Assembly: GCA_002897955.1 (NCBI GenBank)
Contig: BDTY01000022.1
Span: forward strand, 1 to 34,763
Source of the DNA: an archaeon BMS3Bbin15
Lineage (GTDB): Archaea; Hydrothermarchaeota; Hydrothermarchaeia; Hydrothermarchaeales; BMS3B
Length of the DNA stretch: 34,763 nt
Direction: 5' to 3'
Of this stretch, positions 1 to 34,763 are shown piece by piece. The position numbers and the translations under genes are program-made. The notes beneath the pieces were generated by a model that worked only from the letters and a program-made list of their open reading frames with translations, had not been told where the DNA came from and searched no databases. The first letter of the stretch is position 1. Each line of letters begins with the position of its first letter.

Positions 1-231
1 ATCTACTATTTCTACAACTGCATCTACTTTTGCTCCAACAACATCCACTTTTGCTCCAACGGCATCCACTTTTTCTCCAACAACATCCACTTTTGCTCCA
101 ACGGCATCCACTTTTGCTCCAACAACATCCACTTTTGCTCCAACGGCATCTACTTTTTCTCCAACAACATCCACTTTTGCTCCAACGGCATCTACTTTTT
201 CTCCAACAACATCCACTTTTTCCCCGACAAC
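1..231. repeat. 21-bp tandem repeats in a 42-bp higher-order pattern (coding)
   Basis: Eleven in-frame 21-bp units occupy 1-231, ten clean and one degenerate at the extreme left. Read on the minus strand they encode VxGxKVD heptads. Units starting with codons for Val-Val and Ala-Val largely alternate, giving a 42-bp super-repeat. The near identity of units, including third codon positions, indicates recent expansion or homogenisation by unequal exchange or slippage. Confidence 0.9.
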
Positions 232-597
232 TCTAATTTCTCTTAATGTATCATCCTGCTTCTCAATCATAATGCCACCATAAGTAGCAATTTTGTGAAG
301 CTGCATCGCCGTGAGGTAGCGGTAGTAGCTCTCTGTTTTCATAACATTGCCAGAGTAATCTTCAACCTCAACCTCTTCCACAGAAGCATTCTCCGGGTAT
401 TTAGAAGATACAATCTCAACAAAAGAATCAACCTTGTCCTGAGAAGAGTCTACCATAATGTGTACTACTCGCCTCTCATCGATTATGGCATTATCTGCAA
501 AGAAGTGTTCTATATCAAGAGCCTCGGCAATACCTAGAAGGAAAGGGCGATAGCCCACATTCTGAACATCGCCGAGAATCACCAGCCTTCTCTTCAT
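1..597 (-). CDS. Acylphosphatase-domain protein with heptad-repeat tail (3' end outside window)
   Basis: This ORF runs off the left edge of the window, so only the first 199 codons are visible. Residues about 1-90 look like an acylphosphatase fold: the start MKRRLVILGDVQNVGYRPF carries the family signature G-x-V-Q-x-V-G-Y-R, whose Arg binds the phosphate of acyl phosphates. A short linker (about 90-120) leads into 11 consecutive heptads of the form VVGEKVD or AVGAKVD, which fill the rest of the visible protein. Val at the a and d positions and charged residues elsewhere are what a coiled coil needs, so the domain is probably displayed on a rod or oligomer. The start is the ATG at 597, placed about 27 bp from a TATA-like box, implying a leaderless transcript. 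Whether it is an active acylphosphatase or only a binding fold cannot be judged. The fold call is fairly sure; the role is unknown. Confidence 0.75.
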   Translation of the reverse strand, partial: MKRRLVILGDVQNVGYRPFLLGIAEALDIEHFFADNAIIDERRVVHIMVDSSQDKVDSFVEIVSSKYPENASVEEVEVEDYSGNVMKTESYYRYLTAMQLHKIATYGGIMIEKQDDTLREIRVVGEKVDVVGEKVDAVGAKVDVVGEKVDAVGAKVDVVGAKVDAVGAKVDVVGEKVDAVGAKVDVVGAKVDAVVEIVD

Positions 598-616
598 AAA
601 TATATCTTACCTGCAA

Positions 617-630
617 CTTTTATATATTTT
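617..630 (-). promoter_or_regulatory. TATA box for the acylphosphatase-domain gene
   Basis: On the minus strand this reads AAAATATATAAAAG. Its centre lies about 27 bp from the ATG at 597, the usual archaeal TATA-to-start-site distance, so transcription would begin at or next to the start codon. No Shine-Dalgarno sequence is seen, which agrees with a leaderless mRNA. Confidence 0.55.
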
Positions 631-658
631 TCCATGGGGTTGTAATAGTATGCATGCG

Positions 659-830
659 TCATCGGTTAAGCGTTTTGAAGAGGGAATATTTCACAACTAC
701 AGGCGTTTTGCCTGATTACCGTGGCATTTGATTGGACTACAATACAGTCCTGGAGCTTATCGCCGTCTTGTAAGAACCCTCATGCAAACAGAGTTCGTTT
801 TCGGGACCGCAGGAAAGCCTTAACCGATGA
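659..830. other. Inverted-repeat element, possible structured RNA
   Basis: The segment is bounded by a perfect 12-bp inverted repeat, TCATCGGTTAAG (659-670) and CTTAACCGATGA (819-830). Inside it, GAGGG (680-684) can pair with CCCTC (777-781). That pairing encloses two hairpins with 5-bp stems: CAGGC/GCCTG (700-714) and GGACT/AGTCC (734-750). A further GTTC/GGAC hairpin lies near 792-806. Nested pairing of this kind suits a folded RNA of about 172 nt, or a small palindrome-ended mobile element. No target duplication is visible at the edges and I recognise no known RNA family, so both readings stay open. Strand is undecided. Confidence 0.35.
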
Positions 831-939
831 CTAATGATTGTAGCTCTACCATTTCTTGACCACTTGGAAGCTCTTTTGTTGGAATAGCGGAATACTCACT
901 CGCCAGACTGCGTGAATCTCTTATTTCATTTTTTGATTA
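820..939 (-). pseudogene. Orphan coding fragment ending in the duplicated segment
   Basis: Read on the minus strand, this stretch gives about 38 uninterrupted residues that look protein-like, with SLASEYSAIPTKELPSGQEM in the middle and a TAA stop at 820-822, but it has no start codon. The 53-bp duplication to its right (979-1031) repeats the first part of the same reading frame, giving SLASKYSA there. It is probably the leftover 3' end of a broken gene. I do not recognise the family, and chance openness cannot be excluded over so short a span. Confidence 0.25.
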
Positions 940-1031
940 TTTAGAATATATCTAAAAGCGGAATACTTACTCGCCAGAAGCGGAATACTTACTCGCCAGA
1001 CTGCGTGAATCTCTTATTTCATTTTTTGATT
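886..1031. repeat. 53-bp direct duplication (886-938 and 979-1031) plus a 22-bp partial copy
   Basis: The segments 886-938 and 979-1031 match at 52 of 53 positions (one C/T difference). A further partial copy of the first 22 bp lies at 957-978, immediately before the second full copy. The arrangement points to local duplication by slippage or a failed recombination event. Nothing else was found between 831 and 1192 apart from the orphan coding fragment described separately. Confidence 0.85.
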
Positions 1032-1192
1032 TTAATGTCATATATGGTTTATTTTCCATAAAAACATGAGTTTTTACACCGTCTGCTGTTTGAAGACCTC
1101 GACAGCCACCTGGGCAGCGATTACCACTTTCCCAGGCCAAGTGCATGGCCACCATAGTCGGTCAGCAAGGACTGGACTCGTTCGGCCGTCGA

Positions 1193-2395
1193 TCATGTCC
1201 CCCTTTCCCACTCTCTCTCGATGGCGGGTACGACAACACTGCCTTCTGGGCGGGACTTGAATAACCCCACCACGTCATCCTTTAGGGGTGCAAGAGATGC
1301 CAGAGCCCCTTCGAACTCATCGTTCTCTATGAGCCCATAGACGTGGAGGAATCCCAGATAGGAGGGGAGGGCCTCCATGAGGGCGACAACCTGGTAGGGC
1401 TTGCTGAACAGAATATCAAGATAGGATGCGAGATAGCTGTCAAAGGATGCCCTCTGGGGAACGAGGATGGACCTGCCTTTTTCGACCTCTTCAAGACGCT
1501 CGCGGTCTAGGAGGTACTCGACCAGCGCATTCCTTGCCAGGAGTGCCCTGGAGTACCCCATGCCGTTTTTATTTAGTGTGTGCATAAACGCTGTGGTAAG
1601 CTGAAGCACCTTACTGGGGTTCATTTTTTTTGACCCTTTTTTTAGAAATTCTTGTCTCTCAAACGCACCGGCAGAGCCGGTGGTCAGGACCGCAACCATC
1701 TTATCGAAATCCTCCCGGCTGATGTCCCAGTATCTGGAGACGTCCTCATAAAGCGATCCGGCGTCCTGTTCCTTTAGACCCCTGAACAGGAGCAGCCATC
1801 CGAGGAGTGTGGAAAACTCATCTATTCCAGAGGATATTATGTTTTCAGATTCCATGACCTTCGGGTAAGCCTTTTCCATCGCCGGAATGAGGGGATCTAT
1901 CTCGCTGTGGTACATCAGGGTCTCGATTGCACTGAAAAATCCGTCGATGTATCCACTGGGTTTCTCGGCAAAGACCTCAAGGGCAGCGGGCAGGCCACTG
2001 AAATCCTCCACAACCGCCATGCTTTCAATCAGGAGGGAGCTATAATAGAAGGCATCCTTCGCATAGATCACCGGGCACTTCTCCTTTATTTCACCGATAA
2101 GCCCCGCAAGGGTATCGAGGTCCTCCCTCCTGCGAGCCTCTACCGAGATTCTATCGAGCATCTCGAAGACATCGATGCCGTCCGGCTCTTTGGTGAGATA
2201 GTCACGAAATCGAGCTATCCTGTCAGAGTAGGTTGCACCATCGAACTCTTCCCAGAACTTTTCAGCAGCCTCCTCCTCAATCCGCTTTTCTCTAACCTCT
2301 TTTGCCTTTTCTTCTATCTCTTTTTTCAGGCAACACTTCTTGTACTTTTTGCCAGAGCCACAGGGGCATGGGGCATTCCTCTTAATCTTGTACAT
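1193..2395 (-). CDS. SEC-C motif protein
   Basis: The protein is 400 aa. Residues about 9-22 are a SEC-C zinc motif, with CPCGSGKKYKKCC giving the C-x-C-x8-C-C pattern that binds one Zn ion and is best known from the end of SecA. Here it is N-terminal and followed by about 370 mostly helical residues that I cannot assign, with a charged Lys/Glu-rich stretch at 24-45. Such stand-alone SEC-C proteins are common in archaea and bacteria and are of mostly unknown function; the zinc finger likely mediates protein or nucleic acid contact. The gene starts only 4 nt after the stop of the upstream gene, with GGAGATGAGG overlapping that gene's end as the ribosome site, so the two are co-translated. It is the last gene of the GC-rich minus-strand group, which also carries a pRiA4b ORF-3-like gene. 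Confidence 0.8.
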   Translation of the reverse strand: MYKIKRNAPCPCGSGKKYKKCCLKKEIEEKAKEVREKRIEEEAAEKFWEEFDGATYSDRIARFRDYLTKEPDGIDVFEMLDRISVEARRREDLDTLAGLIGEIKEKCPVIYAKDAFYYSSLLIESMAVVEDFSGLPAALEVFAEKPSGYIDGFFSAIETLMYHSEIDPLIPAMEKAYPKVMESENIISSGIDEFSTLLGWLLLFRGLKEQDAGSLYEDVSRYWDISREDFDKMVAVLTTGSAGAFERQEFLKKGSKKMNPSKVLQLTTAFMHTLNKNGMGYSRALLARNALVEYLLDRERLEEVEKGRSILVPQRASFDSYLASYLDILFSKPYQVVALMEALPSYLGFLHVYGLIENDEFEGALASLAPLKDDVVGLFKSRPEGSVVVPAIEREWERGT

Positions 2396-2399
2396 CCTA

Positions 2400-4022
2400 C
2401 TACCTCATCTCCTTTTCCATAACAGGCAGTCTGTCCTCAAAGAAGGCTTCTATCCAATGAAGGTAGCCCATCCCAGAAGGCGAGACATGGTTTTTCACTA
2501 TCTTTATCAGGGAGTTGATACAGGAGTTTATCTCCCCCATGGTGTAGTCCTCTTCTCCATCCTCCCTACGGAGCGCCAGCATGATCTTCAAATTCTTTGC
2601 TATCTTGGCCTCCAGAGAGTTTTCCTTGTGACCTTCAAAACCCTTCTTGAGTTTCCTCAAGGCCGAGAGCACGTTCCTGTCCTTCAGGGAGGGTCTGGCC
2701 TTCCGCCTCTCCATAACTGTTGATTCGATAGTAAGATAAATATTAGAATACTCATCCATCTTGCTGGCATTCACCGGTGTTCTGTCAGGGTACACAAGGC
2801 TTTCTAGGGGCACGGCGGCCGGGTTCTCCGGCAATTCCGGTTCCGCCTCCCCGGCAGCGCTGAAATCCATAAGGTTTGTCTGGCCCCTGTCCAAACTGAC
2901 CTTTCTCTTTTTCATGCCCTCCGTCTTTCTTGTCAGGGGGGCACTCTCCAACTCTTCTAACAACAAGTCCGTAAGATGCTGAAAGGTCTCTATTGCCTCT
3001 ATCACCCCCTTCTCCCAAGATTCCATCGCTTCAGCAAGGCCAGGGTGGGAAGCCGCAGCCTCCTTAATCGCCTCCTTCATCTCATCAGAACCGGACATAT
3101 AGAGGTATTCCATAAATGAGAGCGCATGGACATCCGACTTTTCCAGAAGGCTGAGGATAAATTTAGGCAGGATGTCCTTTGGTGTGCTCTCGATGGCATC
3201 GTGCATGGCAGGAAAACTCTCGGGGTCTTCCATGTTACGCACCAGCTCGGTGAGGTCCCGGTCAAGGGTGGTAAGGGGGTCCTCCTTAAAGGTCTGGAAG
3301 ACGTCACCCGGCAGGACAATCCCCCAGACCATCAGGGTGCTTATGGCCAGCATCCTCGGCCGGTCGGGGAGGCTGGTGTCCAGGGCCATCTCCTTCAGGG
3401 GCTCAACAACACCTTCCGGGTGGAGGTCTCTAAGGATGAAGGCAGCCATCCCGGGTATGACATCACCATCACCCTTCAGTAGCTCCACCAGGGCCGCGGC
3501 AGTCTTCCTTGGTAGGGGTAAGGTAATGCTGCTAACGATGGCGGGTATGTCCCAGCCGACTTCAAGCACATCCTCTAGGAAGGCCCGGCATGAGTTCGCA
3601 GACCTGCAGTCCGCAAGCCTGTACTCCAAGCCGTCTGTTAGGAAGGTGAGGGCACTGCCGTTATGGTCCAGCCACCACAGGCCAGGCACCACCCTGGATA
3701 GGGCCACCACATACTCCCTGACCATCTCCCCCGCAGCCTTCCGAGTGGCCAGGGTTTCTCCGAGAAAGGCGATGCCCTGCTCTTCCTGCTGCCTGAAATG
3801 GGCGTCATCGAAAAACTCCCGCCCGTCGTCCATGAGTTCCCTCCTGCCATCCTCGTACATCTCATCCACCGTCCTTTCCAAATCCTCCTCTGGCACATTC
3901 CCCCGAATCTTTCTGATGAGCCTGCCGTTGAACTCCCGGGCGATGCTCTGTATCTCCTCCTTTTGCCCCTCCTTGAGAGAGTCCTGGCCGGCGAGCCCGT
4001 ACCTGATGAAATAGGTTTTCAT
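2400..4022 (-). CDS. Large hypothetical protein in the SEC-C gene group
   Basis: With the start at the ATG at 4022 the protein has 540 aa. This start is preferred over the 4319 start of the same open frame because GGAGGAAAGGGGGA sits just upstream of 4022. It also overlaps by ATGA with the stop of the preceding gene once that gene's frameshifts are taken into account. The N-terminus begins MKTYFIRYGLAGQDSLK. The body is helical and acidic; a low-complexity linker rich in Pro, Ala and Glu follows at about residues 375-410, and the last 110 residues form another helical segment. No catalytic motif, signal peptide or membrane segment is visible, and I recognise no family. The frame is intact over the whole length, unlike the gene upstream, so it is probably still expressed. 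Its role is unknown. Confidence 0.6.
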   Translation of the reverse strand: MKTYFIRYGLAGQDSLKEGQKEEIQSIAREFNGRLIRKIRGNVPEEDLERTVDEMYEDGRRELMDDGREFFDDAHFRQQEEQGIAFLGETLATRKAAGEMVREYVVALSRVVPGLWWLDHNGSALTFLTDGLEYRLADCRSANSCRAFLEDVLEVGWDIPAIVSSITLPLPRKTAAALVELLKGDGDVIPGMAAFILRDLHPEGVVEPLKEMALDTSLPDRPRMLAISTLMVWGIVLPGDVFQTFKEDPLTTLDRDLTELVRNMEDPESFPAMHDAIESTPKDILPKFILSLLEKSDVHALSFMEYLYMSGSDEMKEAIKEAAASHPGLAEAMESWEKGVIEAIETFQHLTDLLLEELESAPLTRKTEGMKKRKVSLDRGQTNLMDFSAAGEAEPELPENPAAVPLESLVYPDRTPVNASKMDEYSNIYLTIESTVMERRKARPSLKDRNVLSALRKLKKGFEGHKENSLEAKIAKNLKIMLALRREDGEEDYTMGEINSCINSLIKIVKNHVSPSGMGYLHWIEAFFEDRLPVMEKEMR

Positions 4023-4518
4023 GGTGTCTTCCCCCTTTCCTCCAGCAGGTGCATCCTGACATCCGTTGGCATCATGGCCACCTTGCAGCGCCCCCTTCAC
4101 CTTCATCCTCCCTACCACCAGAAGCCTTTCTATGACCTCGAGCACCCCTTCGGAGTTCAGGATTGAAACTATCCTTTTCACCTTCTCCCTCTTCCGCCCA
4201 CAGACCCCAGCATCTGCCATGGCGTCCACCCACTGGTGTCTTGTTGTGGATGCTCGGGAGGCTGGAGGTCTCCCGCAGGGAATGGTCATATTTCTCGGCG
4301 AACTTCCTGACCTGCTCAAAGAGGAGCCAGTCTATTTGACCGATGAAGCATCCCTCCTCATCAAAAACCTCGTCGTTGTAGGGGTAGCCCTCCCCTACAG
4401 CCCGCCCGAACTCCTGGGAGAAATAGTTGTCCATCACGAAGTCCTGGAGAGCTCCCTTGATCTCTTCCCAGGACGTCGAATCACTAAACTCAAGCATACC
4501 TTCCATCATCCTTTCCAC
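4019..4518 (-). pseudogene. Hypothetical gene broken by two +1 frameshifts
   Basis: Three overlapping minus-strand frames join into one plausible protein of about 165 aa. The first runs from the GTG at 4518 (or the ATG at 4509) to about 4235 and reads as good protein, including DWLLFEQVRKFAEKYDHSL. The second takes over near 4230 with RHQWVDAMADAGVCGRKREK and continues to about 4095. The third carries the end, MHLLEERGKTP, with its TGA at 4021-4019 overlapping the ATG of the next gene as ATGA. Both shifts correspond to one extra base, the second next to a run of G. That the third frame ends exactly at a canonical ATGA overlap argues that the reconstruction is right. It may be a decaying gene or contain sequencing errors. 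The function is not recognisable. Confidence 0.55.
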
Positions 4519-4602
4519 ATCCTTCGTGTTTTCCTACACCACCGCTTTCCTATATCCATGTACTCCTAACCTCTCTCCGGCCCACATCTTTTTCAGAATA
4601 TA

Positions 4603-4872
4603 TTATACCTTGATGAAATAATAGTCAGAATGCCTGAAGCCCCACTTCTCAGCCACCCTGATGCAGTGATAAATCTCCTCAAGGACACTGTCTAGGAAGA
4701 TATCGGACTCCATGACCCTTTGCTGGTGGGTCAGGGGCTCTGCCTTTACAAGTACGGCCTCCTCGTTTTCCGGGTCCATGGTGAGGATTTCTTCCGCCAG
4801 TTCGGCAACATCTTCCCAATCTTGGCCGTTAATGGCAAGGTCAGCTTTTTGTAACAGATATTTCAGGCCCAT
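4603..4872 (-). CDS. Small TPR-like hypothetical protein
   Basis: This protein of about 89 aa is rich in helix formers. A segment DWEDVAELAEEILTMDPENE resembles one tetratricopeptide helix pair (acidic helix, then the D-P-x-N turn). The ATG at 4872 is chosen because AAGGTGA, which also holds the stop of the upstream gene, sits about 5 nt before it; the GTG at 4881 would overlap that stop as GTGA. It is translationally coupled to the pRiA4b ORF-3-like gene and probably acts with it, but a single weak TPR does not say how. The 3' end contains a short aromatic tail (DYYFIKV). No homologue is recognised. Confidence 0.55.
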   Translation of the reverse strand: MGLKYLLQKADLAINGQDWEDVAELAEEILTMDPENEEAVLVKAEPLTHQQRVMESDIFLDSVLEEIYHCIRVAEKWGFRHSDYYFIKV

Positions 4873-4877
4873 GGCGG

Positions 4878-5435
4878 TCACCTTATCTTCATCAGCCGCT
4901 TGTTAATCTCATCCATGTCAAACTCATCAGGGTCGAACTTGTCGCCCACCCAATCCACTATGTCTCTATGTTCATGACGGCCGGGGTCTCTTATCACTTC
5001 TAGGAACTCCTCATAGCACCAGATGCCACCCACATCCTCAGGTGGACACGCACGTTTGCCCTTGATGACCCTGGGATACCTCACACTGGGTTCCGGCTGG
5101 ATGGTCTTCTCCATCAGGATCCTATGCATCCAGAAATCCCCGAAGTCATACTCGTAGTCGAACCAGTGGCCTTCACCCAACACTACCTCCGAAAGCCTCA
5201 CCTTTTTCTCGTCGCCCATCTTGGAGCCGTAGTAGGGGTCGGGTTCCCCGTAGTACGAGTCGCCGACAATGAACTTGTGGAGGTGGCAGTTCTCCCAGCC
5301 CATAACTGTCTGGATGACTTTGTGTAGCCTGTACAGGCTGATATCCGAGGGGACCTGGATCCTCCTCCATATAGGAGGTCTGCTCCCCTGTAGGGTTATC
5401 TTGAGTTGGTAAATATCCATTTGTCGTGATGGCAT
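4878..5435 (-). CDS. Plasmid pRiA4b ORF-3-like protein
   Basis: At 185 aa, the protein matches the family from start to end: an N-terminal strand YQLKITLQGSRPPIWRRIQV, the stretch LYRLHKVIQTVMGWENCHLH, a middle FDYEYDFGDFW, and the C-terminal ACPPEDVGG with Tyr-Glu-Glu-Phe. These are hallmark elements of the pRiA4b ORF-3/IS1096 TnpR-like family, found on plasmids and mobile elements and of unresolved biochemical role. The ATG at 5435 has GGAGG about 6 nt upstream. It is the first gene of the GC-rich minus-strand group and overlaps the next gene's ribosome site. Co-occurrence with a SEC-C protein is a pattern I know from other genomes, but it does not define a function. Confidence 0.82.
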   Translation of the reverse strand: MPSRQMDIYQLKITLQGSRPPIWRRIQVPSDISLYRLHKVIQTVMGWENCHLHKFIVGDSYYGEPDPYYGSKMGDEKKVRLSEVVLGEGHWFDYEYDFGDFWMHRILMEKTIQPEPSVRYPRVIKGKRACPPEDVGGIWCYEEFLEVIRDPGRHEHRDIVDWVGDKFDPDEFDMDEINKRLMKIR

Positions 5436-5913
5436 TTCTCTTTCCTCCTATCTGAAACGGTGGGCGCGTACATCTCGCCAAAACGAAGGCGCACTGCAGG
5501 CTTTCACCCAGTTCTACCTACTGTTCCCTTCAAGATGGGGCTCACACCAGATCTTTTATGGTCTCCTTCCTTTTTTAAACTTACGATGGGACGGGCAACT
5601 GCTTCGGATGGAAAAGGTTTTAATCCATGTCGCAACACCTACTTTAAAAGAGATAATTATATGACAATAATCGCGATAAGTGGCCTGAACCTTTATAAGG
5701 TAAGGATGAGACAGTGTGACCTAGCTCACGGTACCACCAATTTTGTCATATCCGGAACGCAAAAATCGAGGAGAGGAGAATAACTCTGACGTTGCCGTCG
5801 CTTTTGGCTATCGAACCTTACCGTCAGACCGTGTGAAAACTCCATTTAAACAATTATCTGACAACGTGTTTTTGTCCAAAACTATTTATACCATGTATAT
5901 ATATTAAATATAT
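5436..5913. other. Non-coding stretch between the GC-rich gene group and the DUF2080 gene
   Basis: No convincing gene is seen in these 478 bases. A plus-strand open frame at 5460-5783 exists but has no ribosome site, a biased composition and no recognisable motif. The base composition drops from GC-rich to AT-rich near 5560-5650, marking the edge of the foreign-looking segment. The last 40 bases hold a TATA-like TATTTATA (5883-5890), a likely promoter for the gene starting at 5914. Confidence 0.5.
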
Positions 5914-6072
5914 ATGGAGAAAATAAAACCAGTAATGCAAACAGAGTTGAAAATAAATGGTATTGTAGGTTTTATGCGAAAGAAAGTTACGCCCTTTGGC
6001 ACTGGTGCCAAGGTAGACTGCCCTAAGGAGTATCTGGGTAAAACAGTTTATCTTGTGATTACAAACGAATGA
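5914..6072 (+). CDS. DUF2080 family transposon-associated protein
   Basis: This is a 52-aa protein. The core KVTPFGTGAKVDCPKEYLGK followed by TVYLVI matches the DUF2080 family, small proteins typically encoded beside archaeal insertion-sequence transposases. The fold is presumably a compact beta barrel that may bind DNA or the transposase; this is not established. A TATA-like box lies about 27 bp upstream of the ATG and there is no Shine-Dalgarno sequence, so translation may be leaderless. Its stop overlaps the first readable codons of a transposase remnant, so the two are probably what is left of one insertion element. Confidence 0.8.
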   Translation: MEKIKPVMQTELKINGIVGFMRKKVTPFGTGAKVDCPKEYLGKTVYLVITNE

Positions 6073-6311
6073 AGAAATACTGGAGGAAATGAAACGCAGG
6101 GGTGAGAAAAATAAGGATAAAATGAAAAGGCAGCAAGGACTATCAGAACATCCATTCGGAACGATAAAGAGAGCTTTCAATCAAGGATATATGTTGATGA
6201 AGGGGGAAGATAAAGTAGGCGCTGAGATGAGCCTTACTGTACTCGCATATAATATCAAAAAGGACAATGAATATTCTTGGAATCAAAGAATTGATTGCAG
6301 CAGCAGCATAG
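6071..6311 (+). pseudogene. 3' fragment of a DDE transposase
   Basis: Only the C-terminal end of a transposase survives. From 6071 the frame reads into a Lys-rich helix and then LSEHPFGTIKRAFNQGYMLM, followed by LTVLAYNIK. This is the typical tail of IS1182/DDE_Tnp_1-like enzymes, with the catalytic Glu region in EHPFGTIKR. At about 6258 a run of five A (four expected) shifts the frame. In the corrected frame the ending is MNILGIKELIAAAA with TAG at 6309-6311. The N-terminal two thirds, including the first catalytic Asp residues, are absent. It is a dead remnant sitting directly behind the DUF2080 gene. Confidence 0.75.
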
Positions 6312-6365
6312 TACGATTATAATCTCACATATTTGATGAAACAAATCATTATAGAAAAAATAAAA

Positions 6366-7356
6366 TCAAGATGTAAAAGGGTGAAAGGAAAAAGAGTTTT
6401 TACACAGTCTGACGTGCCATATGTCTATCAGCATCTTTCTGGCAACGCTCCTTCTTGCAACCTTGAATCCTTTCCTATCTTTGACTCGATGATAATGCTT
6501 CATATACCTGCCATCTAACATAGATGCCTTACCGGAGCACTCACTGATGACCCATTTCAACCACTTGTTACATGCCCTGTTAACAACAGAACGGGTCCTG
6601 TCTCCAGATTGATGGACCCCAGGACACAAACCAGCGTAGCTAACTAGACTCTTCGGATTTTTGAACCTCTTTACGTCCCCGACCTCTCCGAGAATCATGA
6701 GGGAGGAAAAACTCCCGATACCAGGAATTGTACGCAGCAGGTTGGCAAGACGCATGTTGCCCGCGACAAGATTGATTTCACGCGTGACCTGCTTTATCTC
6801 ATCATCAATTGCCTCTAATATCCTGACAAAATTGGCAATCTTAGGGTCCAGACCTTTAAGATAATCAAGGCTCTTTTTGTTCCAGCCCATCTTATACCTT
6901 ACCCCATCTCTTTGAAGGTAAGATTTGATCCTGCACTTCAGCGATGTCCTTATCCTAACCAGTCGGGCACGGTGCCTCGCAATATCTCTAAGCCTCAACA
7001 CATCTTTGCTTGGGATATACACCTCAGGCAAATAGCCTGTTCTTAACAGGTCTGCAAGGATATGGGGGGTCCACCTTGTCCGTCTTTTTCTTGCACGCTA
7101 TCTGATGAACCTTCAACGGATTCGCCAGTACCGTCTCGTAACCAAGTTCATTCAACAGGTTGTAGGTCCCTCGCCACATACCACAGGCTTCTATTGCTAC
7201 CATAAACTTCGAACTTGGTATACCAGCAAAGAAACTCTGGATTGCTTCTTTTCTATTAGGCAGGCCACCCTCGGCAAATACATTCCCCTGTACGTCCAGT
7301 ATTGTCCCATAAAGCTCTTCTGCATGGATATCCAATCCTACAAACATTTCCTTCAT
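6366..7356 (-). pseudogene. IS110 family transposase, frameshifted
   Basis: Two minus-strand frames make one IS110-type recombinase of about 330 aa. The N-terminal RuvC-like DEDD domain (7356 to about 7035) shows MFVGLDIHAEELYG (first Asp), VAIEACGMWRG (Glu) and CKKKTDKVD (Asp). The C-terminal Transposase_20 part (7031 to 6366) shows IPGIGSFSSLMILGEVGDV and SLVSYAGLCPGVHQSGDRTR, which holds the catalytic Ser region. The frames switch inside a run of six C at about 7062-7067. Removing one C restores HILADLLRTGYLPEV, exactly the expected sequence, so a single-base insertion inactivates it unless it is a sequence error or a slippery site. The ATG at 7356 follows AGAGGTGA. Such enzymes act with a structured bridge RNA encoded beside the gene. 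Confidence 0.85.
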
Positions 7357-7370
7357 ATTATTCACCTCTT

Positions 7371-7394
7371 AATGCCTATTTGGTTATAGGCATT
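7371..7394. promoter_or_regulatory. 9-bp palindrome upstream of the IS110 transposase
   Basis: AATGCCTAT (7371-7379) and ATAGGCATT (7386-7394) form a perfect stem with a 6-nt loop, ending just before the AGAGGTGA ribosome site of the transposase. It could be part of the element's non-coding end (bridge-RNA region) or an expression control site. Confidence 0.4.
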
Positions 7395-7891
7395 TTTAAA
7401 GGTTAGGAAAAAGTTCTACTACCATCACAAGCGGGTAAAGGTGGACATGGCTAATGGCGAGGTCATGAGTGGAGAGCTGCACACAGAGGGTGACTCTCCA
7501 CTTACTATCTGGAAAGAAGGTTGTTACACTACCTGAAAATGAGTATATACTACCCAAAATAACCAAACACCTCTCTCCCGAAACATTGAAAACTTATTGT
7601 AATATTATAAACGTAAAGTAAAACATTATTAAAAAAGTTAAAAAGATATTGGAATACCTCCCGAAAAGCTAACCATACAAACTGTATTCATTTGGAGTTT
7701 ATGGCAAAATGACTTTGAGCACCAGAAGGGAAAAATTACCGAGGCAAAGCCAGAGGCGAAGGCATAAACCCGGAGATATAAGCAAGTCTCTAAGACCACA
7801 AGACTTTACTCTACTATCCTGCAGAAAGGCGAGCCTCTGCCGTGGTAGTGAAAGGAAAGAACACTACATATCATAAATCTCTTGGCAGCAG
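7395..7891. other. Non-coding region beside the IS110 element with hairpins
   Basis: No complete gene is present. A short plus-strand frame (about 7392-7540) with protein-like text such as VKVDMANGEVMSGEL has no start codon and may be the cut end of a gene. Two notable stems occur. One is AGTGGAGAG/CTCTCCACT (7468-7502, 9 bp perfect). The other is GCAGA/TCTGC with an inner GGC/GCC (7821-7840). In IS110-type elements the bridge RNA is made from the non-coding end next to the transposase start, so the 7371-7502 stems are candidates. The GC-richer patch 7700-7860 resembles the debris of another insertion element, but I could not assign it. Confidence 0.35.
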
Positions 7892-8086
7892 TTATTTACT
7901 TTTTTTCTTAATTATTATTGTTTCACCGCAAACTAATGTTTCACCTATGACCAGAGGTCTATAAATTTTTTCATCTCCTCTATTTGTTCCCGTGATAGAC
8001 TTATCAGTTATAAAAAACCTAAATGGACCAAGAGACTTTAGTAACCCATCTTCGCTTAACGGTGCATAAATTTGCTTGTTTGTCAA
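7892..8086 (-). CDS. Small hypothetical protein coupled to the SDH-type protease gene
   Basis: The start is probably the TTG at 8086: it lies 2 nt after the stop of the upstream gene and about 7 nt after AAGGAGGAA. The longer frame from 8122 would overlap that gene by 34 nt and ignore this ribosome site. The product is 64 aa, starts (M)TNKQIYAPLSEDGLLKSLGP and ends in a basic tail (KKKSK). The middle and end are beta-strand rich. No family is recognised. Tight coupling suggests it works with, or is a partner or substrate of, the protease-like protein. Confidence 0.6.
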   Translation of the reverse strand: MTNKQIYAPLSEDGLLKSLGPFRFFITDKSITGTNRGDEKIYRPLVIGETLVCGETIIIKKKSK

Positions 8087-8088
8087 TC

Positions 8089-9390
8089 TTATTCCTCCTT
8101 TTTTATCTTGTGAAATCTCCACCCGGATTCTGTTTTTACAACATTTACTGCAATGTTCATATCAGGTAATCTCGCAGCACTTATTTTTCCTTTTACTTTA
8201 AACTCACTTATACATCTTGTGCTCTCAATGGAAGCTGATATCAATTCATAATCTATGGGTTCTACTTGAATCACTTCTATCTTGTTTAATATATCATTAA
8301 TGGCCTGTTGTAATATCTGTGGTGGAAGGTTTATTGGCATTTGGACTTGAGGAACATTACCTATTAATTTGGCTGTTTTCTCATCTGATAAAACAATCCC
8401 GAGGGGGTCAAATGGTTTATTACATTCCATTTCTTCTTCTACATCATTCCACACTAACCACATTAAATTCTCTAATTCTTCATCAGGATTTTTTACAGGC
8501 AATCCTACTTTTTTGGCTTCTTTTCTTCCCACTGGATAACCATGATAATAGAATGATTTATTTAGAGCTTCTGCTATAGCTTTTACTTTATTTTGGTCTT
8601 TCATATGTAAACTAAGTAATTTTTCTCCCATAGATAGTGCCAAATACGAACTTCTTTTTGCAACTCCAATAGGTATAGAACCTATATCTTTACATACAAG
8701 CTCAAAAGCCCTCTCAAGTTGCTCTTGGTCTGAAATTCCAACATCGCCTTTTACAAAGTCTAAATAAAGTCTCAAATCTTCATATCCAAACTGTTGTATT
8801 TTCCCTTCCTTATCTTTGTATGCTAACTGAGGATCAACTGGCCCCAAATTGGAGAATGGATGCATTAAAATTTCATTAGCACCTAATGCTAATAGAGTTG
8901 CAGCACTATATGCAGCATAGGGTACTAATACACTTACTTTCTCAAATCGTTCTCGTAGCATACTAATAATTCGCCATGCAACCGTTGGGTCTCCCCCGTA
9001 ACTAACAATTAAAATATCCACTTCTTTCTGTTCCTTGGGAATCTCTAAAATCTGCTTTGCAAATTCGGGTATAACATCTGATGCCATTTGTGCAGAGGCA
9101 TTTGCACGGAGGTTTGTAAAATAAGAGATTAGTGGTCTTCCACGCTTTTCTTCGATTTTTTCATAGAGTTTTACACGTTCCTCGTGTGCCATATAGATAT
9201 TCCTCCTATTATTACCCACCATAATGATTATAATAACCTTACTTATCACTTTCAACAATAGGCTATCCTTTCCAGCTACAGATATGAGGATATCTGTTCC
9301 TTTCTCAATATCCATAGCCTGGCAGATTTTAGCAGGAAGTGTAATGTAGAGCTGCTGGTAGTTGCCTATTTTTCTCTTTTGAACCTTCAT
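8089..9390 (-). CDS. AbrB-like domain fused in frame to a serine protease (SDH_sah/ClpP-fold) domain
   Basis: This is one continuous 433-codon frame. Residues 1-50 (MKVQKRKIGNYQQLYITLPA and KICQAMDIEKGTDILI) are an AbrB/SpoVT-like swapped-hairpin DNA-binding domain. From residue 67 follows a serine-protease domain of the SDH_sah family, related to ClpP and SppA. It shows ILIVSYGGDPTVAW (oxyanion loop), PYAAYSAATLLALGANEI (nucleophile Ser) and FSNLGPVDPQ (catalytic Asp region). The last 80 residues are a variable tail. A second good start exists: the ATG at 9192, with GGAGGAATATCTAT before it, would make the 367-aa protease alone. The AbrB part may therefore be a separate short gene that lost its stop, or the locus may make two products. 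An archaeal-type promoter (AAAACTTATAC) sits upstream of 9390. Similar SDH proteins lacking a transmembrane anchor are cytosolic. Confidence 0.8.
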   Translation of the reverse strand: MKVQKRKIGNYQQLYITLPAKICQAMDIEKGTDILISVAGKDSLLLKVISKVIIIIMVGNNRRNIYMAHEERVKLYEKIEEKRGRPLISYFTNLRANASAQMASDVIPEFAKQILEIPKEQKEVDILIVSYGGDPTVAWRIISMLRERFEKVSVLVPYAAYSAATLLALGANEILMHPFSNLGPVDPQLAYKDKEGKIQQFGYEDLRLYLDFVKGDVGISDQEQLERAFELVCKDIGSIPIGVAKRSSYLALSMGEKLLSLHMKDQNKVKAIAEALNKSFYYHGYPVGRKEAKKVGLPVKNPDEELENLMWLVWNDVEEEMECNKPFDPLGIVLSDEKTAKLIGNVPQVQMPINLPPQILQQAINDILNKIEVIQVEPIDYELISASIESTRCISEFKVKGKISAARLPDMNIAVNVVKTESGWRFHKIKKEE

Positions 9391-9546
9391 ATAATTAGTA
9401 TAAGTTTTAACATTAGTTCTTACGTGGGTAGGAAATAGATAGTCTCAGAGAAGTTAATAACTAAGTAAGAAAGTTCTCGCTTAAGCTGATACACCAGGCA
9501 ATGAACAACCAAGGATATACCCTGGTAACTTCAGCAGAATAAAAAA

Positions 9547-10008
9547 TCAAACTGTTTTTTCTAAACGGTGCCTATACAGAAAGCTCTTTACTTCTTCTAT
9601 AAACCCTGAAAAATCCTCTATGCCGCTTTTTATACTCTCGAATGCCACACTGTCATCAACTTTTCCATACCTGTGCACCAGAAAGTTTCTGAATCCTTTC
9701 ATCCCCTTTACCATACTTCCCATTTCACGGCTCAAAATTTTATTTTTAATAAGGTTCTCTACTATATCCTCTTCGGTGGTGGGTATCCCAAAACCCAGGT
9801 CTGTATTTATTATAGCACATATATCGATGACACTTTCAACCGCAAACTCAATACGCTTATAAATTCCATCCTTCACTAACACCAGGGCAAGAAACCCCTC
9901 CACATCCTCCGGGAGATACTCCTCCACCAGATTAATACTCTCCTCAATTTCCGCCATCTTCGTCCTTATAATATCCTCCCTTATACTATCTCCCTTCATA
10001 AACTTCAC
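9547..10008 (-). CDS. hepT: HepT-like HEPN toxin
   Basis: The protein has 153 aa and is all helical. It contains the HEPN motif R-x4-H-x-Y as RNFLVHRYG at about residues 107-115, which is the RNase active site of HepT toxins. In characterised systems HepT cleaves RNA and is silenced when its partner MntA transfers AMP to the Tyr of that motif. The gene overlaps mntA by 4 nt (ATGA) and lies downstream of it, the normal order. It is somewhat longer than the usual 110-145 aa. All key residues are present, so the toxin is probably functional. No gene is visible in the 155 bases between its end and the protease start at 9390. Confidence 0.88.
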   Translation of the reverse strand: MKFMKGDSIREDIIRTKMAEIEESINLVEEYLPEDVEGFLALVLVKDGIYKRIEFAVESVIDICAIINTDLGFGIPTTEEDIVENLIKNKILSREMGSMVKGMKGFRNFLVHRYGKVDDSVAFESIKSGIEDFSGFIEEVKSFLYRHRLEKTV

Positions 10009-10391
10009 CTATATATATAATCATAAAAATGCGGCTTAAAATCCTCAAAATCCCTTATTGTCCTTAGAGCCACATCATACAGGAATCTACTATCTCTAAC
10101 ATAGAGTACATCTCCTTTAAGCACTTCCTTTCTTACATACAGAGGTAGCTGCTGAAATATCTGCACGTCCACATAGCTCGGAAGCCTGGACAGAAGCTTT
10201 AGTCTGAATTTTGACATAGCTTCAGGTGTGCCTCTGTAGTAAATACATATATCAAAATCGGAAGTTTTTAAGTACTCCCCTCGAGCACGGGAGCCATGAA
10301 ATATCACAAATTCCACCGCATCAAATTCTTTCATTGAACGGATAACTCTCAGAATATCTTCAAGCTCACCTGTGGCAGTGATTTGTCTCAT
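10005..10391 (-). CDS. mntA: MntA-like nucleotidyltransferase antitoxin
   Basis: The protein has 128 aa. The minimal nucleotidyltransferase signature G-S-x10-D-x-D is seen as FHGSRARGEYLKTSDFDICI at about residues 30-49. The Ser binds the triphosphate and the two Asp bind metal. A third acidic residue would be expected in SYVDVQIF (about 70-77). In known pairs it AMPylates the HEPN toxin encoded next to it. The ATG at 10391 has GGTGAG upstream, and the stop overlaps the hepT start by ATGA, so the two are translated together. Confidence 0.88.
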   Translation of the reverse strand: MRQITATGELEDILRVIRSMKEFDAVEFVIFHGSRARGEYLKTSDFDICIYYRGTPEAMSKFRLKLLSRLPSYVDVQIFQQLPLYVRKEVLKGDVLYVRDSRFLYDVALRTIRDFEDFKPHFYDYIYR

Positions 10392-10428
10392 TGTTTCTCA
10401 CCGTTCTTACTAAAAAATTCTATGAATT

Positions 10429-10566
10429 CTACAGCTTTTCCATTATTTCAAAGAATTCCTTATTTTCTTCCAGTACTTCATCTATCTCTTTTAGAGCAAC
10501 TTTCGCCGGCACCTTTATCTTCTCAAGTTTTCCTTTCCGCAGGATATATCTGGTGAACATCTTCAT
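10429..10566 (-). CDS. 45-aa protein between doc remnant and mntA
   Basis: Starting MKMFTRYILRKGKLEKIKVP and ending EFFEIMEKL, this 45-residue basic-then-acidic helical peptide begins 1 nt after the doc stop codon. Its stop at 10429 is 37 nt before mntA. The spacing suggests it belongs to the doc transcript. Its size would suit an antitoxin or an antitoxin fragment, though the usual Phd antitoxin precedes doc instead of following it. No family is recognised, and it may be a remnant. Confidence 0.45.
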   Translation of the reverse strand: MKMFTRYILRKGKLEKIKVPAKVALKEIDEVLEENKEFFEIMEKL

Positions 10567-10567
10567 T

Positions 10568-10920
10568 TTATTCAAGCCTCTGGTATATCCAATCTATCAT
10601 ATTGGGATAGGATATTTCATCGTTGGCAATTTTAAGAGATATATACACAAGCCCTCCTAACGTCGTATTTAATTTAAAACCGTTCTTTTTTAAGAAGAGT
10701 TTCATCGCACCGGTAGCAGTTCTTTTGTTGCCGTCAACATGGATATCCCCGGATTATCTCAAACCACAGTATAGCGGCAATTGTGGCGACCTGCCTCCTG
10801 TTTTGCGTTTATTCTGGCAATTACAAAACCTATTACTCCAGGATTTATAACAGAGCCGCCGAGCTTTTCATTGATGGTAATTATATCATCGGAGACCGGG
10901 ATTATGATGTCATTGTTCAT
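10568..10920 (-). pseudogene. Doc (Fic/DOC fold) toxin, broken by frameshifts
   Basis: Three minus-strand frames together give one death-on-curing protein. Starting at the ATG at 10920 the first frame reads MNNDIIIPVSDDIITINEKL onward to about residue 45 (VIARINAKQEA). The second continues with AAILWFEIIRGYP. The third reads HVDGNKRTATGAMKLFLKKN and ends in PNMIDWIYQRLE with TAA at 10570-10568. The Fic-type active-site motif (H-x-F-x-D-G-N-K-R in Doc) survives as YP-HVDGNKRT. Two single-base shifts separate the pieces, so no full protein can be made. In intact systems Doc phosphorylates EF-Tu and is neutralised by Phd; no Phd gene is seen upstream. Confidence 0.75.
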
Positions 10921-10984
10921 ATCAAATACCCTCTATTACTTTTACATAAGTAAGACCTTTTGCATAAATAATTAACCGGGGGTA

Positions 10985-11640
10985 ACTGACATTCTCTCAT
11001 GCTAAAGCGTGTGAAGTTCCTGTTTACATTAGGTGAACTACCCACGACTAAATTCGTGGGCTTCCTGAGTCATAGGTGTATCCAGTGCTAGACCTCGAAC
11101 AGGCATCAAATCGGTGTATTCCAACCCTATTTTTTTCAATCCTCTGTGTAATATATTTATTGCAGCATTAACATATCTATCAAGAATCAACCCACAGTAA
11201 GGACAGTGGTGTATTTTAATATTGAGGTTTTTCTTGACTATTTTACCACAACTGCTACACTCTTGAGACGTGTTTTTAGGATTTACAAAAGTTACTACTT
11301 TACCAGCCCACTCTGCCTTGTCATAGGCAGTCTATACAGTTCTACCTGTAACTTTCTACTGGCAAGAGCGTTATTATATAAATGCCTGCATGTATCCAGA
11401 GTTGCTTTTAATGTAACTCGCTGCTCTTTGTTTGGCTCCAGCCTGAACTTATAACTTTTCATCATTTATATCCACTCTTCATTATATAATTGTTGTTTTT
11501 ATAAGTATATAAACTTTATGCTTATTTTCACCACTAAATTAAAATTTACGATTCATTATACCCTTAGCTAGAGGTATTTCAATATTTTTAAAATAATAAC
11601 GCATTCATCCAACGATTAAAGTCGTTGGTCTTCTGCGATG
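10985..11640 (-). mobile_element. Decayed IS200/IS605-type element (TnpB only)
   Basis: The element is recognised by an internally deleted tnpB (11038-11466) and by palindromes of the kind used as end-recognition hairpins. These are CATGC-TAAA-GCGTG (10998-11011) near the right end, CCCACGA-CTAAAT-TCGTGGG (11041-11060) over the tnpB stop, and CCAACGA-TTAAAG-TCGTTGG (11609-11628) on the left side. Exact borders are estimates, since this family makes no target duplication. There is no TnpA gene, so it is not autonomous. Confidence 0.6.
11038..11466 (-). pseudogene. tnpB with large internal deletion
   Basis: Two pieces of a TnpB nuclease survive. The N-terminal piece from the ATG at 11466 reads MMKSYKFRLEPNKEQRVTLK and then TCRHLYNNAL, the wedge-domain start. 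The C-terminal piece is in another frame: AEWAGKVVTFVNPKNTSQEC, the zinc finger C-x2-C...C-x2-C (CSSCG and CPYCG), then LDRYVNAAINIL with the last RuvC Asp. It stops at 11038-11040 inside a palindrome. About 250 residues including the first two RuvC acidic residues are missing, so it cannot cut DNA. In intact elements the 3' end also yields the guide RNA. Confidence 0.8.
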
Positions 11641-11698
11641 TTCTTCATAAAAAAGGTTGAGCATACTAATAGTTTTCCATATTACAAGATTCTGAAGA

Positions 11699-11981
11699 CT
11701 ATAGCGTCAATCCTCTTTTGGATTTTTGAACTTTCCCTTGGCCTCAAGTCATGCTATCCTTTATCCCCCCTACCGGTACCAAAGGGGTTTTGATTTATGG
11801 ATGTCAGCCTAATGTACAAAAGCTTTATACCGTAGTGTGCATGTACATCACATATAAAAAGGTTTCTACACTATAGAAATTTGAGGAATCAGAAGTCGTT
11901 CAGTCTTGGAAATAAAAGGACTACATGAATGATTGTTCTCTGAAATAGCGGAAAAAATCCAAAAGAGGATTGACGCTATAG
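11699..11981. mobile_element. 283-bp MITE with 29-bp terminal inverted repeats and 8-bp target duplication
   Basis: Perfect 29-bp inverted repeats lie at 11699-11727 (beginning CTATAGCGTCAATCC) and 11953-11981. They are flanked directly by TCTGAAGA on both sides (11691-11698 and 11982-11989), an 8-bp target-site duplication. The interior has no open frame that resembles a protein. This is a non-autonomous element moved in trans by a transposase not present in this window. It landed 7 bp from the stop codon of the AsnB-Dph6 gene. The perfect repeats and intact duplication indicate recent insertion. Confidence 0.88.
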
Positions 11982-11996
11982 TCTGAAGATGCAATG

Positions 11997-14102
11997 TTAC
12001 TCTTTATCAACAAGCTTTGCTTTTTTCACCAGCATCCTGGCTGTATTTTCATTCTCCTCGATTATGTCATAATCTTCTATTTTAATGGCTTTTTTAAATA
12101 TTGGCCCATCCAGAACCAGACTCTCGAATTCTCCGCCCTCACCTGCAATATTTATCCTATATTTTTTATTGAGTTCCACAAGCCTGTCCACGTCCTTCTC
12201 TGTTATTTTCCCTGCCAGCCATGATTTGTCAAGGCCGTAAGAAGCAACACTGGAGAAGATGAATTTGTAACCTTTTTTAAGAATCTGTCTCATCTCCTTC
12301 TCCTGATTCATGTGCCACAGTGGTGAGAATATCTTAAGACCCAGTTTATCACATACCCGCTCAATTCTCTCTCTCTGATAGTTGGAATACAGCGCACCTG
12401 TCACAACCCCCTGGATATCATAGTCCTGCTTTGCCCTTTTAAGGGCTTTTTCCATATCAAAAAGCTCTTCCTCTTTATGCCCTTCGGTCTCCTGGAGCAC
12501 CAGTGGAATTCCCATGGCCTCTGCCTGAAGCTCTACCATGTGGATATTGGGTGTGTGAAACATATAGGATTCAGGGTTTTTGCTAATTAAAGATATCAGA
12601 CACTCTACTGAGTAATTCTGACGTCTCATAATATCCAGAGCAAAGGTGCTGTCCTTACCTGAACTGAAAAGCACCCCCAGCCTTATATTAGGCTCTTTAT
12701 AAAAATCCCTGAGATATTCTGACTTGGACTTTCCTGTCCTTTTTGCCAGCTTATTTATACCATAATCGAAGCGGCTGCCATACTGGGCTGCCTTCTTCCT
12801 TCTAAGAGCAATTTCCCCGGGCACGCCCATCCTCCCGGCAAGTTCCCTCAGGATAGCCTTATCCATATCTCCCTGAATTTTATATCTTGCAGGGATTTTC
12901 AGGGAAAAATCCACAATTTTTTTATCAAGAAAAGGGACCCTGAGTTCAAGGTTGTGATACATAGTTACCACATCATCCCTGTATGTATTCTTCTCATACA
13001 TTTTGATTATATCCGATAGACAGTCCTTATTGATATCCAGGGATTTTCTGTATCTATAGTATCCTCCAAATAACTCATCAGCCCCAAGGGCTGAAAATAT
13101 AACTTTCAGACCGTCTTCTTTTGCCAGTTCAGAGGCTGCATAGATGGGTAAAGCCACTCCCACCTTTACCACGTTGGAATCCTCGATTAAAGGCACAATC
13201 TTTTCAATATAATCCTCAAGCTCCTCCAGAGGCACAATTTTTATTTTGAGTTTGAGATTAAGGGCACTGGCAGCCTTTTTTGCATAGATGATATCCTCGG
13301 CATCCTCTTTTAATGCAGCAACATAGCAGGTGAAATCAGCACCCATTTTTTTTAATATCACTGCAAGAATGGTAGAATCCAGACCCCCGGAAAAAAGAAG
13401 ACCGAACTTTTTATCAGGAATCCTGATTTTTACAGCTTCACTTATAAGTTCTTCCAGCTTATTCAGTATGTATTCTTTATCCCTATTAATCTCTGGGGTT
13501 ATAGAGAAGAATTTCCTCTGAAAAAAGCTTGCTCTTTTCCTCTTAAGGTCATAAACAAGGATTTTTCTTGGATTGAGTTCCTTTACATCCCTGTGGAAGG
13601 GCAGGGCCTTTTTCTCTGAAGCAAAGGCAAAGCCTGGACTTAAAGAGTACCACAGAGGTTTTATACCTATGATATCCCTGGCAAGATAAACCCTGTCCTC
13701 AATCCAGTAGGCAAAGGCATAAGTTCCCCTGAGTCCCTCCAGGATTTCAGGCAGATTTTCAGGACCTTTAAGCTCTATAAATTTAAGAAGCATTTCAGAA
13801 TCGTTTTCTGCTTTAAAGGGATATTTCTTCATTAACTCCTTCCAGTTGTATATCTCACAGTTTGATACCAGCCTGCCCCTTCCCATCAGAGGCTGGGGTA
13901 CATGGCCTACCACGGCATGAAGGCAGTGACCAATAAGATTTTCAACTTTTGGGATTTTAAGCTCTCTAAGGGTGGGAGCGAGTTCTGTTTTTCCATCACT
14001 CACACCAAAGGAATCCTTTCCCCTCTCTTTGAGAAGATTCAGGGCAGTTTTTAGTTTTTTATAGGCTTCGGGGTCGCCAAAAATGCCGACAATTCCACAC
14101 AT
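11997..14102 (-). CDS. Asparagine synthase-like protein fused to diphthine-ammonia ligase (Dph6) domain
   Basis: The 701-aa protein has three parts. Residues 1 to about 200 are a class II glutamine amidotransferase with the N-terminal nucleophile Cys2 (MCGIVGIFGD). Residues about 210-460 are an asparagine-synthase ATP-pyrophosphatase domain with FGLLFSGGLDSTIL (PP-loop) and FSALGADELFGGYYRYRKS. Residues about 475-700 are an ATP_bind_4/Dph6 domain with a second PP-loop, GVLFSSGKDSTFALD, and the family signature GEGGEFESLVLDGP. Dph6 converts diphthine on elongation factor 2 to diphthamide using ammonia. The fusion suggests that ammonia freed from glutamine by the first domain could serve the last one, which is inference. 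An asparagine synthetase role for the middle domain remains possible. The gene stands alone; a MITE follows its stop codon closely. Confidence 0.88.
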   Translation of the reverse strand: MCGIVGIFGDPEAYKKLKTALNLLKERGKDSFGVSDGKTELAPTLRELKIPKVENLIGHCLHAVVGHVPQPLMGRGRLVSNCEIYNWKELMKKYPFKAENDSEMLLKFIELKGPENLPEILEGLRGTYAFAYWIEDRVYLARDIIGIKPLWYSLSPGFAFASEKKALPFHRDVKELNPRKILVYDLKRKRASFFQRKFFSITPEINRDKEYILNKLEELISEAVKIRIPDKKFGLLFSGGLDSTILAVILKKMGADFTCYVAALKEDAEDIIYAKKAASALNLKLKIKIVPLEELEDYIEKIVPLIEDSNVVKVGVALPIYAASELAKEDGLKVIFSALGADELFGGYYRYRKSLDINKDCLSDIIKMYEKNTYRDDVVTMYHNLELRVPFLDKKIVDFSLKIPARYKIQGDMDKAILRELAGRMGVPGEIALRRKKAAQYGSRFDYGINKLAKRTGKSKSEYLRDFYKEPNIRLGVLFSSGKDSTFALDIMRRQNYSVECLISLISKNPESYMFHTPNIHMVELQAEAMGIPLVLQETEGHKEEELFDMEKALKRAKQDYDIQGVVTGALYSNYQRERIERVCDKLGLKIFSPLWHMNQEKEMRQILKKGYKFIFSSVASYGLDKSWLAGKITEKDVDRLVELNKKYRINIAGEGGEFESLVLDGPIFKKAIKIEDYDIIEENENTARMLVKKAKLVDKE

Positions 14103-14293
14103 AACTTAATATAAAAAGTTTCACATCCCCTGTGATTTTGTTTTTCCAGAGTAGCCATATACCTGAAGGATTGGAGACGGAATCTGGGGAGTTTTGGTTA
14201 AATGTGACGGGCTTTTAATCGGCTCAAATCTTTTTTATCTTTTTTATCATATACTTAAGGACGTTAAATTATACAAATAAAATGTGATGAAAA

Positions 14294-14512
14294 ATGGAAT
14301 TTAAAGTGCTCCTGGAGAAGGATGAAGATGGCGTATATGTAGTGACTGTTCCATCTCTTCCTGGCTGTATTTCACAGGGTGAAACCGAAAAGGAAGCCTT
14401 AAATAACATTAAAGAAGCAATCAAACTCCATCTGTCTGCCCTTGCCTCGGAAGGAATTCCATTCAGACCATCAGATATTACAAAGGAGGCAAAGGTGGAA
14501 GTTAAAATATGA
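14294..14512 (+). CDS. hicB: HicB family antitoxin
   Basis: The 72-aa protein is a partial RNase-H-like fold: FKVLLEKDEDGVYVVTVPSL, then PGCISQGETEKEALNNIKEA and a helix IKLHLSALASEG, the typical HicB plan. The C-terminal DNA-binding tail of long HicB forms is absent; the last residues are only a short strand. It precedes and overlaps hicA by 4 nt (ATGA), an antitoxin-first order. TATA-like ATATACTTAAG lies about 40 bp upstream. HicB binds and blocks HicA and usually represses the operon. Confidence 0.9.
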   Translation: MEFKVLLEKDEDGVYVVTVPSLPGCISQGETEKEALNNIKEAIKLHLSALASEGIPFRPSDITKEAKVEVKI

Positions 14513-14739
14513 GCAAACTTCCAGTCGTTTCAGGTAAGAAAGTCTTAAGTGTACTTGTAAAATATGGCTTTTATGTTCATGACCAGAAGGGGAGTCATAT
14601 CCATCTTAGACATCCAGAAAAAAGACCGGTGACTATTCCTAATCATAAAACTATAGCAAAAGGGACATTGAGAGCTATTTTGAAAGAGGCAGGTATCAAT
14701 CTAGAAGAATTTTTAAATCTCTTAATCATTATAGAATGA
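14509..14739 (+). CDS. hicA: HicA family toxin
   Basis: At 76 aa, this has the double-stranded-RNA-binding-like fold of HicA: LPVVSGKKVLSVLVKYGFYV, then DQKGSHIHLRHPEKRPVTIP with the catalytic His of GSHIHLRH, and HKTIAKGTLRAILKEAGI. HicA toxins cleave mRNA and stop translation. The normal ending after the last helix is followed here by a hydrophobic tail (LLIIIE). All expected residues are present, so the pair is likely active. Only unremarkable AT-rich DNA follows (14740-14913). Confidence 0.9.
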   Translation: MSKLPVVSGKKVLSVLVKYGFYVHDQKGSHIHLRHPEKRPVTIPNHKTIAKGTLRAILKEAGINLEEFLNLLIIIE

Positions 14740-14913
14740 TTACAAATGAAAATTCCACTTATTTATTGGCTTAAAAAAGGAAATATGCTGCTTATGTGCC
14801 GGTGTAACCTGTTTGTCTGTCTGTAACTCAACTTTTTTATATGAAATAGCCTGATTTTTACCAGACATTTGTTAGGAACTATGGGTATACAAAATAAGGA
14901 TATATGGGGGTAG

Positions 14914-15591
14914 TTAGAGAAGATTTAACTCTCTTTTGAAGCGTTTTATATCACCGTATTTTTTACTCATGAGCGAATCAGATAAAAATAATATTACAAA
15001 ATAAAAAAAGAGTGCTCCCTTTGCCCATCCGTAAATGTCTAAAGAAATCCCGACTAAAAGACAGAATAAAGCAGCCAGAATGGTAGCAATTACCCCGGAT
15101 AGGTGCATTATTGCTCTTCTTTTCTGGGAGGCTTTCAGGTATGTTGTGTAGTCAACCTTCAAACTCGGCTCTATTCTGGCTGGACCGTCCGGGAAGTAAT
15201 ACAGGAAATTTATACCAGAAAGTTTTCCTACAACGTAATGTGTGAGCGGATGAAGCGAGAATGACAGTATCAGCGACGCGGCTATTATGCTGTAAGAACG
15301 TATGGCTTCGCTTGTGCAGGTGAGGCTTACTGCAATAGCCAGGATGCCCGATATCGTGAAACCCGCCATTATAAGATTCCCAGTGAGAAGATTTACCCTG
15401 AGTTTTATTGTATTTTCAAATGCTTTTCGTTCAATCCTGCCAGCTCTGTCTGAGAGAGTTTGTCTGAGTTTTTCGTCTCTTTTAATCTTCGACACAAATT
15501 TCCAGAAACCCAGCTCTCTTAAGGAATTTACATCTGTAAAGGCGGTTTCAATCTTATCAAGCTCGTTTTCTATTGATTCAACCATTTCCAT
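14914..15591 (-). CDS. Multi-pass membrane protein with HPLTH motif
   Basis: The protein has 225 aa. An N-terminal charged cytoplasmic segment (1-65) is followed by about five membrane segments: near 69-88, 97-115, 118-130 (partly buried), 163-180 and 185-205. The loop after the second segment holds SLHPLTHYVVGKLSGINFLY. The H-P-L-T-H pair of histidines next to a membrane segment recalls a metal site, somewhat like membrane metallopeptidases, but no HExxH is present, so that is only a resemblance. No function is assigned. It is monocistronic, with its own upstream region, and diverges from the gene at 15799. Confidence 0.6.
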   Translation of the reverse strand: MEMVESIENELDKIETAFTDVNSLRELGFWKFVSKIKRDEKLRQTLSDRAGRIERKAFENTIKLRVNLLTGNLIMAGFTISGILAIAVSLTCTSEAIRSYSIIAASLILSFSLHPLTHYVVGKLSGINFLYYFPDGPARIEPSLKVDYTTYLKASQKRRAIMHLSGVIATILAALFCLLVGISLDIYGWAKGALFFYFVILFLSDSLMSKKYGDIKRFKRELNLL

Positions 15592-15798
15592 CCCCTGTTA
15601 ACGGAATTAAGTTAGACTTATATTATATATAAACTCATTCGTCCTGTTTTCAATTATGGTAACAGAGCTTGAGGATGCAAAGTAAAATTCACAGTCTAAT
15701 AGCCTCAGGCAGGTTCAGCTAGAGGCATTTGAATGCCTGATATTAACAATGTTGCATATTATATCCTAATGGCTAATGTTAATTTTTTATAATAGAAT

Positions 15799-16878
15799 AT
15801 GGTGGATTTAACGGATTTGAAAATCCAGGTCCAGACCAACTGTCAGATTTCAGATGCAAGACATTGGGGGACATATTCAATCTGTGGTCTGATTTTAAGG
15901 TTCAGGAACTTTTACAGGTGGTCGGAGGATATAAAACCCTGGGAGGAGCCGGATATGGAGCAGATAATGTCCTGGATTGATGACAGCGAAAGGTTATGGA
16001 GGGCTGTGGAAACAGATGATTTTCATGACATTAATGTTGAAGGGGAGAGTTTTTCGCCATTTGACCTTAAGGGTATCAATAGGGTGCTTGAGGATACTGG
16101 CTATATGTATGGTGCAGGTTATGCGGGAGGGCTGAAACCTACATTTTTTCTGGCTGAGGTTGTGAATATTAAGAAAATATCAGGTGTTGATATTTATTAT
16201 CTTGGAAAAGAACTGGCAAGGGACCTTGATGCCTATCCTGCCATGTCTCAGGACGGTATAATATATGCCCGCAGGGAGTCAATGAAATATTTCCTTTATG
16301 ATAAGATTTTGGAGCTTGGCAACACAGGCAAAATTTCGATAAAGGATGCCCTTCAAGTATATGACTTCGACCCTTTTAAGCTTAAAGAGGAAAGTGATAT
16401 TGGGCATAGACTTGAGAAGATTTCCGGGGCAGAGCTTGAAACCTATATCTACCATGAAATTGGTGAGGTAAAGGAGCCCTTCTTCAAAGATAGCAGGTGG
16501 CAGGGCATTATTCAGATGTTTCCCAATACTAAGGTGGAAAAGCTTGCCAGGGCTATAGGCGATATCATGGCCGATACCAATAATTTCGGCATGCTAAATC
16601 ACATTATCCAGTATCAAAAGAGGGCATCTCTAGGTTTTTATGTGGCATTTATTGACGGCTTCAGAAAGCTGATGTTTCCTGAGATTATCGAATCATATCA
16701 GAAGTTTATGGAAACAGGCGACTGGGAGGTTATTGAAGAAGCCAGAATTAAAGGACATGAGAGGGCAGAGGAATATGCCGGGCGCATTCTGGATATCTAT
16801 GACTCTGCAATAAGTAAGGGCAGGGATTTTGCTGCCATGGAGATAACAAGGGAGCTTATAGCTTCACTTGGAGTTTGA
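15799..16878 (+). CDS. Conserved hypothetical protein, Sfum_1244-like
   Basis: The 359-aa protein starts MVDLTDLKIQVQTNCQISDA followed by RHWGTYSICGLILRFRNFYR. This opening resembles the uncharacterised family I remember as Sfum_1244, seen in sulfate reducers and archaea; the name comes from memory and was not checked. The sequence is soluble and helical, rich in acidic and aromatic residues, with no cofactor motif visible. The start is the ATG at 15799; no clear ribosome site is present. The intergenic DNA before it (15592-15798) holds only a small hairpin, AGGCAT-TTGA-ATGCCT (15723-15738). Function unknown. Confidence 0.6.
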   Translation: MVDLTDLKIQVQTNCQISDARHWGTYSICGLILRFRNFYRWSEDIKPWEEPDMEQIMSWIDDSERLWRAVETDDFHDINVEGESFSPFDLKGINRVLEDTGYMYGAGYAGGLKPTFFLAEVVNIKKISGVDIYYLGKELARDLDAYPAMSQDGIIYARRESMKYFLYDKILELGNTGKISIKDALQVYDFDPFKLKEESDIGHRLEKISGAELETYIYHEIGEVKEPFFKDSRWQGIIQMFPNTKVEKLARAIGDIMADTNNFGMLNHIIQYQKRASLGFYVAFIDGFRKLMFPEIIESYQKFMETGDWEVIEEARIKGHERAEEYAGRILDIYDSAISKGRDFAAMEITRELIASLGV

Positions 16879-16885
16879 GCCAGTC

Positions 16886-16901
16886 TATCACCCTTGTGAT
16901 A
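16886..16901 (+). terminator. Small hairpin after the Sfum_1244-like gene
   Basis: TATCAC-CCTT-GTGATA forms a 6-bp stem with a 4-nt loop starting 8 nt after the stop codon. There is no T-run directly after it, so its role as a terminator is uncertain. Confidence 0.25.
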
Positions 16902-16972
16902 TTCATTAATCCTGCCTTGCTTAACTATAATTATTTAAGTTGGGAACAATGTACACATACTTACGTTAATGA

Positions 16973-17728
16973 ATGAAACTGTTCAGTGATATTATGTTTG
17001 ACAGAATACTTGAGGATTGCAGATTGAGATATAAGCCCTTTCGTAAGGTTGTGGGAAAGGAAAGGGAACCTCTGAGTTTTGCCGAGGCAATAAAAAAGGC
17101 GGCTGGAAAGCCAGTAATTTCAGAGGTGAAATTCTCTTCTCCGGGAGGCAGAGTAAGAGAATTTGAGGCTCCTGAAAAAATTGCTTTTGAAATGGAAAAG
17201 GGAGGTGCCTGTGGCATATCCGTGCTCACAGAAGAGAAGTATTTTAATGGAAGTCTTGATTATCTGAGAGCTGTTAAAGAGGCTGTTTCTGTGCCTGTGC
17301 TCAGGAAGGACTTTATATTTGATTCAGGACAGGTGGACGAAGCATACTATTATGGTGCGGATTCCCTGCTTTTAATATCCAGCTTCTTCTCTTCAAAGGA
17401 GCTTGAATTGCTTATGGAAAGGAGTAGGAGTTTTGGTATTGAACCTTTAGTTGAAATTCACAGCTTTGATGATATTGAGAGAGCACACAATGCAGGTGCT
17501 GAGATATATGTGATAAACAACAGAGATAAAGATACACTCGAGATAAATCTTGAGAGGAGCAGGGAGTTTGGCAGGGTAATTAAAGGAGTTAAAATATCAG
17601 CCTCGGGTATATCCACAGTTGATGAGCTCAATTATGTTATCAAATACTGCGATGCTGTTCTCATTGGCACGAGTATAATGAAGAGTAGAGATGTGAAGAA
17701 TGCGGTGGAGGTTTTTGTTAATGCTTGA
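16973..17728 (+). CDS. trpC: Indole-3-glycerol phosphate synthase
   Basis: The 251-aa TIM-barrel enzyme closes the indole ring of tryptophan from CdRP. Its landmarks appear in order: PVISEVKFSSPGG (catalytic Lys in EVK), ISVLTEEKYFNGSLDYL, VPVLRKDFIFDSGQ (catalytic Lys in RKDF), LVEIHSFDDI, VINNRDKDTLEIN, and the phosphate site ISASGISTVDEL followed by AVLIGTSIMKS. The usual E-S-G-I is A-S-G-I here, a notable change next to the phosphate site. The length is normal. It starts a trpC-trpE-trpG unit and overlaps trpE by 8 nt; a TATA-like TAATTATTTAAG lies about 40 bp upstream. No other trp gene is in the window. Confidence 0.95.
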   Translation: MKLFSDIMFDRILEDCRLRYKPFRKVVGKEREPLSFAEAIKKAAGKPVISEVKFSSPGGRVREFEAPEKIAFEMEKGGACGISVLTEEKYFNGSLDYLRAVKEAVSVPVLRKDFIFDSGQVDEAYYYGADSLLLISSFFSSKELELLMERSRSFGIEPLVEIHSFDDIERAHNAGAEIYVINNRDKDTLEINLERSREFGRVIKGVKISASGISTVDELNYVIKYCDAVLIGTSIMKSRDVKNAVEVFVNA

Positions 17729-19169
17729 TATTGATGAAGTTTACAGAAAGGCTGGTGCTCTGGGTTATCCCTGTGCTGTGCCTATGATTAAGGTGCTGAA
17801 GGCTGAGAAAAAGCCAACAGAAGTTTATGCAGAGTTGAGAAAACATTCAGAGAATTCCTTTCTATTCGAATCTGCTGTTTTTGGTGAGAAGATAGCAAGA
17901 TACTCTATTCTCGGCTCTTCGCCTGAAAAGATAATATCCTTAAAGCATGGTAAAATGAGTATCAACGGTGAAGAGATTGAAGTTGAAGGTAACCCCTTAC
18001 TCCTGCTGAAGAAGGAGATAGCTTTTAAGATGGATAAGGCAGGGTTGCCGAAGTTCTCAGGCGGTCTTGTTGGTTTCTTCAGCTATGATTATGTGAGGTA
18101 CTTTGAGGATATTGGCTCTTCAACCATAGATGACCTCGAACACCCTGATATCTTCTTCTTTCTTATTAAGGATACAATAGTGTTTGACCATTTCAGGGAT
18201 GAGGTGCTATTAATCTCCAATCTGTTCATCAGAGAAAAAGGAGATATAGAGAAGGAGTACTCTCGAGCAGTGAAGAAGTTAAAGTTTCTTGAAAGAGTTG
18301 TTAATTCTTCCAATGAGCTAAATTTGAGAAAAAAGGTATCGGAAGTAGACTTTGAAAGTAATTTCAGTAGAGATGACTTTCTCAGGGCTGTGGAGAAGGC
18401 AAAGAGGTACATATATGAGGGAGACATATTTCAGGTGGTGCTGAGCCAGAGATTCTCCTGCAATTTCAGGGGGGATGCCTTAAAACTTTATCTTGTGCTC
18501 AAGGAAATCAACCCCTCGCCATATATGTACTGTGTTGAAGCTGGAGATATGAAGATTATAGGCTCTTCGCCTGAAATTCTTGTAAAAACAGAGGGAAATA
18601 AGGTTATTGTAAGGCCAATAGCAGGTACGAGACCGAGGGGTAAGAATGTTGTTGAGGATGAGGTGCTTGCCAGAGAGATGATGAATGATGAGAAGGAGAG
18701 AGCGGAGCATGTTATGCTTGTGGACCTTGGCAGGAATGACATTGGAAAGATTGCAAAATTTGGAACGGTAGAGGTTACTGACTTCATGACTATAGAAAAG
18801 TACTCCCATGTGCAGCATATTGTGAGTAATGTGGTTGGAGAATTTCAGGGAGGCATGGATGTTTTTGATGCCATGGAAGCTACTTTTCCAGCAGGTACAG
18901 TGAGTGGGGCACCAAAAGTCAGAGCCATGCAGATAATTGAGGAGCTTGAACCCACGGAAAGAGGAGTGTATGCGGGTGCTATAGGCTACTTTTCTCTTGG
19001 AGGTGATATGGACTTCGCCATAACAATAAGAACAATAGTGCTCCAGGAAGGTATGGCTTATATTCAGGCTGGAGCAGGTATAGTCGCAGATTCTGTGCCT
19101 GAGAGGGAGTATCAGGAGACTGTTAATAAGGGCAAGGCAATGTTAAAGGCTATGGGGGTGTTGGAATGA
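17721..19169 (+). CDS. trpE: Anthranilate synthase component I
   Basis: The 482-aa protein combines chorismate and ammonia (from TrpG) to give anthranilate, the first step of tryptophan synthesis. The ATG at 17721 is chosen over the in-frame one at 17700 because it lies at the end of trpC and begins [12 protein letters not shown]. Domain I is at about 10-160 and the chorismate-binding domain at about 215-475. Chorismate-site motifs are [72 protein letters not shown], and [20 protein letters not shown], ending with [13 protein letters not shown]. The feedback-inhibition region near the N-terminus has the usual E-S-A (FESAV), as in Trp-sensitive enzymes. It overlaps trpG by 4 nt. Confidence 0.95.
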
Positions 19170-19735
19170 AGGTTTTGATTATTGATAATATAGACAGCTT
19201 TGTGTATAATCTCTATCAGTATGTGGGAGAGCTTGGAGTAGATGTTGAGGTGAGGCGAAACAATATCTCACTTGCCGAGGTTGAAAGAATATCGCCGGAT
19301 AGTATAATAATATCACCTGGGCCGGGAATCCCTGAAAGAGCAGGTGTTAGTGTTGATTTAATAAGGGAACTATCTCCCAGCCTTCCAATTCTTGGTGTGT
19401 GTCTGGGGCATCAGGCTATAGGCTATGCGTTTGGAGCTAAAATAGGTCATGCCAGGCGGCTTATGCATGGAAAGGTGAGCAGGATTTCTCATTCCGGTGA
19501 GGGTATATTAAAAGGTGTTGATGACCAGTTCATAGCCACAAGATACCATAGTCTGGTGGTGAAGAGGGAGGGTTTACCTGAGGAACTCAAGATTACTGCT
19601 TTTTCAGAGGATGATGATGAGATAATGGCTATGATGCACAGGGATTATAAAACCTATGGGGTGCAGTTTCACCCTGAGAGTATATTAACGGCAGAAGGTA
19701 AGAAGATTACAAAAAATTTTATTGAGATGATGTGA
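19166..19735 (+). CDS. trpG: Anthranilate synthase component II (glutamine amidotransferase)
   Basis: This 189-aa class I amidotransferase supplies ammonia to TrpE. The oxyanion region IISPGPGIPE, the nucleophile Cys in LGVCLGHQAIGYAFG, and the catalytic His-Glu pair in VQFHPESIL are intact, as is RYHSLVV. The opening [20 protein letters not shown] is standard. The ATGA overlap with trpE (19166-19169) couples the two subunits' translation, as is usual. PabA is the main alternative, but the neighbours favour tryptophan synthesis. Confidence 0.95.
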   Translation: MKVLIIDNIDSFVYNLYQYVGELGVDVEVRRNNISLAEVERISPDSIIISPGPGIPERAGVSVDLIRELSPSLPILGVCLGHQAIGYAFGAKIGHARRLMHGKVSRISHSGEGILKGVDDQFIATRYHSLVVKREGLPEELKITAFSEDDDEIMAMMHRDYKTYGVQFHPESILTAEGKKITKNFIEMM

Positions 19736-19793
19736 TAGTGAAAGTGTATCATAAAACTGCTGAGAGTTAATTTCACATACTTCTATCCAAATC

Positions 19794-19802
19794 TTTTATA
19801 TA
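19794..19802 (+). promoter_or_regulatory. TATA box for the carS-pyrE-purD-argF run
   Basis: TTTTATATA lies about 35 bp before the ATG at 19833, predicting a transcription start about 8 nt upstream of it. It comes after the trpG stop and a 97-bp gap, so it marks a new transcription unit with a very short leader. Confidence 0.55.
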
Positions 19803-19832
19803 CCTTTTAAGATTAAAATTTTCCTGATACTA

Positions 19833-20321
19833 ATGTTTGTGTTGAAATTTATTTCAGAAGTTGCTGGCGCATTATATTTTTTTATTCCCGCCTATATAGC
19901 AAATACTTTACCAGGGATATTTGGTGGAGGCCCACCTTTAGATGGTGGCGGGCACTTTATTGATGGAAAACGCTTGCTGGGCGATGGAGTAACCATTCGA
20001 GGGTTTATTGTTGGAGTTGCTGGAGGTACAGCTGTCGGTGCACTTATGGGGCACCCTGTTGAGGCTTTTCTTCTCAGCTCGGGTGCTTTACTGGGAGATA
20101 GTGCAGGAAGCTTTCTTAAGCGCAGACTGGGAATAAAAAGAGGTGACCCTGCCCCTGTACTGGACCAGTTAAATTTTGTTGCAGGTGCATTGATACTTAT
20201 AGGCTTTGTAGCTTCCGTACCCGGAGATTATATTATTATACTCCTTGTGATTACACCCTTCGGACATCTGGCAGTCAATATGATAGGATACAGCATGAAA
20301 TTGAAAAAGGTACCGTGGTGA
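19833..20321 (+). CDS. carS: CDP-archaeol synthase
   Basis: The 162-aa integral membrane enzyme activates the archaeal lipid 2,3-di-O-geranylgeranylglyceryl phosphate with CTP, a committed step of archaeal phospholipid synthesis. Family motifs are GGPPLDGGGHFIDGKRLLGD, TIRGFIVG, and LLGDSAGSFLKRRLGIKRGD followed by PAPVLDQLNF, which hold the metal- and CTP-binding Asp residues. About five membrane segments are spread over the protein. The length is normal. It is direct evidence of an archaeal host. pyrE follows after 6 nt. Confidence 0.93.
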   Translation: MFVLKFISEVAGALYFFIPAYIANTLPGIFGGGPPLDGGGHFIDGKRLLGDGVTIRGFIVGVAGGTAVGALMGHPVEAFLLSSGALLGDSAGSFLKRRLGIKRGDPAPVLDQLNFVAGALILIGFVASVPGDYIIILLVITPFGHLAVNMIGYSMKLKKVPW

Positions 20322-20327
20322 GAATTT

Positions 20328-20849
20328 ATGAGTGGTGAAAAACTCAGGAAACAGATTAAGAAAAGAGCCTTCGAACAAGGTGAGTTTATACTTGCTTCCG
20401 GCAGAAAGAGTAACTACTATATCAATATAAAGAACGCATACACAGAACCCGAGGTGCTTCGCAATATAGCAAAATATATTGCAGAAAAGCTTTCAGAGAT
20501 TGAATATGACCTTATTGCCGGTGTGGCTGTTGGTGCAGTGCCCATAGTTACTGCAGTTGCCCTTGAGGTGAATAAACCGTTTCTGATAGTGAGGAAGGAG
20601 AGGAAGAATTATGGCACTGGAATGAATATCGAGGGTAAATTTTCAAAAGGCGAGAGGGTTGTTGTTCTCGAGGATGTTACCACCACAGGAGGTTCTGTAA
20701 TCAAAGCTATTAAAGAGCTCAGGGAGAAGGGTCTTGAGTGCTCAACTGCTATTGCGGTTGTGGATAGAGAGGAGGGGGCAGGGGAAAACTTGAAAAAGGA
20801 GGAAGTAGAACTTATATCTCTTATGGAAGTTAGTGAACTGATGAGGTAA
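20328..20849 (+). CDS. pyrE: Orotate phosphoribosyltransferase
   Basis: The 173-aa type I PRTase makes OMP from orotate and PRPP in pyrimidine synthesis. It shows the substrate segment FILASGRKSNYYINIKNAY, the flexible catalytic loop RKERKNYGTG, and the PRPP-binding motif VVVLEDVTTTGGSVIKAI, with LIAGVAVGAVPIV before the loop. The length is normal for archaeal PyrE. It starts 6 nt after carS and ends 6 nt before the next gene, so it is part of one long transcription unit. Confidence 0.93.
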   Translation: MSGEKLRKQIKKRAFEQGEFILASGRKSNYYINIKNAYTEPEVLRNIAKYIAEKLSEIEYDLIAGVAVGAVPIVTAVALEVNKPFLIVRKERKNYGTGMNIEGKFSKGERVVVLEDVTTTGGSVIKAIKELREKGLECSTAIAVVDREEGAGENLKKEEVELISLMEVSELMR

Positions 20850-20855
20850 GTTTAA

Positions 20856-21701
20856 ATGGCAGGTATGTCTTCATTTCTTCTCAAAGGTCTTGGTGTACTT
20901 CTTGTATTCATAGGCCTGCTTGGCGTATTTGGAAGTATAGCAGGTCTTAAGATGGTTCATGACCATAAATTTGGAAGCATCGGAATAAAGGAAGAGGTTC
21001 AACAGGTCTCAGGGCAGTTAACTGATAAGGAGATTAAACTGAAGGCGAGTTTTGACTCAACAAGGGAGAGTCTGGTTGCCGCCAGTGCATCTGTATCTTC
21101 TGCTGGAGCTGCGGTTGATAAAGCCTCAGGCACTCTGGCTTTGGCGTCTGAGTCAACTAAAGCTGCCTCTTCAGATCTTAATGAAGCTTCCGATAATCAG
21201 AGGTCTGCTGCTTTATTATTACATGAAGCCTCCCAGCAGCTTAACAGCTGGGCTGATAGCTACTCCTACAATGGTACACCACTCCCTCAAAAGTATGATT
21301 TCAAGTCTGCAGTCAGTAAAATTGAAGCTGCTTCTGAAAAATTAAGCAGTTCAGGTGACAGTCTTGCTTCTACGTCTACCCAGCTGGACTATACTGCTTC
21401 GAATCTTTATGCAAGCTCGTCAAATCTTGGTGCAACGTCCAAGAGTCTGGCGGATATGAGCAAGAATCTTAAGAGTTCGGGGGATAGTTTTTTGAATATT
21501 GAGAAACCTTTGACTGTCCTTATAAGCAATATGGTAACTATTCTTAATAATGCAAAGAACAGTATTGAGACTGTTGCCAGAGCATCAGCAAGTATTAAGC
21601 TGGGGCTATATGTTCTGCTGAGTTATATGTTTCTATTTCATTTAATAATGCTTTTACTTGGTTTTGCTTTGATTATAATCGATATAAATCTTTTTTATTA
21701 G
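20856..21701 (+). CDS. Membrane-anchored Ser/Ala-rich coiled-coil protein
   Basis: The 281-aa protein has one N-terminal membrane segment at about 5-28 (LLKGLGVLLVFIGLLGVFGS), a 200-residue middle and a long C-terminal hydrophobic region (about 245-281) that can form a hairpin. The middle is unusually rich in Ser, Ala and Leu with heptad spacing (ASASVSSAGAAVDKASGTLA, LASTSTQLDYTASNLYASSS). It is likely an extended extracytoplasmic coiled coil anchored at both ends. Somewhat similar repeats occur in chemoreceptor and phage-infection-type membrane proteins, but no signalling domain is seen. It stands between pyrE and purD with gaps of 6 and 14 nt, and its stop is TAG. Its function is unknown. 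Confidence 0.7.
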   Translation: MAGMSSFLLKGLGVLLVFIGLLGVFGSIAGLKMVHDHKFGSIGIKEEVQQVSGQLTDKEIKLKASFDSTRESLVAASASVSSAGAAVDKASGTLALASESTKAASSDLNEASDNQRSAALLLHEASQQLNSWADSYSYNGTPLPQKYDFKSAVSKIEAASEKLSSSGDSLASTSTQLDYTASNLYASSSNLGATSKSLADMSKNLKSSGDSFLNIEKPLTVLISNMVTILNNAKNSIETVARASASIKLGLYVLLSYMFLFHLIMLLLGFALIIIDINLFY

Positions 21702-21715
21702 GAGAGAATAGTGAT

Positions 21716-23035
21716 ATGGAATTTCTGCTTATTGGTGGAGGTGCCAGAGAACATGCAATGGCACTTGCACTGAAGAAAAATAAAGATGTCGAGCTTTACT
21801 CTGTCATGGGTAATAGAAATCCTGGAATACTCAGACTATCGGAGAAGGTTTTACATGTAAAAGAGACAGAACTGGAAAGGATAAGGGAGTTTGCAGTTAG
21901 TAATAAAATTGATATTGCTGTTGTGGGGCCTGAGGCACCTCTTGGTGCGGGTATAAGCAATCTGCTTGATGAGGTTGGTATACCATCGGTGGGGCCAAAA
22001 AAGGAGCTGGCGCTTATTGAGACAGACAAGGAGTTCTGCAGAAATGTTATGGCAGAATACTCCATTCCAGCAAACCTCACTTATGCGTGCTTCAGTGATT
22101 TTGAAAAGGCATGTGCATATGTTGATTCCTATAATGGAGAGCTTGTGGTTAAACCGGTGGGGCTGACAGGTGGTAAGGGAGTTAAGGTTCAGGGAGAGCA
22201 TCTGAAGAATAGGGAAGATGTTAAAGTTTATATAAAAGAAATTCTTGAGAGGGGTATAGGTGGGGGTAGAGTTGTCCTGGAAGAGAAGGCTCCGGGAGAG
22301 GAGTTCACTGTCCAGGCCTTCGTGGATGGTAGCAATATTATTCCCATGCCCGCGGTGCAGGACCACAAGCGTGCCTATGAGGGTGACACAGGGTATAACA
22401 CAGGTGGAATGGGCTCTTACTCCATGGCTGATGGGCTTCTTCCGTTTCTAACAAAGGAAGACTACAATTTTGCAGTTGATGTTATTAAAAAAACAGTTAT
22501 GGCTCTCAAAAAGAAAACAGGTGAAAGTTACAGGGGAATCCTCTATGGTCAGTTTATGAAAGGCAGTGAAATTAAGCTCATAGAATTTAACTGTCGTTTT
22601 GGCGACCCTGAGACTATGAATGTTCTGACCCTTCTTGAAAGTGACTTTTCAGAGCTCTGCAGGCATATTGTAGAAGGTGGTCTTAAAGGTGCGGTTTTCT
22701 CAGAGCTTGCCACTGTGTGCAAGTATGTCGTACCTGAAGGTTATGGACTTAATTCTTATCCACCGTGTGAGATTGAGGTGGATGAGGAGGCAATAGCAGA
22801 TGAAGGTGCAAATCTATATTATGCTGTTGTCAATGAGAAAAAGGGAAAGCTTTTTACCACAACGTCGAGAGCTGCGGCAGTTGTCGGCGTTGCTGATAGT
22901 CTTGAGGAGGCAGAGGAAATAGCAGAGAAAGCTATTTCCCATATAAAGGGAGAGCATATATATCACAGACATGATATAGGTACCAGGGAACTTATAGAGA
23001 AAAAGTTAAGAAAGATGGAGACGTTCGGAAGATGA
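21716..23035 (+). CDS. purD: Phosphoribosylamine-glycine ligase (GAR synthetase)
   Basis: The 439-aa ATP-grasp enzyme carries out the second step of purine synthesis. It begins MEFLLIGGGAREHAMALAL, the PRA-binding N-domain signature. It continues with VVGPEAPLGAGI, the ATP-grasp lid LVVKPVGLTGGKGVKV, the family signature FNCRFGDPETMNVL, and the C-terminal adenine-side domain from about 330. GGAGAG precedes the ATG. The length is normal. The stop codon overlaps the argF start as ATGA. Purine, pyrimidine and arginine synthesis genes sharing one unit suggests co-ordinated growth control. Confidence 0.95.
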   Translation: MEFLLIGGGAREHAMALALKKNKDVELYSVMGNRNPGILRLSEKVLHVKETELERIREFAVSNKIDIAVVGPEAPLGAGISNLLDEVGIPSVGPKKELALIETDKEFCRNVMAEYSIPANLTYACFSDFEKACAYVDSYNGELVVKPVGLTGGKGVKVQGEHLKNREDVKVYIKEILERGIGGGRVVLEEKAPGEEFTVQAFVDGSNIIPMPAVQDHKRAYEGDTGYNTGGMGSYSMADGLLPFLTKEDYNFAVDVIKKTVMALKKKTGESYRGILYGQFMKGSEIKLIEFNCRFGDPETMNVLTLLESDFSELCRHIVEGGLKGAVFSELATVCKYVVPEGYGLNSYPPCEIEVDEEAIADEGANLYYAVVNEKKGKLFTTTSRAAAVVGVADSLEEAEEIAEKAISHIKGEHIYHRHDIGTRELIEKKLRKMETFGR

Positions 23036-23928
23036 ATGTAATCTCAATTATTGATTTAAAGGAGGAGTTTGAAGAGCTTGTAGATTCTGCCCTCGAGCTC
23101 AAGGTATCAGGGGGTTATGAAGAAAGTTTAAAAGGAAAAACTCTGGGATTGATTTTCGAGAAGGCTTCTACCAGGACAAGAGTTAGCTTTGAGGTTGCGA
23201 TGAATCATCTTGGTGGGATAGCGCTGTATCTGAGCCCCAAGGAGATGCAGCTTGGAAGAGGTGAAACTCTTGCCGATACTGCCAGAGTCTTAAGCAGATA
23301 TCTGGATGGCGTGGTTATAAGGGCAAAAAGGCACAGTGATGTTGTTGATTTTGCAAAATATTCCTCTATTCCTGTTATAAACGGACTTACCGACAAAGAA
23401 CATCCTTCCCAGATTCTGGCTGATATAATGACAGTTAAGGAATTTAAAGGAAGTTTTAATGCTACCCTTGCATATATTGGCGATGGAAACAATGTGTGCA
23501 ATTCTCTGCTTCTCGGCTCTGCCATTGTAGGATTGAATATAAGGGTTGCGACTCCTGAAGGTTATGAGCCTGACAGTGATATTTTAAGCGAGGCAGAAGA
23601 GATTGCAGATACCACTGGCTCAAAAATACTGCTAACAAGAAATCCTGAAGAAGCTGTGAGTCATGCTGATTTTGTTTACACTGATGTATGGGTGAGTATG
23701 GGTCAGGAGGAGGAGATGGAAAAAAGGTTGAGAGATTTCAAACCCTATCAGATAAACAGAGAACTGCTCAGTCTTGCTCCCCATGCAAGGGTGATGCACT
23801 GTCTGCCTGCACATAGAGGCCAAGAGATTACTGACGAGGTTATTGATAGCAGTATGTCAATAGTCTTTGACCAGGCTGAAAACAGGCTTCATGCACAGAA
23901 GGCTCTTCTTAAAAGGCTCCTTGGATAA
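23032..23928 (+). CDS. argF: Ornithine carbamoyltransferase
   Basis: The 298-aa enzyme makes citrulline from ornithine and carbamoyl phosphate. The carbamoyl-phosphate site is FEKASTRTRVSFEVAM, with MQLGRGET and the H-P-x-Q loop KEHPSQILAD. The ornithine side shows DVWVSMGQEEE (the S-M-G loop) and MHCLPAHRGQEITDEV. These H-C-L-P and S-M-G elements separate OTCases from aspartate transcarbamoylases. It overlaps purD by 4 nt and the following gene begins 2 nt after its stop. The length is a little shorter than the bacterial 310-330 aa, which is usual for archaea. Confidence 0.94.
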   Translation: MNVISIIDLKEEFEELVDSALELKVSGGYEESLKGKTLGLIFEKASTRTRVSFEVAMNHLGGIALYLSPKEMQLGRGETLADTARVLSRYLDGVVIRAKRHSDVVDFAKYSSIPVINGLTDKEHPSQILADIMTVKEFKGSFNATLAYIGDGNNVCNSLLLGSAIVGLNIRVATPEGYEPDSDILSEAEEIADTTGSKILLTRNPEEAVSHADFVYTDVWVSMGQEEEMEKRLRDFKPYQINRELLSLAPHARVMHCLPAHRGQEITDEVIDSSMSIVFDQAENRLHAQKALLKRLLG

Positions 23929-23930
23929 TC

Positions 23931-24497
23931 ATGAAAAATATAAGGATAATAGGTGTGCATCATAGGTATCAGATGAGTATTGCTGATGTTGAAGATGCAA
24001 TAGCGGATTTTAAACCAGATATAGTTGCAGTTGAATTGCCCGAGGATGATTATCTTAAGTTTCTTGAGGTGCACTTTTATCTTGAAACTGAGATGAAGAT
24101 AGCCATGATAACCGGCTGTGAATCTGGAGCAATGGTTTTTCTGATAGATATGAAGAAAGAGGATGTTTTAAGGAATCTGAAGGAAATTCTCGGGATAGAG
24201 GACAGGAAGTTATGGGATGAGTTTGAGAAAGGCGATATCCCTGCATTTTACCGCAGGCTTCTTGAAATCTCACCTTCACATCTTAAAAAAGCAAAGGAGG
24301 TGCTTTTGAAGTACAGAGAAGCGGTTATGGCCGCCAACATATTAATTCTTGCTGAAAAATATCCTGGAAGCAGAATTCTTGCAGTGGTAGGGTACAGTCA
24401 CAGGAAGGTAGTGGAGAAGCTTGTTAAGGCCAAGGAATTTTCAATTAAAACAGAACCATTTTTTCTGGACTGTGAGGAGATTCTGGCATATAATTGA
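23931..24497 (+). CDS. TraB/TIKI-like domain protein
   Basis: The 188-aa protein opens RIIGVHHRYQMSIADVEDAI and continues with DFKPDIVAVELPEDDYLKFL. This matches the first block of the TraB/PrgY/TIKI family: a His motif after the first strand, then P-D-x-V-x-V-E-L. Near the end ILAVVGYSHRKVVEKL matches the second conserved block (VVG-x-x-H). Known relatives include metal-dependent proteases or pheromone-inactivating proteins. The paired Glu and His residues needed for a metal site are here, but the family assignment is moderate. No membrane anchor is present, unlike many TraB proteins. It is the last gene of the run and ends 10 nt from the convergent CBS gene. Confidence 0.6.
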   Translation: MKNIRIIGVHHRYQMSIADVEDAIADFKPDIVAVELPEDDYLKFLEVHFYLETEMKIAMITGCESGAMVFLIDMKKEDVLRNLKEILGIEDRKLWDEFEKGDIPAFYRRLLEISPSHLKKAKEVLLKYREAVMAANILILAEKYPGSRILAVVGYSHRKVVEKLVKAKEFSIKTEPFFLDCEEILAYN

Positions 24498-24507
24498 GGT
24501 GTAAATC

Positions 24508-24927
24508 TCAGGCTGTCTTGCTCAGATACTCGTTGAAAATATCGCTGCTGCTTATTACCCCGATAACGTCTCCGTCCTTCTTCACCGGAAGATTACAGAC
24601 CTGATTTTCCCCCATTATCATTGCTGCTTCTCTGATTGTGGCATCATGCGCTATATAATATACCGGTTTATCCATAATTTCAATAATTCTGACTCTGAAA
24701 GGATTCTTTCCTCTGCCTATAACTTTCTCCATAATATCAAATCTTGTAACAAGGCCAAGTTCCTTATAGGGTGTCATTCTTGCTACAATAATACATCTGA
24801 AATTACGTTCCGTCATTTTTTCTATGGTTTCAAGTACTGTGAGCTCCGGCTCTATCATGAGTACATATCCTGTCATCAACTCTGAGACTTTCTTGTCTGG
24901 AATATTCTCGAAACTCATATCTATCAC
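24508..24927 (-). CDS. Stand-alone CBS-domain pair protein
   Basis: This 139-aa protein consists of two CBS domains. The first is about 13-75 (KVSELMTGYVLMIEPELTV, ending LGLVTRFDIMEKVIG) and the second about 80-135 (IIEIMDKPVYYIAHDATI, ending VIGVISSSDIFNEYL). A Bateman pair of this kind binds adenine nucleotides or similar ligands and senses energy state, usually in partnership with another protein. The ligand cannot be read from sequence. It is convergent with the TraB-like gene, and its upstream gap of 30 bp to the next minus-strand gene suggests co-transcription. Confidence 0.85.
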   Translation of the reverse strand: MIDMSFENIPDKKVSELMTGYVLMIEPELTVLETIEKMTERNFRCIIVARMTPYKELGLVTRFDIMEKVIGRGKNPFRVRIIEIMDKPVYYIAHDATIREAAMIMGENQVCNLPVKKDGDVIGVISSSDIFNEYLSKTA

Positions 24928-24957
24928 TATATATATTATCAGACTAAGCTTAAAAAA

Positions 24958-25317
24958 TTATTCCTTTTCATCAGGGTCAAAGTCCAGATATTCTTTCAGC
25001 TCTCCCGGGTAAATCTCTATTCTGTCCCTGCCCTTCTTTGCATAGTTGTAAACAACCTCCAGGAAATCCTTATAGCGCACCCCGTACTTTTCGTATAACT
25101 CCGGAACATCCCTTGCAAAGTTTATCCACCTGGGGTTTGACATTGTCACATCAAAGGTTTTATCTATAGTCTGTCTGAGCTTTTTATTCTCGTCAAAGTG
25201 CCTCTTAACCTCAAAAATCAGAATATCCCCTGGCATCAGGTTGTAATCATTTTTCATTTTATAATTTATATACATCTCATCCATTGCCTCTATCCTGTTG
25301 ACTTCTCTCAGTGGCAT
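24958..25317 (-). CDS. Hypothetical protein
   Basis: The 119-aa soluble, charged protein has no family that I recognise. It opens MPLREVNRIEAMDEMYINYK, has a short beta region GDILIFEVKRHFDE and ends acidic (DFDPDEKE). Strand-helix alternation with many Lys and Glu suggests a compact alpha/beta fold. It lies 30 bp upstream of the CBS-pair gene on the same strand and diverges from the methyltransferase at 25412; their shared 94-bp region must hold both promoters. Confidence 0.55.
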   Translation of the reverse strand: MPLREVNRIEAMDEMYINYKMKNDYNLMPGDILIFEVKRHFDENKKLRQTIDKTFDVTMSNPRWINFARDVPELYEKYGVRYKDFLEVVYNYAKKGRDRIEIYPGELKEYLDFDPDEKE

Positions 25318-25411
25318 TCAGTACCCTCCTATAACTTTAAATATGATATTAATCCAGTGCCTATCGTAGGATATTTTAACCATCATAAAGAAATTATAAA
25401 GAGGTGATAAA

Positions 25412-25903
25412 ATGCTTCCAACTGTACCCTATCATCCAACGCCTTTTGAGAAGGCAAGAGAAATGCTAAAACTGGCTGGTTTGAAAGAAGGAGAGTGCCT
25501 CTACGACCTTGGCTGTGGTGAAGCAAATATTCTCATAGTCGGAGCAGAGGAGTTTGGTGCGGCTTGTGTGGGTATAGAAAAAGATGCCTCCCTTGTCAGG
25601 ATGGCAAGGAGAAAAATTAAGGAAAGAGGACTTGAGGATAAAATTACAATAATAGAGGGTGACATATTCTCAGACATATTCTGGAGTTATAGGGGAAGAG
25701 GTGATAAACCCTATGCCATATCAAAGGCTGATGTTGTGGCTATGTATCTGAACTTCAATATGCATGAGGTGATTGTCCCAATGCTGGAGAAGGAGCTCAG
25801 AGAAGGTGTAAGAGTGGTTTCCTATGAATTTTTTATTCGTGGCTGGAAGTCGGTGAGAGAGTTGCCAATGATATTCGTCTTTGAGAAAGGGAAAAGTTTT
25901 TGA
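25412..25903 (+). CDS. aKMT-like SAM-dependent methyltransferase
   Basis: The 163-aa class I methyltransferase closely follows the layout of archaeal protein lysine methyltransferase (aKMT). The N-terminus TVPYHPTPFEKAREMLKLAG is the substrate-side lead, and LYDLGCGEANILIVGAEEFG is SAM motif I. VGIEKD carries the acidic residue for the ribose, ITIIEGDIFSD follows, and the ending is VRVVSYEFFIRGWKSV. The match to the Y-x-P-T-P start and the S-x-E-F-x-I-R-G-W end is specific, so protein Lys methylation is a fair guess; small-molecule targets cannot be excluded. An insertion (SYRGRGDKPYAIS) sits before motif IV. AGAGGTGA lies just upstream of the ATG. Confidence 0.75.
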   Translation: MLPTVPYHPTPFEKAREMLKLAGLKEGECLYDLGCGEANILIVGAEEFGAACVGIEKDASLVRMARRKIKERGLEDKITIIEGDIFSDIFWSYRGRGDKPYAISKADVVAMYLNFNMHEVIVPMLEKELREGVRVVSYEFFIRGWKSVRELPMIFVFEKGKSF

Positions 25904-25938
25904 GATAGTTTCTCCAAATTAGTCAGAGGAGGTTTTTT

Positions 25939-26349
25939 ATGGAGATAGTGCTTGAGGATAAGAAGGTTAAGGATGTAATGACAGTAGAGGTGATTTCAGT
26001 AAATATCAGCCATCCTATCTCAAAGGTTATATCTATACTTTCTACAAGAGATGTCTCCGGTGTTGTTGTGGTTGACAATGTCGGTGATGTGGTTGGTATA
26101 ATATCCGCAATGGACATCTTCAAGCTTTTTGACGGGGATAAAAAAGTCAAACTTAACTATTATGCTGAGGATGTTATGACTCCATATACCATAACAATTA
26201 TGCCAGGAGCAGACCTCTATGAAGCTGGCAGGTTGATGCTTGAGAATGGAATACACAGGCTTGTTGTTACAGAGTCTCCTCTGAGGAAGCGCCCCATTGG
26301 AATTATATCTTCCACAGATATAATAAAAGAGATTAAAAATCTGATTTGA
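25939..26349 (+). CDS. Stand-alone CBS-domain pair protein
   Basis: This 136-aa protein has CBS 1 at about 8-65 (KVKDVMTVEVISVNISHPIS, ending VVGIISAMDIFKLF) and CBS 2 at about 75-132 (AEDVMTPYTITIMPGADLYE, ending PIGIISSTDIIKEI). The G-x-x-S/T-x-x-D ends of both domains are the usual nucleotide ribose contacts. AGAGGAGG precedes the ATG. The stop touches the radC start directly (TGA then ATG), so the two genes are co-translated, though a functional link is not implied. Confidence 0.85.
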   Translation: MEIVLEDKKVKDVMTVEVISVNISHPISKVISILSTRDVSGVVVVDNVGDVVGIISAMDIFKLFDGDKKVKLNYYAEDVMTPYTITIMPGADLYEAGRLMLENGIHRLVVTESPLRKRPIGIISSTDIIKEIKNLI

Positions 26350-27027
26350 ATGACTGAATATACAATAAAGGATATTCCAAAAGGTGAAAGGCCAAGGGAG
26401 AGGCTGATAAAACATGGGTCTTCTTCTTTATCGAATGCTGAGCTCCTTGCCATTATTCTCAGAACCGGGATGAAGGGGGAGAATGTGTTAACTCTTTCAG
26501 GGAATATCCTGAATAAATATGACATTAATAAGCTCTCTAAGTTAGATATCAGCAACCTTAAAAATATTAAAGGTATAAGTGATGCAAAAGCCTGTCAGAT
26601 TGTTGCCTGCTTTGAGCTTGGTAGGAGAGTGTCTGTTTACAGGGGAGAACAAAAACCAATAATTCGTTCTTCAGAGGAGGCATATTCCTTGGTCTCGGAT
26701 ATGAGTTCCGAGCCTCTTGAGGTGTTTGCTGTTCTGCTTCTTAATATCAGAAATAGAGTTATTAAAAGATAGAAACTTTTCAGGGGTGGAATAGCCTCGA
26801 GTATTGTTGAGCCACAGGAGATTTTTAGAAAGGCTATTCTTGAGTCTGCATCAAGGATAATTCTTGTGCATAACCACCCCACAGGGGACCTGGAGCCCAG
26901 CAGTGAAGATATAGCTATAACAAAGAAGGTGAAGGAGGCAGGAGAGCTAATAGGCATTGATGTTCTTGACCACATTATTGTGGGAGACTCGGCTTATGTT
27001 AGTCTGAAGGATAGGGGGATTATATAG
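26350..27027 (+). pseudogene. radC: RadC-like JAB/MPN protein with an in-frame TAG
   Basis: The reading frame is 226 codons long with one internal TAG at 26770-26772 (codon 141). The first part has a UPF0758 N-terminal helix-hairpin-helix region (KHGSSSLSNAELLAIILRTG and LKNIKGISDAKACQIV) and a proper start of the MPN domain (EVFAVLLLNIRNRVIKR). After the TAG the same frame goes on with KLFRGGIASSIVEPQEIF and the metal site ILVHNHPTGDLEPSSEDIAI, ending in DHIIVGDSAYVSLKDRG. Everything except the TAG is intact, at the position where homologues commonly have Glu or Lys (one base away: GAG or AAG). It is therefore a fresh nonsense mutation, a sequence error, or a recoded codon. The functions of RadC proteins are poorly known. 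Confidence 0.85.
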
Positions 27028-27070
27028 CAGTTTATCAAATATATTGTGCAGGGCAGGATTTTTCATTGTA

Positions 27071-27130
27071 ATGTCAATGATGAATGATGGGCGATCTGAT
27101 CAGTGATGAACCCTATGAGCTCTGAGACAT
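27071..27130 (+). ncRNA. C/D box guide sRNA
   Basis: All four boxes are perfect. Box C is ATGATGA (27077-27083), D' is CTGA (27096-27099), C' is GTGATGA (27103-27109) and D is CTGA (27122-27125). Both spacers are exactly 12 nt, ATGATGGGCGAT and ACCCTATGAGCT, and D' to C' is 3 nt, the archaeal ideal. ATGTC (27071-27075) pairs with GACAT (27126-27130) to close the terminal stem beside the kink-turn. Such RNAs bind L7Ae, Nop5 and fibrillarin and guide 2'-O-methylation of rRNA or tRNA at the fifth base before box D or D'. The targets were not searched. It lies free in the gap between radC and thyX. Confidence 0.88.
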
Positions 27131-27172
27131 TTAAATTAAAAATCGATTTTTAAAACCTGTAAAAACTGTAAG

Positions 27173-28060
27173 CTAAATTTCACTCCATTTTTTGAGCAGA
27201 GCTTCTTTAACATTAAAAGATTTATTCCTGTTGAAAGGCTTTAACTTAATTCCTGCTTTGACATGTTTTTTTGTTGGAATAAAAATATCACTCTCAAAAT
27301 TTTTAAATGGACAGTCTTTTCCCTGGGGAGAATCCCTGACATCATTTTCAGGGCACACAGCAAGGTTATAACCTCTGCACCACACATTATCAATTTCAGG
27401 AAAAACCTTTCTAACTGCGAGGTAAATATTTGATGCGAGACATCTCATTTCAGGCGAGGCTCTTACGCACAGTCTTAAACCCAGGAGATTTATAAGGCTT
27501 CTGAGGTTTATTGTGTAGGTATAGGCTGTGTGCACGGAGAAGGGCAGAGCATATCTGGCACTTTCCTTTGGTACTTTCAGCTCAAGGAGAGAGTTATAAA
27601 CAGAACGGCTTGTATGAATAACTTCAGAATATAGATTGAGAATCTTTATGTCCTTTTTCTTTACATTATCTAAATTAACATTTCCTTTCTCTACCATTTT
27701 TTTGTAATCTTGCTGGGATAACCCATACTTATTCAATATCTCAGAAATCGCTGGAGGTAGAGTATAGTCAAAATCTGCTTCATTCTGATATCTTGTGCTC
27801 CTTCCGGTGTGACTTGCAATTCTGTGTTCCAGAAGTTCTGCAGAATTGCCTTTGCTGAGGCCGTGAATTTCAAAGGTAAATATAATGTGTTCAAGAGCTG
27901 AAGAATAGTCATTCTCAAGCACCATGGCAAAAATTTCTTTATCTGTGGGGTCTCTGAATCCCCCTTTACTCTTAATTTTCCCAACACCGCTAACCCTTGC
28001 TGAGTGGGCAACAAAGGCTCTGTCATTGAAGATTTTCACATTCTTAATTTCAATGTCCAT
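27173..28060 (-). CDS. thyX: FAD-dependent thymidylate synthase
   Basis: The 295-aa enzyme makes dTMP from dUMP using a flavin rather than the ThyA chemistry. The ThyX signature R-H-R-x7-S appears as the variant LEHRIASHTGRSTRYQNEAD at about residues 78-97, and the second substrate region is NLRSLINLLGLRLCVRASPEM. The C-terminal part has extra Cys residues (VWCRGYNLAVCPEN and DCPFKNF), a possible metal site also found in some archaeal forms. The C-terminus is Lys-rich (KHVKAGIKLKPFNRNK). No ThyA is present in the window. It stands alone; poly-T runs follow its stop. Confidence 0.93.
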   Translation of the reverse strand: MDIEIKNVKIFNDRAFVAHSARVSGVGKIKSKGGFRDPTDKEIFAMVLENDYSSALEHIIFTFEIHGLSKGNSAELLEHRIASHTGRSTRYQNEADFDYTLPPAISEILNKYGLSQQDYKKMVEKGNVNLDNVKKKDIKILNLYSEVIHTSRSVYNSLLELKVPKESARYALPFSVHTAYTYTINLRSLINLLGLRLCVRASPEMRCLASNIYLAVRKVFPEIDNVWCRGYNLAVCPENDVRDSPQGKDCPFKNFESDIFIPTKKHVKAGIKLKPFNRNKSFNVKEALLKKWSEI

Positions 28061-28172
28061 GGAGCTATCACCTGTTATTAAATACTTTCTATCCCTTTAC
28101 AGCATATTTTTTTATCTGTAATGATAAATAATTATCGGAGTGTATCGGGGAGAATGCATTCAACCGGTCTCA

Positions 28173-28205
28173 ATGGTCTCAAGGCTAAAAAGACCATAGG
28201 TTTTT
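28173..28205 (+). terminator. Hairpin followed by T-run upstream of amtB
   Basis: ATGGTCT (28173-28179) pairs with AGACCAT (28191-28197), with an 11-nt loop and TTTTT at 28201-28205. It resembles an intrinsic terminator for plus-strand transcription, but no plus-strand gene lies just before it, so it may instead be part of the amtB leader or an old element end. Confidence 0.35.
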
Positions 28206-28241
28206 CATAACTGTTCATAAGACTACATACTCTATCTTAAA

Positions 28242-28280
28242 AGTTCTCAAATATATTTAAATTGTATCTTTTTAAGAACT
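28242..28280 (+). promoter_or_regulatory. amtB promoter with flanking inverted hexamers
   Basis: The AT-rich core AAATATATTTAAAT (28249-28262) is the likely TATA box, about 45 bp before the ATG. AGTTCT (28242-28247) and AGAACT (28275-28280) flank it symmetrically. Nitrogen-regulated promoters in archaea can carry an operator overlapping TATA; this pair does not match the known NrpR site GGAA-N6-TTCC, so control by such a regulator is only a possibility. Confidence 0.4.
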
Positions 28281-28301
28281 CCTAAGGAAAGAGGTGAAAA
28301 A

Positions 28302-29570
28302 ATGAGAAAAATGTTGATAGGTATATCTATGCTGCTTGCTCTTGCATCTGTACATGCAGATGAAGCAGTTAAGCTAAATACAGGAAATACCGCATGGGTA
28401 CTGGCCGCTGCAGCTCTTGTCATTCTTATGACACCGGCTGTCGGACTGTTCTATGGCGGTATGGTGAGGAAGAAGAATGTTGTCTCCACAATAACCATGA
28501 GTATGGTTGTGCTTGCCCTTGTAAGTATCCAGTGGGTTCTTATTGGCTATCCTCTGGCCTTTGGCAAGGATATAGGTGGAGTCATTGGTAGCTTCAGTAA
28601 TATCGGTGTTGGACTTAATGATGTTGGCCTTCGTATACTCCCCAGCACAGGTATACCTGAGCTTGCGTTTGTAATCTTCCAGGGTGCTTTTGCGATTATA
28701 ACGCCTGCTCTTATAATAGCGGCATTTGTGGAAAGAATAAAGTTCAGTTCTTTTATTGTTTTCATACTTATCTGGACTACCATTGTATATGACCCAATTG
28801 CACACTGGGTATGGGGTGGTGGCTGGCTTGCAAGCTTCGGTGCTATTGACTTTGCAGGTGGTACCGTTGTACACATCAGTTCTGGTGTATCTGCTCTGGC
28901 CATTGCGCTGGTGATAGGTAAGAGAAAAGGCTTTGGTTCAACCTTCATGGAGCCCCACAATATACCAATGACTATATTGGGTGCTGTCCTGCTATGGTTC
29001 GGCTGGTTCGGTTTTAATGCAGGAAGTGCTCTTGGAGCTAATAGTATTGCAGCTAATGCCTTTGTGACAACAAATACTGCAACAGCTGCAGCAGCTTTGA
29101 CCTGGATGTTTATAAGCTGGTATCATAGAAAACCAAGTGGACTGGGTGTTGCAAGCGGTGCTGTGGCAGGTCTTGTTGCAATTACACCTGCTGCCGGATT
29201 TGTCACCCCTCTTGCTTCAATAATAATAGGTATTGGTGCAGGATTTGTATGTTACTATGCCATTCTATTCAGAGAAAAGAGAGGTATAGATGAGAGTCTT
29301 GACGCCTGGGCTGTACATGGCATGGGTGGTACATGGGGTGCTCTGGCCACAGGCATTTTCGCAAGTGTTGGCGCAACCGGATTGTTAATGGGTGACGTCC
29401 ATCAGTTTGTGGCTCAGATTCTTGCAGTTTCTACAAGCTGGGTTTATGCCTTTGTAGTTACATTCGTACTGGCGAAGATAATTGACAAGACTATCGGGCT
29501 TAGAGTACCGGAAGAGGATGAAGATGTTGGCCTTGACTTGGCTCAGCATGGTGAAAAAGCTTATACTTAG
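28302..29570 (+). CDS. amtB: Ammonium transporter AmtB
   Basis: The 422-aa protein has a cleavable N-terminal segment ([20 protein letters not shown]) followed by 11 membrane segments. The periplasmic entry and the paired pore His are visible: [18 protein letters not shown] (first His) and [20 protein letters not shown] (second His). The starting segment shows [16 protein letters not shown], a standard Amt signature. It exports no cargo; it conducts ammonium into the cytoplasm. AGAGGTGA lies just before the ATG. It is followed directly by glnK, whose product plugs the pore when nitrogen is ample. Confidence 0.96.
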
Positions 29571-29918
<348 letters not shown>

Positions 29919-29923
29919 ATCCC

Positions 29924-29940
29924 TCTCTTTTTATTTTTTA
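29924..29940 (+). terminator. T-rich terminator after glnK
   Basis: TCTCTTTTTATTTTTTA follows the glnK stop by 6 nt. Archaeal RNA polymerase stops at such oligo-T tracts without a hairpin. Confidence 0.6.
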
Positions 29941-30193
29941 TACAAATGGCTAAAATTATATCTTATTCTGACCATATAGATAGAAATTCAAGTCAGAGTT
30001 CGAACTATCTTATAGGGATAATACTTGTTGTTACTGGACTTCTCACTTTAATCTTTTATATCGGAATACCAATCCTAATAATTGGAATTATAATACTTCT
30101 TTCAAAATCAAGAAAGGGATATGTCTTTTCTCTGGGAAAAAAGGGTGAAAAAGAGGTTACAGAAAATCTGACCAGACTGGATAATAGATTTAC

Positions 30194-30352
30194 AAAATCG
30201 TGAGCGGGAAAGCCCACGAACTTTAGAGGCTGTCCGACAATTACTCCCAGTAATATAAAGACTGCTTATTTTAGACAATAAAGGCTAAATTTAGCTTATT
30301 TCTTGTAGTATTTTTGATTACTGGACAGCCTCTTTAGTCGTGGGAGTATGTC
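30194..30352 (+). mobile_element. IS200/IS605-type end fragment inside the NERD gene
   Basis: CCCACGA (30213-30219) and TCGTGGG (30338-30344) were once adjacent arms of the palindrome CCCACGAACTTTAGTCGTGGG, nearly the same as the one at 11041-11060. It is followed by AGTATGTCAG, close to the right-end sequence of the other element (GAATGTCAG on the minus strand near 10985). On the left, insertion after TTTAC suits this family's target preference. No transposase remains. Borders are approximate. Confidence 0.6.
30227..30331. mobile_element. 105-bp MITE nested in the IS605-type fragment
   Basis: Terminal repeats AGGCTGTCC (30227-30235) and GGACAGCCT (30323-30331) are flanked on both sides by CTTTAG (30221-30226 and 30332-30337), a 6-bp duplication. 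An alternative split gives 10-bp repeats and a 4-bp TTTA duplication. It contains no gene. It splits the palindrome of the older insertion, so it arrived later. Confidence 0.8.
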
Positions 30353-30717
30353 AGGAGGGAACATCTGGAGACCATGTAAAACAGGCGAATTATCATGCAA
30401 AACAATTAAGAGAGAAGCTGATTGGAAAGGTGAATTCAAAGAATATAAACCTTTTTGTCCATTATATCTCGTGTATTGTCGTATTTACCAGAAACACTGC
30501 AATCACTATGGATAACTATGTGAAAATCCCTATTTTAAGACCTTCCGAATTGCCGGAGTACGTAATGAAGCTGGAGGATGCCCTCAATGAAAGGGAACAG
30601 AGATAATAGAGGAAATTCTTCTTAATTAGAGATTTCTTTCTTCATAGGGCATGAGAATATTCATACTCATAGACTTTAACCACACTGCTTCTTATTTTCA
30701 GGAAAACCTATAAGGGG

Positions 30718-31290
30718 ATGGATGAGAAATATGTCAGATATAAGAGTAGAAAAGGGGTGATTTATATTTCTGATGAAGTTATTGATGCCATTCATAAAAG
30801 GAGAAGTGTAAGGGAATTCGTGGACAGGGATGTGAGTATTGAAACCATAAAGCAGATTCTGGATGCTGGCCGCTGGGCTCCGTCAGGCCTTAACAATCAG
30901 CCATGGAAATTTATTGTGGTTAGAGACAGGGAGCTTATTGCAAGATTATCAGAGCAGACAAGTTATGGCCACATTCTTAAAGGTGCGGCCTTCGCAATAT
31001 GTGTGTTTCTGGACAGGGAATCCAGCTATGACAGGGATAAGGATGCTATGGCTATGGGTGCTGCCAGTGAGAATATGCTACTTGCTGCCAGGGCGCTGGG
31101 CCTAGGAGGTGTATGGCTGGGACAGATTCTGGCAAACAGGGAGAGGGTCAGACAAATCCTGAAAGCCCCGGAAAGTCTGGAGCTCATGGCAGTCCTTGCT
31201 ATGGGATATCCTGTGGAAAAGGAGAGAATTTCATCCAGAAAGGATTTATCAGAAATTGCATTTCTGGATAGATATGGGAATCCTATTTGA
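30718..31290 (+). CDS. Nitroreductase family protein
   Basis: The 190-aa flavin enzyme has the FMN-binding start AIHKRRSVREFVDRDVSIET and the signature DAGRWAPSGLNNQPWKFIVV. The second FMN region is AAARALGLGGVWLGQI (read from LLAARALGLGGVW), and the tail LMAVLAMGYPVEKERISSRK has the M-G-Y-P motif. A short N-terminal extension, MDEKYVRYKSRKGVIYIS, precedes the core. AAGGGG lies just before the ATG at 30718. Family members reduce nitro compounds, flavins or quinones using NAD(P)H; the natural substrate cannot be read. It has its own 110-bp upstream region and no obvious partner. Confidence 0.9.
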   Translation: MDEKYVRYKSRKGVIYISDEVIDAIHKRRSVREFVDRDVSIETIKQILDAGRWAPSGLNNQPWKFIVVRDRELIARLSEQTSYGHILKGAAFAICVFLDRESSYDRDKDAMAMGAASENMLLAARALGLGGVWLGQILANRERVRQILKAPESLELMAVLAMGYPVEKERISSRKDLSEIAFLDRYGNPI

Positions 31291-31395
31291 ACCACAACTT
31301 AAATTGCGGGTATTTTATGTTATAAGAATTGAAAGATAAATTATTTAAATAGCTTAGAACAAAGTATTACTTACTCTCCCATCAAAACCTTCCGG

Positions 31396-31434
31396 TCCGC
31401 CTCTACATTTATATGCTTTTTTTGTAGAGGCGGA
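31396..31434. promoter_or_regulatory. 12-bp perfect inverted repeat in the aor leader region
   Basis: TCCGCCTCTACA (31396-31407) and TGTAGAGGCGGA (31423-31434) enclose a 15-nt AT-rich loop containing seven T. The stem is GC-rich in AT-rich surroundings, so it stands out. It lies about 105 bp upstream of the aor start and could be an operator, a leader RNA structure, the terminator of the nitroreductase gene, or a short mobile-element footprint. Confidence 0.55.
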
Positions 31435-31504
31435 ATATAATTTATGTTGAGTTATGTCGAAGAATACATAAAATATATATTCTCTGAAGGACAAGTAATA
31501 ATTA

Positions 31505-31527
31505 CTAAAATTCGCAGTGAATTTTAG
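31505..31527 (+). promoter_or_regulatory. 9-bp palindrome abutting the aor ribosome-binding site
   Basis: CTAAAATTC-GCAGT-GAATTTTAG is a perfect palindrome with a 5-nt centre. It runs directly into AGGGGGT, the ribosome site of aor. In RNA it would form a hairpin with its 3' arm touching the Shine-Dalgarno region; in DNA it could be a repressor operator. Either way it is placed to control aor. Confidence 0.55.
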
Positions 31528-31539
31528 GGGGTAATGGGT

Positions 31540-33384
31540 ATGAGTAATGGATATATGGATAAGGTATTGGAAGTGAACCTGAACGATGGTACTGTAGAGT
31601 ATAGTAAAATAGAAACTGATATTGCCCGTAAATATCTCGGTGGCAAGGGATACAGCACATATCTTCTGTACGAAATTTTGAAGGGATATGAAGCGGAAGG
31701 AATTTCTCCCAGAGATATTGACCCGCTGGGAGAGGAAAATGTGCTGATTTTTGCTACGGGACCGGCTACAGGGGCGGCGGGTTTCCCTGAAGCGGGTCGC
31801 TATCATGTGATGACTCTTCGCTCGCCTCAGACTGGCTCTATCGGGAGCGCCAATTCAGGAGGGAAGTGGGGCCCATATCTCAAGTTTGCTGGCTTTGATA
31901 TTGTTATTATAAAGGGAAGGGCTGAAAAACCAGTATATCTCGAATTGAAGGATGGTAGTGTCGAGATTAAAGATGCCTCTGATTTGTGGGGTAAAACCAC
32001 CTTTGATACCACGAAAATTCTCACAGAAAGGATGGGAGAAAAATCAAGTGTTGCCTGCATAGGCCCGGCGGGAGAGAATCTTGTTCTATTTGCGAATATA
32101 ATGAATGATAAGCACAGGGCTGCTGGCAGGACTGGTGTGGGTGCTGTAATGGGTTCCAAGAATCTGAAAGCTCTGGTGGTCTCAGGAAAACATAAGGTTG
32201 AGGTTGCAAAACCAGACGAGTTCAAGGAGGTCTCAAGGGCAGCTCTTGAGAAGATAAAAAGTAATCCCGTAACCAGCGAGGGGCTTCCCAAGTTTGGAAC
32301 AGCGGTTCTTGTGAATATAATCAACAATGCAGGGGCACTACCCTTTAAGAACTGGCAGACAGGTTACAATGAAAAGGCGGATATGATAAGCGGAGAGACT
32401 ATGGCTGAGAAATATCTTTCCAAGAACAGTTACTGCTGGGGTTGTGCCATAGGCTGCGGCAGGGTTACCTCTGTTAAGAAAGGAGCATATCATATTAAAT
32501 CTTCCGAAGGTCCAGAATATGAGTCTATATGGGCTCTGGGTAACAGCACGGGTGTAATGGACATGGAGGCTGTAATAAAGGCCAACCATCTCTGTGATGA
32601 AATGGGGCTGGATACCATTACTATGGGCTCCACCATTGCCGCCGCTATGGAGTTAAATGAAAAGGGTTTTATACCTGAGGAGGACCTTCAGGGTGCAATG
32701 CTTGAATTTGGTAATGCCTCTGCCATGGTGGAAATGGTGTGGAGAACTGCATATAAAGGAGGATTTGGAAAGTATCTTGCCCTCGGCTCGAAGAGGCTTG
32801 CTGAAATATATGGTAGTTCTGAGCTTTCTATGAGTGTCAAAGGTCTGGAAATGCCTGCATATGACCCCAGGGGAATCAAGGGCATGGGTCTTAACTATGC
32901 CACTTCCAACAGAGGCGGGTGCCATGTTACCGGTTATACAGTATCTCCTGAAATCCTGGGCCTGCCGGAAAAGATTGACCCTCTGACTCCCGATGGGAAA
33001 GCTCAGTGGGTCAAAGTCTTCCAGGACTTTACATGTGTGGTTAACTCTTCAGTAAACTGCCTCTTTAGCACCTTTGCTCTGGGTGTTGATGACTATGCTT
33101 CCCTTCTTTCGGCTGTTACAGGGTGGAAGATGGAAGCCAGTGACATTCTGGCGATAGGCGAGAGAATATATAATCTTGAACGGATGATAATCAATAAATA
33201 TGGTTTCGGCGCCAGAAAGGATACACTACCGCCAAGACTTCTGAAAGAGCCCATGCCAGAGGGTGCGGCTAAGGGTCAGGTTGTGGAACTTGATATGATG
33301 AAGAAGGACTACTATTCTCTGCGTGGCTGGGATAGAGGTGTTCCCAGTAAAGAAAAGATAAAGGAGCTGGATATTGAGATTTAG
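31540..33384 (+). CDS. aor: Tungsten-containing aldehyde:ferredoxin oxidoreductase
   Basis: The 614-aa enzyme of the AOR family oxidises aldehydes to acids and reduces ferredoxin, using a tungsto-bispterin and one [4Fe-4S] cluster. The ATG at 31540 fits the AGGGGGT site better than the ATG at 31534. Features in order: KYLGGKGYSTYLLYEI, FATGPATGAAGF, the pterin loop AAGRTGVGAVMGSKNLKALV, three cluster Cys in YCWGCAIGCG, EGPEYESIWALGNSTGVMD, HLCDEMGLDTITMGSTIAAA, MPAYDPRGIKGMGLNYATS, and the fourth Cys in SSVNCLFS. The length is normal. moaD follows 2 nt after the stop. The exact AOR subtype (formaldehyde, GAPOR, WOR) cannot be set from sequence alone. Confidence 0.93.
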   Translation: MSNGYMDKVLEVNLNDGTVEYSKIETDIARKYLGGKGYSTYLLYEILKGYEAEGISPRDIDPLGEENVLIFATGPATGAAGFPEAGRYHVMTLRSPQTGSIGSANSGGKWGPYLKFAGFDIVIIKGRAEKPVYLELKDGSVEIKDASDLWGKTTFDTTKILTERMGEKSSVACIGPAGENLVLFANIMNDKHRAAGRTGVGAVMGSKNLKALVVSGKHKVEVAKPDEFKEVSRAALEKIKSNPVTSEGLPKFGTAVLVNIINNAGALPFKNWQTGYNEKADMISGETMAEKYLSKNSYCWGCAIGCGRVTSVKKGAYHIKSSEGPEYESIWALGNSTGVMDMEAVIKANHLCDEMGLDTITMGSTIAAAMELNEKGFIPEEDLQGAMLEFGNASAMVEMVWRTAYKGGFGKYLALGSKRLAEIYGSSELSMSVKGLEMPAYDPRGIKGMGLNYATSNRGGCHVTGYTVSPEILGLPEKIDPLTPDGKAQWVKVFQDFTCVVNSSVNCLFSTFALGVDDYASLLSAVTGWKMEASDILAIGERIYNLERMIINKYGFGARKDTLPPRLLKEPMPEGAAKGQVVELDMMKKDYYSLRGWDRGVPSKEKIKELDIEI

Positions 33385-33386
33385 GC

Positions 33387-33659
33387 ATGAAGGTTAAAAT
33401 AGAGTTTTATGCAACTTTCAGGGAAAAGTATGGTAAGGGGCTCGTGATAGGGTCGTCCCCTTCTCTTGACGATGCCATGAAAGCTGCAGCCAGAGTCTTG
33501 GGAGGCAGCTTCCTTAAGGATATTTATGATGACAGGGGTAATTTTCGTACTGATGTGATGATTACTGTAAACGGTAGAAATCTCCTGGACATGAAGCGGG
33601 AAGTTGTCCTTAAAGAAGGTGATAGAATGGCAATTTACCCTCCTGTAGCAGGGGGATAA
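33387..33659 (+). CDS. moaD: MoaD/ThiS-like sulfur carrier
   Basis: The 90-aa ubiquitin-fold protein begins VKIEFYATFREKYGKG and ends YPPVAGG, the required C-terminal Gly-Gly that receives sulfur as a thiocarboxylate for pterin dithiolene formation. Position directly behind aor, 2 nt after its stop, is a pattern seen in many archaea. It points to a dedicated carrier for the tungstopterin of this enzyme. No other pterin-synthesis gene is in the window. The T-rich TTCTTTTCT just after the stop is a likely terminator. Confidence 0.9.
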   Translation: MKVKIEFYATFREKYGKGLVIGSSPSLDDAMKAAARVLGGSFLKDIYDDRGNFRTDVMITVNGRNLLDMKREVVLKEGDRMAIYPPVAGG

Positions 33660-33961
33660 TTCTTTTCTATAATAACCTACCTGTTCTGTTTTAAAAGAGA
33701 TTCTGGCTTCTATTTAAATATACATGTTATTTTGATATTATGCATGGGCCTGATGCACACAAAAGTATATGATTATAATACAATAAGAACTGATTCTCTG
33801 GTTGGATGAACATAAAAAAAGTTTTTCTCCAGAAATAGCAGGGAAAATTTCATCATTATATTTTCAGTGGTATCTCTTTTGTTCTGGGCTTGGAAGGGGG
33901 TATACCCCTGTACTCCAACCCCTGGTGGATATAGCATGCATAACTCTTCAAAAAATAAATA
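33660..33961. other. Non-coding region with a perfect 12-bp palindrome
   Basis: No convincing gene is present. GGGGTATACCCC (33897-33908) is a perfect palindrome of the kind seen as metal-regulator operators (CsoR-like sites have ATACCCC-GGGGTAT halves in the opposite order), close to the metal-related YHS gene end. The rest is AT-rich and unremarkable. Confidence 0.4.
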
Positions 33962-34138
33962 TTACATTGGCATGCCTTTAGGCCCTTCTTTCAGATATTT
34001 TTCCGGTTCTTTTTCAAAGGTATTCTTACAGGAGGGTGAACAGAAAAAATACATCTTCCCTTTATAGTAAAATTTGTTTTCCGCCTTTGATTCGTTCACC
34101 TCCATACCACAAACCGGGTCCTGTTTCATTTCCATCAT
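33962..34138 (-). CDS. YHS-domain protein
   Basis: This protein of 58 aa consists of a single YHS domain: KQDPVCGMEVNESKAENKFY, then YKGKMYFFCSPSCKNTFEKE and a short tail KEGPKGMPM. The three Cys (C-G-M, F-C, S-C) are the classical metal ligands of this domain, which is found in copper and heavy-metal ATPases and in small stand-alone proteins. The start at 34138 overlaps the upstream SHOCT gene's stop as ATGA. The domain likely binds a soft metal; a chaperone or sensor role is inference. Confidence 0.85.
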   Translation of the reverse strand: MMEMKQDPVCGMEVNESKAENKFYYKGKMYFFCSPSCKNTFEKEPEKYLKEGPKGMPM

Positions 34139-34296
34139 TTCTCAATCACCTCTTTGAGTTTTTTATATTCTTCCTGAGTTATCTCGCCTCTGGCCAGTCT
34201 CTTATCCAGTATCTCCTTTGCACCCGATACACCAGAATGTGAATCATTACTTTCCGAATGTACATGCGAGTTACTATGCCCACATCCGCATCCCAT
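34135..34296 (-). CDS. Small Cys/His-rich SHOCT-domain protein
   Basis: The 53-aa protein opens MGCGCGHSNSHVHSESNDSH, with Cys3, Cys5 and five His in 20 residues, a likely metal-binding tail. It ends with a short SHOCT domain (AKEILDKRLARGEITQEEYK), an oligomerisation motif usually fused to other modules. It overlaps the YHS gene by 4 nt (ATGA), so the two are co-translated and may form a metal-handling pair. TATA-like sequence ATAAAATACTATAAT lies about 15-30 bp upstream on the minus strand. A copper or similar metal role is inference. Confidence 0.75.
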   Translation of the reverse strand: MGCGCGHSNSHVHSESNDSHSGVSGAKEILDKRLARGEITQEEYKKLKEVIEK

Positions 34297-34332
34297 TATA
34301 TCCACAATCCATTATAGTATTTTATCCTTAGC

Positions 34333-34354
34333 ATACTGTATGTTATATACTGTA
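34333..34354. promoter_or_regulatory. Paired ATACTGTA repeats upstream of the SHOCT-YHS genes
   Basis: ATACTGTA occurs twice (34333-34340 and 34347-34354) with 14-bp spacing between starts. The first lies within the palindrome CATACTGTATG. They sit about 40-60 bp upstream of the start codon, near the expected promoter, and may be a repressor or activator site. Confidence 0.4.
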
Positions 34355-34458
34355 GGGTTGATATACTTTATTCTTTACAAAAAGGAAAATAAAAAGTTAA
34401 ATCTTTTCCCCATCATAAAATATAATGTATATGTTTAGCTAGTGTCGTGTCAATTTAA

Positions 34459-34763
34459 TCATGGGACATAATACTTAGATAGTTTTCTGTCAGCGTTCTC
34501 TCTCGTGAACTTCCAATCTATCTTCTTTTTCATTTCATTCCTTCTCCAGGTCCATGCAGCTATTTCCTTGGCTAGTTTTTCCGTGTCACCTATTCGTCTA
34601 CCTGTGCATTCAATATCCATCACATTGATTTCAATTTCTGCTGCATTTAGCCAGCTTGCATGTTTTGGTGTGTAGTGAAATTCAATCTTGTTCAGTATTC
34701 TTTCTGCCTCATCTTTGTTGAACGTTTCATAGAACGCCTTTTCTTTGTGTGTACTGAGATTGT
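34459..34763 (-). CDS. IS630 family transposase, C-terminal part (N-terminus outside window)
   Basis: About 101 C-terminal residues are visible. They show NLSTHKEKAFYETF, YTPKHASWLNAAEIEINVMD with the catalytic Glu, and ETAAWTWRR-like helices near KEIAAWTWRRNEMKKKIDW. This is the DDE_3 core of IS630-type enzymes. The TGA is at 34461-34459. A terminal sequence GTGTCGTGTCAATT follows after TA (about 34442-34456), matching the family habit of inserting at TA. The gene is intact as far as it can be read. Confidence 0.88.
   Translation of the reverse strand, partial: NLSTHKEKAFYETFNKDEAERILNKIEFHYTPKHASWLNAAEIEINVMDIECTGRRIGDTEKLAKEIAAWTWRRNEMKKKIDWKFTRENADRKLSKYYVP

Follow-up and report, generated by a model that had tools for sequence, protein, structure and literature searches.

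What does a short RNA do when its name in a family database comes from its boxes and its guides are those of other families? We analyzed a stretch of 34,763 nucleotides from the archaeon BMS3Bbin15 (contig BDTY01000022.1), referred to here as the window, in which an initial annotation made from the letters alone had proposed an archaeal C/D box guide RNA at positions 27071 to 27130. The locus raises the question of whether this is a true guide RNA, which stable RNAs its two guides would address, and whether its best Rfam match tells us either.

A C/D box sRNA between radC and thyX

The candidate sRNA lies on the plus strand and reads, in order, ATGTC-A-ATGATGA-ATGATGGGCGAT-CTGA-TCA-GTGATGA-ACCCTATGAGCT-CTGA-GACAT. 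Its parts, together with a possible promoter element, are as follows.

27037 to 27044, plus strand: TATA-like stretch AAATATAT, a possible promoter element, noted by eye about 30 nt upstream of the sRNA
27071 to 27075, plus strand: 5' half of the terminal stem, ATGTC, 5 bp with 27126 to 27130
27077 to 27083, plus strand: C box, ATGATGA (direct reading, spacing pattern, Rfam alignment)
27084 to 27095, plus strand: D' guide, ATGATGGGCGAT, 12 nt; proposed main target 16S C1402 (own position 1360), possible second target 23S C2558 (own position 2647)
27096 to 27099, plus strand: D' box, CTGA (direct reading, spacing pattern)
27100 to 27102, plus strand: D'-C' spacer, TCA, 3 nt (direct reading, spacing pattern)
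27103 to 27109, plus strand: C' box, GTGATGA (direct reading, spacing pattern)
27110 to 27121, plus strand: D guide, ACCCTATGAGCT, 12 nt; predicted target C34 of the elongator pre-tRNA-Met, in a duplex spanning the exon-intron border
27122 to 27125, plus strand: D box, CTGA (direct reading, spacing pattern)
27126 to 27130, plus strand: 3' half of the terminal stem, GACAT, complement of 27071 to 27075

Direct reading bears out the consensus boxes, 12-nt guides, 3-nt D'-C' spacing, and 5-bp stem of the initial annotation: C and C' both match RUGAUGA, D and D' both match CUGA, each guide falls within 10 to 12 nt, a terminal stem is present, and each guide places a base of a stable RNA at the fifth position from box D or D'. 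The claim that such geometry is unlikely to arise by chance also holds, since the box and spacing pattern has a single match when the window is scanned on both strands with two mismatches allowed, and none in 100 dinucleotide-preserving shuffles. BLAST searches of related genomes recovered homologues in which both guide cores are unaltered (8/8, including the copy in the window; L044 to L051) and other positions are changed. The organism's own genome (G000; 1.74 Mb, 123 contigs) encodes fibrillarin (284 bits), and ARAGORN called no tRNA anywhere in the window. Geometry, Rfam, BLAST homologues, the covariation of the D guide with a tRNA described below, and the fibrillarin gene all support the proposal, and from its sequence we predict 27071 to 27130 to be a canonical archaeal C/D box sRNA.

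The intergenic gap that holds the sRNA, given as 145 bp in the initial annotation, measures ∼144 bp and is flanked by a radC frame (ending at about 27028) and thyX (27173 to 28060, minus strand). The closest named thyX relatives are in MAG SZUA-158 (91% identity), Candidatus Pyrohabitans jungbluthii (61%), and a Candidatus Hydrothermarchaeota MAG (60%), and by this one protein the genome looks Hydrothermarchaeota-like. Among nine loci inspected, this gene order is retained in the same-genus genome only. By eye, AAATATAT stands at the same distance from the sRNA in that genome (L045), and no TATA-like stretch was seen as such at the remaining homologues. The radC frame (26350 to 27028, plus strand) looks decayed, because an in-frame TAG at about 26770 interrupts an otherwise conserved RadC and the copy beside the sRNA in the same-genus genome is reduced to a C-terminal remnant (26 aa at 96%); its terminal stop is also TAG. 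Directly 3' of the sRNA, a self match revealed an AT-rich palindrome, AAAATCGATTTT (27139 to 27153), possibly part of a terminator. Elsewhere in the window, a minus-strand frame at positions 1 to 597 carries tandem VGEKVDAVGAKVDV-like repeats and continues past the window's low end.

The D guide and elongator pre-tRNA-Met

We scanned both guides by the fifth-base rule against the organism's own 16S, 23S, and 41 tRNA genes; the initial annotation had expected complements of at least 9 bp. The D guide exceeds this length at its best site, GCTCATAGGG in L039 (G000:C40:17040-17149), where ten Watson-Crick pairs put C34 of the CAU anticodon at the target place, seven of them with the anticodon arm and three with the first intron bases. 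This duplex ranks first of 441 candidates at -19.5 kcal/mol (runner-up, -15.3). L039 has a 36-nt intron after A37, scores 50.8 bits with the Rfam tRNA covariance model, and is, by our own assignment, the elongator tRNA-Met. ARAGORN, run with the bacterial code, does not call this gene, which was found by the Rfam tRNA model; L040 and L041 are likewise uncalled.

Because permuted guides reach ten pairs too (13/2000 in tRNAs and 7/300 in tRNAs plus rRNAs of the same genome), the own-genome match is by itself suggestive only, and the assignment rests instead on covariation. We searched 394 archaeal genomes for the pattern TGATGA-NNNNTATGAGCN-CTGA and found it in 64 (reversed control, 0), a lower bound, as is the D' count below, because these patterns demand consensus boxes and 12-nt guides. 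The three letters that precede TATGAGC in the guide are CCC, CCG, GCT, ACT, CCT, or CGT, depending on the family, and they follow the tRNA. Guides with CCC face introns that start with GGG; GCT faces AGC (G033, G369), ACT faces AGT (G151), and CCT faces AGG (G321), while CGT occurs with an intronless tRNA that reads ACG (G022). The guide ACT of G237 meets the intron letters AGC, leaving one mismatch of three in the intron part.

Among the matches listed, all 27 elongator genes pair with the guide of their own genome over at least 10 contiguous positions including C34, G-U counted. For genomes with CCG guides, a matching tRNA (GCTCATACGG plus a T-arm motif) was present in 16/16 (reversed control, 0); since the pattern held the expected complement GCTCATACGG, this search could only confirm or miss. 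The predicted complementarity over C34, intron bases included, thus covaries with the tRNA in 27/27 genomes (among the matches listed) and in 16/16 more. The 27 genes, one per genome, come from 41 tRNA rows, namely L039 and 40 stretches fetched among the matches listed. Fourteen rows (L188, L189, L191, L195, L204, L205, L218 to L225) were set aside as non-elongator CAU tRNAs; their acceptor ends are of the GGGCCCA/GGTCCCA kind, which we judged by eye and take to be tRNA-Ile2-like. The 64 D-guide genomes therefore divide into 27 in which the elongator gene was read, 16 in which it was found by pattern, four (G055, G220, G185, G010) in which none was found among the matches listed, and 17 outside the sample.

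The form of the substrate is also indicated. When the intron is removed in silico from the 26 intron-containing genes among the matches listed, the pairing run shrinks to 7 to 9, which disfavors the mature elongator tRNA. The initiator tRNA-Met was rejected as a D target with a run of 8 and a terminal G-U. Folding of this organism's pre-tRNA is predicted to pair intron GGGAG with CUCCU, so that guide pairing and this helix are mutually exclusive. Most likely, then, the D guide directs methylation of C34 in the intron-containing elongator pre-tRNA-Met, and we infer that this would precede intron removal or compete with it. The suggested timing agrees with the outline in PMC2584109, where a separate sRNA directs Cm34 of pre-tRNA-Met through a duplex that takes in part of the intron, hence before splicing. 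At one locus (G288:C63:3505 and 3613), two tRNA-Met guides with identical letters follow each other on the same strand at a distance of 108 nt, which may reflect a tandem duplication of the sRNA.

The D' guide and its rRNA sites

The pattern TGATGA-NNRRYGGGCGRN-CTGA, with GGGCG fixed and two letters allowed at each of positions 3, 4, 5, and 11, occurs in 112 of the 394 archaeal genomes (reversed control, 0), and the exact core TGATGGGCGA, which leaves positions 1 and 12 variable, in 80/394 from 22 families. The two best of 495 own-genome duplexes are with 16S position 1360 (-17.4 kcal/mol) and 23S position 2647 (-16.8 kcal/mol), corresponding by alignment to C1402 and C2558 of E. coli. Contiguous pairing extends over nine positions in 16S and ten in 23S, the longest run, with one G-U in each, and thus reaches the expected 9 bp at both sites. 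Since 22/400 permuted guides score equally well against 16S plus 23S of this genome, conservation has to carry the case for a target.

We sought rRNA in 30 genomes, all selected for having the D' guide, and obtained 16S in 23 and 23S in 22, with readable sites in 22 and 21, respectively. The rRNA of G346, G297, G023, and G195, which represent the families with swapped guide order (see below), was not obtained, and these genomes fall outside the site counts. The guide pairs with 16S over 8 to 11 contiguous positions in 22/22 genomes; with 23S, the run is at least 10 in 8/21 and 8 or less in 13/21. Ten of these 21 genomes have an A-loop that reads UUCACC, UUCAUC, or UUAACC instead of UUCGCC, which puts a mismatch beside the 23S site. 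C1402 of 16S is thus the common denominator and is preferred over the 23S site, although the near-invariance of the 16S site leaves the 22/22 count with little power. The 23S site had been our initial choice of main target for its longest own-genome run and was given up in that role because many guide-bearing genomes have lost it.

We regard 16S C1402 as the likely main target of the D' guide; in this organism, whose A-loop also fits, the guide may act on 23S C2558 as well. Against 16S, guide position 11 forms an A-C mismatch and position 5 a G-U pair, both retained in most genomes; a guide for 16S alone would have no need of them, and they count against such a reading. A table of PMC11542601, whose archaeal cell is blank, lists Cm at the C1402 equivalent for E. 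coli, yeast, human, and Arabidopsis. Because archaeal sR12 is predicted for the C1402-equivalent 16S site, according to the portion of PMC3511168 on that position, our D' guide may be superfluous there or have another target. Three loci (L285, L286, and L283, in G122, G168, and G277) have a 16S decoding region that reads CGCCCAUC (or UGCCCAUC) in place of the usual CGCCCGUC, altered at the G1405 equivalent; the altered site is paired by the D' guides of these genomes, which carry T5 and G11.

Could the D' letters be a compromise between two targets? Guide positions 3, 5, and 11 (and 12) are those at which 16S and 23S call for different letters. Among the 112 genomes, G3 is found in 109, T5 in 97, and A11 in 97; G3 fits 16S, and T5 and A11 fit 23S. 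A guide that serves both 16S C1402 and 23S C2558 wherever the A-loop is UUCGCC would account for this division as well as for the near-equal energies of the two duplexes. Position 11 also tracks the A-loop: it is A in nine and G in one of the genomes with UUCGCC, and A in three and G in eight of those with other loops (Fisher p 0.0075, each genome counted as independent). In a tree built from the 16S of 21 genomes, the combination of G11 and a changed loop appears in f80 and f58 and also within a weakly supported seven-member clade that mixes A and G; the independent events are few. Furthermore, A11 is kept despite a changed A-loop in G335, G040, and G048, G11 stands with UUCGCC in G176, and Cm at C2558 was not found in the archaeal literature surveyed. 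The association is suggestive, no more, and we hold dual use to be possible, with the odds against it.

It is improbable that C2558 in the A-loop stem is the real D' target and the 16S match a by-product. The longest own-genome run (ten positions, one G-U), the better fit of T5 and A11, and runs of at least 10 in 8/21 genomes would all suit such a guide. Set against these are the 13 of 21 guide-keeping genomes in which the 23S run falls to 8 or less, ten of them with a changed A-loop, while 16S is still paired, and the near-universal G3, where A would serve 23S better.

The Rfam label and shared guides

In a cmscan search against Rfam, the sole match in the window above its gathering score is RF01133, "sR3" (27073 to 27127; 45.2 bits; cut-off, 41). 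The family model has no base pairs, and the score is carried by the boxes. In the Rfam alignment, the sR3 consensus has different guide letters at both guide positions, and for this reason the label does not give the function. Loci with homologues or shared guides behave variously: seven of the 15 exceed the sR3 cut-off, two of these matching snoPyro_CD and one sR41 as well, and the other eight match no C/D family above cut-off; five loci from swapped-order families score best with sR2 or sR1, below the cut-offs.

The guides themselves recur under other names. G048 (f14) carries them on separate RNAs, with TGATGGGCGA as the D' guide of an sR1 match (64 bits) and CCCTATGAGC as the D guide of an sR41 match (63 bits). 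Two further f14 loci are alike in kind: G381 has an sR1 match with the rRNA guide, and G349 has an sR41 match with the tRNA guide. Our RNA thus shares with Rfam sR41 (RF01126) an identical D guide core, CCCUAUGAGC, and the sR41 matches of G048 and G349 carry its D guide; its D' half is unlike that of sR41, and it scores 38.4 bits, below the cut-off of 54. For sR41, PMC2584109 suggests another target, G1950, in its treatment of that RNA. With sR1 (RF01152), it shares the D' guide TGATGGGCGA, present in the sR1 matches of G048 and G381 (64 bits), and differs in the D half (34.5 bits; cut-off, 45).

That the RNA is an orthologue of sR3 with sR3 function is accordingly very improbable. The score above threshold and the seven loci that share it speak for such descent; the guide letters that differ in both places, the box-driven model, and the sharing of the D guide with sR41 and of the D' guide with sR1 speak against it. 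We also consider a functionless chance or decayed sequence, for which the broken frame of the adjoining radC might argue, very improbable, given the geometry found in 0/100 shuffles, the cores held constant in 8/8 homologues while other positions changed, and the covariation of the D guide with tRNA-Met.

Two guides in one RNA

Both half-patterns occur in 57 genomes, on the same sRNA in 33 and on separate ones in 24. The rRNA guide comes first in 13 genomes (f1, f2, f4, f6, f8), all from the phylum of the window, and the tRNA guide comes first in 20 genomes from four other families (f11, f43, f84, f92). The window's phylum is represented by 23 genomes, and by pattern the other ten lack a joint sRNA: both guides are apart in G021, the rRNA guide is alone in G020, the tRNA guide is alone in G011, G017, and G022, and neither exact pattern was found in G007, G013, G015, G018, and G019. 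Re-pairing of guides and circular rearrangement have been described for Methanopyrus, as outlined in PMC4644070, and guide swapping as such is therefore already known.

The RNA is probably a double-guide C/D sRNA for Cm at C34 of pre-tRNA-Met, placed before or in competition with splicing, and at 16S C1402, with 23S C2558 a possible addition. Geometry, complementarity, conservation, and D-guide covariation are read from the sequence, and on these we build the remaining steps. Once transcribed, the sRNA would assemble with L7Ae, Nop5, and fibrillarin into an RNP that carries out 2'-O-methylation. Its D guide would bind the unspliced elongator pre-tRNA-Met so that C34 faces the fifth base counted from box D, and the resulting Cm34 would be made ahead of, or competing with, excision of the intron. 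The D' guide would bind the 16S decoding region and position C1402 (own 1360); because the own A-loop fits this guide too, 23S C2558 may receive a mark as well.

We offer a wider account more tentatively. One sRNA would mark both the wobble base of tRNA-Met and C1402 at the P site of 16S, as well as 23S C2558 where the A-loop allows, through a compromise guide, and the two guides would have been joined repeatedly, or early with a later swap of their order; we think this somewhat doubtful as a whole. Both jobs are known separately, and the interesting part is their union in one RNA, for which we make no claim as to publication status. No report of a C34/C1402 guide pair in one RNA was found among the open-licence papers listed.

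These readings give a testable function to an RNA that Rfam names by its boxes. The D' core, letter-identical in 80/394 genomes, has as its best-read target a base that is methylated by a protein in bacteria and with a snoRNA in eukaryotes. A tRNA guide that tracks intron letters points to selection on methylation before splicing, and the two guide orders make this RNA a usable case for how guides pair and reshuffle. If the assignments are true, a single sRNA would act on both sides of AUG decoding.

Comparison with known systems

Guides for Cm34 of intron-containing elongator pre-tRNA-Met include Pyrococcus sR49 and 18 candidate archaeal sRNAs, as summarized in PMC2584109, and a Haloferax RNA (Joardar 2011, as cited in PMC6601510). 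Our RNA resembles the former, as they are outlined there, in being a separate C/D sRNA with the same target base and part of the intron in the duplex; it differs in that its partner guide has a conserved rRNA target, a comparison made at the level of letters through Rfam sR41 and sR-tMet only. At the other site, archaeal sR12, yeast snR70, and SNORD43 are proposed for the same 16S position, the C1402 equivalent, in the corresponding portion of PMC3511168. Our RNA is unlike sR12 (RF01147) by Rfam model, scoring just 15.9 bits against a cut-off of 38; the two were compared by model and reported target rather than by guide letters. Bacterial RsmI methylates the same base, according to the passages on it in PMC5053481 and PMC11542601, and differs in being a stand-alone protein that uses no guide RNA. 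Finally, in a Pyrobaculum case sketched in PMC7994747, the second guide that accompanies a tRNA guide has no target, whereas the partner guide in our RNA is conserved and has a candidate target.
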